Below, in pieces: positions 1 to 64,000 of a DNA stretch of 64,000 nucleotides (position 1 is its first letter; every line of letters starts with the position of its first letter). A program made the position numbers and the translations under genes. Location: positions 1,860,037-1,924,036 of the forward strand of contig NZ_LT706966.1 in assembly GCF_900155575.1 (NCBI RefSeq), in the 5' to 3' direction. The DNA comes from Actinotignum timonense. Its GTDB lineage: Bacteria; Actinomycetota; Actinomycetes; Actinomycetales; Actinomycetaceae. The notes below the pieces were generated by a model. It saw only the letters and a list, made by a program, of their open reading frames with translations, did no database searches and was not told where the DNA came from.

Positions 1-366
1 GGGGCCGCGCCATGTGTTGTGGGGGGGGGGAGTGGACCCGCCGCAGAAACTTCGGAGGCAGCCGCCCGTGAATTCGAGCGGGTCAAGCGGGCCCGGGTCC
101 GGAATATGCTGCTGCGCGGGGCGCCGGGCCGCGATATATCCGATGCGGATCTTGATGCGGTGATGGACAGCGCGCAAGCCCGCCAAATCCTCGATATGCT
201 GCGCTACACCGCGGTGGGGGACGCGGCCGAGGTGGGTGAGTATCTGCGAAAGTTCGCCCGCGATGCGCAGGCCGATGAGCTCATGATTTCAGTGCAGGCT
301 ACTTCGCATGACGAATCGCTGGCCTGCTTGGAGCTGGCCGCGCGTGGCTACGGCTTGGATAACTGA
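1..366 (+). CDS. LLM-class flavin-dependent oxidoreductase, C-terminal fragment (cut by window start)
   Basis: This is the last ~120 codons of a luciferase-like monooxygenase (LLM) family protein; the gene begins before the window. The C-terminal block 'VGDAAEVGEYLRKFARD' followed by 'ADELMISVQATSHDESLACLELAA' matches the end of MsnO8-type LLM proteins, where a VG-x-P/A-EV segment precedes an ADE(L/I)M strand and a final helix. The frame is open to base 1, so the first in-frame GTG at base 19 is not taken as the start. An unbroken run of ten G (21-30) lies inside the frame and encodes consecutive glycines where family members normally have a hydrophobic strand, so the local frame may be unreliable. 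Substrate unknown. Confidence 0.75.
   Translation, partial: GAAPCVVGGGSGPAAETSEAAAREFERVKRARVRNMLLRGAPGRDISDADLDAVMDSAQARQILDMLRYTAVGDAAEVGEYLRKFARDAQADELMISVQATSHDESLACLELAARGYGLDN
21..30. repeat. G10 homopolymer inside a coding region
   Basis: Ten consecutive G residues lie in the 5' part of the visible LLM fragment. Tracts this long are prone to slippage in replication and in sequencing. Confidence 0.9.
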
Positions 367-378
367 GGAATGCGCGGC

Positions 379-412
379 GCTGGCAGCTAGGCGCCGGCTG
401 GCAGTTGGGCGC
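379..412. repeat. Short imperfect tandem repeat
   Basis: Two 16-bp copies (379-394 and 397-412) differing at two bases follow the LLM stop codon with an 18-bp period. No function is suggested; the 367-497 gap otherwise holds only the upstream region of the next gene. Confidence 0.5.
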
Positions 413-497
413 GGCGTCGTACCGTAACGCGTAGCTTCGCGTTTCTCTCCCCCACGCTATCGGCCGCTTCACACGCCCGCGTTTTCTTTGTGGCACG

Positions 498-1019
498 ATG
501 GTTAGTATGCCTCTGTCGCAAAAACTACTCGGAACCGGCGAAGAACTCCTTGTCCACATGCACCCCGATGCCCGGCATTTGCTGCCGCGGGCGCTCGGTG
601 CCGCGGCGGTGGTGTTCCTCGCGATGCTCGGAGTGGTAGCGCTGCCGGCTCGGTGGCAGCCGCTGGCCGGGTGGCTGGTGGTGGCGGTCGGGGCGGGCGC
701 GCTTATTGCGATTGCCGGATGGCCGTGGCTGCAGTGGTATATGAGCACGGTGAGTATTACCAACCGCAGGATTATTACCCGGCGCGGGGTGTTCACGAAG
801 CTCGGGCATGATCTTCCGCTCGCCGCGGTGGCACGGGTGGATGCGCAACCTTCAGGTACCGGGACCTCCGGTTCCCTTCTTGTGACGACGACGTCAGGTG
901 CCACCGTCACCCTGCGCCGCATCGCGAATCTTCCCGCTGTCACCACGTTCCTGAATACGCTGCTGGACAAGCGCGCGGGAGAGGGGATTCACACTGGGGT
1001 CTCGCGCGAAACCGCCTGA
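498..1019 (+). CDS. PH domain-containing membrane protein
   Basis: A 173-residue protein of the bacterial PH-domain (bPH2/YdbT-like) family. Residues ~30-85 form two hydrophobic membrane spans. They are followed by the characteristic segment 'YMSTVSITNRRIITRRGVFTKLGHDLPLAAVARV' (residues ~80-115), in which a TxxRI(I)xRxG motif and a 'L..V..V' strand mark the domain. Such proteins are small membrane proteins of uncertain role. ATG at 498 is used; ATG at 507 is equally possible because neither has a strong Shine-Dalgarno. It is transcribed with the same polarity as rpsT but is probably separate. Confidence 0.75.
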   Translation: MVSMPLSQKLLGTGEELLVHMHPDARHLLPRALGAAAVVFLAMLGVVALPARWQPLAGWLVVAVGAGALIAIAGWPWLQWYMSTVSITNRRIITRRGVFTKLGHDLPLAAVARVDAQPSGTGTSGSLLVTTTSGATVTLRRIANLPAVTTFLNTLLDKRAGEGIHTGVSRETA

Positions 1020-1179
1020 TTCTGGTAGTGTTTGGAGATGGACTTTCACCGGTCGGGTGGCAAGTCCTTGTTCTTTCGTAACAACCACGGGTGCCCCACG
1101 CCCGCAGTCCTACGAGGAACGCTTCCCTCTCCGACCATATTCATCTATCGCCTAGCGATTGACCGAAAGAGATATTTCA

Positions 1180-1446
1180 TTGGCTAATATCAAGCAGCAG
1201 AAGAAGCGCGTTCTGACGAACGAGAAGCGTCGCCTTCGCAACCAGGCCGTTAAGTCGGAACTGAAGACCTACATCCGTAAGACTCGCCTTGCCGTGGAAG
1301 CCGGCAATGCCGAAGAGGCGGAAACCCTCCTGGCCGCGGCCTCCCGCAAGCTGGACAAGGCTGTGTCCAAGGGTGTTATTCACCGCAACCAGGCAGCGAA
1401 CCGCAAGTCGAAGCTTGCTAAGCGCGTGAACGCACTGGCCAAGTAG
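1180..1446 (+). CDS. rpsT: 30S ribosomal protein S20
   Basis: The 88-residue product begins [21 protein letters not shown] and is basic and helical throughout, as expected for the 16S rRNA-binding protein S20 (usual length 85-90). The start is TTG at 1180. The sequence GAAAGAGA lies just upstream, whereas the upstream in-frame TTG at 1159 would place that Shine-Dalgarno inside the gene. A ~160-nt leader (1020-1179) separates it from the PH-domain gene. A strong hairpin follows at 1521-1556. In many actinobacteria rpsT sits next to holA; here pntAB intervenes and rpsT is on the opposite strand to holA. Confidence 0.95.
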
Positions 1447-1520
1447 GCTATGCTCCGGCCATGCAGGCCGGACCTCTGGCGCGGTTGTATCTGTTATCTC
1501 TACCGCGCTGATGCTTAGAG

Positions 1521-1556
1521 AAAAGCGGCTGGAACCCAGGCGTTCCAGCCGCTTTT
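1521..1556 (+). terminator. Terminator after rpsT
   Basis: A perfect 15-bp inverted repeat (1521-1535 and 1542-1556, 6-nt loop) has A4 on the left arm and T4 on the right, so it can terminate on either strand. It serves rpsT and probably also the convergent small membrane protein gene ending at 1587. Confidence 0.9.
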
Positions 1557-1586
1557 CATATCCGTTCGCATCCGGCGCGAATTTTC

Positions 1587-1844
1587 TCATTCTTCTCCTT
1601 CGTGCTCGCCTTCTCGTTCCGCTTCCAAACCGCGGCGTTCTATTTCCAAACGGCGCAGCGTAGCGCGTACTTCGTTTTCACGGTGCCGCTGCCACAGCGC
1701 AAGGCCGAGTAACGCAAGAGTGACAAGGGCGGGAATCAGAGTGAAATCGTACCAACGGTTATCTGTCAATATGTTCGCAATGCAGCCTCCCAGAGTAGCT
1801 CCGAGTGCAAGTTGCGAGAAATAGAAATACCTCTTCGAACGCAT
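1587..1844 (-). CDS. Small membrane protein with charged coiled C-terminus
   Basis: An 85-residue protein of unknown function. A short basic N-terminus (MRSKRYFYF) leads into two hydrophobic segments (residues ~9-28 and ~36-52). The tail (~53-85) is highly charged and rich in R and E and is likely helical or coiled. The start is chosen because an almost perfect Shine-Dalgarno (AAAGGAGG) stands 7 nt upstream; the frame is open further upstream but without such a signal. A TATAAT -10 element lies about 45 bp upstream. Similar two-span small proteins exist in many actinobacteria without assigned roles. Confidence 0.7.
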   Translation of the reverse strand: MRSKRYFYFSQLALGATLGGCIANILTDNRWYDFTLIPALVTLALLGLALWQRHRENEVRATLRRLEIERRGLEAEREGEHEGEE

Positions 1845-1889
1845 ATTCCTTCCTCCTTTCTTCTTCATTCCACGGTAATTGACACCTTC

Positions 1890-1895
1890 ATTATA
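1890..1895 (-). promoter_or_regulatory. -10 element of the small membrane protein gene
   Basis: The minus strand reads TATAAT, giving a ~40-nt leader to the start at 1844. No convincing -35 is present at 16-18 bp. Confidence 0.5.
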
Positions 1896-1960
1896 ACGTG
1901 ATCCCCGTCTCATATGTGGAATTTTGGCTCATGCATTCCGGTATTTCCGCGATATACATG

Positions 1961-2007
1961 TAGCGCAGGTGGCCGGAACCTGAAAGGTGTTCCGGCCACC
2001 TGCGCTA
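1961..2007 (-). terminator. Terminator of pntAB
   Basis: A perfect 19-bp inverted repeat (1961-1979 and 1989-2007) with a 9-nt loop lies 80 bp downstream of the pntB stop. There is no U-tract, which is common for actinobacterial hairpin terminators. Confidence 0.75.
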
Positions 2008-2086
2008 ACTGAGGGATTCCCTAAGCGGTTATAGTTGTGCAGCTCGCCCCGGCCGCGCCCGGGTTGGGACGCGGAGCAGAGTTACC

Positions 2087-3565
2087 TTAACCGGGGAAAG
2101 CCGCGTTGATGGCATCCACGGATGCCTTGGCATCGCCGAGCAGCATATCGGTATTCTCATTAAAGAACAGCGGGTTTTGCACTCCGGCATAGCCGGCATT
2201 GCCCATGGATCGCTTGAATACGATCACCTTCTTGGCATCCCACACATGCAGCACCGGCATACCCGCGATGGGCGAACCGGGCTCGGAAGCCGAAGGATTG
2301 ACAGTGTCATTCGCCCCGATAACCAGCACGACATCGGTATCAGCGAAGGAATCGTTAATATCGTCCATTTCCTCCACGATGTCATAGGGGACTTTCGCTT
2401 CGGCCAGCAGCACGTTCATATGCCCGGGCAGGCGCCCGGCCACCGGATGGATAGCGAAACGCACCTCGGTTCCGTTATCGCGCAGCTTCTTCGTCAGCTC
2501 CGCCACCGGATATTGGGCTTGGGCCACGGCCATACCGTAACCCGGGGCAATAATCACCGAGCTAGCGTCCGCGAGTTCTTGGGCCACCTCCGCCGCGGTG
2601 GTTTCCGTGTGGCTGCCATAGTCACGCGCCTCCCCGGTAACTGCGCCGTCGGACCCAAAACCGCCGAGGATCACGGAAATGAAGGAACGGTTCATGGCCT
2701 TGCACATGATGTAGGAGAGGTACGCGCCCGAGGACCCCACCAGCGCTCCGGTAATGATAAGGAGGTCATTGCCGAGGGTGAAGCCGGCCATCGCTGCCGC
2801 CCAACCCGAGTAGGAATTGAGCATTGATACGACGACGGGCATATCGCCACCGCCGATCGCGAGCACCATATGTGCTCCGAGCAGCAGCGCAATAATCGTG
2901 ATGAGGATGAGGGGAATGAGGCCGGCCCCCACCCCGCGGGTCCAGGCGAACCAAATAATAAGTCCCAGGCACGCCAGGATCGCGAGCAGATTGAGGAGAT
3001 TACGGGCCGGAAGCACCAGCGGCTTGCCGGGGATCTTCCCCGCGAGTTTCAGGTAGGCGCATACCGAGCCGGTGAAGGTGATCGCGCCGATGAACACCGC
3101 CAAGCCCACTTCGCCCATATGGAAGGCATTTGTGGGGGAGAAATCTTCCCCGGGTTGCTGGAGGAAAGAGTTGTAGCCCACCAGCACCGCTGCCGCACCC
3201 ACGAAGGAATGCAGCAGGGCAATGAGTTCGGGCATGCCCGTCATTTCTACGGTGCGGGCCCGCCAGATCCCGATGCCGCCGCCCACCACGAGAGCAATCA
3301 CGAGCACCAGCACAATAACAACGGAAGAAGATTCCGTGGGGTAAGCGAGGACCGCGATAATCGTGGCAACAAGGGCCAGCAGCATTCCGATGGCGCCCAG
3401 AATATTGCCTTTCGCCGCAGTTTCCTGTTTGGAAAGCCCGGCTAGGGCGAGGATGAAGAGCAGGGCCGCCACCAGGTAGGCGACGGTTTGCACGCTAGCA
3501 GCGACCTTGAGACCGCCCAAGCTCGGGGCGGCGAGGGTGACAACGTCGTTAATAGTGGTGAGCAC
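2087..3565 (-). CDS. pntB: NAD(P) transhydrogenase subunit beta
   Basis: This 492-residue subunit supplies the proton channel and NADP(H)-binding domain III of the proton-translocating transhydrogenase, which couples hydride transfer from NADH to NADP+ with the proton gradient. Residues ~1-290 are a chain of hydrophobic helices. The C-terminal domain contains the NADP-binding run '[21 protein letters not shown]' region and the '[18 protein letters not shown]' and 'LGDAK' motifs typical of PntB. It lies 3 nt after pntA in the same operon and is followed by a long hairpin terminator at 1961-2007. Confidence 0.95.
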
Positions 3566-3568
3566 GGC

Positions 3569-5095
3569 TTAGCTCCTCTTGAACATAGACAGCATGCGCG
3601 CGGTCACCAGGAATCCACCGAAAATATTGATGGATGCGATGGTGAGGGCGATGGCGGCAAGGATGGTCACGGCTATATGCCCGGAACCGAGCTGGAGGAT
3701 TGCCCCCACCACGATGATTCCGGAGATCGCGTTCGTCACGGACATGAGCGGGGTGTGCAGCGCGTGCGTCACCGAGGTGATGACGTAGAAGCCCACCACG
3801 CAGGCCAGCATGAACACGATGAAATGCGAGGTCATGCTCGGCGGGGCCGTGAAGAGAATCCACAGCGCTACCGCCGCTGCCAGGCCGGCCCACAGGTAGC
3901 GCACGGCGCTGGGGCGGGCCGGTTCGGGCGCAACCGGAGGTGCGGGAGGCGCCGGGGGCGCGGCCGGGGCGGCCGAGACCTTGATGGGCGGGGGTGGCCA
4001 GGCCACCGCTCCCCCGAGGGTGACCAGAATGCCGCGCACAATATCATCCTCGGTATCCAGGACCAGCTGGCCATCCTTCTGCGGGGTGGTGAGTTTGAGG
4101 AAGTTGACGAGGTTCTGCCCGAAAAGCTGGGAAGCTTGGCCGGGCAGGCGCAAGGCGAGATCTTCGTAGCCGATAATTGTGACGCCGTTGGCGGTGTGGA
4201 CGATTTCTCCCGGGCGGGTGCCGGCCACGTTTCCGCCGTTGGCCGCCGCCAAATCCACGATAACGCTGCCGGGTTTCATGGCGGCCACTGCCTCAGAGTC
4301 CAAAAGGAGCGGGGCCGGCTTGCCGGGGATGAGCGCCGTCGTAATAACAATATCCGCGGCGGCGGCTTCCCGGGCGTAGACAACCCCGGCGGCATTGGCC
4401 TGATCCGCGGTCATTTCGCGGGCGTAACCGTCCGCGGATTCCTGGCGCACCGGGATCTCGACGAATTCGGCGCCCATGGACTGGACCTGTTCGGCCACAT
4501 CAGCACGCACGTCCGTTGCTTTAACGATTGCGCCCATGGAATTGGCGGTGCCGACCGCGGCGAGCCCGGCAACGCCCGCTCCGATAACGTACACGGTGGC
4601 CGGGGGAACTTTACCGGCGGCGGTGACCTGGCCGGTGAAAAGCCGCCCGAAGTGGGAGGCTGCTTCGATCACGGCCCGGTAGCCGGAAATATTAGCCATG
4701 GAGGACCGTACGTCCATGGACTGGGCGCGGGAAATACGCGGAATTGCGTCAAGCGCCAGGGCCGTGAGTTCGCGGCGCGAAAGTTCCTCGATAAGTTCGG
4801 GTGAGCCGGCCGGGTTCATGCGCGCAATGAGGGTGGCGCCGCGGCTCATGCGGTCAAGGTAGCTGATATCCGGGGCGTCGGTGGCTAACACAATATCCGC
4901 GGCCCAGGCTTCTTGTGCGGAGACGAGGCGTGCGCCCGCGCTTTCGTACTGGCTATCGGGGTAGGACGATGCCTCCCCCGCCCCCGTTTCCACCGCGACC
5001 TCGTAGCCCAAAGCGATGAGCTTGGCTACGGTATCGGGGGTGCCCGCCACCAGGGGGTCACCCGAGCGGGTACTTTTAGGTATTCCAACAAGCAT
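3569..5095 (-). CDS. pntA: NAD(P) transhydrogenase subunit alpha (fused form)
   Basis: A 508-residue fused alpha subunit. Residues ~1-370 are the NAD-binding domain I (AlaDH/PNT fold), beginning '[24 protein letters not shown]' and containing '[15 protein letters not shown]' and the dinucleotide motif '[22 protein letters not shown]'. A Pro/Ala-rich linker (~375-400) leads to four hydrophobic helices at the C-terminus (PntA alpha-2 part). Some actinobacteria split these into two genes; here they are one. The start ATG is preceded by GGAG with 6-nt spacing. pntB follows 3 nt downstream, so the two are translated from one message. Confidence 0.95.
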
Positions 5096-5138
5096 AAAGT
5101 GCTCCTCAGTACAGCACTGCCGTGCTGCGTTCTGCGTG

Positions 5139-5172
5139 GGCGGCGCTCCAGATACGCCATTGTCGCGCCGCC
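5139..5172 (-). terminator. Possible terminator between holA and pntA
   Basis: An 8-bp GC-only stem (5139-5146 and 5165-5172) with an 18-nt loop lies ~95 bp downstream of the holA stop and just upstream of pntA. It could end the comEA-comEC-holA transcript or fold in the pntA leader. Confidence 0.4.
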
Positions 5173-5266
5173 GCGGGACATCCCTTATTATTCCACGTTT
5201 CCCGAAAGGGCCTGAGCGCGCCGGAAAGTGTGAGACTGCGGCCCGGCGTATCGACCGCGCCGGATA

Positions 5267-6244
5267 CTACCTGCCGCGCCGGGCGCGCCCGATAGCAATA
5301 ATCGCGTGTTCTACGGCGTACTGCGGATCGCGGGAGGCACCCTTGACCTGTTCATCGGCGAGCGCCACGGCTCGGATGGCGTGCCCGAGCCCGGCGTCGC
5401 TCCATCCGCGGGCTTCCCGGCGAGCCCGTTGGGCTTGCCAGGGCGCCATTTTCAATTCCTTCTGGCTGATTCCCGGCGCTTGGACGATGGCGAGCTGGCG
5501 CAGTTTCGCCGCGAGCGCGGCCACGATAGGGACGGGGTTGACTCGGGTGGCGAAGGCGTGGCGGGCCAGCGCTAAAGCTTGGCCGGTGCGCCCGGCCAGG
5601 GCCGCGTCCGCGATCTCAAAGGGGGTTGCTTCATTGCGCCCGGCGTAGAAATCCCGAATATGATCTTCGGTGATCATCCCCTCCACATCGGCGAGGAGCT
5701 GGGCGGTAGCGCTGAGGAGTTCGCGCAGGTCCTGGCCGAGGGCATCAACGAGGGCCCGCACCGCGCCGTCCGTGATTTTGCGCCCGGCGGCCCGCACATC
5801 CGCCGTCACCAAACGCGCTTTATCATCATCGCGTTTGATTTTTTCGATGCGGGCTACCTGCCAGCCCCCCGCCGCGATGGCGTCGAGGAGTTTTTTGCCG
5901 CGAGTGCCTCCCCCGTGTTGGATAATCACGGGGATATCCGCGTTGGGCTGCGGGAGGTAGGCGAGCATTTCCGCGAGGAACGCGTCATTCATGTGTTCGG
6001 CGCCGGTCACGACGACGATGCGGTGGTCCCCGAAAAGTGAGGGTGAGGTGTGGAGGGCGAGGGAGCCGCGCTCGTAGGATGCGGCGTCTAGGCGCACGAC
6101 CTGCACCTCGGGGTGTTCTTGGCGAGCGAGGCTTACAAGCCGGGCCCAGGCGCGCTCGGCCAGCACCGGCTCTGCACTAATAATGAGGATGACCGGTTCT
6201 AAGCGGAGGGCGTCGTACCCGACCGTGCGTTCTTTGGCTGCCAT
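5267..6244 (-). CDS. holA: DNA polymerase III subunit delta
   Basis: The 325-residue delta subunit of the clamp loader opens the sliding clamp with the DnaX complex. The N-terminal portion shows the family pattern 'PVILIISAEPVLAERAWARLV' and 'SLFGDHRIVVVTGAE', followed by the AAA+-like lid and a C-terminal helical domain ('FEIADAALAGRTGQALALARHAF'). Its first 68 bp overlap the 3' end of comEC, so the two are probably translationally linked. The order comEA-comEC-holA is widespread in actinobacteria. Confidence 0.92.
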   Translation of the reverse strand: MAAKERTVGYDALRLEPVILIISAEPVLAERAWARLVSLARQEHPEVQVVRLDAASYERGSLALHTSPSLFGDHRIVVVTGAEHMNDAFLAEMLAYLPQPNADIPVIIQHGGGTRGKKLLDAIAAGGWQVARIEKIKRDDDKARLVTADVRAAGRKITDGAVRALVDALGQDLRELLSATAQLLADVEGMITEDHIRDFYAGRNEATPFEIADAALAGRTGQALALARHAFATRVNPVPIVAALAAKLRQLAIVQAPGISQKELKMAPWQAQRARREARGWSDAGLGHAIRAVALADEQVKGASRDPQYAVEHAIIAIGRARRGR

Positions 6245-8741
6245 GGTTCCATTCTCTCATGTCATAACTCACCTGCTGAACGGCAGGTGGCCGCACCGGT
6301 TCCGCGCACTTCGATACCAGCTCACCTTCCGCCCACGCTATTGCCCCGCACGTGAGAGTCGGATAGATGTGCGCGCCGGCATAGAGTTCGTAGACGCGCG
6401 CGGAGGGGTGCCCGTAGCTGTTCTCGCCTACGGATATGAGGGCAATTGCGGGGTCAAGTTCACGGGCGAGGCGCTCGGATTGGTCCGCGCTTCCGTGATG
6501 GGCGACGACGGCGATATCAACCGGCCCAACCGCGCCCACGAGGCGTTCCTGGGCCGGGGCAGTCGCATCGCCGAGAACCACAATGCGCTGGGCGGCCATG
6601 GTGGTGCCGTTGGGTGAGCTACTGCCGCTGACCATGCTAGTGCCGCCTGGCGAGCTAGTGCCGCGGGCCGAGCTGCTACCGCCGGCCCGGCGCGGGCTAT
6701 CCACTCCCTCGGCATCGAGGAGAACAACGAGGGAATCGGCATTAGCTTCCTCGGGAATGCTACGCGCACCCGGCCGCGGGCTGAGAATCCGAGCAATGGG
6801 CACATTATCTACCCGCAGTGTTGTTCCCGCGGCTACCACACTAACCGGAATGGAGTGCGATTCGAGCAGTTCCAGGGCGGTGCGAGACTGGGGCTTCGGG
6901 GCGGAATTTGGTGATATCCATACCGCGCTGATGGTGGTGGATGTGAGAACGTCACGTAATCCTTCTACGTGGTCGGAGTGGAAATGGGAGAGGATGAGCA
7001 GGTCAAGATGGCTCACCTGAGCATCTGCCAAGCACCGGGCAGCAGCTGGGGTTTGCGGCCCCACGTCGATCATGATTGTGTATCCGCGCACCCGGTAGAG
7101 GAAAGCTGATCCCTGGCCCACATCGCATTGCACCGCCGTCCAGTTGGGAGGAATCGCTGGGCTCCCGGGCCAGCGCGATAACCCGAGAGCCGCGAGCGCG
7201 CCCACAAGAATAATGACCGCACTCAGGCGGGGCACCACCAGGAGCGCCAGAACCGCGCATATATGACCGATGCCGGCAAGAACGAGGGGAATTCCCGATC
7301 CGGGTAGGGAGGCGAGCAGGCGGGCTACCTGGTCAATCCACCACGTTGATAAAGCGGCACCGGAGATGGCGAGACTGGCGAGCATGGGGAATAGCGGGGC
7401 CGTGAGCGCGCCGACGAGTCCGAAAATGGTCAGTGGTGCGACCACGGGTGCCACAAGGGCATTGGCGGGCACCGCCCAGAGCGACCCGGCTTCGGTAAAG
7501 AGGAGGAGTACGGGTAGGCAAGATAGTTGGGCTACCAGAGGAATAGCGATGACCCGGGCCAGGGTGGCCGGAAAGAACCGGGTGAGGTAGTCGGTAAGCC
7601 GGTATCCCCCGCAGATAATTCCGAGGGTGGCGCTGGCGGAAAGCAGGAAACCGTAGCCGGTTGCGAGCCAGGGATCAATAAGGGCAGCCGCGATGCTCGC
7701 GCAGCTCAGGGCATTGATGGCTTGGCTACGGCGGTTCATTCCGAGTGCCGCCAGCACCACCAGGCCCATGAGTGCCGCGCGGATAACTGAGGGTGCGGGG
7801 CCCACCAGAATCACCAGTCCGCCTAAACCAACCGCTCCGGCGAGGGCGGTGCGTAAGGGCCGGGCCCGGCCAACCGCCATAATAATGAGGCCGAGGACGA
7901 GCGAGACATGGGCCCCGGATACCGCAATGAGGTGAGTGAGTGCGGTTGTGCGCATGGCTTCTTCAAGTTCTGGTGATACCCGGGTATCGTCGCCTAGCGC
8001 TACCCCGGGAATGAGGCCGCGGGCGTGCTCCGGGCGGGCAGAAAGCAGCGCGGCGAGCGCAGTATCGATGCGGTGGACAACGCGCGCACTGAGTGCGCCG
8101 CTTCCACTTAGTTGGAGTGCGGACCCGGACCAGCGGGCACTTTCACGCCGCCCTTCCACCGCGGTGAGGCGGCCGTGGCCCATCACATATTGGCCAGCTA
8201 ATGCGGTGCAGGGAAGCTCCGCGCGGATACGCGCACGCGGGCCGACATCGAGTCGCACCCCGTTCGGGCCCGCGGTGGTGATTGTGCTAGGGCGCAGGAG
8301 CGCGGTGCATTTTCCTTCTCCCCACGGCGTGGTGGAGGGCTCCGGGCGGGTCGCGATAACGGCTTCCAGTTCCACGCTTGCCTTGGTTGTTGGGATATGT
8401 GCCCCGGAGAGGACGAGCAGCCCGGCGATACTGGTAGCACTCCCCGTGCACGCCACCGCGAGGATGCCCAAGACTACCCCGCTTGCCCTCCCGCGCAGCT
8501 GCGGACGGAAACGGGCACGACCGGCTACCGCCCAGGCTGCCGCCAGACACAGGCCGGCGCCGAGGAACGCGAACTGCGCGTACCCATTCAGCGCCGCCCA
8601 CGCCCCGCCCAGAGCTGCACCAGCCGGTGGAAGAAGGCGCATATCTTGGCCGTGGCCCGCGTTCGCAGATGCCGAGCAGCGCTGGCTGCCACGAGTATGG
8701 GTGCAGGTACGAGTACGGGCGCGGGCGCGAACGTCGGTCAT
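6177..8741 (-). CDS. comEC: ComEC/Rec2 family DNA-uptake protein
   Basis: An 854-residue polytopic membrane protein. It is the putative channel for single-stranded DNA during natural transformation. An N-terminal hydrophobic region is followed by the Competence domain with the motif 'THLIAVSGAHVSL' (~270-285), then many membrane spans. The C-terminal metallo-beta-lactamase-like domain has 'LSHFHSDHVEGL' (HxHxDH) and a later 'VAHHGSADQS'. The ATG overlaps the comEA stop (ATGA), which fixes the start at 8741 even though the first ~33 residues are low-complexity Arg/Thr-rich; a later ATG at residue ~34 is an alternative. The 3' end overlaps holA by 68 bp. Whether this strain is transformable is unknown. 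Confidence 0.93.
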   Translation of the reverse strand: MTDVRARARTRTCTHTRGSQRCSASANAGHGQDMRLLPPAGAALGGAWAALNGYAQFAFLGAGLCLAAAWAVAGRARFRPQLRGRASGVVLGILAVACTGSATSIAGLLVLSGAHIPTTKASVELEAVIATRPEPSTTPWGEGKCTALLRPSTITTAGPNGVRLDVGPRARIRAELPCTALAGQYVMGHGRLTAVEGRRESARWSGSALQLSGSGALSARVVHRIDTALAALLSARPEHARGLIPGVALGDDTRVSPELEEAMRTTALTHLIAVSGAHVSLVLGLIIMAVGRARPLRTALAGAVGLGGLVILVGPAPSVIRAALMGLVVLAALGMNRRSQAINALSCASIAAALIDPWLATGYGFLLSASATLGIICGGYRLTDYLTRFFPATLARVIAIPLVAQLSCLPVLLLFTEAGSLWAVPANALVAPVVAPLTIFGLVGALTAPLFPMLASLAISGAALSTWWIDQVARLLASLPGSGIPLVLAGIGHICAVLALLVVPRLSAVIILVGALAALGLSRWPGSPAIPPNWTAVQCDVGQGSAFLYRVRGYTIMIDVGPQTPAAARCLADAQVSHLDLLILSHFHSDHVEGLRDVLTSTTISAVWISPNSAPKPQSRTALELLESHSIPVSVVAAGTTLRVDNVPIARILSPRPGARSIPEEANADSLVVLLDAEGVDSPRRAGGSSSARGTSSPGGTSMVSGSSSPNGTTMAAQRIVVLGDATAPAQERLVGAVGPVDIAVVAHHGSADQSERLARELDPAIALISVGENSYGHPSARVYELYAGAHIYPTLTCGAIAWAEGELVSKCAEPVRPPAVQQVSYDMREWNHGSQRTHGRVRRPPLRTGHPHY

Positions 8742-9754
8742 ACTGTCACCAAGGCGGACAGCTTATCGAATTTAGCTGGCCCAATACCGGGGACCTCGAG
8801 AAGATCCTCCGGGGAGGTAAAAGGACCGTTGTTTTCCCTCCAGCTGAGAATATCCCGGGCGGTGGCCGGGCCTACCCCGGGAAGGGTCTCCAAGTCGCTA
8901 GCAGAGGCAGTATTGAGGTTAACGAGAGCACCGGAATTACTTTTCCCGGATCCCCCGCCAGCGGCCCCGCCGCCTCCACCTCCAGCGCCTCCATTCTTTC
9001 CGCCTTTGCTGCCACCGCTCCCACCCGGGTTCGCGTTGCCTCCCGAACCGGACAGCACTCGCGGTGTTTCACCGGGTGCGGGTATATGGATATGGGAGCC
9101 ATCAGTTACGGGTTCGGCAAGATTGATCGCGGCACCGTCCGCACTCGGGGTGAGTCCGCCGGCTAATTCCACCAGGTCGTTCACCCGGGCTCCGCCGGGA
9201 GCGCTATATACTCCCGGGGTTGCCACCTCACCGGAAATACAGGCGACGATAGTTGTGGGACTGGATTCGCCCGCGGTGGGGGTGGCCGGCCCAGATTCGC
9301 CGCGCGCCGCTCCGCCTTGAGATACACCCGGAGTAGCTGGCGGGCCTGAGGAAACCACGGCCGGGCCTTCAGTGGTAGAAACCGGGCCGGCCACGCTGCT
9401 CCCCGGTGGTACCGCGGCGGGGCTAGCGGAGGCCGGACCGCCCCCGCGCCCAAGCCAGGCCAGCACCCCAAGAATGAGGAGCCCACCCAACAGAGCAACG
9501 GCGAAAGCGCCAAGTGTTCGGGGAGACCAGCGCCACCGCGATGCTTGCGCGGGCGTGGTGAGCACGGCGATATCTTCACCGGTACCAGCACCGAGGGCAA
9601 GAGCCGCGAAATCCCGTACCGCGCTCCGGCCCGGCGGCCCACCCCGACTTCTACCTGGCGGCCCGCCCGCACTCGGATCCAGGCCTGCCTCCGGTATCGG
9701 ATCGGTGCGGGGCAGGCTGAGGCGCGGGGCTGGGTGCGGTAATGAGGTAGTCAT
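8738..9754 (-). CDS. comEA: ComEA family helix-hairpin-helix DNA-binding protein
   Basis: A 338-residue membrane-anchored DNA receptor for the ComEC channel. Residues ~1-75 are Pro/Gly-rich and cytoplasmic; one membrane span follows ('FAVALLGGLLILGVLAWLG'). A low-complexity linker leads to an SLBB domain ('VACISGEVATPGVYSAPGGARVNDLVELAGG'), a Gly/Ser-rich spacer, and a C-terminal helix-hairpin-helix pair ('LNTASASDLETLPGVGPATARDILSWRENNGPF..LLEVPGIGPAKF'). The start ATG at 9754 is taken because upstream in-frame sequence is antisense to the next gene. It is coupled to comEC by a 4-nt overlap. Confidence 0.9.
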   Translation of the reverse strand: MTTSLPHPAPRLSLPRTDPIPEAGLDPSAGGPPGRSRGGPPGRSAVRDFAALALGAGTGEDIAVLTTPAQASRWRWSPRTLGAFAVALLGGLLILGVLAWLGRGGGPASASPAAVPPGSSVAGPVSTTEGPAVVSSGPPATPGVSQGGAARGESGPATPTAGESSPTTIVACISGEVATPGVYSAPGGARVNDLVELAGGLTPSADGAAINLAEPVTDGSHIHIPAPGETPRVLSGSGGNANPGGSGGSKGGKNGGAGGGGGGAAGGGSGKSNSGALVNLNTASASDLETLPGVGPATARDILSWRENNGPFTSPEDLLEVPGIGPAKFDKLSALVTV

Positions 9755-9859
9755 GGGCCTATCATGCGCGCCCGCGCGCACCTGGTGCCGGCGCCCCGGC
9801 ACACGTGGGGATAACGCCGACGTTTGGCCAGCTGTGGATAGTTTCAGGCATCGCCGCTC

Positions 9860-9865
9860 TACAAT
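9860..9865 (+). promoter_or_regulatory. -10 element, leaderless start of the DUF853 gene
   Basis: TACAAT ends 6 nt before the ATG at 9872, which puts the expected transcription start on the A of the start codon. No Shine-Dalgarno is present and the -35 is weak. Confidence 0.55.
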
Positions 9866-9871
9866 ATTGGT

Positions 9872-11769
9872 ATGAACGACGCCGATATTGCCCGCTTGCG
9901 CGCCGAGGCGGCCGAAGCCGCTGCTAAAGCTGCCCGCGCGGAAGCCGAACTCGCCCAGGCTCGCCTCGATGCCGCCCTCGCCGCCACAATTGCCACTGAT
10001 ACCCCGCCCACCACCACGGCTCAGGCCGCATCCGATATTGCGGGAAACACGCCGACAGAGAACACCACTGAAACCGCCACCGCGGCAGAGACGCACCCAC
10101 CCGTGCAGCCGGCGGCGTCGTCGCCGCAAGACTCCCCGGAACAATCCCCGGAACCCAATAAAGACGATTACGCGAACGAGGTGGCGCGCAGCTACCAGGT
10201 AGCCGGCCCGGCTCTCACCCTGGGCGCCTACCTGGACCCGGCCGGGAATCCGCGGCCCGATGTGCTGGTGCGGCTGCCTTTCGCGAGTTTCAATCGGCAC
10301 GGGCTGGTGTGCGGGGCGACCGGCACCGGGAAAACTCGTACCCTCCAGCTGCTGGCTGAACAGCTGAGCGCGGCCGGCGTGGCCGTTTTCCTTACCGACA
10401 TTAAGGGCGATCTTTCCGGCCTGTGCGAGGCGGGCACGGCTTCCGATAAGCTCACGGCGCGCACCCGCGCCTTGGGGCAGGAATGGACGGGGGCCTCGTT
10501 CTCACTGCATCTGTATTCCCTCACCGAAACTACCGGGGTGCCGCTACGTTCCACGGTGGAGGATTTCGGTGCTTTGCTGCTGGCGCGGGCCCTGAAATTG
10601 AATGACACCCAGGAATCGGCGCTGGCCTTGGTTTTCGCGTGGGCGGAGCAGGAGAATCTGCGCCTGTACACCCTGGAGGATCTGCGCGAGGTGCTCCATT
10701 ATTTGACCACGGATGGCAAGGCGGAACTTTCCGGTATCGGTGGGGTCTCCACCGCGACCGCCGGCGTGATTTTGCGCGAGGTATCCGCCCTGGCCGCGCA
10801 GGGTGGCGATGTGTTTTTCCAGCGTCCCTCCTTTAGCCCGAGCGAACTCATTGCCCACGAAGGCGAGCGCGGTGTTATTTCCGCCCTTGAGCTACCGGAC
10901 GTGCGCGATATGCCCGAACTTTTCTCCACGTTCACGATGTGGGTGCTCAGCCGGCTCTTTTCCGACCTGCCGGAGGTGGGCGATACTCCCCTGCCCCGCC
11001 TGGTATTTTTCTTCGACGAAGCGCATTTGCTGTTCTCGGGTGCGTCCCGGAATTTCGTGGACGAAGTAACCCGGGTGGTGCGCCTCATCCGTTCCAAGGG
11101 CGTAGGTGTTTTCTTCGTCACCCAAACCCCGCAGGATATCCCCGAATCGGTGCTCGCGCAGCTGGGCACCCGGATTCACCACGCCCTGCGCGCCCACACC
11201 CCCAAGGACGTCAAGGTTCTCAACGAAACGGCAAAAACTTTCCCCTTCTCGCCCCTGGATATTGCGGCCGTGCTGCCCGCGCTAGGGACCGGTGAAGCTG
11301 TGGTCACGGGTTTGGGCGACGACGGCGCCCCTACGGCGGTGGCCCCTACTCGGCTATGGGCGCCGCGCTCCGTCATGGGCCCGGCCAGCCCGGCTGCCTT
11401 GCGCACCGCCCTCGGAGCAACACCTCGGCCTGCTCCTCTTTCCGGGGAGGCCGCGAGCGAGGGAGCGGCCCGCGCGGTTGCCGAGCGGCGCGCGCAGCTG
11501 GAAGCCGCGGCAGCGGCAGCTAAAGAAGCGGAAGAGCAGCGGCGGGCCGAGGAGGCCGCGGCGAAGAAAGCCGCCCGCGAGGCAGAAAAAAGCTGGCAGC
11601 CGCGGAACGAGAAGCCGAGCGGGCCGCCCAGCGGGCCCAGCGGAATGCAGAAAAGGAAGCTGAGCGCCAGGCGCGGCGCCGCGATGCCGCCATCGATTCG
11701 GTGGTGCGCAGCGCCGGGCGATCCCTGGGCCGCTCGATTATTAATTCGATTTTCGGGCGGCGCCGCTAG
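9872..11769 (+). CDS. HerA/DUF853-type ATPase, frameshifted near its 3' end
   Basis: A YjgR-like P-loop ATPase of the HerA/DUF853 family. Residues 1-90 are an Ala/Glu-rich helix and a Pro/Thr-rich linker. The ATPase core has Walker A 'CGATGTGKTRTLQLL' (~150), Walker B 'RLVFFFDEAHLLF' (~385) and the sensor-like 'FFVTQTPQDIPESVLAQLG'. The reading frame goes wrong at an A6 run (11586-11591, codon ~572). In the frame one base back, a normal C-terminus follows: a charged helix and then 'SVVRSAGRSLGRSIINSIFG', ending at TAG 11767-11769. In the uncorrected frame the protein instead runs to 12193 across the opposite-strand epimerase gene. One more A would restore the gene. Its cellular role is not established; it may act as a helicase-like DNA pump. 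Confidence 0.85.
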
Positions 11770-12727
11770 CGCCGGCCGGATAGCTGATGGTGACGGTAAG
11801 GCTGCGGGACTGGCCCGGGGCGAGGGCCACCCGGCCCACCTGATCCGAGCGATTAAAAGCATTGGGAAGGGCGGAAGCCGGGGCCACCAGGAGGGCTTCC
11901 CGTGCCCCGCGCTCCAGCGTATCCCCGGTCCACAGCCGCACATAGGGTGCTTCGCTGGGTTCCTGAGCGAGGATAATATCGCGTTCGCGGGCCGGATCGG
12001 TCAGGACGGTTGCCACGATGCCGTCACTGGTGGGTACCAGCGAGGTAAAGGTGGAGTCGATCCGGCTAGCTCCGAGCACCGGCCACTCGACCGGGGTGCT
12101 CACCCCGGTGAGCGCGGCATCTCCGGGGGCCGGGATTCCTTGGGCGTCGGCGGCAATTTTAGTGCGAGCGCTGACCGTTGCCGACATTTTTGAAACGGAG
12201 GCGAGCTGCGGGAAACGCATGTACCCGTTCCACGCAAGCGCCACCGGAGCGCAGCTTTCACCGCGGTTCGTTACTTCCACGCTGACGGAAAGATTATGGG
12301 TGCCCGCGCTGGAATCCCCCAGCGCGTACACCACTTGTAGGCCCACCGGCCAGGGGTACCCGGTGACCGCGGGAAGTTCCGCCCGCAAAATAAGGGCATC
12401 CGCGGAGCGTTCGCGCTGGAATTCGCAGTTGTGGACACGCAGGCAGCGCCCGGCAGTATCCGCCTCCAGCTGGTAGCTTTGCCCATCCCAGGTGTAGCGC
12501 CCACCGGCGAGCGGACCCACCCAAGGTGCCTCAATAAGCCCGCGCCCACCGGCTGCCTCCTCCAATTCGGCAGCGTTGCGGTACCCGGAAAACACCTCGC
12601 CGTCCGGACTCCAGGAGAGGAGGGTGGCACCGCGCGCCGCCACGAGGGCACTGGCTCCGCCGGGCGCGCTGAGAAGCCATGCCGGTTTACCGTCAAAGTC
12701 GTGCGTCGTGATGCGCATACGTGCCAC
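11741..12727 (-). CDS. Aldose 1-epimerase-like protein lacking catalytic residues
   Basis: A 328-residue protein of the galactose mutarotase/YeaD fold. It aligns with actinobacterial aldose epimerases along its length: the N-terminal 'ARGATLLSW', the first histidine region 'RVHNCEF' (H99), and the C-terminal 'LERGAREALLVAPASALPNAF'. Two positions differ. The usual WHPYF histidine is Asn167 in 'AWNGYMRF', and the usual EPM/EP glutamate is Ala282 in 'VAPASALPNAF'. It is therefore doubtful that it is an active mutarotase; sugar binding or regulation is possible. The GTG start at 12727 follows GGAGGA at 4 nt, better than the internal ATG. It overlaps the repaired end of the convergent DUF853 gene by 29 bp. 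Confidence 0.75.
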   Translation of the reverse strand: MARMRITTHDFDGKPAWLLSAPGGASALVAARGATLLSWSPDGEVFSGYRNAAELEEAAGGRGLIEAPWVGPLAGGRYTWDGQSYQLEADTAGRCLRVHNCEFQRERSADALILRAELPAVTGYPWPVGLQVVYALGDSSAGTHNLSVSVEVTNRGESCAPVALAWNGYMRFPQLASVSKMSATVSARTKIAADAQGIPAPGDAALTGVSTPVEWPVLGASRIDSTFTSLVPTSDGIVATVLTDPARERDIILAQEPSEAPYVRLWTGDTLERGAREALLVAPASALPNAFNRSDQVGRVALAPGQSRSLTVTISYPAGASGAARKSN

Positions 12728-12803
12728 GATGTCCTCCTTACTCCCGCGGGTTCCTTCCCTTGGATTGGTGCCCGAGTTCCGAGCTTGAACTAGCTTCCGG
12801 ACC

Positions 12804-12834
12804 GGGGCCGGATTCTGGGTCTGAACCCGGCCCC
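12804..12834 (-). terminator. Hairpin after leuS
   Basis: An 8-bp GC stem (12804-12811 and 12827-12834, 15-nt loop) starts 22 bp downstream of the leuS stop. Confidence 0.5.
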
Positions 12835-12855
12835 GCGCCCAAACCAGTATCCGCT

Positions 12856-15771
12856 TTACGGAACGATATTAATGAGTCCGGGTGCCCGCACGATAATCTT
12901 GCGCGGTTCGCCGTCCAGGAAGGACTGCACCCGTTCTTCCGCCAGGGCCCGAGCGGTCAGATCCGCATCGGAAATATCCTGGGGTACTTCCAGGCGGGCC
13001 CGGACTTTACCCTTCACCTGCACCACGCAGGTCACGGTGTCATCCACCAGCAGCGAGGCATCGCTGACCTGCGGGAAAGCAGCGCGCGCCACCAGGCCGG
13101 GCTGGCCCAAACGCGACCAGAGTTCTTCGGCAATATGGGGAGCCACCGGGGCCACCATCGCCACGATAGCGCAGGCGGCTTCCCGCGGCACCGCCTCCAG
13201 CCCGGTGAGGTGGTTATTGAGCACGATGAGCTTGGAAATCGCGGTATTAATACGCATATGGTCGTAATCGTCGGCCACACCCGCGATGGTGCGGGCCAGC
13301 AGTTTCGCGGTTTCGGTATCGGGAGCGGTATCGCTGACCGTCACCTCGCCGGTGCGTTCATCAACGATATTGCGCCACAGCCGCTGGAGGAAGCGCTGCG
13401 AACCCACCACCGCGCGGGTATCCCAGGGGCGGGAAACATCGAGGGGCCCCATGGACATTTCGTAAACACGGAAGGTATCCGCACCGTACTGGTCGGCCAT
13501 ATCATCGGGCGTGATGATGTTCTTGAGGGATTTGCCCATCTTCCCGTATTCCCGATTGACTTTCTCCCCCTGGTAGTAGAAGACCGCTTCCCCATTTTCT
13601 TCGCGTTCTTCTACCTCATCGGCCGGCACATAGGCCCCGCGGGAATCGGTATAGGCATAGGCCTGTACGTAGCCCTGGTTGAAGAGCTTGTGGAACGGCT
13701 CGGAGGAAGAAACATAACCCAGGTCAAAGAGGACCTTGTGCCAGAAACGTGCGTACAGCAGGTGGAGCACAGCATGTTCGACGCCGCCCACGTACAAATC
13801 CACCCCTCCGGAGGTGTTCCCGGACTCGGGCCGCGGGCCCATCCAGTAGGCTTCATTTTCCGGGGCGCAGAAGCTATCGGCATTGGTGGGATCCACATAG
13901 CGCAATTCGTACCAGCACGAGCCAGCCCACTGCGGCATGGTATTGGTTTCGCGGCGGTACTTCTTGAGGCCATCCCCCAGGTCAAGCTCGACATTCACCC
14001 ATTCCGGATTGCGTTCCAGCGGGGGTTGGGGCAGCGAATCTGCGTCGTCGGCATCATAAGACGCCGGCGAGAAGTCTTCCATTTCGGGCAGCTCCAAGGG
14101 GAGCATCGATTCGGGTAGCGCGTGTGCAATCCCCTCCTCATCCCAGATGATCGGGAAGGGTTCACCCCAGTAGCGCTGGCGCGAGAAGAGCCAATCATGC
14201 AGGCGATAGGTGACGGTTGCGGTTCCGGCGCCGCGTTCTTCCAGCCAGGCGATAATAGCGGCCATGGATTCCGTTTTGCTCATGCCGTTGAGGGAGATGT
14301 CCTCATTGGCGGAATCGACGAGGATGCCGTCCCCGGTGTAGGCGCCTTCGTCCAGGTTCGGGCCGTACGGATCCTCCGCCGGGCCGATGGTGCGAATAAC
14401 ATCCAGATTGTATTCGCGCGCGAAAGCCCAATCGCGGTCATCGTGAGCGGGAACAGCCATAATGGCGCCGGTTCCGTAACCGACCAGCACGTAATCCGCC
14501 ACGAAAACCGGAACCTTGGCGCCATTGACCGGGTTGATCCCGAAGAGCCCGGAGAAAACACCGGTCTTTTCGTGGGTATCCGAGGTGCGTTCCATATCGG
14601 ATTTCGCGGCGGCGCGCGCCCGGTAGGCCGCTACCGCTGCGCGCGGGGTGTTGTATCCGCCGGTCCATTCTTCGCGGGTGCCTTCCGGCCAGCTATCGGG
14701 AACCTGGAGGGCCTGCGCATCGGCTTCCGCACCCGGCTCGGTCCCGCCCAGGGCGGCGTGTTCGGGAGCAACGGCCATGAAGCTGGCCCCGAAGAGGGTA
14801 TCGGGGCGGGTGGTATACACATCCAGGACCCGCCCGGAGCCGTCAGAAAGTTCGAAACGAACCGTGGCGCCGTGGGAGCGCCCGATCCAGTTCTGCTGCA
14901 TGGCTCGCACTTTATCCGGCCAGTCGATGGTATCCAGATCGCTGACGAGGCGATCCGCGTAGGCGGTGATCCGCATCATCCACTGGGCGAGATTGCGCCG
15001 GAACACCGGGAAGTTGCCGCGTTCGGAGCGCCCTTCGGCGGTCACTTCCTCATTGGCGAGCACCGTTCCCAGGCCCGGGCACCAATTAACGGGTGCTTCC
15101 TTGATGTAAACCAGGCGGTATTCGCTGAGCGCCTCCGCCTTTTCTTTCTTGGAGAGTTCCTCCCAGGGCCGACCGTCCGGAGTGGCCTTTTCCCCGCTAG
15201 CGAATTTCGCTTCGAGTTCCTCGATGGGCCGGGCAGCTCCGTTGCCGCGTCCGTCCCGGCGCGGGTAATCCGGGTCAAACCAGGAATTGAATACTTTGGT
15301 GAAAATCCACTGGGTCCACTTCACGTACTCAATATCGGTGGTGGAGAAAACGCGGCGCGAATCGTGGGAGAGCCCGAGGCGGTGCAGCTGGGCGGCCATA
15401 TTGGCAATATTTTCCGCGGTGGTGATGGCCGGGTGCTTGCCGTTTTGTACCGCGAATTGTTCGGCGGGAAGTCCGAAGGCGTCATAGCCCATGGTGTAGA
15501 GGACGTTCTCACCCTTCATGCGGTGGTAGCGGGCCACGGTATCCGTGGCGATATAGCCGAGCGGATGGCCCACGTGCAGGCCGCGCCCGGAAGGATAGGG
15601 GAACATGTCCTGGATAAAGAACTTCGGCGCCGAGGTATCACCCGCGAGATCCCCAACCGGGTTCGCGGCGTAGAAGGCACCTTCCTCTTCCCAGCGTTCC
15701 TGCCAGTGGGCTTCGATCTCATTTGCCAGCTCCGCGGTGTAGCGGAACTGGGTCATATCCTCAGCGCTCAA
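12856..15771 (-). CDS. leuS: Leucyl-tRNA synthetase
   Basis: A 971-residue class I synthetase that charges tRNA-Leu. The HIGH-type signature is '[16 protein letters not shown]' (~50-65) and the KMSKS-type loop is '[14 protein letters not shown]' (~770). A CP1 editing domain lies between, and the protein ends with an anticodon-binding and C-terminal domain. The start is TTG at 15771: AAAAGGAG stands 5 nt upstream, and the product begins [20 protein letters not shown]. The ATG five codons later lacks this spacing. The length is normal for the actinobacterial enzyme. It is monocistronic and divergent from the HIT gene. Confidence 0.96.
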
Positions 15772-15910
15772 GGGTACTCCTTTTCGACGGTCGACTTCGG
15801 TCAATTGTAGCTCTCTCCTACGACAAATCTCAGGTCGTCCACAGCGGGAAGGCGGCGCTGGCGGCCGCGGCCCGTGCAGCCGGCATCCACGGGCCAGCAA
15901 AGCCGGCGGC

Positions 15911-15916
15911 TAGACT
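15911..15916 (+). promoter_or_regulatory. -10 element, leaderless start of the HIT gene
   Basis: TAGACT ends 6 nt before the ATG at 15923, which predicts a leaderless transcript. No Shine-Dalgarno precedes the start. Confidence 0.5.
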
Positions 15917-15922
15917 GGTGCC

Positions 15923-16363
15923 ATGAGCGTCTTTTCAAAAATTATTGCCGGCGAGATTCCGGGTCGTTTCGTTTGGGCCGACGACGTGTGCGTTGCTTTC
16001 GCAACTCTTGAACCGCACGCCCGCGGGCATGTTCTGGTTGTGCCACGCGCGGAAATTGATCGCTTCACCGATCTTGATGATGACACGGCGGCGCATCTTT
16101 TCATCGTTGCCAAGCGGATCGGTAAAGCCCAGATCGCGGCTTTCGGGGTGGATCGGGCGATGCTGGTCATCGCCGGTCTGGGCGTGCCCCACACCCACCT
16201 GCACGTTATTCCCGCCGATTCCGAAAACGTCACCAGTTTTGCGTCTGCACGCAAGGATGTGCCCGGAGTCGAATTGGACGCGGCCATGGAGGAATTGCGC
16301 GCGGCCCTACGCGAACAGGGCTGGGAGGCTTTTGTTCCCGAGCAGCTCGGTTCCCTCGCCTAG
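15923..16363 (+). CDS. HIT family nucleotide-binding protein
   Basis: A 146-residue histidine-triad protein of the Hint/FHIT superfamily, which hydrolyses or transfers nucleoside phosphoramidates or dinucleotides. It opens 'SVFSKIIAGEIPGRFVWADDVCVAF' and continues 'LEPHARGHVLVVPRAEI', both typical. The active-site triad is present as 'VPHTHLHVIP' (~residues 88-97). The gene is single and divergent from leuS with a shared 150-bp upstream region. The natural substrate is unknown. Confidence 0.93.
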   Translation: MSVFSKIIAGEIPGRFVWADDVCVAFATLEPHARGHVLVVPRAEIDRFTDLDDDTAAHLFIVAKRIGKAQIAAFGVDRAMLVIAGLGVPHTHLHVIPADSENVTSFASARKDVPGVELDAAMEELRAALREQGWEAFVPEQLGSLA

Positions 16364-16418
16364 GCGAACTCGCTTAGACCCGCGTTGCAGGCAAGGCTTG
16401 CGGCCCGCGCGCAGCGGT

Positions 16419-17171
16419 TTAGGCCAGCCCCACCAGGTTCTCAATGAATTCGGCAGTGTCGGTCCAGTCCCGTACCGCGTGGGTATCAATGCCGAGCCGG
16501 GTCACCGGGTAGTCGTTACCGGCCGGATCGAGCCGGTCCCCCACAAAAAGCATCTGCGCGATGGGGATGCCGGTTTGCTTGGAGAGTTCTGCGATTCCGT
16601 AGGCTTTATCCACGCCTTTGCGGGTAATATCCACGGAGGTTGAACCGCCCGAGCGCACTTCCAGGTGCGGCAGACGCGCTGCGACAGCTTCTCGCAGCGC
16701 GTTTTTCTTTTCCCCGCTCGGATCCCAGGCGCGTTTCGCTTCCAGCGGTGCACTTTGTCCGAGCGCGGAGAACGTGACCTGGGAGCCGCGGTCTTCCAGG
16801 ATCTCCCCCCAGGTAGTGCTTTCCCACAGGCCGAGCCGGCGCGCTTCTTCTTCCAAGGCCAGTGCCGCGTCCCGGCGTTCTTCCGCGGTGAGGTTGCGGA
16901 CGTACACATCGCGCCACTGCCCCGCATCGTGAACAAGGTAGCGGGTTCCGCAGGTGGGCATGAGGTGGAGGCGCGCGAGCTCCGCGGGAGTGCCGTCCAG
17001 CCCTTCCAGGAGCTGGCTTTCGAACTGCCCGAATTGCCCGCCGGAAATCACGCATACCTCGTAAGTATCCAGCAATGCCCGCAGGGCCCGCGCCATGCGT
17101 TCGGGCAGCGCGGATTTGGAGGGTGCCAGGGTATCGTCCAGGTCAAAAGCAATAAGGCGGTAAGACGTCAT
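16419..17171 (-). CDS. HAD-IIB family phosphatase (phosphomannomutase/SPP-like)
   Basis: A 250-residue haloacid dehalogenase superfamily hydrolase. Motif I is 'LIAFDLDDTLAPSKS' near the N-terminus, motif II 'CVISGG', and motif IV 'MLFVGDRLDPAGND' near residue 220. A C2-type cap lies between motifs II and III, as in the HAD-IIB group. The overall look, 'LMPTCGTRYLV' after motif II and the acidic motif IV, resembles the eukaryotic-type phosphomannomutase/sucrose-phosphatase branch rather than Cof. The substrate cannot be read from sequence. ATG at 17171 is chosen because it places motif I at the usual distance; GTG/ATG codons six residues upstream are possible. Confidence 0.82.
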   Translation of the reverse strand: MTSYRLIAFDLDDTLAPSKSALPERMARALRALLDTYEVCVISGGQFGQFESQLLEGLDGTPAELARLHLMPTCGTRYLVHDAGQWRDVYVRNLTAEERRDAALALEEEARRLGLWESTTWGEILEDRGSQVTFSALGQSAPLEAKRAWDPSGEKKNALREAVAARLPHLEVRSGGSTSVDITRKGVDKAYGIAELSKQTGIPIAQMLFVGDRLDPAGNDYPVTRLGIDTHAVRDWTDTAEFIENLVGLA

Positions 17172-17266
17172 AGCCACAGTATGGTGCATGGGCCGGGCAG
17201 ATGCGAAATAATGGCCGGCTTAATGCACAGATCCGGTCCAATACCCACGTATTCTTACGACGACGC

Positions 17267-17300
17267 AGCGGGCTGATACATCGCGATGTATCAGCCCGCT
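17267..17300 (-). terminator. Terminator of the DUF4282 gene
   Basis: A perfect 15-bp stem (17267-17281 and 17286-17300) closes a CGCG loop, about 70 bp past the stop codon. Confidence 0.8.
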
Positions 17301-17370
17301 GGTGGGTTTCGCGCGGCAGGGCAGCTGGCTGGTGAGAAGCGCGCGGCCTGGCCAGGCGTGCTAGACCTGC

Positions 17371-17874
17371 TTATTGTTCGTCTTTGATGGCTGCTTCGCA
17401 GAGCAACCGGGCCCCGCCAATAATAAGAACAGCAACCACGAGGCTGAGGAGGAAGCTGAGGACTCCGGCGAGCGCAACCGTGGTGGGAGTGTATTCACCG
17501 AAAACGCTAATCATCGCGAAAAGCGAGACGAGCACATGGCAGCCGGCCACGATAAAGGCGATGATCATGATGATCGGCGCGATAGAACGCGCTACCCGAG
17601 TGGAGAAGTTCGTGGAGAACAGCGCCGCGAAACCAGAAGGGTTGTGCGGCTGCTGGGGCTGCGGCGGGTAGCCGTAGCCCGGCGCTGAGTAAGCTGACGG
17701 TGCCCACTGGCCCTGCTGCGGGGCGGGGATATAGGGCTGGCCCTGCGCCTGATTCTGCTGGCTCTGCTGATTCTGCTGGTCAAAGCCCTGCTGGTAGGAC
17801 TGCTGTTCCGGCTGGGCGCTCTGCTGACCATAACCGGGGTTATTATCAGGGAACTGGTTATTCTGTTCGCTCAT
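17371..17874 (-). CDS. DUF4282 domain membrane protein with Gln-rich N-terminus
   Basis: A 167-residue protein. Residues 1-75 are very rich in Gln, Pro, Tyr and Gly (repeated QQ, GYGYPPQPQQP) and probably disordered. Residues ~85-160 are a DUF4282 domain with two membrane spans ('SIAPIIMIIAFIVAGCHVLVSLFAM' and 'LAGVLSFLLSLVVAVLIIGGARLL') and a short acidic tail. ATG at 17874 is preceded by GGAAGGAA. The long upstream extension of the frame lacks coding character. Function is not known for this family; disordered Q/P-rich tails of this kind often occur on actinobacterial envelope proteins. Confidence 0.82.
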   Translation of the reverse strand: MSEQNNQFPDNNPGYGQQSAQPEQQSYQQGFDQQNQQSQQNQAQGQPYIPAPQQGQWAPSAYSAPGYGYPPQPQQPHNPSGFAALFSTNFSTRVARSIAPIIMIIAFIVAGCHVLVSLFAMISVFGEYTPTTVALAGVLSFLLSLVVAVLIIGGARLLCEAAIKDEQ

Positions 17875-18222
17875 GAGTATTCCTTCCGTAACGAGCGATG
17901 GCCACGACGCGATCATGACCCGAGGCACTTCACACTTAAAATACCAAGAAAGTGGAAACGCGCGTATTCATCTCACTACCCGCCGGAGGCGGGTAGGTAC
18001 CAACTAAGCGTAGCTATTCGTAGCGGCCACCGCGAATAGGACAGATCCAGCACGGGACCTGAGGGCGGGCCGAGGGATAGGGCTACCTGGACATCTTCTG
18101 GCAGTATCTCATTCATACCTGAATGATGGCATGAGGTTACGACAGAAAAATCTTGAGGTAGCCATCCCCCCGGCCCGCTACGTTCCGGATCGGCGCCGCA
18201 CTACGGATATCACCGCAGTGTC
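17875..18222. other. Intergenic region between ndh and the DUF4282 gene
   Basis: No gene is supported here. It holds a 9-bp hairpin (17976-17984 with 17988-17996, GGA loop), a perfect TCATTCA/TGAATGA inverted repeat (18109-18115 with 18120-18126), and flanking arms GGCTACCT (18081-18088) and AGGTAGCC (18156-18163). The nested arms lie just downstream of the ndh stop and could be a terminator or an operator. A promoter for the DUF4282 gene should lie left of 17976 but I see no strong match. Confidence 0.6.
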
Positions 18223-19572
18223 CTACGCTCCGACCTTCTCCAGTTCTTCGCTATCCAGCTTCGGAGAGGCACTTACGGTACCCTGGCGCGCCCGCCGCGA
18301 GAAGGGGTGGATATCCCCCACGATCACATCGTGGCGCTTGGGGAAGAGGAAGTACTTCGAAGCGAGGTTGGCAAAGGTCGCGAACATTTCCCGCCCGGAC
18401 TGGAGCTGCTGGATATGCAAGGCATTCCACATGAGCCAGGAGAACTTCCCGGTAATGGCCGGCAGATGCGGAATTTCGGTCACCGCGAAACCAACGCCCA
18501 CGGTGGCCATGGTGCCCTTGTCGAAGTACTCGAAAGGCTCGGTTTCCCTGCCCGCCAGGTTATTGGAGATGACCTTGGCGATATGCCGCCCGCCCTGGAT
18601 AGCAGGTTGGGCCAGCTGCGGAAGCCCGCGTTCGCCACTCACAGCAACGTCGCCGGCAGCGAAAACGCCGTCGACCCCTTCCACCTGGAAGTGTTCGTTC
18701 ACCTGGATGCGCCCGCGCGCACCTTGCGGCACGCTCCATTCCTTGACCTCGGGCGGAACCCCCACCCCGGAGGACCAAACGATCAGCGAGGCGTCAATCC
18801 ACTCTTCTTCTTCCGTCTTGGTGTTCTTCACCAGGATACGGTTGTCCTCCACCGCGGAAACGGCCTGGTTGAGGAGCACTTTCACGCCGCGATCTTCGAG
18901 AGCGCGGTGGGCGGCGTTACGGCTCTTCTCATCGAAAGGCCCGAGGACCGTGGGTGCCATATCCACGAGGATGATCTCAAATTGCTCGGTATCGATGCTG
19001 GGATAGAGCGTCTCGAAATCGAAATTGCGCAGTTCGGCAATGGCGCCGGCGGTTTCCACGCCGGTGGGGCCCGCCCCGCACACAACAACCCGGAATGGCC
19101 CGGCATTTTCGGCGGCGTCCATGCCGTCCAGCAGCCCGTAAAGCCGGTCGCGTACTTGAAGCGCTTCATCGCGTGTGTACATCGGCAAGGTGTGCTCCGC
19201 GGCGCCCTTAATACCGAAGTAAGCAGCGCTCACACCGGTGGCGAGGACGAGGTAGTCATAAGCCATCGTGCGCTCGTCATCGAGCTCGATGATTTTATTA
19301 TCCGTATCCACGTGCTGGAGCTCCCCGAGCACGAAACGCAGATTCTTCTGCTTGCTCCGCAATGCACGCAGGTTGTAGGTAATATCCCCCGCGTTGAGCG
19401 CGCCCGAAGCCACTTGGAAAAGCAGCGGCTTGAACGTGGTGTACGGATTCTTATCAATGAGCGTTACCCGCACGGGTGCCTCGCGAAGGCCACGTGCCGC
19501 TTGGATACCGGCAAAGCCACCTCCGACGATGACCACATGCGGTAACGCACTTCCTTTAATATTGTGACTCAT
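18223..19572 (-). CDS. ndh: Type II NADH dehydrogenase (NAD(P)/FAD-dependent oxidoreductase)
   Basis: A ~449-residue flavoprotein of the NDH-2 family. It oxidises NADH and passes electrons to quinone without pumping protons. The N-terminal FAD motif is 'HVVIVGGGFAGIQAARGL'; a second Rossmann motif for NADH is 'FRVVVCGAGPTGVETAGAIAEL' (~170). The FAD-binding 'GVDGVFAAGDVAV' follows, then 'QPAIQGGRHIAKVI'. The C-terminal membrane-associating segment 'GKFSWLMWNALHIQQL' is present. ATG at 19572 starts MSHNIKG, 15 residues before the FAD motif; upstream codons (19584, 19617) are less likely. In this organism it would feed the quinone pool used by cytochrome bd. Confidence 0.9.
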   Translation of the reverse strand: MSHNIKGSALPHVVIVGGGFAGIQAARGLREAPVRVTLIDKNPYTTFKPLLFQVASGALNAGDITYNLRALRSKQKNLRFVLGELQHVDTDNKIIELDDERTMAYDYLVLATGVSAAYFGIKGAAEHTLPMYTRDEALQVRDRLYGLLDGMDAAENAGPFRVVVCGAGPTGVETAGAIAELRNFDFETLYPSIDTEQFEIILVDMAPTVLGPFDEKSRNAAHRALEDRGVKVLLNQAVSAVEDNRILVKNTKTEEEEWIDASLIVWSSGVGVPPEVKEWSVPQGARGRIQVNEHFQVEGVDGVFAAGDVAVSGERGLPQLAQPAIQGGRHIAKVISNNLAGRETEPFEYFDKGTMATVGVGFAVTEIPHLPAITGKFSWLMWNALHIQQLQSGREMFATFANLASKYFLFPKRHDVIVGDIHPFSRRARQGTVSASPKLDSEELEKVGA

Positions 19573-19648
19573 ACCCCATAACATAGTGGATATGTGAGCT
19601 AGTTTCCAATACTTCACTTACGCGCAAAATAGTGACACTCAGCAAATA

Positions 19649-20497
19649 TCACCGCAGCACAGCCGCCACCAGATCGGCAACCGGCGCGGGACCCGCGGGG
19701 AGGATCCAGCGAGCCGCGGCCGTAGTTTCGGCGCTGGCCTGCGGCATTGCACAGCTCAGCGCGATTTCACGCATCCAGGGAATGTCATTGGCGGAGTCCC
19801 CCACCCCTAAAGTGTGTGCCGCGTCCAGCCCGCGCGCCCGCAGCGCCAGCTCAATTCCCTCCCACTTGGTCACCCCGGGAGCCACCACATCAACAAAATT
19901 CGCGTGCCCACGCACCGCCCCGGGGAACGCCTCCTGCCAGAGTCCACGAAGCCGGTCCAGTTCAGTTTCGGTTCCGGAGAAGGAGAGTTTCGTGATGGTA
20001 TCGGCCGCAAGGCCGGCGACGTCGCCGCGGAGCGGTTCCCGCCCCGCGGAAGCGTTGCAAATAACGTCCTCATACAGGGGCGCCCCAAAACTTTGTACGA
20101 CGACGCTCTCGCTGCCATTGACGACTATGCCGAGGCGGTGGTCCTCCGCGAAGCGGATGGCGCGCGCATAGGCAGCGGTGCCGAGCGGGTGGCGGCGCAC
20201 TACCGCGTGCCCGTCCCAGACGATGGAGCCGCCTTCAGCCACCACCCATCCGGGTACCCCGGCTTCCGTGAGGATATCGGCCGCCCCGGCGATGATACGC
20301 CCGGTCGCCAGGGTAATCGGGATGCCGGCGGCGTGGAGCTGTTGCAGGGCGCGGATATTTTCCGGGAGTACCCGTGAGCTAGCGTCCGTGAGGGTGCCGT
20401 CCACGTCGAAAAGAACATTCGTGGGCCGGGCAAATTGACGTTCGCAATAGGTGATGTGCCCGGATGCGTCTAATACTCCCAGCTGATGGCGTGGCAT
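19649..20497 (-). CDS. HAD-IIB (Cof-type) phosphatase
   Basis: A ~282-residue HAD superfamily hydrolase with motif I 'NVLFDVDGTLTDASS' (~residue 30), motif II 'ITLATGR', and motif IV 'TLGVGDSANDIPWM' (~230). The central cap is of the C2 type. The arrangement fits Cof-like sugar-phosphate or nucleotide phosphatases; the substrate is unknown. The ATG at 20497 is used; GTG at 20503 is also possible because AGGA lies 4 nt before it. The first ~25 residues precede the HAD fold and are not conserved. Confidence 0.83.
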   Translation of the reverse strand: MPRHQLGVLDASGHITYCERQFARPTNVLFDVDGTLTDASSRVLPENIRALQQLHAAGIPITLATGRIIAGAADILTEAGVPGWVVAEGGSIVWDGHAVVRRHPLGTAAYARAIRFAEDHRLGIVVNGSESVVVQSFGAPLYEDVICNASAGREPLRGDVAGLAADTITKLSFSGTETELDRLRGLWQEAFPGAVRGHANFVDVVAPGVTKWEGIELALRARGLDAAHTLGVGDSANDIPWMREIALSCAMPQASAETTAAARWILPAGPAPVADLVAAVLR

Positions 20498-20591
20498 TAG
20501 CACTCATTCCTGGGGATGGTGGATTCCGCTGTGCTCATAGCAACGATAGTAACCGAGTGTATGAATCGGGTGAAAATACGAAATTTCATCT

Positions 20592-20667
20592 TGGTGGAGC
20601 TAAGGGGATTCGAACCCCTGACCTCTTCCATGCCATGGAAGCGCGCTACCAACTGCGCCATAGCCCC
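20592..20667 (-). tRNA. tRNA-Ala (anticodon GGC)
   Basis: A 76-nt cloverleaf on the minus strand. The acceptor GGGGCTA pairs with TAGCTCC, with one G-U pair. The anticodon stem CTTCC/GGAAG holds the loop ATGGCAT (anticodon GGC, reading GCC). The T-loop is TTCGAAT, and A73 and CCA are encoded. Confidence 0.97.
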
Positions 20668-20681
20668 AAGCGACTTATAGA

Positions 20682-20710
20682 ACTTTAGTCGGAGAAGAAA
20701 CGCTTGGCAA
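20682..20710 (-). promoter_or_regulatory. Promoter of tRNA-Ala
   Basis: TTGCCA (20705-20710) and TAAAGT (20682-20687) are separated by exactly 17 bp, and the start point falls just ahead of the tRNA 5' end. Confidence 0.75.
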
Positions 20711-20758
20711 ATCGGAACCGGATTTTGTGTCGAGCATCGCATTCTTGCAGGTGAGTGC

Positions 20759-21418
20759 TTAGCCTTCCGGCCCTTCGACCTCAAAGTTTTTCACCGGATC
20801 GTGCTCATCGGCGAGGAAACGGTTGAAGCCGGTAAGGCGCCATTGCGACTCCGCATTCTTACGCCGCTGCAGCATGGCCCAGTGGCAGTTATCCAAGCCG
20901 CCCAGGCCTTGCCATTGTGCCCCGCACCCAAGGAGTACCCCGAGTCCGCAGGTGATCGCCGCGCCGTGCGCGGTTACCACCAGCAGGCCACCGTCCATAT
21001 CCGCGCTGGCTTCGCTAATCGCGGCGGCCACGCGTGCGCCCACGTGTTCCTTTGTTTCCACACCGACACCTACGGGTTCCTCCCCCGCCCGCCACTGCGC
21101 GAATTCGCGCGGGTAGCGTTCGGCAATCTCGGTGCGGGTCAGGCCCTCGAAAAGTCCGAAACAGCGTTCTTCTAGACGCGTATCGGTTGCCACCTCGAGG
21201 CCTACCAGCTTGGCGGCCTCGAGAGCGGTGGCATAGGCGCGCTGCAGCGGGGACGCCACGAAGCGGGCCGGGCCGGCAGCGGCGATATAGGGAGCCACGT
21301 AACGTGCCTGGCCCAGGCCTACCGCATTGAGAGGGATATCTGTGGAGCCCTGGATTCGCCAGGCCAGGTTGTAATCAGTTTGCCCGTGGCGCCAGAGCAG
21401 GATGCGATCTGCACTCAT
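20759..21418 (-). CDS. Histidine phosphatase family protein (phosphoglycerate mutase-like)
   Basis: A 219-residue branch-1 histidine phosphatase. The catalytic motif is 'ILLWRHGQTDYNLAWRIQG' at the N-terminus, with the second conserved segment 'FVASPLQRAYATALEAA' and the later 'LLVVTAHGAAIT' containing the second histidine. The position immediately after rsfS (overlapping by 4 nt) is conserved in actinobacteria, where the gene is usually annotated as a phosphoglycerate mutase. The real substrate may be different, for instance a sugar phosphate or a mannosyl-3-phosphoglycerate-type compound. Confidence 0.88.
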   Translation of the reverse strand: MSADRILLWRHGQTDYNLAWRIQGSTDIPLNAVGLGQARYVAPYIAAAGPARFVASPLQRAYATALEAAKLVGLEVATDTRLEERCFGLFEGLTRTEIAERYPREFAQWRAGEEPVGVGVETKEHVGARVAAAISEASADMDGGLLVVTAHGAAITCGLGVLLGCGAQWQGLGGLDNCHWAMLQRRKNAESQWRLTGFNRFLADEHDPVKNFEVEGPEG

Positions 21419-21903
21419 GCATCTACCTCAGCGGTACCGACCGCCTCAGAGTCCCTGGAGTCCCCGGGTTCCCCTTGTTCCTCGGATTCCGCAGCAACCT
21501 CCGGCACCGCGGGCACCTGCGCTCCGGTAATAACAGCTTCATCATCTAGCTGAAGATCCACATGCGGGCAATCGGCCCACAGGCGCGCGAGGGCGTAATC
21601 ATCACGGTCCTCATCGCGCTGAATATGCACGATGAGTTCGCCGTAATCCAGGAGCACCCAGCGCGGGTCGAAGGTGAGTCCTTCGCGGCGCAAGCGCTGC
21701 CCGCCGGCTTCGTCGAGTTTCTCCTCCACGCGATCCACGATGGCGCGCACTTTCGGCTCCGAATCACCGGAAATAATAAGGAAAACATCGGAAATGCCGA
21801 AACGCTCACCAACGTCGAGAGCTTCAATCGATGTTGCTTTCACCTCTGCCGCTGCTGCGGCTCCAATACGGGCGAGCTCAATCGCGCGGTCCGAAGCTGT
21901 CAC
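21415..21903 (-). CDS. rsfS: Ribosome silencing factor
   Basis: A 162-residue RsfS/Iojap protein. It binds ribosomal protein L14 and blocks 30S-50S joining in slow growth. The core ~20-120 has 'DVGERFGISDVFLIISGDSEPKVRAIVDRVEEKL' and 'WVLLDYGELIVHIQRDEDRDDYALARLW', both characteristic. An acidic Glu/Ser tail of about 40 residues follows. The GTG start overlaps the stop of the upstream membrane protein gene (GTGA), so translation is coupled. Family homologues sit with nadD in many bacteria, as here. Confidence 0.94.
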   Translation of the reverse strand: MTASDRAIELARIGAAAAAEVKATSIEALDVGERFGISDVFLIISGDSEPKVRAIVDRVEEKLDEAGGQRLRREGLTFDPRWVLLDYGELIVHIQRDEDRDDYALARLWADCPHVDLQLDDEAVITGAQVPAVPEVAAESEEQGEPGDSRDSEAVGTAEVDA

Positions 21904-22814
21904 AAGATCTCCTTGATATCGGGGGTAATGCTGGATGCCACAAGATCACCAGGCGCGGCCTGCGCGCCGTGCTGGAGGAAGAAGAACCCGATAACCAGGC
22001 CAAGCACCACGCTAATTACAATGAGCAGCAGCATGGTCATCGTCCAGCGGCGCGGGGAGGATTCGTCGTCAAGTTCATCTTCGTCTACATATTCGTGCGC
22101 GAGCGGATCCGGCTGCGCCGCGGGAACGGAAGCGGGCGGGAACGGCGCTGCGGCGTCGTTCCCGGTATTTTCGACCACCGCCGGCACCGGCTCCTGCTCC
22201 GTAACCGAGGCACGCAAAGCATCGCTTTGGGTGCGAGCAAGCAAACGTTCGCGCAGGCTGCCGCCTTCGGAAAACTCCGCTGCCGCTTCCGGTTCCGGAG
22301 CAGGCTCGGAAGCCGATACCGATTCCGGGGCCACTTGCGAGGCAGGGACCACCGCGGCAGCTGCTGCCGAAGCCGCAAACGGCGGCATGAGCGAGTGTTC
22401 TTCTTCGCCAATACTTGCCTCGGTATCGGCTTCGAAACGGTCAAAAACGGAGATGCGCTCCCCCGCGGGCGCGGATTCTTCAAGGATCGCGCGGGGTTTG
22501 GCCGCGCTCACAGGTTCGTATGCCTGGGTGGGAGCGCCCTCGTCTTCCGCCAGCGGTGCCACCATTTCAGCTACGTCAGCACCTTCAGCCGCTTCTGAAA
22601 ATTCAGCCGCTTCTGAAACTTCAGCCGCCCCAGCTGCCTCAACCGCTTCGGCACGCTCGGCCAGAATGGCGCGCCGCCGCGTTGCCCGCACCACCGGAAT
22701 ATCCCGGGTGCGCCGCAATTCTTCTACCGGCGAAGCTTCGCCTTCTTCGAGAGGTTTTAGGAGTCCGCGCTCGCGCATCTCGCTGCGTGTGAGGCGCCGC
22801 CCGCCCTCGCTCAT
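21900..22814 (-). CDS. Acidic single-pass membrane protein, unknown function
   Basis: A 304-residue protein between nadD and rsfS. Residues 1-60 are basic ([17 protein letters not shown]). Residues ~60-255 are an Ala/Glu/Ser/Pro low-complexity stretch, including a repeated [12 protein letters not shown] segment. One transmembrane helix near the end ('[22 protein letters not shown]') is followed by a short extracytoplasmic tail ending in EIL. GAGGAGA precedes the ATG at 22814, which overlaps the nadD stop. Proteins of unrelated sequence but similar design occupy this slot in other actinobacteria. No enzymatic domain is visible. Confidence 0.8.
22584..22629. repeat. 18-bp tandem repeat in the acidic membrane protein gene
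   Basis: Two 18-bp copies (22584-22601 and 22602-22619) and a partial third (22620-22629) encode the repeated SEAAEF-type segment. The in-frame period means that copy-number change would alter length without a frameshift. Confidence 0.8.
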
Positions 22815-23500
22815 TTCTTCTCCTCTCGGCACGACTGTCCTTTGTCAAGTTTACCCGGTGCCTCGCGCTGGGCATAAAGTTTGTATTTTCTAATGTGCTG
22901 CACCACGCCTTCGGGCACCAAATACCAGATGGGCTCGTGGGCCTTCACCCGCTCGCGCACATCCGTGGAAGAAATCGCCATGGCGGGAACCTCCACAATT
23001 TCCACGGCGTGTTTAGGAAGCGCGGATACGTCAATATTGTGCCCGGGGCGCGTTACCCCGATGAAACGCGCCATCCCCCACAGTTCCTCGGCGTTCTTCC
23101 AGCGCAAAATCTCCGGAATAACATCCGCTCCGGTAATGAAGTACAGATCCGCATCCGGGTAGACCTCACGCAAATCCCGCAGGGTATCCACGGTGTAGGT
23201 CAGGCCGCGCCGCTCAATATCCACCCGCGATACCGTAAAGCGAGTATTCGAGGCGGTGGCGATAACCGCCATGAGGTAGCGGTGTTCGGCCGGGCTCACG
23301 TGCTGCCCCTGCTTGAAAGCCGGGCGGCCGGTGGGCACAAAAACCACCTCGTCCAGCCCGAAACGATGCTGCACTTCCGAGGCTGCCACCAGGTGACCGT
23401 GGTGAATCGGGTCGAAAGTTCCGCCCATCACCCCGATCCGCCGACGCCGGTGCTTGCGTTCGTCGAAAGGAATTTGCACCGGTTCGTCTTTATCGGACAT
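22811..23500 (-). CDS. nadD: Nicotinate-nucleotide adenylyltransferase
   Basis: A 229-residue NadD enzyme that adenylates nicotinate mononucleotide to deamido-NAD. It has the nucleotidyltransferase motif '[23 protein letters not shown]' (residues ~22-45), the central '[11 protein letters not shown]', and the C-terminal '[30 protein letters not shown]' with the ISSTxxR signature. ATG at 23500 follows GAGGGG and lies inside the last codons of proA (11-nt overlap), so translation is coupled to proA. Confidence 0.95.
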
Positions 23501-24752
23501 GCCCCTCGCCCTCTGCAATCCACGTCGTCGTGGTCATTTCTTCCAGACCCATGGGCCCGCGCGCATGCAATTTTTGGGTGGAAATACCAATTTCCGCGCC
23601 CAACCCAAATTCGCCACCGTCCGTGAAACGCGTCGAGGCATTAACCATGACCGCCGCGCAATCCACCTCGGAGGTGAAACGATTAATGGCACGCTGATCC
23701 TCGGCCACAATAGCTTCGGTATGGCCGCTGGAATAGCGGGCAATATGCGCGAGCGCCGCCTCAAGATCAGGCACCACCCCGACGGCCATCTCCAGCGCCA
23801 AATATTCCGTTTCCCAATCTTCTTCCGTTGCAGCCTGCGTGGGAATATCCCCCGCGAAGCTCTGCGCGGCCGCATCGCAATGCAAGGTCACGCCGCGCTC
23901 ATGAAGTTCGCGCAGAATCCGCGGCATAAATTCCGGTGCGATATCCGCGTGGACCAGAAGCGTTTCGGCCGCATTGCAGACGCTCGGCCGATGCGTTTTC
24001 GAATTAACGACGACGGCGCTAGCCCGCTCCACATCCGCGCTGGCATCCACGTACACATGATTATTTCCCACCCCGGTTTCGATCACGGGGACCAGGGATT
24101 CACGCACGACCGTCTGAATAAGGCCGGCGCCCCCGCGCGGAATAACAAGGTCCACCAGGCCGCGTAATTTCATCAGTTCGACGGCACCTGCGCGCCCGAA
24201 AGCATCAATGGTCTGCACACAGTCGGCCGGGAACCCGGCCTCCGTTACCGCCTGGCGCATGAGTTCGACCAGCACTTCGTTGGTGCGGATGGCGGCGCTC
24301 CCCCCGCGCAAAATCACCGCGGATCCGGCTTTGAGGGCCAGGGTGGCCGCATCGACCGTGACATTGGGCCGGGCTTCATAAATCATCCCGATCACACCCA
24401 TGGGCACCCGCACTTGCCGCAAACGCATCCCGTTAGCTAAGCGCGAACCGCGTACCACTTCGCCCACCGGATCAGCCAAGCCCACCACGTGTTCTACCGC
24501 CTGGGCAATCCCTTCGATGCGCTCGGCAGTCAGGAGGAGGCGATCAATCATGCCCGGGGAAAGCCGGCTTTCTTCCCGGGCTACATCCTGGGCATTCGCC
24601 TCCACAATACGAGCGGTTTCGCTGCGCAAAATCGCGGCGATACGGCGAAGGGCGTCATTTTTTGACGTGGTTTGCGCCCCCCGCAAAGAACGCGCCGCCT
24701 GGCGCGCGCGGCGGGCCACATCAGCCACGCCCTCGGTTAACGTTGCGGTCAT
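23490..24752 (-). CDS. proA: Gamma-glutamyl phosphate reductase
   Basis: A 420-residue NADPH-dependent reductase that makes glutamate-5-semialdehyde in proline synthesis. The catalytic cysteine lies in '[15 protein letters not shown]' (~residue 270), the nucleotide-binding region in '[20 protein letters not shown]', and the end has '[10 protein letters not shown]'. It is the first gene of an operon with nadD, the acidic membrane protein, rsfS and the histidine phosphatase. Its pathway partner proB lies 2 kb away on the same strand, separated by the luciferase-like genes and thioredoxin. Confidence 0.96.
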
Positions 24753-24866
24753 AGTCTCTACTTTAGGCCAGGAAGGCGCCCGTTACCGAATGGACTATCT
24801 CATGGGAATAGCTCTCGCGCTTGGCGCGTTGCAGGTAGCGAGATTTCCACTAACTCGAGGAGAACC

Positions 24867-25250
24867 ATGGCAACCGTTACTGTCACCGCGGAAAACTTCA
24901 ACGATACCGTGCATGAAGGCATTGTCCTGCTGGATTTCTGGGCGAGCTGGTGCGGTCCGTGCCGTGCTTTCAGCCCGATTTACGAAAAGGCTTCTGAAAA
25001 GCACCCCGATATTACTTTCGGCAAGGTGAGCACCGAGGATAGCCCGGAGCTCGCCGCGCATTTCCAGATTCAGGCGATTCCCACCATTATGGCTTTCCGG
25101 GATGGCATCCGGGTCTTTGAGCAGGCCGGGGCACTGCCGGCCGGCCCGCTGGAGGATCTCATCGGGCAGGTCAAGGAGCTGGATATGGATGAGATTCGCG
25201 CTCGTCTTGCCGCTCACGAAGCTGAGGAATCCGCCAAGCAGGCTGAGTAA
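24867..25250 (+). CDS. trxA: Thioredoxin
   Basis: A 127-residue thioredoxin with the redox-active 'FWASWCGPCRAF' at residues ~29-40 and the cis-proline segment 'QAIPTIMAFRDG' near 75. The ending is longer than in the E. coli protein, with ~20 extra residues of charged helix rich in Ala and Glu. It acts as a general cytosolic dithiol reductant. ATG follows GGAG at 5-nt spacing. A strong hairpin ends the transcript at 25335-25370. trxA paralogues are common in actinobacteria, so this may not be the only one. Confidence 0.93.
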   Translation: MATVTVTAENFNDTVHEGIVLLDFWASWCGPCRAFSPIYEKASEKHPDITFGKVSTEDSPELAAHFQIQAIPTIMAFRDGIRVFEQAGALPAGPLEDLIGQVKELDMDEIRARLAAHEAEESAKQAE

Positions 25251-25334
25251 GCACGGTAGCTGGCCGCTAGCCGGGCAACTACCGCGCGCGAGGCGCCTAG
25301 ACATGCAGCGCCACGCACGCGAAGCTCCAAGCCA

Positions 25335-25370
25335 CGAGGGGCGAACTGGTCATTTCCAGTTCGCCCCTCG
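25335..25370 (+). terminator. Terminator between trxA and the convergent luciferase-like gene
   Basis: A perfect 15-bp stem (25335-25349 and 25356-25370) with a 6-nt loop, followed by a weak T-rich stretch. It can serve both strands. Confidence 0.85.
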
Positions 25371-25424
25371 TTGCGTTCGGGAAACTCCGCTACTCTCGGA
25401 AGGCCCCGCTACTATCGGTACAGC

Positions 25425-26318
25425 TTAGGAAATCTCTGCCCGGCCAAAGAGGACTGGGAGCACTCCGCGCACCAGCGAGGCTAAATCGGTGCGGATGGAG
25501 GTGGGCCGGTAAATAATGCCATCTGCCGCGCCCATACCCAGCCAGGACTCGGTGGTATCCGCAACATCATATACGGTGCCAACCACGTGAGCACTGCGGG
25601 AGAAGTCTGGGCCGCCCAGGGCTTGGACAAGGAAGAGGCGCTCGCGGGCCGCGGTGCGGGTAGCCGAAATAATAACGGTCATATCGAGGAGAACCTGCAG
25701 GTCGGTATCGTATTCTTCCGCCGCCGTACGCAAAGCGAAACGGGCCTCGCGGGCACGGTGCGCATCCGGAGCGGAAAGGCGCATCATCGGAGAAATACCG
25801 CAGATCGCGCGCAGATTCAGATTCGGGACATCTTCGGCGCGCACGTGCGGCATGAGGCGCACCCCGGCCGCAATCGCATTTTCCACATCGCTGCGCAGGG
25901 CCGCGAGATCGGTAGCCGGGGTGATGGGCAGGCTCACCAGAGCCGGAGTATCAGAAGTATCTTGCTGGGTTCTGGCTACCGCTTCGCGCAGGGCCTGGGA
26001 GGTAGCAGGAACTTCCACCGCGATATCACCGCGGGCACGCGGCCCTAAGCGGCTTGCCGTTTCCATCGCGGAGGCGACCCGGGAGCCGGGAAGCACAAAT
26101 TCTCCGGAGAACTGGACGAAATCGAGTCCGCCTTTCCAGGCCGCATCAGCGCAGGAGGCCAGGTGGGCGATGGAAGCCCCGTGGGCTGGGCGCGTAGCTG
26201 CGCCGTCGCCGCACAGACTCTCCCCGCCGCCGAGCGCCGAGAGATCGACTCCTAAAAATGTTTCTCTTAAAACTTCCTCATTCGTGGTGGTGCACAGGGT
26301 GGTCAATTGGATGGTCAT
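25425..26318 (-). CDS. Divergent luciferase-like (LLM) fold protein
   Basis: A 297-residue protein that resembles flavin-dependent LLM monooxygenases in pattern but is shorter than the typical NtaA/SnaA members. Near the N-terminus 'AHGASIAHLASCADAAWKGGLDFVQFSGEF' corresponds to the LLM A(R)xAExxGFD strand. The C-terminal 'TVYDVADTTESWLGMGAADGIIYRPTSIRTDLASLVRGVLPVLFGRA' matches the ADGF..P...F..VVPxL ending. Conserved flavin-contact residues are not obvious, so the enzyme may be reduced or inactive. The ATG overlaps the stop of an upstream 54-residue gene (TAATG), which predicts translational coupling. No substrate can be inferred. Confidence 0.65.
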   Translation of the reverse strand: MTIQLTTLCTTTNEEVLRETFLGVDLSALGGGESLCGDGAATRPAHGASIAHLASCADAAWKGGLDFVQFSGEFVLPGSRVASAMETASRLGPRARGDIAVEVPATSQALREAVARTQQDTSDTPALVSLPITPATDLAALRSDVENAIAAGVRLMPHVRAEDVPNLNLRAICGISPMMRLSAPDAHRAREARFALRTAAEEYDTDLQVLLDMTVIISATRTAARERLFLVQALGGPDFSRSAHVVGTVYDVADTTESWLGMGAADGIIYRPTSIRTDLASLVRGVLPVLFGRAEIS

Positions 26319-26482
26319 TAGTACTCACTATCAGGACGAAGACGGGCAGAGGGGGCACTGGCCGGCGCAAGAAGGCGCGCGCTCATAAAGTGGTGATGCC
26401 AGCGGCGCCAATGCGCCTTGGTAATTCGATAGTCGGCAAGCATGCTAGAGGTGACATCCTGGAGCGTGACAAACTGCGACAT
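26318..26482 (-). CDS. 54-residue microprotein, translationally coupled to the LLM-like gene
   Basis: A short frame of 55 codons from ATG (26482-26480) to TAA (26320-26318). GGAG lies 6 nt upstream of the ATG, and the stop overlaps the next start as TAATG. The product begins MSQFVTLQDVTSSMLADYRITK and has a striking basic-aromatic patch 'HWRRWHHHF' at residues 24-32, then an Ala/Pro/Arg-rich tail. It has no membrane span and no recognised domain. It could be a small partner of the LLM-like protein or a leader peptide that sets downstream translation. Strong initiation and coupling signals support its being a real gene; homologues were not searched. Confidence 0.65.
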   Translation of the reverse strand: MSQFVTLQDVTSSMLADYRITKAHWRRWHHHFMSARLLAPASAPSARLRPDSEY

Positions 26483-26900
26483 CGAATTCTCCGTTCTTCG
26501 TCGGCTCGGGTAGTTCCGAGCGATTGCGAGGGTGCTATATAAGCACTTGCGATAACGCTAGATCTTTATTGTCCAATAGGCAAGACGAACACGACGGTTC
26601 TTTGCGCAAGTCACTATTCAATTATTCAGATTACTATTCGGTCATTGTGGTGTAATATTTCGCTAGCTTGTGTGCGAACAACGCTATGACCAGCGCAAAT
26701 AATAATCCCCGGCCGCGCCCGCCGTGAAACTTTATGCAGCTTCCACATAGTTACAGGTCCGTAAAGTAAGGCGAAACACAGAATTGCCCGCGCGTTGCGC
26801 GCGCCACCGGCTCGGCATTGAAGCACGCTCGCTGCCGAATGGACGCTTGTTGCGGAACACGCCCGCCCACTGCGCAAGGCACCCCGGCAGGAAAACCCCG
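26483..26900. other. AT-richer regulatory region upstream of the microprotein operon
   Basis: No gene is supported in these 418 bp. Towards the microprotein the region contains the palindrome GTGCT-ATATA-AGCAC (26532-26546), which overlaps a possible minus-strand TATATA -10. It also has TATTG-TC-CAATA (26567-26578). An AT-rich block holds three TATTC copies (26615, 26623, 26635), two of them within ACTATTC repeats starting 20 bp apart (26613-26619 and 26633-26639). The rest runs down to the proB stop without a clear terminator. Confidence 0.5.
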
Positions 26901-28016
26901 CTACGAACCCAGCAGCACGATATCGTTCGCGTGCACCACCGGCTTCTTTCCGCGCGCCCGGGTGCTACCGACCAGCTCAATGAGTTCCTCGACGCTGTAG
27001 GCACTCAGGCCCCGGGCGATAACCTCGCCGTGCCCATCGCATAATTCCACGATGTCCCCGGCAGCGAATCGGCCCGAGACCCCGATGACTCCCACCGGGA
27101 GGAGGGATGCGTGGTTGCCGGTGATGGCGGCAACGGCGCCGTCGTCCAAAGTAACCCGGCCGCGGGCCCGCGCCGCGAATTCCATCCAGCGCCCGCGCGC
27201 GGATACGTGCCTGGTGCTCGGCACGAACCAGGTTCCCACGTTTTCCCCGGCCACGGCGCGCTGCACATTATCGACATGGGTGAGAATCACGCCGACCCCG
27301 CCCGAAGTGGCTAACTCGGCAGCCGCTACTTTGGTGCGCATTCCCCCAGTTCCCACCGCTGAGCCGCGCCCGGTAATCCGCAGTCCTGCCAGGTCATCTT
27401 CGCTGGTCACCTCGGTAATGCGGGTGGCCCCCGGTTCACTCGGCGGTTTGGTGTACAGGCCGTCCACATCGGTGAGCAAAATAAGGGTGCCGGCCCCCAC
27501 CAGGTGGGCGGTGAGCGCGGCTAACCGGTCATTGTCACCGAAGCGCAATTCGTCGGTGGCCACGGCGTCGTTCTCATTAACAATCGGAACCACCCGTAAA
27601 CGTAAGAGCGTGCGCATGGCCGTGAGCGCATTGGCGTAGTGGCGCCGGTTGGTGACGTCGGAGGCGGTGAGGAGCACCTGGCCCACGCTGATGTCGTGCG
27701 CTTCGAAACGTTCTTCGTAGGCGGCCATGAGGCGGGACTGGCCCACCATGGCCGCGGCCTGCTTTTCCCGCAGGGAACGCGGGCGGCCCAGCTTGAGCGG
27801 GCCGATGCCGGCCGCCACCGCGCCGGAGGACACCAGTACCACGTCTACCCCGCGGGCGTGCATTTCCGCGATGGTATTAACAAGAAGATCGAGGGTTTCC
27901 TGGTGCAGGGCACCGTCCGGCCCGGTCAAGGAGGAGGAACCAACTTTGATGACTATTCGACGGGAGTTCTCAAGGCAGTCACGCCGGGTCAGCGGGGCGG
28001 ATGAGGTACCGGACAC
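26901..28016 (-). CDS. proB: Glutamate 5-kinase
   Basis: A 371-residue kinase that phosphorylates glutamate in the first step of proline synthesis. The amino acid kinase domain (~17-270) begins 'RIVIKVGSSSLTGPDG' and includes 'VLVSSGAVAAGIGPL' and 'VPIVNENDAVA..ELRFGDNDRLAA', which are typical. The C-terminal ~80 residues form a PUA domain, the place of proline feedback in long ProB forms. GTG at 28016 follows AAAGAG. The gene lies 45 bp after obg, the common obg-proB order, and is likely co-transcribed with it. Confidence 0.95.
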   Translation of the reverse strand: MSGTSSAPLTRRDCLENSRRIVIKVGSSSLTGPDGALHQETLDLLVNTIAEMHARGVDVVLVSSGAVAAGIGPLKLGRPRSLREKQAAAMVGQSRLMAAYEERFEAHDISVGQVLLTASDVTNRRHYANALTAMRTLLRLRVVPIVNENDAVATDELRFGDNDRLAALTAHLVGAGTLILLTDVDGLYTKPPSEPGATRITEVTSEDDLAGLRITGRGSAVGTGGMRTKVAAAELATSGGVGVILTHVDNVQRAVAGENVGTWFVPSTRHVSARGRWMEFAARARGRVTLDDGAVAAITGNHASLLPVGVIGVSGRFAAGDIVELCDGHGEVIARGLSAYSVEELIELVGSTRARGKKPVVHANDIVLLGS

Positions 28017-28061
28017 GAGTCACTCTTTCTTATCTGATGCTTCGGGACACCGCAGGATAGT

Positions 28062-29597
28062 TTAGTCCCCTTCCGGGGTGCCTGCCTGCGGGTCCGTCCA
28101 TATGCCGGCCTCCCGCTCGGAACGCAATTCCTGCCGGGCTTCCTCTTTGGCATCCATACGTTCGTAAAAATCGGCGCGCTTTTCGCGGCGGGTGGGGCGC
28201 GAGCGTTCGGCTTCCACCCGGATATCCCGCCCGCGCGGCCCGTAAATTTCGGCGACGGCGGCAACGGTCGGTTCCCAATCGAAAACGAAGCCGGTCTGCG
28301 GCGGACCAATCACCACCATATCGCCCGGCACCGCACCCAGACGTGCCAGTTCATCTTCGATGCCCAGGCGGTGCAGGCGCTCGCCGAGGTACCCGACCGC
28401 TTCATCATTGGCGAAGTCCGTTTGCCCCACCCAGCGCTCGGGCTGGCGCCCGCGCACATTCCAGAACTCCTGCATGCCGTCGCGCCGCTTGACGATGGTG
28501 AAACGGTCATCGCGTTCACGAGTGAGATGGAGCACCGGGCGCACCGTTTCGGTAACCTCACGATTGGCCTTTTCTTCGCGCACCACCCGCGCCAGGTAGA
28601 AGGAAAGCTCGCGCAGACCTTCGTGGCTGGCAGTGGAAATAGCGAAAACATCCAGGCCGCGTTCGCGCAGCTCCGGGGTCACAAATTCGGCGAGTTCCCG
28701 CGCGTCCGGAACATCGATTTTATTGAGAATAACCACCCGCGGACGCTCAGTGAGGGGAAGCTGGCCTTCGGTGGGCGGAATATTCGCCGCGTACCGGGCC
28801 AGTTCGTGTTCCAGGGTATCCAGATCGGTGAGCGGATCGCGCCCCGGTTCCAGGGTGGCGCAATCAATAACGTGAGCAATGACCGCGCAGCGCTCGATAT
28901 GGCGCAAAAACTCTAGGCCGAGCCCGCGCCCTTCCGACGCTCCGGGAATAAGGCCGGGCACATCGGCAATGGTGTAGCGTTCTTCCCCGGCGGTCACCAC
29001 GCCGAGGTTAGGCACGAGGGTGGTGAAAGGATAGTCGGCGATTTTCGGGCGGGCCGCGGACATGGCCGCAATAAGGGAGGACTTCCCAGCGGAGGGGAAG
29101 CCCACCAGCGCCACATCGGCCACCGATTTCAATTCGAGAACAACATCAAGTTCCTCGCCGGCTTCCCCGAGCAGGGCGAAGCCGGGGGCCTTGCGCCGCG
29201 GGGAAGCCAGGGCAGCATTCCCCAGGCCGCCCACGCCGCCGCGCGCCACTTCGAAGGAATCCCCGGGATTCACCAGATCCGCGAGCACATCACCTTCGCT
29301 GTTTTTCACGACCGTTCCGGCGGGGACTTTGAGGATCAGGTCCGCGCCGTTCTTGCCGCGTTGGTTATCACCGGCGCCGGGCTGGCCGTTTTCGGCGCTG
29401 CGGTGCGGGGTGTGGTGGTAGTCCATGAGGGTGGATTCTTGGGAATCAACCTCAAAGATGATGGAGCCCCCGTGGCCGCCGTTGGCGCCGTCGGGCCCTC
29501 CGAGAGGCTTGTACTTCTCCCGGCGCACCGAAACGCACCCGTTTCCGCCGTTGCCGGCGCGCAGGTGCAAGGTCACTTTATCGACGAACGAGGCCAC
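28062..29597 (-). CDS. obg: Obg family GTPase
   Basis: A 511-residue essential ribosome-associated GTPase. Residues ~1-160 are the glycine-rich OBG fold ('[30 protein letters not shown]'). The G domain has G1 '[11 protein letters not shown]', G3 'DVPGLI' and G4 'NKID'. The C-terminal OCT domain contains '[24 protein letters not shown]', followed by a charged Arg/Glu tail. The GTG start at 29597 follows GGGGAGGG at 5 nt; upstream codons in the same frame lack a ribosome site. It is the third gene of rplU-rpmA-obg. Confidence 0.96.
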
Positions 29598-29735
29598 GTG
29601 TGCCCTCCCCTTTTCCTGTAGTGATAACGCGGTGCGGGTGCGAAAAGCTGGGCTCCCCGAGCCGGGGCGCCGCAAACAGCCGGGCGCCGGTGCGCATAGC
29701 CGAACGCCCGCACTCCGCCCGCGTTAACGAATGAC

Positions 29736-29761
29736 GGGGTGGAGGTTGAATCCCCCACCCC
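29736..29761 (-). terminator. Weak hairpin downstream of rpmA
   Basis: A 7-bp stem GGGGTGG/CCACCCC (29736-29742 and 29755-29761, 12-nt loop) lies in the 201-bp gap between rpmA and obg. It could cause partial termination; there is no U-tract. Confidence 0.3.
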
Positions 29762-29798
29762 TCATCATAGGTGCGTGCGGCGCTAGGGCCGCTGCGCC

Positions 29799-30053
29799 TT
29801 AAGCCTGGGCCACAACGTCAACGACCTTGCGGTCGCGACGGGTAGCGAACTGGACCGTCCCGGCCGCGGTAGCGAACAGGGTGTCATCCTTGCCGCGCCC
29901 GACGTTATTGCCCGGATGGAACTTCGTGCCGCGCTGGCGAACCAGAATTTCACCGGCGGATACAACCTGACCGCCGTACCGCTTCACCCCGAGGCGCTGG
30001 GCATTGGAGTCGCGCCCGTTGCGCGAGGAAGAGGCGCCCTTCTTATGTGCCAT
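29799..30053 (-). CDS. rpmA: 50S ribosomal protein L27
   Basis: An 84-residue L27 with the invariant N-terminus [29 protein letters not shown], whose tail reaches the peptidyl-transferase centre. There is no cleavable N-terminal extension of the Firmicutes type. It lies 48 bp after rplU. Confidence 0.98.
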
Positions 30054-30101
30054 CTGTCTACCTTCTTACTATCTCAAAACTAGCTGCTGACGCGGCAGAT
30101 C

Positions 30102-30407
30102 CTACTGGATGCCGGTGACCTTGAGGCGGGTCAGGGGCTGACGATGCCCCTGGCGCTTCCGGTAACCCGTCTTGTTCTTGAACTTGATGATGGAGATCTT
30201 CGGTCCCTTTTCATCGCGCACAATTTCCGCGGTAACCTTCGCCGAAATGCCATCGGCAGCCGTGGTGATCTTATCCCCGTCAACGAGCATGATGGGTTCG
30301 AGTTCGACGGTATCGCCGACTTCACCTTCCATCCTGTCAACAACCACGACGGTTCCGACAGAAACCTTTTCCTGACGGCCCCCGGCCTTGACGATCGCGT
30401 ACACCAC
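30102..30407 (-). CDS. rplU: 50S ribosomal protein L21
   Basis: A 101-residue L21 ([18 protein letters not shown]...) ending in the expected '[25 protein letters not shown]'. It is the first gene of rplU-rpmA-obg. A promoter with TTGTAA and TAAAGT boxes lies ~85 bp upstream. A small GTGC-TTAG-GCAC hairpin is found in the leader. Confidence 0.97.
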
Positions 30408-30486
30408 GTTTGCTCCTGTTGATTACGGCTACTTTTCGCGCTGGACAGCGCACTTAAACGACTGAGTGCCTAAGCACCGACCATCT

Positions 30487-30516
30487 ACTTTACTGCGTTG
30501 ACCCGCTTTCTTACAA
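30487..30516 (-). promoter_or_regulatory. Promoter of rplU-rpmA
   Basis: TTGTAA (30511-30516) and TAAAGT (30487-30492) are separated by 18 bp on the minus strand, giving a ~75-nt leader. Confidence 0.5.
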
Positions 30517-30598
30517 GTGAGACTGCGCATGAGACCGGCCGTATCGCTATGGGATGCGCCACGTACCTTAGGCGCGCGGCGCATTCCACCACCCCGGT

Positions 30599-33034
30599 TT
30601 ACCCTTGGGAACTCGCCGGGAAACTCAGAACCCCCGCCCCGTTGCCGGTGGAGATGGGTCCGGAAGAAACCACGGCGCGCCGCTTGGTACCCCCGCGCGT
30701 ACCGTTAGCCGCTTCACTCGATCCGGTGTGGATAGAGGACGACGGCGACACCGTCTTTGCGTGGGCGCTAGTCGAAGCGGCCGCGTGCGTGGGGCTCACC
30801 ACACCGGAGGAGATAACCATGCCGGTCTTCCGCGCGGTGCCCGTGCTTGCGGTGCCGGTTCCGTTAGTTGCGGTACCAGATGCAGTGCGTGCGCCGCCCG
30901 TGACAGCCGCATCCTTGGTGGTAACGCTCGAGGTATCCGCGGTGGCTGCCGCGCTGCGCGAGCTACGACGACGCCGCGTAGCCGGCTGCTTCTCGGACTT
31001 ATCCTGTTTATCTGGCTTCTCCGACTTTTCAGATTTCTCCGACTTTTCCGACTTCTCCCGCTTCGCGGATTTCCGTGATTCGGCGGGCTTGTCGGTTTTC
31101 TCCTGGTTGTCCGCCTTCTCCTGGCTATCTTTCTGCTGCGCATCAGCATGCCCGGCAGCGGCGATGGAATTCATCATCTGCACAGCCGCCTCGCGCTGCG
31201 GCGCCGAGGCTTCCCGCCGCGCCTTGCGCTTGCGGGGTGCGTGAGGTTCTTCGTTTTCCTCCACCGGGTGATCATGAATAATATAGCCGCGCCCTTCACA
31301 GGCCTCACAAACAGTAGAGAAAGCCTCCACGAGGCCCTGCCCCACGCGCTTGCGGGTCATCTGCACCAGGCCCAGGGAGGTTACTTCCGCTACCTGGTGG
31401 CGGGTGCGATCACGCCCGAGACACTCGATGAGCCGGCGCAGCACCAGGTCACGGTTGGATTCCAGAACCATATCAATAAAGTCAATAACCACAATCCCGC
31501 CGATATCGCGCAGCCGCAATTGCCGCACGATTTCTTCGGCCGCTTCCAGATTATTGCGGGTAACCGTTTCTTCTAGCGAGCCACCCGATCCGGTGAATTT
31601 CCCGGTGTTCACGTCCACCACCGTCATGGCTTCGGTGCGGTCAATAACGAGGGTTCCGCCCGAGGGCAGCCACACCTTGCGATCAAAAGCCTTGGCGAGC
31701 TGCTCTTCCACCCGGTAGGCCTCGAAAATATCGCGGGAATCATCCCAGCGGCTCACCCGGTCCATGAGTTCGGGGGACAGCTCTTCCACGTAGGTGGAAA
31801 TCGTTTCCCAGGCATCCTCACCCTGCACGCGCAGGGAATCAAAATCTTCGTTGAAGATATCGCGTACCACCCGCACGGCCAGTTCCGGTTCGCTCTTGAG
31901 TACCTGCGGGGCGGTTTTCGCCGCCTTGGCCTTGCGCTGAATTTCCTTCCAGCTCTTCGTCAGGCGATCCACGTCATTCTGGAGCTGTTCAGCGCTCGCA
32001 CCTTCGGCGGCGGTACGCACAATAACGCCGTGATCTTCCGGCACAATTTCTTTAAGAAGCTTCTTGAGCCGCGAGCGTTCCGAATCGGGAAGCTTACGCG
32101 AAATACCGGTCATATCCCCACCGGGAACAAGAACAAGATGCCGCCCAGCCAGGGTAACCTGGCTGGTCAGGCGCGCGCCCTTATGGCCAATAGGATCCTT
32201 GGTGACCTGCACCAGCACGGTATCCCCGGATTTCAGGGCCTGCTCAATGCGCCGGTTTTTACCCGTAACCCCGGCGGCTTTCCAATCCACTTCCCCGGCG
32301 TAAAGGACCGCGTTACGACCCTTACCGATATCCACGAAAGCGGCTTCCATCGAGGGCAGCACATTTTGCACCCGCCCCAGGTACACATTGCCAACCATGG
32401 AAATCTGGGTATGCCGCGCCACGTAATGCTCGACGAGCACATCATCTTCGAGCACCGCGATTTGGTTGAGACCATCGCGTTCGCGCACGATCATGTCACG
32501 CTGGACCGATTCGCGCCGCGCCAGGTATTCCACTTCTGTAAGGGAACCGCGCCGGCGCGCCGAACCCTCGCGGTTTTCGCGGCGCCGGGCCCGCTTGGCG
32601 GCCAGGCGAGTGGAGCCCCGGGGCGCCGCCACTTCATCATCGGAAGAAAGGCTACGACGACGCCTGCGGGTGGGCGCTACCGAAGTATCATCCGTTTCTT
32701 CGTGCTCGCCTTCTTCAGAGGCGGCGTCGTCGTGCTCCGCACTTCGAGGCGTGCGGGCAGAAGAATCATGCTCGCCACGTTCGCGCCGGCGGGTGCGCCG
32801 GGAGGAAGAATTATCGCCAGAATCGGAATCTGCGCCGCTGGAAGAATCGTCATCAACGAGGTAGGTGACCCGGATGGCGTTGGCAGCGTCGGGTTCCTGG
32901 AAGAGTGGAATATCCGTATTAATACGGAAGCGCGGGATGTCCACCACCTCTTCTTCTGGTGCCGGAATAAAAAACGGGCTCGCCGCAGCCGCACTCACGG
33001 TGCCGTGCTCCGACGCGGTGGCTTCTTTCGCCAT
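30599..33034 (-). CDS. rne: Ribonuclease E/G
   Basis: An ~811-residue endoribonuclease of the RNase E/G family that processes rRNA and starts mRNA decay. The N-terminal ~180 residues are acidic and Arg-rich and likely disordered. Then comes the S1 domain ('VGNVYLGRVQNVLPSMEAAFVDIG'), the 5'-sensor and DNase-I-like catalytic core ('DRTEAMTVVDVNTGKF', 'GGIVVIDFIDM'), and the zinc-link 'CEACEGRGYI'. The C-terminal ~170 residues contain a (KSE)n run and Ser/Thr/Ala-rich sequence, the place where partner proteins bind in other bacteria. ATG at 33034 is used because the S1 module starts at its usual distance after an acidic tail. It lies upstream of rplU on the same strand, the typical actinobacterial rne-rplU-rpmA order. 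Confidence 0.92.
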   Translation of the reverse strand: MAKEATASEHGTVSAAAASPFFIPAPEEEVVDIPRFRINTDIPLFQEPDAANAIRVTYLVDDDSSSGADSDSGDNSSSRRTRRRERGEHDSSARTPRSAEHDDAASEEGEHEETDDTSVAPTRRRRRSLSSDDEVAAPRGSTRLAAKRARRRENREGSARRRGSLTEVEYLARRESVQRDMIVRERDGLNQIAVLEDDVLVEHYVARHTQISMVGNVYLGRVQNVLPSMEAAFVDIGKGRNAVLYAGEVDWKAAGVTGKNRRIEQALKSGDTVLVQVTKDPIGHKGARLTSQVTLAGRHLVLVPGGDMTGISRKLPDSERSRLKKLLKEIVPEDHGVIVRTAAEGASAEQLQNDVDRLTKSWKEIQRKAKAAKTAPQVLKSEPELAVRVVRDIFNEDFDSLRVQGEDAWETISTYVEELSPELMDRVSRWDDSRDIFEAYRVEEQLAKAFDRKVWLPSGGTLVIDRTEAMTVVDVNTGKFTGSGGSLEETVTRNNLEAAEEIVRQLRLRDIGGIVVIDFIDMVLESNRDLVLRRLIECLGRDRTRHQVAEVTSLGLVQMTRKRVGQGLVEAFSTVCEACEGRGYIIHDHPVEENEEPHAPRKRKARREASAPQREAAVQMMNSIAAAGHADAQQKDSQEKADNQEKTDKPAESRKSAKREKSEKSEKSEKSEKPDKQDKSEKQPATRRRRSSRSAAATADTSSVTTKDAAVTGGARTASGTATNGTGTASTGTARKTGMVISSGVVSPTHAAASTSAHAKTVSPSSSIHTGSSEAANGTRGGTKRRAVVSSGPISTGNGAGVLSFPASSQG
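31014..31073. repeat. Low-complexity repeat encoding (KSE)n in rne
   Basis: Near-identical 9-bp units (variants of the antisense of AAG-TCG-GAG) encode KSEKSEKSEKSEK in the C-terminal tail of RNase E/G. In-frame length changes would be tolerated. Confidence 0.75.
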
Positions 33035-33530
33035 TCGTCTACACTTCCCGACAGGCGCGCACCCCGTATCCCGTGCGGGCCTGTCACCATTGCGGCCAAT
33101 GCCGCGCAAGCACATCTACGTTCGAGGGCATATCCGGCGCTCACAATCTGCCGGCCAGGTTCTTCACTGCCTCAAACCACCGGGGCGATACGGTAGCGCC
33201 CGGTACACTGGTACCGATTCTACATGAGGAGTCCCGGGCCGGCGCTGGGAGATTCCCGCATTCTCCGCAAAGGCAGCACCTCAGTGGGATGCCCAATCGC
33301 CACCACATGAGGCCGGTCAGGACTTTCGTCCTTATTTTTTGACAGGTGTCGCTAACCTGTGTGCCAGATGGCACATGAGCGCCGCGCCGGACAAAAGTCC
33401 CTCGTGTTCGATACCTCTTATTGCCGCTGCGGTGAGTAGGATCGAGGGTGAAAAAATGATCGCGCTGCTACGGGACCACCGCAGCGCTCCACGCGCGATC
33501 ACACGTGTTACACATCGGAAAGGTGAAAAG
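33035..33530. other. Regulatory region between rne and cydA
   Basis: No gene is supported in these 496 bp. In order it contains the rne upstream region, a small hairpin AGGAC-TTTC-GTCCT followed by T6 (33319-33340) that looks like a terminator on the + strand, an ACAGGT/ACCTGT inverted repeat (33342-33347 with 33355-33360), and a CRP-type palindrome at 33360-33375. A possible -10 TAGGAT lies at 33437-33442. A leader hairpin with TGATCGCG/CGCGATCA arms (33457-33464 and 33494-33501) sits just ahead of the cydA ribosome site. Confidence 0.55.
33360..33375 (+). promoter_or_regulatory. CRP/GlxR-type operator upstream of cydA
   Basis: A perfect palindrome TGTGCCA-GA-TGGCACA. The outer half-sites TGTG-N8-CACA match the CRP/FNR-family architecture. 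In mycobacteria the cyd operon is under CRP control, so the same is inferred here. It lies 156-171 bp upstream of the cydA start codon. Confidence 0.5.
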
Positions 33531-35036
33531 GTGGATCCGATCACCCTTGCGCGATGGCAGTTCGGTATTACAACCGTCTACCACTGGCTTCAGGTGCCCC
33601 TGACCATTGGCCTGTCTGTCATCGTTGCGTATATGCAAACTAAGGCCCGCAAAACGGGCGATCCGAAGTGGCAGCGGATTACCGATTTCTTCGGCAAGAT
33701 CCTGCTCATCAACTTCGCGCTCGGCGTTGCCACCGGTATCGTGCAGGAATTCCAGTTCGGTTTGAACTGGTCGGAGTACTCGCGTTTCGTCGGTGACATC
33801 TTCGGCGCCCCGCTCGCTTTCGAGGCTCTCCTGGCGTTCTTCCTGGAGTCCACGTTCCTCGGATTGTGGATCTTCGGCAAGGGCCGCCTCTCCCCCAAGG
33901 TGCATAACCTGACCATCTGGCTTTTCTCCATGGGTACCGTGATCTCCGCGGCCTGGATTTTGGCCGCGAACTCCTTCATGCAGGATCCGCACGGCGCGGT
34001 CTTCAACCCGGAAACCGGGCGCGCTGAGCTGGACGGCATGGCGGGCTTCCTCGGTCTGTTCGCCAATACCACCTGGGTACTCACCTTCCTCCACACCATG
34101 GGCGCCGCCTTCACTCTGGCCGGCGTTGTGGTGGCCGGCTTCGCCTTCTGGTGGATGGCCCGCTCTATTCGCCTCTCCGGCAATGAAGTCGAGGCGCGCG
34201 AATACTGGAAGCCCACCGCCAAGCTCGGTCTCAAGGTCACCCTGGTTGCCGCGATTATCGCCGCGCTCTCCGGCCACTACATGGGCCAGCACCTCGGCGT
34301 GATCCAGCCGCCCAAGGCCGCGGCCATGATGGGCGTGTGCCAGGGTGAAGAAAACGCCAAGCTGTCCCTCGTGATGTGGGGTAATAGCTGCGAAGATGCC
34401 ACCTCCATTTACGTACCGATTCCCGGCCTGGAATCCTTCATGATGACCAACCACTGGTCCGGCCCCGAATCGCGGCTGGAATCCATTAGCGAAGCTAATG
34501 AGCGGGTGCGGGATCGCATCCACCAGATGGAAAACGTCAATGCGGAACTCGTGGAGAAATTCGATACCGCGTTCGAAAACCAGCAGGTCACCCCGAATGT
34601 TCTGGCGTCCTACTACTCCTTCCGCGTGATGGTCGGAGTTGGACTGCTCGACATCCTCATCGCGGCCCTTGGGCTGTGGGTGCTGCGCGGGGATCGGATC
34701 ATGCGTTCGGAAAGCTGGGGTAAGTTCTGGCTGTGGATGATTCCGCTGCAATTCGTGGCGAACTCCGCGGGCTGGATCCTGACCGAAATCGGCCGCCAGC
34801 CGTGGATCGTGTACCCGACTCAAATCGACGGCGTGCTCCTTATGACGGATCTGGGCGTTTCCCACTCCGTCAATGGTGGCAGCGTGGCCTTCTCGCTAAC
34901 GATCTTCACTGTGCTCTACTCGGCACTGGGCGTGGTGTGGGTGTGGCTCTTGGGCCGCTACCTGCGCGAGGGTATCAATACCCACAAGAAGGTCGTCGAA
35001 TACGATGCGAAATCTACCCCGAATTTCGTTTACTAG
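33531..35036 (+). CDS. cydA: Cytochrome bd ubiquinol oxidase subunit I
   Basis: A 501-residue subunit of the cytochrome bd quinol oxidase, carrying hemes b558, b595 and d. The N-terminal 'DPITLARWQFGITTVYHWLQVPLTIG' has the heme ligand histidine. 'FEALLAFFLESTFLGLW' holds the conserved glutamates of the proton path, and 'SAGWILTEIGRQPWIVYP' is the CydA GRQPW signature. The Q-loop is short, as in actinobacteria. GTG at 33531 is taken because GAAAGG stands just upstream and the conserved protein starts there; the frame is open for another 192 bp upstream without coding character. First gene of cydAB; cydDC and a two-component kinase follow. Confidence 0.95.
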   Translation: MDPITLARWQFGITTVYHWLQVPLTIGLSVIVAYMQTKARKTGDPKWQRITDFFGKILLINFALGVATGIVQEFQFGLNWSEYSRFVGDIFGAPLAFEALLAFFLESTFLGLWIFGKGRLSPKVHNLTIWLFSMGTVISAAWILAANSFMQDPHGAVFNPETGRAELDGMAGFLGLFANTTWVLTFLHTMGAAFTLAGVVVAGFAFWWMARSIRLSGNEVEAREYWKPTAKLGLKVTLVAAIIAALSGHYMGQHLGVIQPPKAAAMMGVCQGEENAKLSLVMWGNSCEDATSIYVPIPGLESFMMTNHWSGPESRLESISEANERVRDRIHQMENVNAELVEKFDTAFENQQVTPNVLASYYSFRVMVGVGLLDILIAALGLWVLRGDRIMRSESWGKFWLWMIPLQFVANSAGWILTEIGRQPWIVYPTQIDGVLLMTDLGVSHSVNGGSVAFSLTIFTVLYSALGVVWVWLLGRYLREGINTHKKVVEYDAKSTPNFVY

Positions 35037-35045
35037 GAGGACCTC

Positions 35046-36173
35046 ATGGAACAAACATTTTTGATGACACTGTGGTTCATCCTCGTAGCGGTCCTGTGGA
35101 TTGGTTTCCTCGCTCTGGAGGGCTTCGGCTACGGCGTGGGGATGTTCCTCAAGACCTTTGCGCGTAATGAACGTGAACGCCGCGCGATGATCAACTCGAT
35201 TGGACCCCACTGGGATGGCAACGAAGTGTGGCTGCTCACCGCAGGTGGCGCTACCTTCGCGGCGTTCCCGGAATGGTACGCCACCATGTTCTCGGGTATG
35301 TACATCGCCCTCGTCCTCGTGCTCGTCTGCCTCATTATCCGGATCTGCGCCCTGGAATGGCGCAAGATGATCCGCACCGAGCGCTGGCGCAACACCTGGG
35401 ACACCCTGCATTGCATCGTCTCGTGGATCGTCTCGATCCTCTTCGGGGTGGCTTTCGCCAACCTCGTAGCCGGGATGAAAATCGAAGTAGGCAACTACTC
35501 CTCCGGTGAGTTCGTGGCCGTGGCACCCGATGCGGTGACCTGGGAAGCCCTCGCGGATAACCACCACTACCTGACCGGCGGGTTCTTCTCGCTGCTCACT
35601 CCCTTCACCATCCTGGGCGGGCTCGTGACCCTCTCGCTGTTCTTCAGCCACGGCGCGCTGTGGCTCTCGATTAAGACGGCCGGTGAACTCCAGCTGCGCT
35701 CCATTAACCTGGCGAAGCGCACCACCGTGATCTCCACGGCGATCACCGCGGTCTGGGCACTGTGGGCCTACTTCGTGTACAGCTCGCAGGTGCTGGCGAT
35801 TATCCCGCTGGCTATCTGCGCGCTGCTCCTCATTGCCACCGTGGTAGCCACCTGGGCCAACCGTGAAATTCTGGCCTTCGGGCTGCACTTCGCGGCAATT
35901 GCCGGGGCGGTATCCACCATCTTCGCGATGATGGTCCCCTACGTCATGAAGTCGTCGATCAACGAGGCCTACTCCCTCACGATCGCGCAGGCTTCGGCCA
36001 CCGCGCCGACGCAAACCATCATGACCATTGCGGCACTCATCTTCGTTCCGATCGTCCTCGGTTACACGGTGTGGGCATACTCCGTGTTCCGCAAGCGCAT
36101 TGACGCTGGCCAAATCCCCGAGGAACCCGTGGGATTGGAACCGAAGAAGATCCGCGAGTTCGAGGTTCGCTAA
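35046..36173 (+). CDS. cydB: Cytochrome bd ubiquinol oxidase subunit II
   Basis: A 375-residue membrane subunit II. It opens 'LWFILVAVLWIGFLALEGFGYGVGMFL', the typical first helix, and contains 'IGPHWDGNEVWLLTAGGATFAAFPEWYA', the CydB hallmark. Several further membrane spans run to the end. It lies 9 bp after cydA behind AGGAGG. A long GC hairpin (36189-36225) follows, so cydDC may have reduced or separate expression. Confidence 0.95.
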   Translation: MEQTFLMTLWFILVAVLWIGFLALEGFGYGVGMFLKTFARNERERRAMINSIGPHWDGNEVWLLTAGGATFAAFPEWYATMFSGMYIALVLVLVCLIIRICALEWRKMIRTERWRNTWDTLHCIVSWIVSILFGVAFANLVAGMKIEVGNYSSGEFVAVAPDAVTWEALADNHHYLTGGFFSLLTPFTILGGLVTLSLFFSHGALWLSIKTAGELQLRSINLAKRTTVISTAITAVWALWAYFVYSSQVLAIIPLAICALLLIATVVATWANREILAFGLHFAAIAGAVSTIFAMMVPYVMKSSINEAYSLTIAQASATAPTQTIMTIAALIFVPIVLGYTVWAYSVFRKRIDAGQIPEEPVGLEPKKIREFEVR

Positions 36174-36188
36174 GTAGCACGTGAGATC

Positions 36189-36225
36189 GGGAGGCCGCGC
36201 GCACGCACCGTGCGCGCGGCCTCCC
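36189..36225 (+). terminator. Terminator after cydAB
   Basis: A perfect 16-bp GC-rich stem (36189-36204 and 36210-36225) with a 5-nt loop lies 16 bp after the cydB stop. There is no U-run. Confidence 0.75.
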
Positions 36226-36347
36226 CTCATAAACCCCCACCTTCACAAACTCGCTCATAAAACCGCCGTAGCGGCCTCGCGAATTCGCGTGGCCGCCGGG
36301 TAAGCAAGACCGGGCGGGCTACTATAAAGCAGAGTGCAAGGAGAAGA

Positions 36348-38138
36348 ATGAAGCCCGTTGATGCTCGACTCATGAAATTCGCGCCTACGGCGCGCCGCTA
36401 CGTCGCCCTACTCGGCGGCGTTGGTTTTCTCGAAACAGCGCTCGTGCTCGCGCAATGCTTCTTTATTGCCGCTTCGGTCGCCCCGGTGGCAGACGGCGAT
36501 CTCACTTTCCGTGATATCGGCTGGCCGGTGTTCGGGGTGGCAGCGGCCTTCAACGCACGTAGCCTTCTTATCTATATCCGCGAATCCTACGGCCATCGCG
36601 CCGCGCTGCGCACCATCGCTAATCTTCGCGCCCGGGTACTACGCCGCGCCGGTGATCTGGGCGACCGCTGGCTCGCCGCGGGAAACACCTCCACCACCGT
36701 CACCCTGGTGACCTCCGGGCTGGACGACCTGGAACCCTATTTCGTCAAATTCCTCCCTCAGCTCATCCTCACCTGCACGGTCACGCCCTTCGCGCTCGTC
36801 GTTATTCTTTTCCTCGATTGGGTGAGCGCTATCGCCATCGTGGCCTGCATCCCCCTCATCCCGATTTTCATGATCCTCATCGGGCGCATGACCCAAGCTT
36901 TCTCCAATGAACGCCTCGCTTCCATGCAGCGCCTGGGCCAGCAGCTCCTTGACCTCCTGGGCGGCCTTTCCACCCTCAAGGCGCTCGGGCGTGAAGAAGG
37001 CCCGGCCCGGCGCGTCAAGCACCTCGGGGATGATTACGCGAAGAAAACACTTCAGACTCTCTATATTGCTTTCCTCTCCGGTGCTGTTCTGGAATTCCTC
37101 GCCACGCTCTCCACCGCCCTCGTTGCGGTGGAGGTGGGCCTGCGCATGGTGGCCGGAAACGTCTCCCTTTTCACCGGCCTGACGATTATTATGCTCACCC
37201 CGGAAGTTTTTAAACCGCTGCGGGAAGTGGGCACCCAATTCCACGCCTCTTCCAACGGGGTGGCCGCTTCCGCCCAGGTTTTCGACCTGCTCGAACAACC
37301 CCTGCCCGTGGAAAACGGCACGCTCGACTGCCCGGATCTAGCCACCTCCCCCATCACCATTTCCGATCTTTCGGTGCTCGCCCCGGGCCGCGATACCATC
37401 GCTCCCTCGCATCTGAATGCCCAGATACTTCCCGGGCACGTCACTGCTTTGCGCGGGGCTTCCGGTTCCGGAAAAACGACGACGGCGAATGTGCTCCTCC
37501 GCTTCATTACCCCCGATAGCGGAACCGTGCATATCGGCACCACCCCGCTCGCAGATATCCGCCAAGAAAGCCTGTGGGCGCAGATTTCCTGGGTTTCCCA
37601 ACGCCCGGTGATCGTGCCGGGAACCGTGGAGGAAAATATCGGGGTAACTCCGGGCCCGGCCCTGGAACGCGCCGCCGCCCTCGCCGGTTTCGACGAGGTC
37701 ATCGCCGAACTTCCCGACGGCTGGAATACCTTCATCGGGCAGGGCGGGGTGGGCCTTTCCGTGGGTCAGCGCCAACGCCTTGCCCTCACCCGCGCCCTGG
37801 TATCCGAGCGCCCGCTGGTGCTCCTCGATGAACCTTCCGCCCACCTGGATGCCCGTAGCGAAAAGCGCGTCGTCGAATCTGTTGCGCATCTGCGCGCGCA
37901 GGGCCGCACGGTTATTGTGATCGCGCACCGCACCGCGCTTCTAGATCTTGCCGACGCGGTTATTGACGTTGTATCGACGACGGCGCAACCGGCCACCACG
38001 TCTCCCGCCACCGCAAGGCCGGTCCCCGGGCCGGCCGCCGCGCACGCGCAAACGCAAGCCGCCGCGCAAACGCAAGCCGCCGCCGCACCGTCCGCCACCG
38101 CATCCACCAACTCCCAGACAACCGAGGTGACCAAGTGA
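36348..38138 (+). CDS. cydD: ABC transporter CydD (thiol reductant exporter subunit)
   Basis: A 596-residue ABC half-transporter. With CydC it exports glutathione/cysteine-type reductants and is needed to assemble cytochrome bd. Six membrane helices occupy ~20-300. The nucleotide-binding domain has Walker A 'LRGASGSGKTTTANVLL', signature 'LSVGQRQRLALTRAL' and Walker B 'PLVLLDEPSAHLD'. The last ~50 residues are a low-complexity Ala/Gln/Pro/Thr tail with a QTQAAA repeat. ATG is preceded by AAGGAGA. The stop overlaps cydC. Confidence 0.93.
   Translation: MKPVDARLMKFAPTARRYVALLGGVGFLETALVLAQCFFIAASVAPVADGDLTFRDIGWPVFGVAAAFNARSLLIYIRESYGHRAALRTIANLRARVLRRAGDLGDRWLAAGNTSTTVTLVTSGLDDLEPYFVKFLPQLILTCTVTPFALVVILFLDWVSAIAIVACIPLIPIFMILIGRMTQAFSNERLASMQRLGQQLLDLLGGLSTLKALGREEGPARRVKHLGDDYAKKTLQTLYIAFLSGAVLEFLATLSTALVAVEVGLRMVAGNVSLFTGLTIIMLTPEVFKPLREVGTQFHASSNGVAASAQVFDLLEQPLPVENGTLDCPDLATSPITISDLSVLAPGRDTIAPSHLNAQILPGHVTALRGASGSGKTTTANVLLRFITPDSGTVHIGTTPLADIRQESLWAQISWVSQRPVIVPGTVEENIGVTPGPALERAAALAGFDEVIAELPDGWNTFIGQGGVGLSVGQRQRLALTRALVSERPLVLLDEPSAHLDARSEKRVVESVAHLRAQGRTVIVIAHRTALLDLADAVIDVVSTTAQPATTSPATARPVPGPAAAHAQTQAAAQTQAAAAPSATASTNSQTTEVTK
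38046..38087. repeat. Tandem repeat in the cydD 3' end
   Basis: An 18-bp unit is duplicated in frame and encodes QTQAAAQTQAAA in the tail of CydD. Confidence 0.7.
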
Positions 38139-39895
38139 GTACTTTCCCTCAAGATGAACGCCGCGCTCTCATCCGTGCCCTGCGCTTGCTGCGCGTGGAT
38201 AAGGGCGGATTCTGGGGCTCCGTTGCGGCGGGTGCTGCCGGGCTGAGCAGCTCGGTGGCCCTAGCCGCCGTTTCTGCCTGGCTTATCACCCGCGCCTCCC
38301 AAATGCCTCCGGTCCTTGCCCTCGGGGTAGCCACCACCTCGGTGCGTTTCTTCGGGGTCTCCAAGGCGTTGCTGCGCTATGTTAATCGGATTTTCTCGCA
38401 CCGGGTGACCCTCTACGGGATGTCCAATTTGCGTACTGCCGTGTACGCGACCCTGGCCGATTCCCCCACCGACGTCGTCACTTCGGTGCGGCGCGGTGAC
38501 CTGCTCGCCCGTACCGGCCGGGATGTCGATTCCGTTGGCGACGTCGTCGTCAAAGCGGTGCAACCGGGCGCGGTTGCCGGGATCGTCTGCCTGGTCTCCT
38601 GCCTGATCGTGGGGATTCTGTGTCCACCCATCGGCCTGCTGCTGGCCGGCTGCCTCCTGATTTCCGGGATTCTCGCGCCCTACCTGGCCATGCGCGGCGG
38701 GCGCATCGCCGAAGAAGCGCAGGTGCGTGACGAAACCGAGATCTCCGCTACCGCGCTGACCATGCTGGATTCCGCCGCGGAGCTGCGGGTAGCCGGGCGG
38801 GTGGGCGCCATGGAGGACGTGCAGGAAGCCACCGAACAGCGCATCTTCCGCCACCGCGATGCCGCTGCCCGCCCCCAAGCCCTCGCTATCGCCCTCGATA
38901 CCCTCGCCATGGGGATTGCCGTGGTGGGTGCGATTCTTATCGGGAGCCGCGCCCTGGATGCCGGCACCCTCTCCGCCACCGCGCTGGCGGTCTGCGTGCT
39001 CACCCCGCTCGCCGCTTTCGAAGCCACCCAGGGCCTCGGGGAAGCCGCTATCCAGCTGGTGCGTTCGGCCAAAGCCGCCCAGCGGATCCTCGAGCTCCTC
39101 GACCGTGCCCAGCGCAGCGAAGAACCGGAAGCCCCGGCCCCGGTTGCGGAACGCGGCTTGCATGCCACCGACCTTATTATCGGCTGGCCAGGCGGCCCGG
39201 ATGTGGCCGGACCTTTCGAGCTGCACGTGGAACGCGGTTCCTCCATCGCCATCGTGGGGCATTCCGGAATTGGGAAATCGACCCTGCTCTATACCCTGGC
39301 GGGAATGCTGCGCCCGCACGCCGGCTCGGTGCGCCTGGACGGACATGAAGTTTCCACCCTCGACCGGCGCACCGTCTCCCACACCCTCACCCTCACGGCG
39401 GAAGACGCCCACGTTTTCGAAACAACCGTGCTGGAAAACCTGCGGGTGGCCCGCCCTTCGGTTACCGAAAGAGAAGCGGTGGAGCTGCTGGTACGGGCGG
39501 GCCTGGGCACCTGGCTCACCCAGCTTCCGCGCGGGGTACACACCCTGCTCGGAGAGGACGCCGCCACGATTTCCGGTGGAGAACGACGGCGCCTGCTCCT
39601 TGCCCGCGCACTGGCCTCTGACGCGGAGTTCTTGCTCCTGGATGAGCCCGGTGAGCACCTCGACCCGGAAACTGCCGATGAGCTTATCCGCGATTTGCTC
39701 CGGGCCGGTAAGAATAGCGCCGACCCGCGTACTATTATCTTGGTGACGCACCGGCTCACGCCCCTCGATGCGGCCGACGAGGTTATTGTGATAACCCGCG
39801 ATGAGGGCGGTATCGCCCACGTGAGCGCGCGCGGCACCCACGAGGAGCTCACCGAAAGGCTCGCCTCATACGCATGGGCGGCGAAACAGGAATAA
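38135..39895 (+). CDS. cydC: ABC transporter CydC (thiol reductant exporter subunit)
   Basis: A 586-residue partner of CydD. A membrane domain (~20-310) is followed by a nucleotide-binding domain with Walker A 'IVGHSGIGKSTLLYTLAG', signature 'ISGGERRRLLLARAL' and Walker B 'FLLLDEPGEHLD'. The GTG start overlaps the TGA of cydD, which couples their synthesis. Its last codons overlap nothing; the histidine kinase starts 2 bp after the stop. Confidence 0.93.
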   Translation: MSTFPQDERRALIRALRLLRVDKGGFWGSVAAGAAGLSSSVALAAVSAWLITRASQMPPVLALGVATTSVRFFGVSKALLRYVNRIFSHRVTLYGMSNLRTAVYATLADSPTDVVTSVRRGDLLARTGRDVDSVGDVVVKAVQPGAVAGIVCLVSCLIVGILCPPIGLLLAGCLLISGILAPYLAMRGGRIAEEAQVRDETEISATALTMLDSAAELRVAGRVGAMEDVQEATEQRIFRHRDAAARPQALAIALDTLAMGIAVVGAILIGSRALDAGTLSATALAVCVLTPLAAFEATQGLGEAAIQLVRSAKAAQRILELLDRAQRSEEPEAPAPVAERGLHATDLIIGWPGGPDVAGPFELHVERGSSIAIVGHSGIGKSTLLYTLAGMLRPHAGSVRLDGHEVSTLDRRTVSHTLTLTAEDAHVFETTVLENLRVARPSVTEREAVELLVRAGLGTWLTQLPRGVHTLLGEDAATISGGERRRLLLARALASDAEFLLLDEPGEHLDPETADELIRDLLRAGKNSADPRTIILVTHRLTPLDAADEVIVITRDEGGIAHVSARGTHEELTERLASYAWAAKQE

Positions 39896-39897
39896 GG

Positions 39898-41586
39898 ATG
39901 CTGGATACCACAACGGTTATTTTCAATGCGCTGGCCTTGACCGCGCGCCTGGATCGCACCCAGGTGCTCGAAAATCTGGCCGGCGCCGGATTGAAACTAA
40001 CCGGGGCATCCAGCGCCGCCGTTCTTATATTCAATTCGGCGGAAAAGGTGACGAGCATTGTCACCCTGGGCCAGCCGCTGCCCGCGGCTGCCAGCCTCAC
40101 CCCCACCAGCCTGGATCGGGACCTGACCAGCTTGGGCGATGAGGATACCGTGATGTGGGATCGCGCCGAAGCGGTGAGCGCCGTGCACGACGAAAGCGGC
40201 ATCACCCCGGAGCCCGCCGCTGGCAGCACTCCGCTCAGCGCCGCCAGCCACCAGGACGGCATCTACGGCCCGGGTATCACGAATTTCCTCACCTCCCGCC
40301 TCATGACCGGGAACCGGGTGCTCGCCCGAGTGATCTTCTTTAACAAGCCCGGGGCTTTTAGCGAATCCGATATTAACCTCATTGCGCTCTTGGCGCGCGC
40401 GGCCACCATCGCCGTCGAAAATGCGCGCCTGTACGAGGAATCGAATTCCCGTGCGCAGTGGCTTTCCGCCTCGCGGCGCATCACTATCGCGCTGCTGCAA
40501 GGAAGCGATGAAGAAGAGGCCCTCCAGCTCATCGCCACCGAAATGCGGCGGGTAGCGGATGCCGATCTGGCCCTCATTATTCTGCCCTCGGTGGCCGATA
40601 CCTGGGCCTGCGAATTTGTGGCGGGGGATGCCGGGCAGGACTTGGTGGGCACCACCTTCGGGCGGGATTCCCGGGCGCGGGCCGTGGCCCAAAGCGGGCT
40701 CGGGCGCATTATCGATACGAGCACCGCGGCTCCCTCCCCCGATAACCCCCTCGACCGTTTCGGCCCGCTTCTTTACGCGCCCATGGCCGGCGGGGATACC
40801 GCACGCGGCGTTATTATCCTGGCGCGGCTGCGCGGACGCGCCGAATTCGACATGGTTGATTTGACGATGGCGGAAAGCGTGGCCAACCAGGCCGCCCTCG
40901 CCCTGGAACTGGCCGATGCCCGCTATGTGCAAGCCCAATCGGCCCAGCTGGAAGAACGCTCCCGTATTTCGCGCGATCTGCACGATTTCGCGATCCAGCA
41001 GTTATTTGCTTCCGGGATGCGCCTGTCCGCACTGCGCGATGATTTGGCAACCGAGGATGCGGTAGCCGATAACGTGCTCGATTCCCTCGATAACGCTATC
41101 GAGTCGATTGACGAATCCGTGGCGCAGATCCGCCAGATTATTTACTCGCTGCGCGGCCCGGATACGTCTGTTCCGGTGGTTTCACGCCTGCGCCGCGAGG
41201 TCAGCTCCGTCACGGCGCAGCTCGGTTTCACCCCGAGCCTGCGGATTACCGTGCGCGGCGAAGATATTGATAGCGGTACCCACACCGAAATCGATGATGC
41301 CATCGGTTCGGATATTAGCGACGACGTTATCGCGGTGGTGCGCGAATGCCTCTCTAATGCGGTGCGCCATGCCCACGCCCATTCCATCACCGTGACGGTC
41401 ACCGTCACCGACCGCGATATTAGCGTGGAAGTTGCCGATGACGGTGTGGGCATTGGTGAATTGAGCCGGCGTTCGGGGCTGTCTAATCTGGCCGCCCGGG
41501 CCCGGCGCCACCACGGCACCTTCTCCATCGCTCCGGGAAGCGACCGCGGTACCGTGGTGCGCTGGCGGGCCCTTATTGACGGCTAA
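39898..41586 (+). CDS. GAF-domain sensor histidine kinase (DosS/DevS-like)
   Basis: A 562-residue cytosolic NarL-family kinase. Residues ~1-170 and ~185-340 are two GAF sensor domains, each ending in a 'IAVENARLYEE' or 'AALALELADARY' signalling helix. HisKA_3 follows with the phosphoacceptor in 'ISRDLHDFAIQQLF' (His362), then a HATPase_c domain with 'VVRECLSNAVRHAHAH' and 'VADDGVGIG'. ATG at 39898 stands 7 nt after AGGA, directly behind cydC. The tandem-GAF layout and the position behind cydABDC resemble the heme-based oxygen/redox sensors DosS/DosT, but heme binding is not shown by sequence alone. The partner regulator is convergent at 41690-42328. Confidence 0.88.
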   Translation: MLDTTTVIFNALALTARLDRTQVLENLAGAGLKLTGASSAAVLIFNSAEKVTSIVTLGQPLPAAASLTPTSLDRDLTSLGDEDTVMWDRAEAVSAVHDESGITPEPAAGSTPLSAASHQDGIYGPGITNFLTSRLMTGNRVLARVIFFNKPGAFSESDINLIALLARAATIAVENARLYEESNSRAQWLSASRRITIALLQGSDEEEALQLIATEMRRVADADLALIILPSVADTWACEFVAGDAGQDLVGTTFGRDSRARAVAQSGLGRIIDTSTAAPSPDNPLDRFGPLLYAPMAGGDTARGVIILARLRGRAEFDMVDLTMAESVANQAALALELADARYVQAQSAQLEERSRISRDLHDFAIQQLFASGMRLSALRDDLATEDAVADNVLDSLDNAIESIDESVAQIRQIIYSLRGPDTSVPVVSRLRREVSSVTAQLGFTPSLRITVRGEDIDSGTHTEIDDAIGSDISDDVIAVVRECLSNAVRHAHAHSITVTVTVTDRDISVEVADDGVGIGELSRRSGLSNLAARARRHHGTFSIAPGSDRGTVVRWRALIDG

Positions 41587-41587
41587 A

Positions 41588-41632
41588 TGCCCGCTTAGGT
41601 GAGGGCGACAGGCGCAAGCACCTAAGCGGGCA
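41588..41632. terminator. Bidirectional terminator between kinase and regulator
   Basis: A perfect 14-bp inverted repeat (41588-41601 and 41619-41632, 17-nt loop) lies in the convergent gap and can end both transcripts. Confidence 0.75.
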
Positions 41633-41689
41633 CTATGACTGCTGGATCAAGCGGGTGACTGCACAGCCGCTGCGCCACCACAAGCGTTC

Positions 41690-42328
41690 TTACTGGTTAC
41701 GCCAACCGGTGGCACGCTGGCCGGCCACCCACGCGGCCACCTGGGTGCGCCGCTGCAAGCCCATCTTGGACAGCAGCGAGGTGATGTGGTTCTTCACCGT
41801 CTTTTCCGCCACCCCGAGCTGCTCGCCGATTTCCCGGTTGGATAGCCCATCCCCGATCAGCTCAAGAACGTTGCGTTCCGAAGGGGTGAGATCGGCGGTG
41901 GGGTCATCATGATCGGCGCGCCGGCGCGAGACCGTGCGCTCATCGAGGAGAACGCGACCTTCGGCCACGGCTTTGATATTGTCCGAGATCTCCGCCCCGC
42001 GCACCGACTTCAAAAGGTACGCTTTCGCGCCGGCGTTGAGGGATTCGGAGAGGGCGTCGTCGTCATCAAAAGAGGTGAGGACGATGCACTTGGTATCCGG
42101 GCTGACCTCCTGGAATTGATTAATAATGTCAATTCCGGTGCCGTCCGGGAGGCGCAAATCCACCAGCGCCACATCGGGGAGCACCAGGCCGCCGCGCCGC
42201 ACCGCTTCTTCTACGCATCCGGCTTCAGCAACCACCTCGAGGCCCTCCGAACGGTCAACCACCTCAATGATTCCCCGCCGTACCACTTCATGATCATCAA
42301 TAATCATGACGCGAATATTTTGTGCCAC
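41690..42328 (-). CDS. NarL/DevR-family response regulator
   Basis: A 212-residue regulator. The receiver domain has the acidic pair 'IIDDHE' (residues 10-13), phosphoacceptor Asp57 in 'VALVDLRLPDG', and the T and K positions in 'LTSF' and 'YLLKS'. The LuxR-type helix-turn-helix is 'LTPSERNVLELIGDGLSNREIGEQLGVAEKTVKNHITSLLSKMGL' near the C-terminus, close to DosR/DevR. The convergent GAF kinase is its probable partner. The target may be cyd or other redox genes, which is inference. ATG is preceded by AGGAGGG. Confidence 0.92.
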   Translation of the reverse strand: MAQNIRVMIIDDHEVVRRGIIEVVDRSEGLEVVAEAGCVEEAVRRGGLVLPDVALVDLRLPDGTGIDIINQFQEVSPDTKCIVLTSFDDDDALSESLNAGAKAYLLKSVRGAEISDNIKAVAEGRVLLDERTVSRRRADHDDPTADLTPSERNVLELIGDGLSNREIGEQLGVAEKTVKNHITSLLSKMGLQRRTQVAAWVAGQRATGWRNQ

Positions 42329-42381
42329 GCGCCGGCCCTCCTTTTTGCATCACCATCATCGGTCAATAATCCGCCCTTATT

Positions 42382-43263
42382 CTACCCAATCCGAGCGACT
42401 TGACATACCGGGCACAGCGTGGTGGAACGGCCCCCGAGGGTAATTTTCTGCAAGGGAGCACCGCAGCGCGCGCAGGGCTGCCCGGCCCGCCCGTAGGCCT
42501 GCAAGGACCGCTCAAAATAGCCGCTCTCCCCATTGACATGCACATACAAGCTGTCAAACGAAGTTCCGCCGGCGGCCAGCGCGGCCTCCAGTACTTCCCG
42601 CCCGGCGTCGAGCAGTGCCTGTGCCGCAGCCGCGGGTAGCGCGGTCGCCTCCGGGTGGATGCGCGCCCGGTAGAGCATTTCATCGGCGTAAATATTGCCG
42701 ATTCCGGAAACAATCTCCTGGTCGAGGAGCACGCGTTTGAGCGCGCGTCGCGTGGTGCTGAGAACGCCCCGCAGCGCGGTTTCGTCCAGATAGGGGTCAA
42801 GAAGATCGCGGGCAATATGCGCCACGGGCACGGGTACGACGGCGCGCTTGGATCCCGCCCCGCCCGGCTGGCCATCAGCGGTGGCCTGGAAAGCGACCGG
42901 TGCCAGGTAGCCGAAAGTGCGCTGGTCCACGAAGTCAAGGATCAGGCCATTATCGAGTTCGAAACGGGCCCGCAGGTGGCGGCGCTGCCCGGCCGAGCTT
43001 TCTTCCCCACCCGGCTCATCCACCCGGAACTGCCCGGACATGCCCAGGTGGGCGAGGAGGGCCAGGTCCTCCCCCATATCGCACCACAGGAATTTTCCGC
43101 GCCGCACCACCGCTCGCACGGTGCGGCCCACTACCGGGGCCAGGCCCTGCGGGGCTCGGCGGATCACGCGGGTGCCGAAAGCGCGGGCGGCAAGGATGCG
43201 GCGGCCGACCAGGTGTTCGGCCAGCCCGCGCCGGATGGATTCAACTTCGGGAAGTTCGGGCAC
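42382..43263 (-). CDS. mutM: Formamidopyrimidine-DNA glycosylase (Fpg/MutM)
   Basis: A 293-residue bifunctional glycosylase/AP lyase that removes 8-oxoguanine. The catalytic Pro2 and Glu3 are present (MPELPEVESIRRGL), as is the lysine of 'VRRGKFLWCDM' and the 'IGNIYADEMLYRARIHPE' helix. The C-terminal zinc finger reads 'GQPCARCGAPLQKITLGGRSTTLCPVCQ'. It follows rnc by 9 bp in the coaD-sepIVA-yceD-rnc-mutM set. Confidence 0.94.
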   Translation of the reverse strand: MPELPEVESIRRGLAEHLVGRRILAARAFGTRVIRRAPQGLAPVVGRTVRAVVRRGKFLWCDMGEDLALLAHLGMSGQFRVDEPGGEESSAGQRRHLRARFELDNGLILDFVDQRTFGYLAPVAFQATADGQPGGAGSKRAVVPVPVAHIARDLLDPYLDETALRGVLSTTRRALKRVLLDQEIVSGIGNIYADEMLYRARIHPEATALPAAAAQALLDAGREVLEAALAAGGTSFDSLYVHVNGESGYFERSLQAYGRAGQPCARCGAPLQKITLGGRSTTLCPVCQVARIG

Positions 43264-43272
43264 GCCTACCTA

Positions 43273-44052
43273 CTAGGATTCCGCGCCGGCAGTGCCCTCG
43301 GTGGCGGATGCACCCGTGCCGGGAGCTGCGTCGTCGTTCTTATCCTCAGCCACCGGTTGGACTTCACCCTTCTCGATCAGATCGGCGAGAATCCGGTAGG
43401 AGGCTTCCGCGGCGGCGTGGCGTGCGTTCTTTTGCGAGGTGCCTTCGCCGCTGCCCCATGCGCGCCCGGCCATTGAAGCAACGGCCGTGAAAACGCGGGC
43501 GTGATCGGGGCCGGTGGAGCTGAGTTCGAACTCCATGGTGCCCTCCCAGCCCAGGCCGTGCGCGAGCTCCTCGAAACTCGTTTGCCAATCGAGATTCGGG
43601 CCCAGCACGGAGGCGTCTTTGATCTTGGAATCGAGAAGCCGGTCCACGATCTCGCGGGTAGGTTCCATCCCGTGTTCCAGGTAGGTCGCGGCGATCAGCG
43701 CTTCCACGGTATCGGAAAGGATGGAGTCCTTATTGCGCCCGCCGGAGCGGTCTTCCCCGCGGCCCAGGCGCAGGGAATCGCCCAGGTTGATGCGTCGCGC
43801 CACATCGGCGAGCGCCTTTTCGGAAACCGCATAGGTTTTCATCTGGGACATATCACCTTCGGAAGCATCCGGGTATTCCCGGAAAACTTTCTCCGCGATA
43901 ATGAGGCCCAAAATGGAGTCACCTAGGAATTCCAGGCGTTCGTTATGGGGTTCGTCGTGTTCGAAAGCGAAGCTGCGATGCGTGAGGGCGCGGCGCAGCA
44001 GCGGCCGGGGCAGGTCAATTCCCCACTGTTCCACTAATTCGCGATAGGCCAT
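43273..44052 (-). CDS. rnc: Ribonuclease III
   Basis: A 259-residue double-strand-specific nuclease. The catalytic signature is 'NERLEFLGDSILGLIIAE' (~42-58), the second acidic site is in 'DSILSDTVEALIAATYLEHG', and a dsRBD follows ('NLDWQTSFEELAHGLG..SQKNARHAAAEASYRILADL'). A ~35-residue acidic Ala/Thr/Glu tail ends the protein. The start at MAYRELVEQWG (44052) places the catalytic domain at the usual distance, 11 bp after the yceD stop. The longer upstream frame is antisense-like and is rejected. Confidence 0.94.
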   Translation of the reverse strand: MAYRELVEQWGIDLPRPLLRRALTHRSFAFEHDEPHNERLEFLGDSILGLIIAEKVFREYPDASEGDMSQMKTYAVSEKALADVARRINLGDSLRLGRGEDRSGGRNKDSILSDTVEALIAATYLEHGMEPTREIVDRLLDSKIKDASVLGPNLDWQTSFEELAHGLGWEGTMEFELSSTGPDHARVFTAVASMAGRAWGSGEGTSQKNARHAAAEASYRILADLIEKGEVQPVAEDKNDDAAPGTGASATEGTAGAES

Positions 44053-44063
44053 ATGTATTCCAC

Positions 44064-44624
44064 TTACTCCTGTGCTCGCAGCTGGGCTTCCAGTGCGTCC
44101 AGGGCATCTGAGCGCAGCGGCGGGGCCTCGTGGTGGTGCCCTTCGGGCAGGTCTTCCAGGCGTTCCCCGCAGCCGGCGCACAGGCCCTGGCAGGTGGGCG
44201 AACACAATGGCTGGAAGGGCAGGTTGAGCACGATGGCATCGCGCAGCACCGGTTCCAAATCCACGTGGTCATCCTCAATAACCGGGTGTTCTTCGGCGTC
44301 CTCATCCCCTTCGGCGATGAGTTCGGCGCGCCGCTGCGGGTAGTAGGCCAGGTCGGATACGTCCTGGGTGCGTTCTTCGTGAATATCGCGCAGGCAGCGC
44401 GAGCACTGGCCCGCAACCGTGAAATGCACCTGCCCGCCGATGTACACGCCTTCGGAAACCGAGGTGAGGCTGAGGTCCACATCCAGCTCGGAGCCGGTGG
44501 GGACGGTCATGAGCTCGATGCCCATATCCGCGGGGGCGGCAAAGGTTTCCCGCACCGGCATGAGGGAGCCGTCGCTACGCGGTAAATCGTGCAGCGACAC
44601 AACAAAAGGACTGCGAAGGTCCAC
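44064..44624 (-). CDS. yceD: YceD family (DUF177) protein
   Basis: A 186-residue DUF177 protein, linked in many bacteria to 23S rRNA accumulation or L32 synthesis. The paired cysteine motifs 'AGQCSRCLRDI' (~70-80) and 'CSPTCQGLCAGCGERL' (~140-155) are present. GTG at 44624 shares a base with the TAG of sepIVA (TAGTG), so translation is coupled. The usual next gene, rpmF for L32, is absent: rnc begins only 11 bp further on. Confidence 0.9.
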   Translation of the reverse strand: MDLRSPFVVSLHDLPRSDGSLMPVRETFAAPADMGIELMTVPTGSELDVDLSLTSVSEGVYIGGQVHFTVAGQCSRCLRDIHEERTQDVSDLAYYPQRRAELIAEGDEDAEEHPVIEDDHVDLEPVLRDAIVLNLPFQPLCSPTCQGLCAGCGERLEDLPEGHHHEAPPLRSDALDALEAQLRAQE

Positions 44625-45217
44625 TATTCCTCCTCGGAATGATCAAAAACAGCGTCGGTGGTTTCTTGGCGGCTGGCGAGGACTTCCCGGCCCGCGTAAA
44701 TCTGCGCGAGGGCCGCATCCATTTTTTCGTGCGCGGCCCGCACGGCTTCTTCCAGCGCGGCTGCCACCCCGTTGACCTGGCCTTCCAGGGTGGCGAGGGT
44801 GGAATCGGAGTAGTGGTTGGCGCCGTCGCGCAGCCGTTCGGCCTTCTGCTTGGCTTCGTCCTCAATCCGGGCGGCCGTGGAGCGCGCCGCGATGGTGATG
44901 GCGTCATTGGAGACGAGCCGGCTGGCCTGGGCGCGTGCTTCGGCCACGATATTTTCCGCATCCTGCCGGGCCGAAGCAATAATACTGGCAGCTTCCTGGC
45001 GGCCGGAGGCACGCACCGAATCAATATCGGCCAGCACGTCATCGGCGCGGAGCACCTGGTCGGGTACCGCATCGCGGGCGAGCTGGAGCAGGTCACGCAC
45101 CTCGGATTGGTTGATCATCACCGAGGCGGACATGGGGATGGACCGGGCGTTATCCACCAGGGCGAGGAGCTCATCGAGGATCTCCACCACCGATTGCCCG
45201 CGCGTATCCTGAGTCAT
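44624..45217 (-). CDS. sepIVA: SepIVA-like DivIVA-domain cell-division protein
   Basis: A 197-residue coiled-coil protein similar in position and sequence style to mycobacterial SepIVA (Rv2927c), which is needed for septation and cell-tip envelope work. It is largely helical. The N-terminus 'VVEILDELLALVDNARSIPMSASVMINQSEVRDLLQLARDAVPDQVLRADDVL' is the typical signature, followed by a long Ala/Arg/Glu coil (~60-170). It overlaps coaD by 4 nt (ATGA) and yceD by one base. Confidence 0.82.
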   Translation of the reverse strand: MTQDTRGQSVVEILDELLALVDNARSIPMSASVMINQSEVRDLLQLARDAVPDQVLRADDVLADIDSVRASGRQEAASIIASARQDAENIVAEARAQASRLVSNDAITIAARSTAARIEDEAKQKAERLRDGANHYSDSTLATLEGQVNGVAAALEEAVRAAHEKMDAALAQIYAGREVLASRQETTDAVFDHSEEE

Positions 45218-45687
45218 TGCATCTCCTCTTCCAAAGCCCGCGCCACCCGCGCGGGAACGAAACTCTGCACGTCACCTTTGTGCCGTGCCACATCTTTGAC
45301 CAGCGAGGAGGCAATATGGCCTTTCGCCGGGTCCCCCACCAGGAACACCGTTTCGATCCCCGATATTTCCCGGTTCATGAGCGCCATGGGGTATTCCGCA
45401 TCAAGATCCACCGCGGAACGCAGCCCCTTGACGATGGCGTCCGCCCGGATATCGCGGCAAAAATCCACTAGCAGCCCGCCGAAATCTTCCACCCGCACAT
45501 TGGCCATGTGGCGCACTTCTTCGCGAATGAACTCCACGCGTTGCCGCGGCGAAAAAAGCGGATTTTTCGAAGAGTTATGCGCGACCAGAATAACAACCTC
45601 GTCAAAGAGGGAAGCGGCGCGGGCAAAAACGTCGAGATGTCCGAAAGTGACGGGATCGAAGGATCCGGGGCAGACTGCAAGCGTCAT
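45214..45687 (-). CDS. coaD: Phosphopantetheine adenylyltransferase
   Basis: A 157-residue enzyme that makes dephospho-CoA from 4'-phosphopantetheine. 'VCPGSFDPVTFGHLDVFARA' at the N-terminus holds the nucleotidyl-transferase TxGH-type site, and 'AIVKGLRSAVDLDAEYPMALMNREIS' and 'HIASSLVKDVARHKGD' are standard. It lies 48 bp behind rsmD and overlaps sepIVA, in the conserved recG-rsmD-coaD order. Confidence 0.96.
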   Translation of the reverse strand: MTLAVCPGSFDPVTFGHLDVFARAASLFDEVVILVAHNSSKNPLFSPRQRVEFIREEVRHMANVRVEDFGGLLVDFCRDIRADAIVKGLRSAVDLDAEYPMALMNREISGIETVFLVGDPAKGHIASSLVKDVARHKGDVQSFVPARVARALEEEMQ

Positions 45688-45735
45688 AGTTATAGCCTAA
45701 TCTTTCCTGAGGCGCTCGGCCTAGTCGACGCGCGA

Positions 45736-46293
45736 TTATTGCGCATCCGCGCTGCGCTGCGCCGTCCACAGGGTCGCGGTCCCGTAACGGCGCGAATCAT
45801 CGAGTTCCCACCCCTCCGGCCAGCTCGGTTCCGGTGAAGAGCTATCGCGTTCCACTACGACGACGGCGTCCGCTGCTACATGCGGGGCCAAGCCTTCGAG
45901 CACCTTCGTGATCTGTGCTTCTGTATAGCGGTAGGGCGGGTCCACGAAAACGGCATCGAAACGATAATTCGGTTCCTGGGAGAGATACTTTTCCGCTTTC
46001 ATCCGGACCACGGTCACATCGAGGTGGGCGCGGGCGGCGTTGTCACGAATAATGCTGACCGCCGGCCCTTCCGATTCCACCAGCACGACGGCGCGCGCCC
46101 CGCGGCTTTTCGCTTCCAAACCCAGCGCACCCGAGCCGGCAAAAAGATCCAGGACTTCCCCATCAGCAATAAAGCCGCGATGGTCGAGCCGGGAAAACAC
46201 CGCTTCGCGAGCTTTTTCCGAGGTGGGGCGGGTCCCCGAACTCGGCACCCGCAGAATATGCCCCTTGGCGGTTCCGGCAACAATACGTGTCAT
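45736..46293 (-). CDS. rsmD: 16S rRNA (guanine(966)-N2)-methyltransferase RsmD
   Basis: A 185-residue SAM-dependent RNA methyltransferase. It begins 'TRIVAGTAKGHILRVPSSGTRPTSEKAREAVFSRLDH', continues with the SAM motif 'VLDLFAGSGALGLEAKSRGA', and has the catalytic 'FDAVFVDPPYRY' (DPPY). It starts 3 bp after the recG stop. Confidence 0.95.
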   Translation of the reverse strand: MTRIVAGTAKGHILRVPSSGTRPTSEKAREAVFSRLDHRGFIADGEVLDLFAGSGALGLEAKSRGARAVVLVESEGPAVSIIRDNAARAHLDVTVVRMKAEKYLSQEPNYRFDAVFVDPPYRYTEAQITKVLEGLAPHVAADAVVVVERDSSSPEPSWPEGWELDDSRRYGTATLWTAQRSADAQ

Positions 46294-46296
46294 TGC

Positions 46297-48510
46297 TTAT
46301 CCCCTTTCCAGGTAGGTGGCTCGCTCGGTATCCAATGCGTCCGCGGCCCGTTCCAGCTCCGCCGGCGGCGCGCCGCGTTCCACGAGGTCCGTAGCGGCGG
46401 CGCGCGCGGTAGCGATAATATCAGCGTCGCGCACCGCGGAGAGGAAACGCAGGTGGGAGGTGGTTCCCGCCTGCCGGGTCCCCAGCACATCACCTTCGGA
46501 GCGCAGCTCCACATCTTTTTCGGCCAGCGCGAAACCGTCCGTGGTGGCGGCGAAAGCCGCGAGGCGTTCGGCGGCCAGGCTTCCTTCCGGGGCACCGCTC
46601 ACCGCCAGGCACAGCCCGGCTTTGCTCCCGCGCCCGATGCGCCCGCGCAGCTGGTGCAGCTGGGACAGCCCGAAGCGTTCTGCATTCATAATGATCATCA
46701 TGGTGGCCTGCGGAACATCCACCCCCACTTCGATAACGGTGGTGGAAACCAGCACCGGCACTCGCCCGGCCGCGAAATCCGCCATGGCGGCGTCTTTTTC
46801 CGCGGCGCTCAGCCGCCCGTGCATCTCCCCTACCGCGATTCCCTCGAATTGGGGCAGGGCGCGCAGGCGTTCGGCCAGTTCAGTGACGGTGGCCAGCGTA
46901 CTTTCGCCGCCCGGGTCCTCCGCGGGGGCGGCTGCGTCGTCGTTCTCACTAATACGGGGAGCGAGCACGTACACGCGCCCGCCGCCCGCAGTTTCTTCCC
47001 GGGCGCGCCACCACATGCGCGCGATCCAGTTCGCGCGGTTTTCCGGAACGACGACGGTGCTCACCCCGGCGCGGCCGCCCGGCAGTTCGCGCAAGGTGGA
47101 GACGGCCATATCTCCGAAAACGGTCATGGCGACGGTGCGCGGGATGGGGGTGGCGGTCATGACGAGGGTGTGGACGCCGCGCGCGAGGCTATCGCGTTGG
47201 TCCACCCCGAAGCGGTGCTGTTCGTCCACGACCGCCAGGCCTAGGAAGGGAATCTGGACTGTATCGGAAAGCAGCGCGTGGGTGCCGATAATAATGCCGG
47301 CTTCTCCCGAGGCGATGCGGGCCAGGGTGGCGCGGCGCTCGCTGGCGGTGAGCGATCCGGTGAGGAGTTCCACCCGGGTGGAGTGCTCGGCTGCGCCCAG
47401 CATCCCGCCCGCGCCCAGATCCCCGAGCAGTTCGCGCACACTGCGGGCGTGCTGGGCGGCCAGTACTTCGGTGGGCGCCAGGAGGGCTGCCTGGCCTCCG
47501 CCATCGACCACCTGGAGCATGGCACGCAGGGCCACCACGGTTTTCCCGCTTCCCACATCGCCTTGGAGCAGGCGCTGCATCGGGGTGGTGGCGGCCAGGT
47601 CCGCGGAAATCTCCTCCCCCACCGCGCGCTGCCCGGCGGTGAGCTCAAATGGCAAGCGGGCATCAAAAGCATCCAGGAGTCCGCCGCTGCGCGGTGGGTA
47701 GGCGGTGGTGGGATGCGCAGCGCGGGCGGCACGGCGCCGGGCAAGGACGGTGTGGAGCACCAGGGCTTCTTCGTGGCGGAACGGCAGCTGGGCGAGCGCG
47801 GCGGTGATGGGCTCCTCGGGGCGGTGAGCCCGGCGCAGCGCCTCGAGCCGGGTGGGCAGGCCGTGGGCGCGCCGATAGCCGGCAGGAAGCAGATCGGGAA
47901 CATCCGCGCTGGTCAGCCCGGTGAGAACGGTGCTGACCGCCCGCTCGATTTTCCAGGAGGGCAGCGCGGCGCTGGCGTGATAGATGGGGATGGGGCGGCG
48001 CAGGCGCTCCACATCCACGCTCCCCTCGTCTTCCACCAGATCGTAATCCGGGTGGGTGAGTTGCAGGGTGCCGCGATAGGAACTCACCGTCCCCGAAAAG
48101 GTGGCGACCGTGCCGGGTTGCAGGCGCCGTTCGTGGTAGGCCAAAACCCGCTGCGACTTCGCGAAGAAGGTGAGGCTGAGTTCGCGGGCGCCGTCGGTCA
48201 TAAGAACGGAGAGGATGAAGCCGCGCCGCGCGCGCATGGGCCGCAATTCCGCGCCCACCACCCGGCCGATCACGGTGACGTCCTCGCCTTCGCGCACCTG
48301 CTCGATGGGGAGGAGTTCGCCGCGCCGCGCGTAACGGAACGGCAGGTGGTAGAGCAGCTCGCCCACCGTGTGCAGGCCGAGCCGCGCGAACGAGGTGGCG
48401 CTGCGTTTGCCCAGGGCGCGCTCAAGGGGCACGCTGAGCGCGGTCCACCCGTCCGATACCACGGCCGGGCTGCCACCTCGCGTCTGTGCCGCCGCCTGCG
48501 CGCTGTCCAT
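46297..48510 (-). CDS. recG: ATP-dependent DNA helicase RecG
   Basis: A ~737-residue helicase that reverses stalled forks and remodels recombination intermediates. The wedge/OB domain (~60-200) contains 'VIGRVVGAELRPMRARRG'. Helicase motifs are 'LLQGDVGSGKTVVALRAML' (Walker A), 'LAVVDEQHRFGVDQRD' (DEQH-type box) and 'VLVSTTVIEVGVDVPQATMMIIMNAERFGLSQLHQLRGRIGRG' (motifs V and VI). ATG at 48510 is used; GTG at 48519 is a close alternative, and TATAAC on the minus strand (48532-48537) may be its -10. Confidence 0.94.
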   Translation of the reverse strand: MDSAQAAAQTRGGSPAVVSDGWTALSVPLERALGKRSATSFARLGLHTVGELLYHLPFRYARRGELLPIEQVREGEDVTVIGRVVGAELRPMRARRGFILSVLMTDGARELSLTFFAKSQRVLAYHERRLQPGTVATFSGTVSSYRGTLQLTHPDYDLVEDEGSVDVERLRRPIPIYHASAALPSWKIERAVSTVLTGLTSADVPDLLPAGYRRAHGLPTRLEALRRAHRPEEPITAALAQLPFRHEEALVLHTVLARRRAARAAHPTTAYPPRSGGLLDAFDARLPFELTAGQRAVGEEISADLAATTPMQRLLQGDVGSGKTVVALRAMLQVVDGGGQAALLAPTEVLAAQHARSVRELLGDLGAGGMLGAAEHSTRVELLTGSLTASERRATLARIASGEAGIIIGTHALLSDTVQIPFLGLAVVDEQHRFGVDQRDSLARGVHTLVMTATPIPRTVAMTVFGDMAVSTLRELPGGRAGVSTVVVPENRANWIARMWWRAREETAGGGRVYVLAPRISENDDAAAPAEDPGGESTLATVTELAERLRALPQFEGIAVGEMHGRLSAAEKDAAMADFAAGRVPVLVSTTVIEVGVDVPQATMMIIMNAERFGLSQLHQLRGRIGRGSKAGLCLAVSGAPEGSLAAERLAAFAATTDGFALAEKDVELRSEGDVLGTRQAGTTSHLRFLSAVRDADIIATARAAATDLVERGAPPAELERAADALDTERATYLERG

Positions 48511-48681
48511 ACTCTTCACATTAACACCCGCGTTATATTTTCCCTAACGGCACGTTGCCAGCACGGCACGTCGCACGCACGGCACGCGGTGGTGCGGACC
48601 GGCACCGTTACGGCTGTGCATTGTTTGTCACGACGACGCCGCCACTCCCGCCGCACGTGCCCTACGCCACGGAGGGAACCT

Positions 48682-48710
48682 TTGGCAAGCGCTCTCCTGA
48701 CCGCTATACT
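48682..48710 (+). promoter_or_regulatory. Promoter of rpmB
   Basis: TTGGCA (48682-48687) and TATACT (48705-48710) are separated by 17 bp, one of the best matches to a housekeeping promoter in the window. The leader is ~85 nt. Confidence 0.8.
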
Positions 48711-48802
48711 AGTGGAGTTGTAATTTTCCTATGCGCTCAGGTGTATCTACCGAACAGCGGCAGGTGCGCGAGCGGATCCATGATCAACCGAAGGAGAACA
48801 CC

Positions 48803-48994
48803 GTGGCTTCTGTTTGTGACGTCTGCGGCAAGCACCCGGGCTTCGGGAAGAGCGTCTCGCACTCGCACGTGCGTACTAGCCGCCGCTGGAACCCGAATAT
48901 TCAGCGTGTTCGCGCGCTTGTGAAGGGCGCCCCCAAGCGCCTCAACGTGTGCACCTCGTGCCTCAAGGCCGGCAAGGTGCAGCGCGCCGCCTAA
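48803..48994 (+). CDS. rpmB: 50S ribosomal protein L28 (zinc-binding form)
   Basis: A 63-residue L28 starting [22 protein letters not shown]. Two Cys pairs, 'CDVC' and 'CTSC', indicate the C+ zinc-ribbon form rather than the zinc-free paralogue. GTG at 48803 follows AAGGAG. It is monocistronic, with a strong promoter and a strong terminator. Confidence 0.95.
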
Positions 48995-49048
48995 GTACTG
49001 TGGCTTCGCTGGGCTCTGGCTCGCTCCCGTGAGTTAGCTAGTGCCAGC

Positions 49049-49091
49049 ACCGGAAGGCCGCACATCCTTTTGAGATGTGCGGCCTTCCGGT
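49049..49091. terminator. Bidirectional terminator between rpmB and adhP
   Basis: A perfect 18-bp stem (49049-49066 and 49074-49091) with a T-rich 7-nt loop lies between the convergent genes. Confidence 0.9.
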
Positions 49092-49119
49092 TTAACTCAT
49101 CAGATGACTTGGGCGACTA

Positions 49120-50136
49120 CTACTTGGAGAAATCAACAACCATGCGGCCTTCGATCTTGCCGGCCAGCATTTCGTCAATCATATCGTTGATGTCATCGAG
49201 AGGACGCGTGGCCACGATCGGCTTGACGAGGCCCTGGGCCCCGAAGTCAAAGGCTTCTGCCAGATCCTGGCGGGTGCCCACGAGGGAGCCCACCACCTTA
49301 ATGCCGTCCAGAACGGTGCGGTGGATATTCAGGTCGATGGTGCCCTTCGGGAGCCCGACGCACACCACGGTGCCGGCGGCCTTCATGGCGTCCACGGCCT
49401 GGCCGAAAGCAACCTGAGATACCGCGGTCACCACCGCGACGTCCACGCCGCCCACTTCCTTCTGGATCCATTCCCCGGAGTTGATATCCGAGGAATTGAC
49501 AACGAGGTCAGCGCCGACCTTCTTTGCCGATTCCAGCTTCTCATCATTGATATCCACGGCCACCACGCGAGCCCGGAAAACGTTCTTGGCGTACTGGATG
49601 GCCAGGTTACCCAGCCCGCCCGCGCCGTAAATCGCCACCCACTGGCCGGGGCGAATATTGCCATTCTTGAGGGCCTTGTATGTGGTCACGCCCGCGCAGG
49701 TAATGGACGAAGCTTCGGCCGGATCCAGCCCTTCGGGAACCTTGACGGCGTAATCTGCCACGACGATGCACTTTTCAGCCATGCCACCGTCAACGCTGTA
49801 ACCGGCATTTTCCACGTTCCGACACAGGGTTTCGTCGCCCGTCACGCAGTATTCACAGTGGCCACAGCCGCGGAAGAACCAGGCGACAGACACGCGGTCG
49901 CCTACCTTGAGCGAGGTGACATCCTCACCGATTTGTTCCACAACGCCCACGCCCTCGTGGCCGATAATGCGGCCGGGCACGTCACCGAAATCTCCGAGCG
50001 CCACGTGGATATCCGTATGGCACAGGCCGCAGTATTCGATATCGACGAGTGCTTCGTTGGCCTTAATCGGGCGCAGTTCCACGTCCTTAATGTCAACGTA
50101 GCCGTCCGAGGTTTCTCGAACTGTCGCTGCTCGCAT
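49120..50136 (-). CDS. adhP: Zinc-dependent alcohol dehydrogenase AdhP
   Basis: A 338-residue medium-chain dehydrogenase that interconverts ethanol and acetaldehyde with NAD(H). The catalytic zinc ligand is Cys in '[11 protein letters not shown]' (~36), with '[12 protein letters not shown]'. The structural zinc site is '[16 protein letters not shown]' (~90-105), and the Rossmann motif is '[17 protein letters not shown]'. A strong Shine-Dalgarno (AGGAGGAG) precedes the ATG. The leader can form two hairpins (50168-50200), and a -10 TACTAT lies at 50226-50231. It fits a fermentative life-style. Confidence 0.94.
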
Positions 50137-50167
50137 TTTCTCCTCCTATTTCAGCGGGAGCATCCTT

Positions 50168-50200
50168 ACTCCCAGTTGATGCGGTGCGGTTCGCCGCACC
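50168..50200 (-). promoter_or_regulatory. Hairpins in the adhP leader
   Basis: A 7-bp stem GGTGCGG/CCGCACC (50183-50189 and 50194-50200) closes a 4-nt loop, and a GGGAG/CTCCC pair with 8-nt spacing lies between it and the ribosome site. Both are within the transcribed leader if the -10 at 50226-50231 is used. Confidence 0.4.
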
Positions 50201-50371
50201 ACTTCTTATTTTTGCGAGCGGCAGCATAGTATTCCAGGGGAGAACGTCCTGATTTCGCGCAAAAAATTCGCCTATCCGGATAACGGCGCAGCGACCTTTA
50301 CCAGCATCTTCACCAACGGCGGAAATGCTCCGAGCTGCGGTCTAGTTCGGCGTGAGGATTAACGGTGGCGC

Positions 50372-51430
50372 TCAGCCGCGCCGGAAATGATCCCAGCCGC
50401 TCCCCCGCGTCCAGGCACGCCCGTCCACGGTGACCAATCCGCCCGGATGGGCGGCTTCCACCGCCCCGATAAGGCTGAAGCCTTCCGGGAGATGCGGGAT
50501 GCGCGCACCCCAAGCCCGTTCCGGGCTCACGTCCATCGTGGCGAGGAAACCGTGGTCCTCTCCCCCGGTAAGTACGCAGCTATAAGCCCACTCCAGCGGA
50601 TCGGAACGGCCCAGGTGCCGGGCCACCTCAAGGAGATCATGAGCGTGGCGGGAAAGCGTCTCCGAATGAATATCGATATGCACCCCGGAAGCGGCGGCTA
50701 TCCGCTGCGCATCGCGAAGCAAACCATCGGATACGTCCATCATCGCCCCGCGCAAGCCGGCGCGAACCGCGCGCAGCACCTCGGTCACAGGCGGCCGCGG
50801 GCGTAGAAAATCCTGAATGAGGCGGGTGGCGGCATCCGGGAAAGCGCTCCGTTCCGGCGCAAAGCCGCGGCTGAGCAGTTCGAAGCCGGCCGCGGCCCGC
50901 CCTAGATTCCCGCAGTGGATGAGGGGCTGTCCGGGCGCTGCCGCCGAGCGTTGCAGCGGGGTGCGCCCTTCCAGATCACCCAGAATGGTGGCGCTGATGG
51001 CCATATGGCCCCCGCCCACGAGGTCTCCGCCGTCGACCCCACATCCGAGCGGGCCGCAACATTCGGCCAGGCCGCGCGCAAGGTCCCGTACCCAGGCGAC
51101 CGGCACGTCCCCGGGCAGTTCCATGGCGACGACGAGGGACCGCGGCCGCGCTCCCATCGCAACGGCGTCGGCAATATTTTGGGCGGCCACCCGCCAGCCG
51201 ACATCGCTCCCGCTGGACCAGTCGCGCCGAAAATGCACGCCTTCCACGAGCATATCGGTGGAGACCGTGACCCGGCCGTCGCTCAGACCGAGCACCGCGC
51301 TATCATCCCCGCTGGGGACGATTGTTGTTTCTCCGCGCGGAAGCAGCGGCACGATCTGGGCGAGGAGTTCCGCTTCGCTCAGGTCGCGCACCAGGGGCCC
51401 GGGCGTATGGCTGGCAGCTGGCCGGGGCAT
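50372..51430 (-). CDS. thiL: Thiamine-monophosphate kinase
   Basis: A 352-residue kinase that makes thiamine diphosphate. Motifs of the AIR-synthase-like fold are visible: 'IVPSGDDSAVL' near the N-terminus, 'VSTDMLVEGVHFRRDWSSGSDVGWRVAAQNIADAVAMGARP', and 'MMDVSDGLLRDAQRIAAASG'. The ATG directly abuts the ddl stop (TAAATG), so the two form a ddl-thiL pair. The same pairing occurs in other actinobacteria. Confidence 0.93.
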   Translation of the reverse strand: MPRPAASHTPGPLVRDLSEAELLAQIVPLLPRGETTIVPSGDDSAVLGLSDGRVTVSTDMLVEGVHFRRDWSSGSDVGWRVAAQNIADAVAMGARPRSLVVAMELPGDVPVAWVRDLARGLAECCGPLGCGVDGGDLVGGGHMAISATILGDLEGRTPLQRSAAAPGQPLIHCGNLGRAAAGFELLSRGFAPERSAFPDAATRLIQDFLRPRPPVTEVLRAVRAGLRGAMMDVSDGLLRDAQRIAAASGVHIDIHSETLSRHAHDLLEVARHLGRSDPLEWAYSCVLTGGEDHGFLATMDVSPERAWGARIPHLPEGFSLIGAVEAAHPGGLVTVDGRAWTRGSGWDHFRRG

Positions 51431-52513
51431 TTAGCGCAGCCCTACCCCGCGCGCGAGGGCGAGGTCGATGAGTTCGGAAATGAGATCGCGGTAGGCCAGC
51501 CCGGTTTTCTCCCACAGGATGGGGTACATGGACACGGCGGTGAAGCCGGGAATTGTATTGTGTTCGTTGACGTACATCTCCCCGGTGGCGGTGTAGAAGA
51601 AGTCCACGCGGGTCATGCCTTCGCATTCGAAAACCTCGAAAACGCGCCGCGCCAGGCCTCGCATTTTCTCCGCGTCCGCCTCCGGGAGCGCGGCGGGAAT
51701 TTCCATGTGGAAGCCTTCGGTGGCCACGTATTTGGTGGCGTAGTCATACCATTGCACGTCCAAAACGATTTCGCCGAGTACGGACGCGCGCGGCGCGGTA
51801 CCGCCACGCCCACCGAGGACGGCGCACTCGATTTCACGGCCCGGGATTCCCGTTTCCACAATGACTTTAGGGTCGACGGCGCGCGCTGTGGCAATGGCGG
51901 CGTCGAGCTGCGAAAGCTCAGCCACCCGCGTGATGCCCAGTGAAGATCCCGCGCGAGCTGGTTTGACGTACACGGGAAGCTGCAAACGTTCGGCTACTTC
52001 CGCGCGCACGCCCTCCGGATCGGCGTTCCAGCGCTGGGGTTCCACGAGCACGTAAGGCGCAACCGGCAGGCCGGCAGATTCCAGCACCAATTTCATATAG
52101 TGCTTATCCATGGCCGCGGCGGAGGCGAAAACTCCGCAACCCACGTAGGGAATGCCCATCATTTCGAAGGTGCCCTGGATGGTGCCATCTTCACCGAAGG
52201 GGCCGTGGAGCAGCGGGAAGGCCACGTCGATAGGCCCGAGGCTGCGCGAACTGCCATCTTCACCGCGCACCACAAATCCCCCGCCGGGTCCGAAATCTGC
52301 CAGCACGCGTTCTCCGTGGTATTCCACGTCCGCGCCGGCAGCCACCTCCTCCGTGCTCATGGGAACCCAGATGCCTTCGGTGGTGATGCCGATGGGGATA
52401 ACGCTGTAGCGCTCCGGGTCAATGGCTCCCAGGACGGACGCCGCGGTGAGGCAAGAGACGGAGTGTTCTCCGGATACGCCCCCGTAGATGAGGGCGACGT
52501 GATGTGTGGCCAC
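51431..52513 (-). CDS. ddl: D-alanine-D-alanine ligase
   Basis: A 360-residue ATP-grasp ligase for the D-Ala-D-Ala end of peptidoglycan precursor. 'IYGGVSGEHSVSCLTAASVL' is the N-terminal signature; 'VFPLLHGPFGEDGTIQGTFEMMGIPYVGCGVFASAAAMDK' and 'VNEHNTIPGFTAVSMYP' are standard Ddl motifs. The C-terminal NTIPGFT fits D-Ala rather than D-lactate incorporation, which I infer only from the overall match. GTG start. Confidence 0.95.
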   Translation of the reverse strand: MATHHVALIYGGVSGEHSVSCLTAASVLGAIDPERYSVIPIGITTEGIWVPMSTEEVAAGADVEYHGERVLADFGPGGGFVVRGEDGSSRSLGPIDVAFPLLHGPFGEDGTIQGTFEMMGIPYVGCGVFASAAAMDKHYMKLVLESAGLPVAPYVLVEPQRWNADPEGVRAEVAERLQLPVYVKPARAGSSLGITRVAELSQLDAAIATARAVDPKVIVETGIPGREIECAVLGGRGGTAPRASVLGEIVLDVQWYDYATKYVATEGFHMEIPAALPEADAEKMRGLARRVFEVFECEGMTRVDFFYTATGEMYVNEHNTIPGFTAVSMYPILWEKTGLAYRDLISELIDLALARGVGLR

Positions 52514-52597
52514 GAATGGACACCTTTCTACTCAGTGCTGTTCCCAGGGTAGTACGCCGGACCGCGCGGCAAGGTGACAAACCCGGGCGCGGCCTAC

Positions 52598-52603
52598 TAC
52601 AGT
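52598..52603 (+). promoter_or_regulatory. -10 element, leaderless start of the lipoprotein gene
   Basis: TACAGT ends 6 nt before the ATG at 52610, the same layout as seen ahead of the DUF853 and HIT genes. Confidence 0.5.
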
Positions 52604-52609
52604 AAACAT

Positions 52610-53251
52610 ATGACACAGAACACAATGAAGTCGTTTCTCCTGCTCGCAGGCGCTGCCGCTCTCACGCTGGCCGGTTGCTCCGGGACCGGGAAGGGCGCTC
52701 CCGCCAGTGATGGCGCGGCCACGCCGTCCACCCCGGCTGCCGCTTCGTCTGCCCCGGCGGTGAGCCAGTCCCCCAGCCTCACACCCAAGGCTGCGGAAAG
52801 CTCCCTCAAGGGCTTTATCGAAGGGGATTCGCAGTCCCCGAATTATCCCAAGCTCACCGAGAATTCCGCGGTGCCTACCGCAGTGCGGGTGGCCGGCCAC
52901 GAGGGCTGGGATCGCGTGGTGGTGGAATACGATAGCGATGCGGATCTGGAATGGTTCAGTTTCTTCGGTGATGAGGCCATTCAGGACGGTTCGGGGCGGC
53001 CCCTGGATATTCCCGGCAAGCGCTTCCTCACCCTGAGCATTTCCGGGGTGACCTACCCGGAGGATCCTGCGCAGGCTGCGGATCTGTCCGTGCCGAACCT
53101 CGGGGGTGCCAAGGTAGTGCAGGGCGTCCACGTGGAACACGCTTTTGAGGGCATGCACCAGGTCCATATCGGGCTGGATAAGGACCGGCCCTACCGGGTT
53201 CAGGTGCTGGAGAGCCCCAAGCGGATTGTTATTGACGTTGCCAATAACTAA
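52610..53251 (+). CDS. Lipoprotein with AMIN-like domain
   Basis: A 213-residue secreted lipoprotein. A signal peptide with 'FLLLAGAAALTLAGC' ends in the lipobox LAGC (Cys ~22). A Ser/Ala/Pro/Thr-rich linker (~23-60) follows. The folded part (~85-210) has the AMIN-like pattern 'GWDRVVVEYD..' and 'LDIPGKRFLTLSISGVTYP..' and ends '..RVQVLESPKRIVIDVANN'. It probably sits on the outer face of the membrane near peptidoglycan; the function is not known. ATG at 52610 fits the leaderless promoter; ATG at 52625 is an alternative. It lies 3 bp from the convergent murA stop. Confidence 0.85.
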   Translation: MTQNTMKSFLLLAGAAALTLAGCSGTGKGAPASDGAATPSTPAAASSAPAVSQSPSLTPKAAESSLKGFIEGDSQSPNYPKLTENSAVPTAVRVAGHEGWDRVVVEYDSDADLEWFSFFGDEAIQDGSGRPLDIPGKRFLTLSISGVTYPEDPAQAADLSVPNLGGAKVVQGVHVEHAFEGMHQVHIGLDKDRPYRVQVLESPKRIVIDVANN

Positions 53252-53254
53252 TCC

Positions 53255-54580
53255 TTAGGCATCCAGCGGCGTGACGTCCGCACCGAGGGCCTGGAGTTTA
53301 TCCAGGAACTTTTCGTAGCCACGGTCGATAATATCCACCCCTGAGACCCGGGATTCCCCTTCGGCCGCCAGCGCGGCAATGAGGTGGGAGAAGCCCCCGC
53401 GCAGATCGGGAACCACAATATCGGTGGCCCGCAGCGGGGTGGGCCCTTGGATAACGGCCGAGTGGTAGAAATTGCGCTGCCCGAATCGGCATTCGTGCCC
53501 GCCCAGGCATTCGCGGTAGGTCTGGATATTGGCGCCCATATCCCGCAGCGCTTCGGTGAAGCCGAAACGGTTTTCGTAAACGGTTTCGTGGACGATGGAC
53601 ATGCCTTCGGCCTGGGTCAGGGCGACGACGAGCGGCTGCTGCCAGTCGGTCATGAAACCAGGGTGCACATCCGTTTCAAAAGATACGGATTGCAGAGCGC
53701 CACCCGGGTGCCAGAAACGGATGCCGTCGTCACGCACATCGAATTTCCCGCCGACTTTCCGGAAAAGATTGAGGAAAGAAGTCATCGACTGCTGTTCGGC
53801 CCCGCGCACGAAAATATCACCGCCGGTGGCCAGCGCGGCCGCCGCCCAGGAACCCGCTTCGATGCGGTCGGGTAGCGAGGTGTGGGAGTATCCCACCAGT
53901 TCATCCACGCCTTCCACTCGGATAACCCGGTCGGTATCCACAGAAATAATCGCGCCCATTTTTTGAAGCACCGCGATGAGATCCATGATTTCCGGTTCCA
54001 CCGCAGCATTGGACAGCTCGGTCACGCCTTCCGCCATGACAGCGGTGAGGAGAGTCTGTTCGGTAGCCCCCACGGAAGGATAGGGCAAGCGCACCGGCTT
54101 GGCCCGCAGGCCCTTGGGCGCCACCAGGTGCATACCCGTTTCTTCCTGGACGCGCTTGGCGCCGAATTCTTCCAGCACCCGCAGGTGGAAATCCACCGGA
54201 CGCGAGCCGATATGGCACCCGCCCAGATCCGGAATATAGGCTTCGCCCAGGCGGTGCAGCAGCGGGCCCGCAAAAAGAATCGGAATGCGGGAGGAGCCGG
54301 CCAGCGCGTTCACTTCGTGCGGATCGTGGGGCAGGTGAATATCACCGGGGGTGATCTCCACGGTTCCGGCTTCCGGCTGGTAGTTGACTTCTACACCGTG
54401 CAGGCCGAGCAGCTCCGAAACCACGGTGACGTCACGGATTTGCGGCACATTGCGCAGCACGGATGTTTCTTTGGTGAGCAGGGAGGCAACCATGGATTTC
54501 GACACAAAATTCTTTGCGCCGCGCACAGTAATCTCACCGCTCAGGGGGACTCCTCCGCGAACCACAAGTTGGGACACCAT
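53255..54580 (-). CDS. murA: UDP-N-acetylglucosamine 1-carboxyvinyltransferase
   Basis: A 441-residue enolpyruvyl transferase, the first committed step of peptidoglycan synthesis. The Lys23-Asn24 pair ('GAKNFVSKSMVASLL') and the catalytic loop cysteine (Cys122 in 'DLGGCHIGSRPVDFHL') are present. It therefore has the fosfomycin-sensitive Cys form, unlike the Asp form of mycobacteria. Two inside-out alpha/beta domains span the length. It is a single gene between the lipoprotein and leuD and shares no operon signal with them. Confidence 0.95.
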   Translation of the reverse strand: MVSQLVVRGGVPLSGEITVRGAKNFVSKSMVASLLTKETSVLRNVPQIRDVTVVSELLGLHGVEVNYQPEAGTVEITPGDIHLPHDPHEVNALAGSSRIPILFAGPLLHRLGEAYIPDLGGCHIGSRPVDFHLRVLEEFGAKRVQEETGMHLVAPKGLRAKPVRLPYPSVGATEQTLLTAVMAEGVTELSNAAVEPEIMDLIAVLQKMGAIISVDTDRVIRVEGVDELVGYSHTSLPDRIEAGSWAAAALATGGDIFVRGAEQQSMTSFLNLFRKVGGKFDVRDDGIRFWHPGGALQSVSFETDVHPGFMTDWQQPLVVALTQAEGMSIVHETVYENRFGFTEALRDMGANIQTYRECLGGHECRFGQRNFYHSAVIQGPTPLRATDIVVPDLRGGFSHLIAALAAEGESRVSGVDIIDRGYEKFLDKLQALGADVTPLDA

Positions 54581-54669
54581 ACTCTCCGCCTTTCTCGCGT
54601 GTCACAGGTACCCAGCCAGCATACCGGCCCGCGGCCGGTTTCCGGAGTTATGAGGATATCCGGGTGGCG

Positions 54670-55320
54670 TTATGCCTGCGAATCTGGCTCCAGGCGCGCC
54701 GAGCGGACCGGCACCTCGGGTAGGTGCCGCTGCGGCAGGGTACGCGGAGTGAAACCCGGCTGGCGGGCTTCGTATTCCTCGATGAGGGAGATATCACGCA
54801 GGGTCAGTGCGATATCATCCAGGCCTTCCATGAGGCGCCAGCGGGTATACGGGTCGATCTCAAAGGGGTAGGTGATATCGGCGCAACGCACCTCGCAGGC
54901 TTCGAGGTCCACGGTCAGCTCCCGGCCCGGCTTTTCTTCTAAAAGTTCCCACAGCCGGCTGGCGGCGTCGTCGCTAATCTGCCCTGCAACCAGGCCCTGT
55001 TTTCCCATATTGCCGCGGAAAATATCACCGAAACGCGGGCTGAGGACGGCGCGGAAGCCGTAGTCTCGTAGCGCCCACACGGCGTGTTCGCGCGAGGATC
55101 CGGTCCCGAAATCGCGCCCGGCCACCAGAATGGAGCCGGCCGCGTACGGGGCCTGGTTGAGGATAAAGGCGGGGTCTTTGCGCCGTTCGTGGAAGAGGGC
55201 GTCCTCGTAGCCGCTTTTGGTGATGCGTTTGAGGTAGCGGGCGGGCAGGATTTGGTCGGTGTCCACCTCGGTTTCGCGCAGGGGGACGCCGATGCCGGTG
55301 TGCTGGGTGAAAATCTCCAC
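54670..55320 (-). CDS. leuD: 3-isopropylmalate dehydratase small subunit
   Basis: A 216-residue aconitase-family small subunit for leucine synthesis. '[39 protein letters not shown]' and '[47 protein letters not shown]' are the signature blocks. It starts 13 bp after leuC. The last ~25 residues are an Arg/Glu/Pro tail. Confidence 0.95.
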
Positions 55321-55333
55321 GGGCGTGTTCTTT

Positions 55334-56746
55334 CTACGCTGTAGGGGCGAGGTCGGCGGGATGGGAAATATGGCCGGTCACCGCGGTAGCGGCGGCCACC
55401 AGCGGAGAAACGAGGTGGGTGCGCCCGCCCGGGCCCTGCCGGCCGCGGAAATTCCGATTCGAGGTCGAAGCGCAGCGCTCCCCCGGGGTGAGCTGGTCCG
55501 GGTTCATGCCCAGGCACATGGAACAGCCCGCATTGCGCCATTCGGCGCCGAAAGCGCGGAAGACTTCGTCCAGGCCTTCAGCTTCGGCCTGGAGGCGCAC
55601 CCGCGCCGATGCCGGCACGATCATGACGCGCAGGTCTTTGGCTTTGTGCCGCCCGCGCCACACCGAGGCAACCGAGCGCAGATCTTCAATGCGACCATTC
55701 GTGCACGAACCGATAAAAACGGTATCCACGTGAATATCACGCATGGGCGTACCCGGCCGCAGGTCCATATAGTCGAGGGCTTCCCGTGCGGCTTGGCGCT
55801 CTTTTTCTTCCGGCAGTGTGTCCGGATTAGGTACGACGCCGGACAGCGGCACCCCCTGCCCGGGATTCGTTCCCCACGTGACAATGGGCTCAATTTCGGA
55901 TGCCTCAAGAACCACTTCGGTATCGAAATGCGCATCCGGATCGCTATACAGCGTGGACCAGTAGGCCACCGCCGCGTCCCAATCCGCCTCGCGCGGGGCG
56001 TGGGGGCGCCCGCGCACGTAGTCCACAGTGGTGGCGTCCGGGGCGACGAGCCCGGCGCGCGCTCCCGCCTCAATGGACATATTGCAGATCGTCATGCGCG
56101 CTTCCATAGACAGCGCCCGGATGGCTTCCCCGCGATATTCAATAATGTGCCCGGATGCTCCATTGGTTCCGATTTTGGCAATGACGGCGAGGATAATGTC
56201 TTTCGCGGTCGTGCCTTCGCGCAGGGTGCCATTGACGGTAATGGCCATATTTTTGAAACGCTGGAGGGGCAGGGTTTGCGTGGCGAGGACATGCTCGACT
56301 TCCGAGGTGCCGATGCCGATCCCGATGGAGCCGAAGGCACCGTGGGTGGAAGTATGGGAATCCCCGCACACAATCGTCATACCCGGTTGGGTCAGGCCCA
56401 GCTGCGGGCCGACCGCGTGAACGATTCCCTGGTCCGCGTGGCCGAGGGAATAGATCGGAATGCCAAATTCCGCAACGTTCGCGCGCAGGGCGTCCACCTG
56501 CTTGCGCGAGGTGGTATTAGCAATAGGGCGATCAATATCGATGGTCGGGACGTTGTGATCTTCCGTGGCGACGGTGCGCTCCGGGCAGCGCACCGGCCGG
56601 CCTTCCAGGCGCAGCCCGTCGAAGGCCTGCGGGCTGGTCACTTCGTGGATGAGATGCAGGTCAATATAGAGGAGGTCCGGCGTGCCTTCCTCGCCACGCC
56701 GAACCAGATGGGCGTCCCAGATTTTATCTGCGAGCGTGCGTCCCAT
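55334..56746 (-). CDS. leuC: 3-isopropylmalate dehydratase large subunit
   Basis: A 470-residue [4Fe-4S] subunit. Iron-sulfur ligands are in '[15 protein letters not shown]' and '[15 protein letters not shown]', and '[34 protein letters not shown]' is a standard motif. ATG at 56746 follows AGGAGGG. Expression is probably controlled by the divergent IclR-type gene through the intergenic palindrome at 56989-57007. A promoter is visible at 56848-56875. Confidence 0.96.
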
Positions 56747-56847
56747 CTCTACCCTCCTCTTCGTCATTCCGGGGAATTTTCCCGGATTCTTTTTGCGGTT
56801 ACTCTTCTACTCTTCCAACGGTGATCGGTTGTGGTGGTCCGCGGGCT

Positions 56848-56875
56848 AGTTTACCCAGATGCGTCCACATGGCAA
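56848..56875 (-). promoter_or_regulatory. Promoter of leuCD
   Basis: TTGCCA (56870-56875) and TAAACT (56848-56853) are separated by 16 bp on the minus strand, with a leader of ~100 nt. Confidence 0.6.
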
Positions 56876-56988
56876 GATGAAATTCTCACATACTGGACAC
56901 CGCTGCTCATGTGGTGCGACTGCCGCGGGGCTGCGCGCGGCACGTAAAAGGCGCGTCGCTGCGCGCGGCACCACAGTGTGGACATTTG

Positions 56989-57007
56989 CATCTCACTTAT
57001 TGAGATG
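56989..57007. promoter_or_regulatory. IclR-family operator in the leuC/iclR intergenic region
   Basis: A perfect inverted repeat CATCTCA-CTTAT-TGAGATG lies 14-32 bp upstream of the IclR gene start. Placement and symmetry suit autoregulation by LtbR/NdgR-type regulators that also repress leuCD. Confidence 0.6.
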
Positions 57008-57020
57008 AGAAAATCTCGGT

Positions 57021-57782
57021 ATGGTTGATTCTCCTCACGCTCAGCCTGCGCCCGCCCCGGAGGGAAGTGGTGTGGGCGTTCTCGATAAGGCTGCCGCCGT
57101 GCTCGATGCTCTCGAGGCCGGCCCCCAAACATTAGCGCAATTGGTGACCGCCACCCATTTAGCAAGGCCGACGGCGCATCGCCTGGCCGTCGCGCTGGAA
57201 TACCACCGTTTCGTTTCCCGCGATAACGAAGGGCGTTTTTCTTTAGGGCCGCGCCTGGGTGAGCTTTCCTCCGCTACCGGTGAAGATCGCCTTATTGCCG
57301 CGGCGAATCCGGTGCTTATCGCGCTGCGTGACCATACCGGGGAATCTTCTCAGCTTTACCGGCGCCAGGGCGACCAGCGTATTTGCGTGGCGAATGCTGA
57401 ACGTACCATGGGCTTGCGCGATTCCATCCCGGTGGGTGCTTCTCTATCGATGAAGGCCGGCTCTGCAGCTCAGGTGCTGCTTGCCTGGGAGGAGCCCGAT
57501 CAATTGCATCGCGGTTTGCAGGGCGCTTCCTTTACGGCCACGAATCTTTCCGCGGTGCGCCGGCGCGGCTGGGCGCAGAGCGTGGGCGAACGTGAAGCCG
57601 GGGTGGCTTCTATTTCCGCGCCGGTACGCGGGCCGAGCGGGCGGGTTATTGCCGCGGTGTCGATTTCTGGGCCGCTGGAGCGGATGGGCCGCCAGCCCGG
57701 GCGAGTGCATTCGGCTGCGGTGGTGGCCGCAGCTGGCCGCCTCACCGATGTTCTACAAACAACCGAGGGCATTAACGAGTAA
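57021..57782 (+). CDS. IclR family transcriptional regulator (LtbR/NdgR-like)
   Basis: A 253-residue regulator. The N-terminal winged helix is 'LDKAAAVLDALEAGPQTLAQLVTATHLARPTAHRLAVALEYHRFV' (~20-65), and an effector domain covers ~80-245 ('GASLSMKAGSAAQVLLAWEE', 'VASISAPVRGPSGRVIAAVSISGP'). Its position divergent from leuCD is that of LtbR in Corynebacterium and NdgR in Streptomyces, which control leucine and other amino acid genes. The start codon is close to the operator, and no Shine-Dalgarno is present. Confidence 0.9.
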   Translation: MVDSPHAQPAPAPEGSGVGVLDKAAAVLDALEAGPQTLAQLVTATHLARPTAHRLAVALEYHRFVSRDNEGRFSLGPRLGELSSATGEDRLIAAANPVLIALRDHTGESSQLYRRQGDQRICVANAERTMGLRDSIPVGASLSMKAGSAAQVLLAWEEPDQLHRGLQGASFTATNLSAVRRRGWAQSVGEREAGVASISAPVRGPSGRVIAAVSISGPLERMGRQPGRVHSAAVVAAAGRLTDVLQTTEGINE

Positions 57783-57805
57783 AGGTAGTAGCGAGTAGTC
57801 GAATA

Positions 57806-59008
57806 CTATCGCCCGCTGCTGTTCCGGATGGCTCGCTCATATTCGGCGAGGACCAGGGGCACCACCTCCTCCCAGCCGTATCCGGGCGCCACGCTCGCAT
57901 TGTGGTGGGCTATGCGGGTGCGCAGCGCGGTATCCTCCGCCAGGCGGGCCAGCTGCGCGACCATATCCGCATCGGTTTCTGCCAGGAGCGCTGAGCGCCC
58001 GTCCTCCAGGAAATCATCAGCTCCGGTGCCGGCTGGAGAAACAATGGGCAGGCCAGCTGCCCGCGCCTCCAGGGTGGCAATCCCAAAGGCTTCCCGGCGT
58101 GAACTGGTGAGATAGATATCCGCGTGGCGGTAGGCCTCCATGAGCCCGCCCCGGTCCGTGCGGCCGGGAAGATGAAGCCAGCCATTCCCGGGCCCGGAGC
58201 CGTTGCCGGGGTTCCCACGGGCCCGCCCGCGCCGTTCTAATTGGGAGCGCAGCGGGCCATCCCCGTATATGGTGAGGTGAATATCCCGCCCGGTGAGCTG
58301 GCGCGCCCCGGCCACACAATCAATGAGAGCCGCATTGCGTTTGCGCGGGGCCAGGCGCCGCGCTGCCACAACCTCAAGCCGCTCGCCCGAGCCGCCGCTT
58401 GCGCCGGCATCACAGCCGCCCTCTGCACCACCGAGCGCCTCCGCACGCGCGAGGCGATAAGCGGCAACCGCGCGCCACTCCCCCAGATCCACACCATTAG
58501 GAATAACCGCGACATCGCCGCCCACGGCCCGGCATACCTGCCCGGCCACCCACGTGGATACCGCGTTATGAACCACGCCGCGCGCCGTGACCCAGCGCAG
58601 CGGAGCAAGCAGCTTTTCCACCGGATCCAATACACAGTGCCAGGTGACGGTAGCGGGGATACCTTCCGCCGCGGCGATGCGCATCGCGGCCCAGGCAAAA
58701 GGTGACACAACTCCGGCCTGAATATGCACCACATCCGCGCCCCGCATCGAGGCACGCAGCTGGGCGCCGTGCCCCGGGGAGACCGGGAGGCTACCAAAGA
58801 GCGCTGAGGTGATGCGCTGGACGGGAAGGCTCGCCACGATATCGCGATCCGGCGGGCTTCCGGGAGCCGGAGGCGTATCACGCGGGGTGGCGGTGATGAC
58901 CAGCACGCGATGGCCCGCCCCCTGCAAGGCCAAGCCAAGATCCCGGGTTTGAGCTTCAATCCCGCCCAGGCGCGGCAAGAAGCAATCCGAGACGAGCGCA
59001 ATGCGCAT
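57806..59008 (-). CDS. GT4 family glycosyltransferase
   Basis: A 400-residue GT-B glycosyltransferase. The N-terminal 'MRIALVSDCFLPRLGGIEAQTRDLGLALQGAGHRVLVITATP' is the GT4 acceptor domain start, and 'YHADIYLTSS'-type plus 'EAFGIATLEARAAGLPIVSPAGTGADDFL' is the donor-binding EX7E block. A Gly/Ala-rich insertion occurs near residue 200. It may act in envelope glycolipid or glycan synthesis; the acceptor is not determined. It is convergent with the IclR gene with a 23-bp gap. Confidence 0.88.
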   Translation of the reverse strand: MRIALVSDCFLPRLGGIEAQTRDLGLALQGAGHRVLVITATPRDTPPAPGSPPDRDIVASLPVQRITSALFGSLPVSPGHGAQLRASMRGADVVHIQAGVVSPFAWAAMRIAAAEGIPATVTWHCVLDPVEKLLAPLRWVTARGVVHNAVSTWVAGQVCRAVGGDVAVIPNGVDLGEWRAVAAYRLARAEALGGAEGGCDAGASGGSGERLEVVAARRLAPRKRNAALIDCVAGARQLTGRDIHLTIYGDGPLRSQLERRGRARGNPGNGSGPGNGWLHLPGRTDRGGLMEAYRHADIYLTSSRREAFGIATLEARAAGLPIVSPAGTGADDFLEDGRSALLAETDADMVAQLARLAEDTALRTRIAHHNASVAPGYGWEEVVPLVLAEYERAIRNSSGR

Positions 59009-59059
59009 AAGCCCTCACTTTCGCACAGAGATCCCCTCACGGCGGAGCTCCTTGGCCGG

Positions 59060-59082
59060 CTACCCCACCGGTGGCGGGGTAG
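59060..59082. terminator. Hairpin ahead of the glycosyltransferase start
   Basis: CTACCCC pairs with GGGGTAG (59060-59066 and 59076-59082), with CACC/GGTG inside. It resembles the hairpin at 17976-17996. Confidence 0.4.
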
Positions 59083-59170
59083 GTGCGGCGTCGTTCCTTT
59101 TCCTAGCGTCAGCTTAGCGCCCGCCTCCGACAGAAAAAGACCACTCGAAATTTTTAAAACGGAATGCTCT

Positions 59171-59198
59171 TTGCCTGGGCGCTCCCGGGCCTTAAACT
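59171..59198 (+). promoter_or_regulatory. Promoter of def (leaderless)
   Basis: TTGCCT (59171-59176) and TAAACT (59193-59198) are 16 bp apart, and the ATG begins 5 nt after the -10 box. Confidence 0.65.
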
Positions 59199-59203
59199 AA
59201 AGC

Positions 59204-59761
59204 ATGGCTATTCTTCCTATTTACATCACCGGCGATCCCGTTCTGCATCGTCCGGCCCAGCCCATTACGGAATTTAACGAGGAACTGGCTCAGCTGGTCG
59301 AAGATATGTATGAGACCACCGTTGCCGCTCCCGGGGTGGGGCTGGCCGGGCCGCAGGTGGGCATTGGCAAACAGATTTTTGTGTGGGTTTACGCCGATCA
59401 GGATGAGGCTCCCGAGCGCGGCGTTGCCATTAATCCCACGTTGTTTATTGAACCTGTTAATCCGGATGAAGAGCCTTTCGAAGAAGGATGCCTATCCTTC
59501 CCCGGCGAACAGTATCCCCTGGCGCGCTCCCCGCACGCTTTGCTACGGGCGCAAAACGAAAAGGGCGAGCATTACGAAATTGAGGCAACCGGGTGGTTCG
59601 CTCGTATTCTCCAGCATGAATACGACCATTTGACCGGGCATTTGTACGTGGATCGGCTCACCGGGCGCGAGGAAGCCGCGGCCAAGCGGGCCAAGCGTGA
59701 GCACGGTTGGGGCAAGAAGGGAAATACCTGGCTGCCCGGGCGTGACAACCTCGAAGATTAG
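59204..59761 (+). CDS. def: Peptide deformylase
   Basis: A 185-residue metalloprotease that removes the formyl group from nascent chains. All three motifs are present: 'GVGLAGPQVG' (~45), 'EGCLSFPG' (~97) and 'LQHEYDHLTGHL' (~140). A basic C-terminal tail ('AKREHGWGKKGNTWLPGRDNLED') is of the actinobacterial kind. The start coincides with a predicted leaderless promoter. Confidence 0.96.
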   Translation: MAILPIYITGDPVLHRPAQPITEFNEELAQLVEDMYETTVAAPGVGLAGPQVGIGKQIFVWVYADQDEAPERGVAINPTLFIEPVNPDEEPFEEGCLSFPGEQYPLARSPHALLRAQNEKGEHYEIEATGWFARILQHEYDHLTGHLYVDRLTGREEAAAKRAKREHGWGKKGNTWLPGRDNLED

Positions 59762-59830
59762 TCTTTTCGCTCCCGCGCACCAGCGGCGCGGACTCCCATT
59801 CATTTTTTGTTCATATTTCGGTAACGTGAG

Positions 59831-60880
59831 ATGGATATTTTTGGCGACATGATTGCACCCCAGCCCAGCTCCTCGGCCCGCACCGTGGCGGTGTGCGCGG
59901 ATGGGCTGGGGCGCAATCGTGCCCTGAATAACCTCATTATCGAGATGCTGGAACGCGGACACGCCACCTGCGCCACGCTTCTGGTGGCGGCTCCCGCGGC
60001 GGATCATGCCCTGCGTGCTTTGGCGGCCGTGGGTATCGATCCGGGGCGGATTTTGCTTGGTTTCGCTATTAGTTCGCAGGGGCCCGGGGCTCCGTGGCGC
60101 GCCGTCGGCCCGCATGCCTCAAGTTTGACGGACCGCGGCGGGCGTTACCTTTCCGCGGAAGAAAGCGCCGCTCCCCCGCAGCTCGTGCGCGAAGATATTC
60201 TCACGGAATTGGCCGCGCAATTCTCCTGGATGGAGGATCGCGGGTATCGGCCGGCGGGTATTGCCGGGCCGCGCTACGGTCGCGATTTTCGCGGGCGCGG
60301 CCTGGTGATTGATTGTGCGCTGGAATTTTGCGCGCGTGTTGGGGTACCGCTGCGTTACGCGCGCCGGGGTGATCCGCTTGTGGCGGCCTCGCGTTACCTG
60401 GCGGAGCTTGGTGCAAAGCTCGGGGAAGGTGCGGCGCGGCACGCGAACTCCGGTACCGATGCGGATGTGGTAGCTGCGCACGCGCGGCGCGTGGAACGTG
60501 CGGATGCTCTTGGGGTGCTTCTTCCAAACGACGTCGTTTTCTTCCCACCCGAGTTCCCCGCCGAAAGTTACGGGGAATTACGCCATGTTTACCTTTCAGC
60601 TTTGGAGGAATGCGCCGGTCCGGCGATCCAGGTGGTATTCACTCCGGCCCGCGAGGATAGCGGAGCGGGGCGCGGGGAATGGGAAACCCGGCTGATGCGC
60701 GATCCCTCATTCTTGCGGGCAGTGGCAAGGGCGCGGTGTGCTGATGCGCAAGGGATATCTACGGTGCCGGCTGGTAGTAAGGCCACGTTGAAATTTGTTG
60801 AAGGTAAGCCCGTGGCAGCGAGTGACACCGGATTTGACGATGATGTTATGTACAACGTGATTGATGACATGCGTAAATGA
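59831..60880 (+). CDS. ChbG/YdjC-like protein without metal-binding residues
   Basis: A 349-residue protein with the overall ChbG/YdjC (carbohydrate deacetylase) pattern. 'AVCADGLGRNRALNNLIIEMLERGHATCATLLVAAPAADHAL' matches the ADDFG..N.GI...H..G..TS.SLM block, followed by 'SLTDRGGRYLSAEE' and 'ILTELAAQFSWMEDRGYRPAGIAGP'. The metal ligands are missing: ADDFG reads ADGLG (residues 23-27), GLHLNLT is replaced by 'LGFAISS', and the (D)SHxH loop by 'IAGPRYG'. It is therefore probably a non-catalytic relative. There is no convincing Shine-Dalgarno. It lies 69 bp after def. Confidence 0.68.
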   Translation: MDIFGDMIAPQPSSSARTVAVCADGLGRNRALNNLIIEMLERGHATCATLLVAAPAADHALRALAAVGIDPGRILLGFAISSQGPGAPWRAVGPHASSLTDRGGRYLSAEESAAPPQLVREDILTELAAQFSWMEDRGYRPAGIAGPRYGRDFRGRGLVIDCALEFCARVGVPLRYARRGDPLVAASRYLAELGAKLGEGAARHANSGTDADVVAAHARRVERADALGVLLPNDVVFFPPEFPAESYGELRHVYLSALEECAGPAIQVVFTPAREDSGAGRGEWETRLMRDPSFLRAVARARCADAQGISTVPAGSKATLKFVEGKPVAASDTGFDDDVMYNVIDDMRK

Positions 60881-61342
60881 CGCGCTCTTCGCGGGTAAGT
60901 AGATAGAAATGGTTGCTAATACCCGGAATTTCGCTTTCTACGCCAACAGAGAATCCGGGCGACCATGCACCGCAGGCAAACCCGTGGGTAGACACGTCAA
61001 AGTGGGCGTCCCGAACCTTGTAGGCACCACAGTGCACATTCAGGACGGGGCTGCTGTTGCTGTAACTTTGATTTCGGACAAACGCGGCGACCTTCCCGCC
61101 AGAGCCTCATGGATCTCACTAACTTCAATAGTCACACCAGCACCTGCTGGGGTGGTATGTGTTTTCAGAGCTGTACTGCACTTGTCGTACATGCGAAGTA
61201 CATCCCGGAAAAACATGCCCTCCTCGCCGGCGCGGCGGTCGGCTAGGCGGGACAGTGAGGCAAAGTGTGAGTCCGGGACATCGCCTCCCACAGGATGTGC
61301 GTAAGAGACACAGAACCGCCCCGAAACGGTGCTCTCCCGCAC
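60846..61342 (-). pseudogene. Decayed or frameshifted reading frame, unknown family
   Basis: Two adjacent minus-strand frames look like parts of one protein. The first (61342 to 61040) ends 'SEIKVTATAAPS'; the second (61037 to 60846) runs 'VHCGAYKVRDAHFDVSTHGFACG..' to '..FYLLTREERVIYACHQS'. Adding one C to the CCCC run near 61050 would join them as '..VTATAAPVLNVHCGAYK..'. There is no clear upstream start or Shine-Dalgarno, and G+C at codon third positions seems lower than in neighbouring genes. The 3' end overlaps the ChbG-like gene by 35 bp. I do not recognise the family; it may be a remnant of a mobile element beside the tRNAs. Confidence 0.4.
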
Positions 61343-61485
61343 ACTTTGTTTGCGGGACGCGGTTCAGGGTAGTTCCGGGCCGGATCCAAGCCAACGACAC
61401 GCCGTCATTAGCAACTATTTTTGTCTATTAACCCTCCACCTCCCTACATTCTCATCCTAGAGGCTGCGGCTGAGCTGAGACGACT

Positions 61486-61517
61486 CAAGGCGGGAAAACC
61501 GAAGCTTTCCCGCCTTG
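61486..61517 (-). terminator. Terminator of the tRNA-Gln/Glu transcript
   Basis: A perfect 12-bp stem (61486-61497 and 61506-61517) starts 6 bp beyond the tRNA-Glu 3' end. Confidence 0.75.
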
Positions 61518-61522
61518 TACTG

Positions 61523-61595
61523 TACCCCGTACCGGATTTGAACCGGTGTTACCGCCGTGAGAGGGCGACGTCCTAGGCCGCTAGACGAACGGGGC
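61523..61595 (-). tRNA. tRNA-Glu (anticodon CTC)
   Basis: A 73-nt cloverleaf. The acceptor GCCCCGT pairs with ACGGGGT, with a terminal G-U pair. The anticodon loop is CTCTCAC (anticodon CTC). CCA is not fully encoded (A73 is followed by CAG). Confidence 0.95.
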
Positions 61596-61620
61596 CTATG
61601 AGGATGCCGAAGCATCATCG

Positions 61621-61692
61621 CTGGGGTACCAGGACTCGAACCTAGAATGGATGAACCAGAATCACCTGTGTTGCCAATTACACCATACCCCA
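61621..61692 (-). tRNA. tRNA-Gln (anticodon CTG)
   Basis: A 72-nt cloverleaf beginning TGGGGTA. The anticodon loop is TTCTGGT (anticodon CTG), the T-loop TTCGAGT, and the acceptor closes as TACCCCA with G73. It lies 25 bp upstream of tRNA-Glu in the same transcript. Confidence 0.95.
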
Positions 61693-61740
61693 AGGGTGTG
61701 GACCTCAGAATCGTTACGTTCCCGAGGACGACAGATAAAG

Positions 61741-61769
61741 AGCTTAGTGGAATCTCCTCAAGCTAGCAA
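61741..61769 (-). promoter_or_regulatory. Promoter of tRNA-Gln/Glu
   Basis: TTGCTA (61764-61769) and TAAGCT (61741-61746) are separated by 17 bp, ~50 bp upstream of tRNA-Gln. Confidence 0.6.
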
Positions 61770-61907
61770 ATCCGCTGGACGTGTGACGCACCACGTTCTC
61801 GGCCCGCGTTAGTTCAGGCGGCACACCCGTTCAAACTGCACCCCGCGCCGGTGCAAACGGCCGGCCAGCGCGAACTACACCCGCGCAAGCGATGCCGAAA
61901 CCCGCCA

Positions 61908-62948
61908 CTACCATTCACACACGCGGCCCTGCCGCTCGGCTTCCTCCCGCAATGACTCCGGCACCCGCAGCCAGATACGCGAACCGGGAGTGCAACCGGT
62001 GAGCATCGTATATCCATCGCAGGCGGGCAGCGAAGAAAACATGGCGCGCACAGCCCCGGCGATGGTGATGTCCACGGCGTCGTAGTCGCGGCGGGCCCGC
62101 GTCCAATTAACCGTGTACGTATCCAGGCCGTCAAGGGTCTCCGGGCTCCACATCCGATCCAGGGGGATCCGGAGCGGGTAGCGTTCAACCAGCGTGACCC
62201 AGTCAGCCGCAGTGACAATCCGGTAGATCCGCGACTGATCCGGCTGCGCCGCATCCGGGAGGTCGGTAGCGAGCAGGTGGGAGCGCGGGTAGTCGCCGGC
62301 GTCGTCGCCGAAAAACGACCAGGTGCTGGAAAACTCCCCGAGGGAGTGACCGGTGAAGAACTCGCCCACGTCGAAACTGAGGTAGCTGAAGGCGAGATAG
62401 TCTTCCGGGCGTGCCGGACTATCCGCCGGGCCGAGGATCTCGATGATTTGCGAACTGATATCCCAGCCGAGCGGCCTACGGCTGCGGCGCGCGCGGTGGC
62501 TGCGGCGGCGGCTGGGCAGCGCGACCTCGTGGAAGCGCAACTGCTGGGGCGCGAAGCCAGCTTCCCATTCGGGTGGAATGCGCTGCTGAAGTGCAGAATC
62601 CAGCGAAGCGGCATCGCGCGCACTCAACGCCCAATCCGAGGCAAGAACGCGCTCAATATCCGCGTTAAAAGCAAAATGGATGGAGAACTCCCCCAGCGCC
62701 AGATTCGCGCGCTGGAAACGCCCCAGCTCAGCTACCGGCCAGGATGGTTGGGGATTTTCCGCACCGCATAGCTCCACCCGCGGGACGCACTCCACGCTGC
62801 CATCATCCATGGTGAGGGGCTCGAAGAAGATCCGGCCGCCTGCGCCCGCAGCTACCCGCTCCCAGGCCCTTCCCCAGGCACGCAGGTAGGTTCCCGGCGC
62901 GGGAAAAAACGCGGCGGGCCGCGGCGGCGGCGTCGTACTTACCACCAT
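61908..62948 (-). CDS. Hypothetical protein between gltX and the tRNAs
   Basis: A 346-residue soluble protein that I do not recognise. It has a Pro-rich N-terminus ('STTPPPRPAAFFPAPGTYL'), frequent Trp and Phe, and a basic patch 'SRRRSHRARRSRRPLGWD' near residue 150. A segment 'WVTLVERYPLRIPLDRMW..NWTRARRDYDAVDITIAGAVRAMF' in the last third looks like a folded core. There is no signal peptide or membrane span. GGAGG lies 6 nt before the ATG at 62948; the GTG one codon upstream is less well placed. It lies 26 bp after gltX and is probably co-transcribed. Confidence 0.78.
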   Translation of the reverse strand: MVVSTTPPPRPAAFFPAPGTYLRAWGRAWERVAAGAGGRIFFEPLTMDDGSVECVPRVELCGAENPQPSWPVAELGRFQRANLALGEFSIHFAFNADIERVLASDWALSARDAASLDSALQQRIPPEWEAGFAPQQLRFHEVALPSRRRSHRARRSRRPLGWDISSQIIEILGPADSPARPEDYLAFSYLSFDVGEFFTGHSLGEFSSTWSFFGDDAGDYPRSHLLATDLPDAAQPDQSRIYRIVTAADWVTLVERYPLRIPLDRMWSPETLDGLDTYTVNWTRARRDYDAVDITIAGAVRAMFSSLPACDGYTMLTGCTPGSRIWLRVPESLREEAERQGRVCEW

Positions 62949-62974
62949 CACGGCCCTCCCCGTCAGTCTCTCAA

Positions 62975-64000
62975 CTACCCGGAAATTTTTTCCAGGAGTT
63001 GGTCAATGCGCGCCACCGCTTCCTCACGCCCGAGGATAGCAATGGAATCAATCACCGGAATGGACACATTCGTGCCCGTCATCGCCACGAAAAGCGGGCC
63101 GAAGGCGAAGCGCGGCTTGATACCGAGGCCCTCCACCAGCGCCGCGTCGAGGGCGGGCTTAATGGCTTCCGGCGTGAAATCATCCAGCGCGCTCAGGGCC
63201 TCGCGAGCCCCGCGTAGCGCTTCGGGCGCCGAATCACGCAACTTGGAGAGGGCTTTCTCGTTGTAATCCAGCTCCGCCGCACTCACGAAAAGGAAGCCGA
63301 GCAGATCCCGGGCCTCCCCCAGCAGCTGCATGCGGGTCTGCGCCAGCGGCGCTGCCGCGTCAAGAATTTCCCGTTCGCGATCCGTGAGCTCCTCATAGGT
63401 GCCGCCGCTCAGCACCTCGCCGAGATAGGGAACGAGGCGGCGGGTGTAATCGGCCACGTCAAGGAGGCGGATATGGTCCGCGTTAATGGCCACGCACTTC
63501 TTGTCATCAAAACGTGCCGGGTTCGGATTGACATTGTGGATATCGAAATGCTCCACAAGTTCTTCCTTGCTGAACACATCGCGTTCGGCGGAGAACGACC
63601 ACCCGAGCAGGGCCAGGTAGTTGAGCAGGCCCTCCGGGATCATGCCGCGTTCGCGGTGGAGCAGCAGATTCGATTCCGGATCGCGCTTGGACAGCTTCTT
63701 GTTGCCCTCCCCCATCACGTAGGGCATATGGCCGAAACGCGGCGTCCACTTCGCGATGCCCAGTTCTTCCAGGGCGCGGTAGAGCACGATCTGGCGCGGC
63801 GTGGAGGAGAGCAGATCCTCCCCGCGCAGCACGTCCGTCACTTCCGTGAGGGCATCGTCAATGGGATTGGTGAGGGTGTAGAGCGGATCGCCATTGGCGC
63901 GCACAATCACATAATCAGGGGTGGAGCCGGCGCGGAAAGTAATATCCCCGCGGATCACATCCGTGAAGGTAATATCCTCATCGGGCATGCGCATGCGCAG
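62975..64000 (-). CDS. gltX: Glutamyl-tRNA synthetase, C-terminal part (cut by window end)
   Basis: The last ~341 codons of a class I glutamyl-tRNA synthetase; the 5' end with the HIGH motif is beyond the window. Visible are the catalytic region 'DYVIVRANGDPLYTLTNPIDDALTEVTDVLRGEDLLSSTPRQIVLYRAL', the KLSKR loop ('GEGNKKLSKRDPESNLLLHRERGMIPEGLLNYLALLGWS') and the anticodon-binding helices. It sits close to tRNA-Glu and tRNA-Gln. In actinobacteria the enzyme also mischarges tRNA-Gln for GatCAB. The frame is open to base 64000. Confidence 0.95.
   Translation of the reverse strand: MRMRMPDEDITFTDVIRGDITFRAGSTPDYVIVRANGDPLYTLTNPIDDALTEVTDVLRGEDLLSSTPRQIVLYRALEELGIAKWTPRFGHMPYVMGEGNKKLSKRDPESNLLLHRERGMIPEGLLNYLALLGWSFSAERDVFSKEELVEHFDIHNVNPNPARFDDKKCVAINADHIRLLDVADYTRRLVPYLGEVLSGGTYEELTDREREILDAAAPLAQTRMQLLGEARDLLGFLFVSAAELDYNEKALSKLRDSAPEALRGAREALSALDDFTPEAIKPALDAALVEGLGIKPRFAFGPLFVAMTGTNVSIPVIDSIAILGREEAVARIDQLLEKISG

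Follow-up and report, generated by a model that had tools for sequence, protein, structure and literature searches.

In the 64,000-nucleotide stretch of Actinotignum timonense DNA that was analysed (the window), a predicted leader open reading frame (ORF) is located between proB and a gene for a divergent luciferase-like (LLM) protein (Table 1). Past the LLM gene lie a thioredoxin gene on the opposite strand and then proA. The ORF translates to MSQFVTLQDVTSSMLADYRITKAHWRRWHHHFMSARLLAPASAPSARLRPDSEY, followed by a stop codon. The initial annotation had named a GGAG Shine–Dalgarno (SD) sequence 6 nt before the ATG, a frame free of internal stops, a TAATG overlap with the next gene, and a basic-aromatic patch, HWRRWHHHF. 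All of these are present, and they belong to the minus strand, which had not been specified. Neither Pfam nor NCBIfam returned a match to the 54-residue peptide.

Table 1. Features of the leader–LLM locus, in order of transcription (positions in the window).
Feature	Position	Strand	Basis or remark
proB	26901..28016	-	Other side of leader ORF from LLM
Tentative promoter TTGCCT, 17 nt, TAGCGT	26555..26583	-	By-eye alignment with better promoters of relatives
Hairpin GCTCGG-AACTAC-CCGAGC, upstream of SD	26504..26521	-	Predicted fold
5′ arm GACGAAGA of stem enclosing leader ORF	26495..26502	-	Predicted fold, pair probabilities about 1
Leader SD, GGAG	26489..26492	-	6 nt from ATG (AACGGAGAATTCGATG); −6.6 kcal/mol with anti-SD core
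5′ arm AATTCGAT of stem burying leader start codon	26481..26488	-	Pair probabilities
Predicted leader ORF, 54 codons	26318..26482	-	Translation; frame intact in five genomes
Residues 1–35, putative core of ancestral leader	26378..26482	-	Inferred; FMSA end like that of many relatives (MSA, MSL or SMA before the stop)
3′ arm ATCGAATT of start-burying stem	26423..26430	-	Pair probabilities; CGAATT in place of the CGAATG (Arg-Met) of many relatives
Residues 36–54, putative lineage-specific extension reaching LLM start	26321..26377	-	Inferred
3′ arm TCTTCGTC of stem enclosing leader ORF	26335..26342	-	Predicted fold, pair probabilities
TAATG, leader stop and LLM start overlapping by one base	26316..26320	-	Identical in five genomes
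Divergent LLM-fold FMN monooxygenase-like gene, 297 aa	25425..26318	-	Profile matches, predicted structure

The LLM gene and the leader RNA

The LLM protein has no Pfam match. TIGR03860 aligns with residues 242–293 at 30.5 bits and does not reach its curated cut-off of 279.7 bits, and this weak C-terminal match is common to all 49 of 49 LLM homologues. Profile searches matched it with dimethyl-sulfide monooxygenase, DszA, and YtnJ, and the structure model (mean pLDDT 87) has BdsA and YtnJ as its best Foldseek matches; the earlier designation as a divergent luciferase-like protein is thus well supported. In other families, LLM has flavin reductase genes in its vicinity. Together with the SAM-IV riboswitches and the methionine/cysteine (Met/Cys) leaders described below, the TIGR03860-like matches and fold and these neighbors suggest that LLM is a putative two-component FMN monooxygenase for sulfur salvage. 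The ORF is not an N-terminus of LLM split off by a frameshift, a possibility ruled out by the MTIQL-type start that is conserved in most homologues.

The calculated ribosome-site energy is −6.6 kcal/mol for the leader SD versus −2.7 kcal/mol for the LLM start region, the latter being at the weak end among homologues. Coupling of translation through overlapping stop and start codons is well established. Both sequence signs of it are found here, i.e., the stop/start overlap and the lack of a strong ribosome site at LLM, and they point to translational coupling of the leader and LLM. An intrinsic terminator, as in a classical attenuator, was not found between the leader and LLM, whose ORFs overlap.

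The leader RNA has a predicted folding energy of −84.1 kcal/mol, compared with −64.5 kcal/mol in shuffles (z = −4.23). One stem would enclose the leader ORF and another would bury its start codon. Since the stems are invariant in five close genomes, they offer no covariation to count. Variable sites significantly avoid paired bases when the consensus fold is used (13/14), but that fold is biased; with the single-sequence fold, the avoidance is not significant (5/10, P = 0.33). An Rfam search of the 5′ region in the window gave a single chance-level match.

The tentative promoter was not reported by a consensus promoter scan. As a separate observation, a promoter- or operator-like motif, GTCTTGCCAT-TGGAC, occurs at 26571–26586 on the minus strand of the window and upstream of loci L007, L008, L010, L011, L012, L016, L023, L043, L045, and L069; in some loci, an upstream GTCCAC completes an inverted repeat.

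Leaders and riboswitches ahead of LLM homologues

LLM homologues are present in 73 of the 213 Actinomycetaceae genomes, and LLM profile matches, some covering the C-terminal part only, in 95 of the 297 genomes sampled across the order. SD-led leader ORFs with a median length of 29 codons often precede these genes, both in Actinomycetaceae and in other families of the order. Among the 64 family loci, 39 have an SD-led upstream ORF (uORF), versus 19.8 in shuffles, and 18 have a uORF with at least three Cys/Met in 14 residues, versus 3.5 in shuffles. The other 25 loci have no leader by the criteria used, although at some of these (e.g., L024 and L073) a leader is present that escaped the SD rule.

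Met and Cys codons are packed before the stop of such leaders, which end, for example, in RRSMCMCMCRPGMSL, CMMCRCSMSA, or RRMRMWHKSMA; further examples are MNTHQGPGQNVFSPRRSMCMCMCRPGMSL, MIQDRTPVFTRPARPALRFAACMMCRCSMSA, MAFTNIVETTGLRVSAPFLLRRMRMWHKSMA, and MMFSHTSMASSMCCLVFSSRMRMCK. In 43 leaders chosen by eye, for which residue percentages are descriptive, the last 14 residues comprise 15% Cys and 18% Met (33%), compared with 1% and 2% (3%) in the remainder. A Met lies within the last five residues in 33 of the 43, and Met-Ser-Ala, Met-Ser-Leu, or Ser-Met-Ala immediately before the stop are common ends. CGAATG, encoding Arg-Met, occurs in 27 of the 64 upstream regions versus 1.6 expected; Actinotignum has CGAATT (Arg-Ile). 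An NCBIfam search with ten leaders gave no match. In three genus groups of other genera, the pooled leader pN/pS is about 0.7–0.9, a weak constraint only, as expected of a regulatory leader.

BLAST of the Actinotignum peptide found no relatives outside five Actinotignum genomes, and the peptide could not be aligned with the other leaders; what links it to them is position, size, SD, and short motifs. A peptide that is not conserved where LLM is retained had been named initially as a refuting condition. The outcome is mixed: the sequence is not conserved beyond those five genomes, but a leader ORF in the same position does recur.

A SAM-IV riboswitch (RF00634) lies ahead of the leader and LLM in several genera of Actinomycetaceae and, outside that family, at 19 of 20 loci. 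Among loci with SAM-IV ahead of LLM, 20 of 27 have a leader with at least four Cys/Met in its last 16 residues, versus 0.0 in shuffles, and the leader ATG lies 53–73 nt past the SAM-IV core. At four other SAM-IV loci of the same genomes there is no leader, and the ATG of the main gene, which is aminotransferase- or cysteine desulfurase-like as judged by eye, lies 67–71 nt past the aptamer core, a place taken by the leader ATG at LLM loci. No SAM-IV at or above the gathering score was found in window positions 26200–26900, in the genome of the window, or in the two genus mates searched. The succession of SAM-IV, Met/Cys-rich leader, and divergent FMN monooxygenase is seen in several families of the order (loci L085–L103, L022–L030, L069, and L070).

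Other elements recur in these regions. A hairpin with a CACGA loop and a varying stem (CCCGTCACGAGCGGG, TCCGCCACGAGCGGA, GTTACCACGAGTAAC) lies upstream of the leader or LLM at L007, L011, L012, L043, L045, L052, and L018; it recurs in genera without SAM-IV, with no Rfam match among those searched. Between the leader stop and LLM, two related genera (L024, L026, L027, L030, L073–L077, L079, L080, L083, and L084) carry a highly conserved hairpin-like element (GCGATGCCCCGGCGC ... GCGCCGACGCATCACCCCTGA). The string GCATCACC, common to the His codons of Actinotignum and the post-leader element of related genera, is found at 15 of the 64 loci. This is probably a coincidence, since the other 14 loci belong to a few related genera and carry it elsewhere with respect to the leader.

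Conservation within Actinotignum and the role of the ORF

The peptide is intact in five of the six Actinotignum genomes, namely the window's own, one with 100% identity, and three with 93%, and its frame contains no indels and no stops. A. schaalii and A. sanguinis are named genome records whose LLM is 98% identical to that of the window. In all five carriers the peptide precedes LLM, a point that the initial annotation had suggested checking; the sixth genus member (G001) has an LLM of only 43% identity and no such peptide. The leader of G001 is another one, MRLIARTMVCCNSMSSKGMHLSFGHCPWLHNSETA, which is rich in Cys/Met, has 35 aa, and ends at −32 without an overlap.

The five genomes form two clades: clade A, comprising the window and its nearest relative, and clade B, comprising the three others. 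No stretch of the neighborhood is more conserved than that from about −300 to +90 around the LLM start. When the window is compared with its nearest relative, this stretch has no changes, versus a pS of 0.17 in LLM codons 31–297. Between clades A and B, pS is 0.14–0.19 in the leader compared with 0.38–0.40 in LLM codons 31–297, and identity is 84–98% in the ORF and 5′UTR compared with 48–74% in the intergenic DNA from −600 to −350. From clade A to clade B, the amino acid changes are Asp9Gly, Val10Leu, Leu15Cys, and Lys22Met, all within residues 9–22. The low leader pS relative to that of LLM indicates that the constraint acts on nucleotides. Judged by these comparisons, including the contrast of synonymous with non-synonymous change that had been suggested as a check, selection bears more on the nucleotides than on a protein, in the manner of a regulatory leader.

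These data bear directly on the idea of a functional small protein acting in trans, e.g., in partnership with the LLM enzyme, with TAATG keeping both in step. The intact frame in five genomes, the absence of amino acid changes in residues 23–54 between the clades, the basic-aromatic patch, and the overlap with LLM all agree with it. However, the conservation is explained by constraint on nucleotides, as synonymous sites have changed little too; the changes cluster in residues 9–22; and the peptide has no family match and no relative in other genera, which have Met/Cys leaders instead. A small protein of this kind is unlikely. Of the three possibilities raised initially, namely a leader peptide, an assembly partner, or a new small protein family, the first gains support from the SD-led Met/Cys ORFs at the same place across the order, whereas the other two find no support, with no Pfam or NCBIfam match and a leader pN that is not far below pS in other genera.

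Nucleotide constraint would also be produced by an RNA or DNA control element, such as a protein-binding RNA, a new type of riboswitch, or an operator, within which the ORF is incidental. The hyper-conserved non-coding DNA upstream of the ORF, the strong predicted fold, and the constrained synonymous sites fit such an element, but the SD, the 54 open codons, and TAATG are all kept in five genomes, leader ORFs occupy the same place in relatives, and the LLM ribosome site is poor. An element with an incidental ORF is improbable.

A His- or Trp-sensing attenuator is suggested by the four His and two Trp codons that are clustered in HWRRWHHHF, unchanged in both clades, and by one other genus that also has His-rich leaders. 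Yet His and Trp make up only 3.7% and 2.4% of the last 14 residues of the 43 leaders, versus the 33% of Cys and Met, the downstream gene is neither a His nor a Trp gene, and a terminator is missing between the leader and LLM. His-rich leaders, with several His in that one genus, are no general feature of the homologous leaders; the reading of HWRRWHHHF as a His leader was rejected, and attenuation by His or Trp appears very unlikely. A chance ORF, for which its shortness and the absence of the peptide from other genera could speak, is largely refuted by conservation and hardly credible: the frame, SD, and overlap survive a neighboring divergence of pS about 0.38, and a frame that is kept while intergenic DNA diverges indicates more than chance.

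The ORF is more plausibly a cis-acting regulatory leader (uORF) of LLM, and a likely derived member of the order-wide set of Met/Cys-rich leaders. Ribosomes would load at the leader SD and unfold the folded domain while translating; after termination at TAATG they would reinitiate on LLM, so that LLM output would follow leader translation. The simplest reading of the locus is that LLM is translated by ribosomes reinitiating once they have finished the leader. The peptide itself probably serves no separate function.

In relatives, ribosomes slowed by Met/Cys codons close to the leader stop would report a shortage of sulfur amino acids, and in many of them the SAM-IV riboswitch would act ahead of the leader. 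Actinotignum lacks this riboswitch; its Met/Cys run appears to have decayed and the usual stop to have been lost, joining the leader to LLM through a 19-codon run-on. Indeed, HHHFMSA forms residues 29–35, near the usual leader length, with 19 further codons to the LLM start, and HWRRWHHHF would fall in the former sensing segment. In the window clade, Met14 and Met33 are the only Met of the leader and Cys is missing, without a run of such codons shortly before the stop; the sister clade additionally has Cys15 and Met22. Stop loss and decay are a proposed step, since BLAST does not align the peptide with other leaders. Sensing of Met/Cys in the window clade is doubtful, given a leader without Cys.

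As a broader and more tentative proposal, the order may share a tandem unit in which SAM-IV governs a Met/Cys leader and the leader governs a sulfur-salvage FMN monooxygenase, thereby reading both SAM and charged Met/Cys tRNA. The unit would have been rebuilt in Actinotignum, with the riboswitch missing, the sensing codons mostly gone, the ORFs joined by stop loss, and control exerted by a folded domain. The order-wide arrangement of SAM-IV, Met/Cys leader, and LLM is a more interesting result than the Actinotignum ORF. An overlooked ORF becomes a testable regulatory case, and the series of states, from riboswitch with Met/Cys leader, through leader alone, to a leader overlapping its gene, would show how a leader peptide can lose its sensing codons and nevertheless be kept. 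The mode of regulation also suggests a role in sulfur salvage for this enzyme, which otherwise has no name.

Comparison with known systems

The ORF had been ranked initially as the best candidate in the window for an undescribed system. Met/Cys leaders are already known, and the Actinotignum ORF is not an undescribed protein system; its position and the Met/Cys leaders of relatives suggest that it is an altered copy of a known leader type. For the combination of SAM-IV, Met/Cys leader, and LLM, or for the overlapping Actinotignum form, no description was found in searches of open-licence literature.

The LLM enzyme resembles the NtaA/DmoA family (TIGR03860: DmoA, BdsA/DszA, YtnJ/CmoJ) in its C-terminal sequence match and in its fold. 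However, members of that family have about 440–450 aa, compared with 297 aa for the LLM protein of the window, which scores far below the family cut-off. SAM-IV (RF00634) precedes the leader and LLM in many relatives, but is absent from the genome of the window and the two genus mates tested.

Cysteine leader ORFs lie upstream of sulfur genes in mycobacteria and other actinobacteria (PMC1262725; Canestrari 2020, as cited in PMC13236596 and PMC9094748). They share with the present leaders a short ORF, regulatory sulfur amino acid codons near the stop, and no clear terminator. They differ in having runs of Cys and in being leaderless in mycobacteria, whereas the leaders of LLM relatives mix Met and Cys and that of the window has nearly none.

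The closest published peptide is MetL of Streptomyces lividans TK24 (MSTTSDRTPATEATTTPGARCMCRRMCAF), a 29 aa leader upstream of metNIQ with CMCRRMC near its stop (PMC8079986). With its CMCRRMCAF, it is very like the leaders preceding LLM homologues, although metL has a leaderless transcript and precedes an importer (PMC8079986). In contrast to metL, the Actinotignum ORF has an SD, encodes 54 aa, overlaps the gene that follows, and has lost most of its Met/Cys codons.
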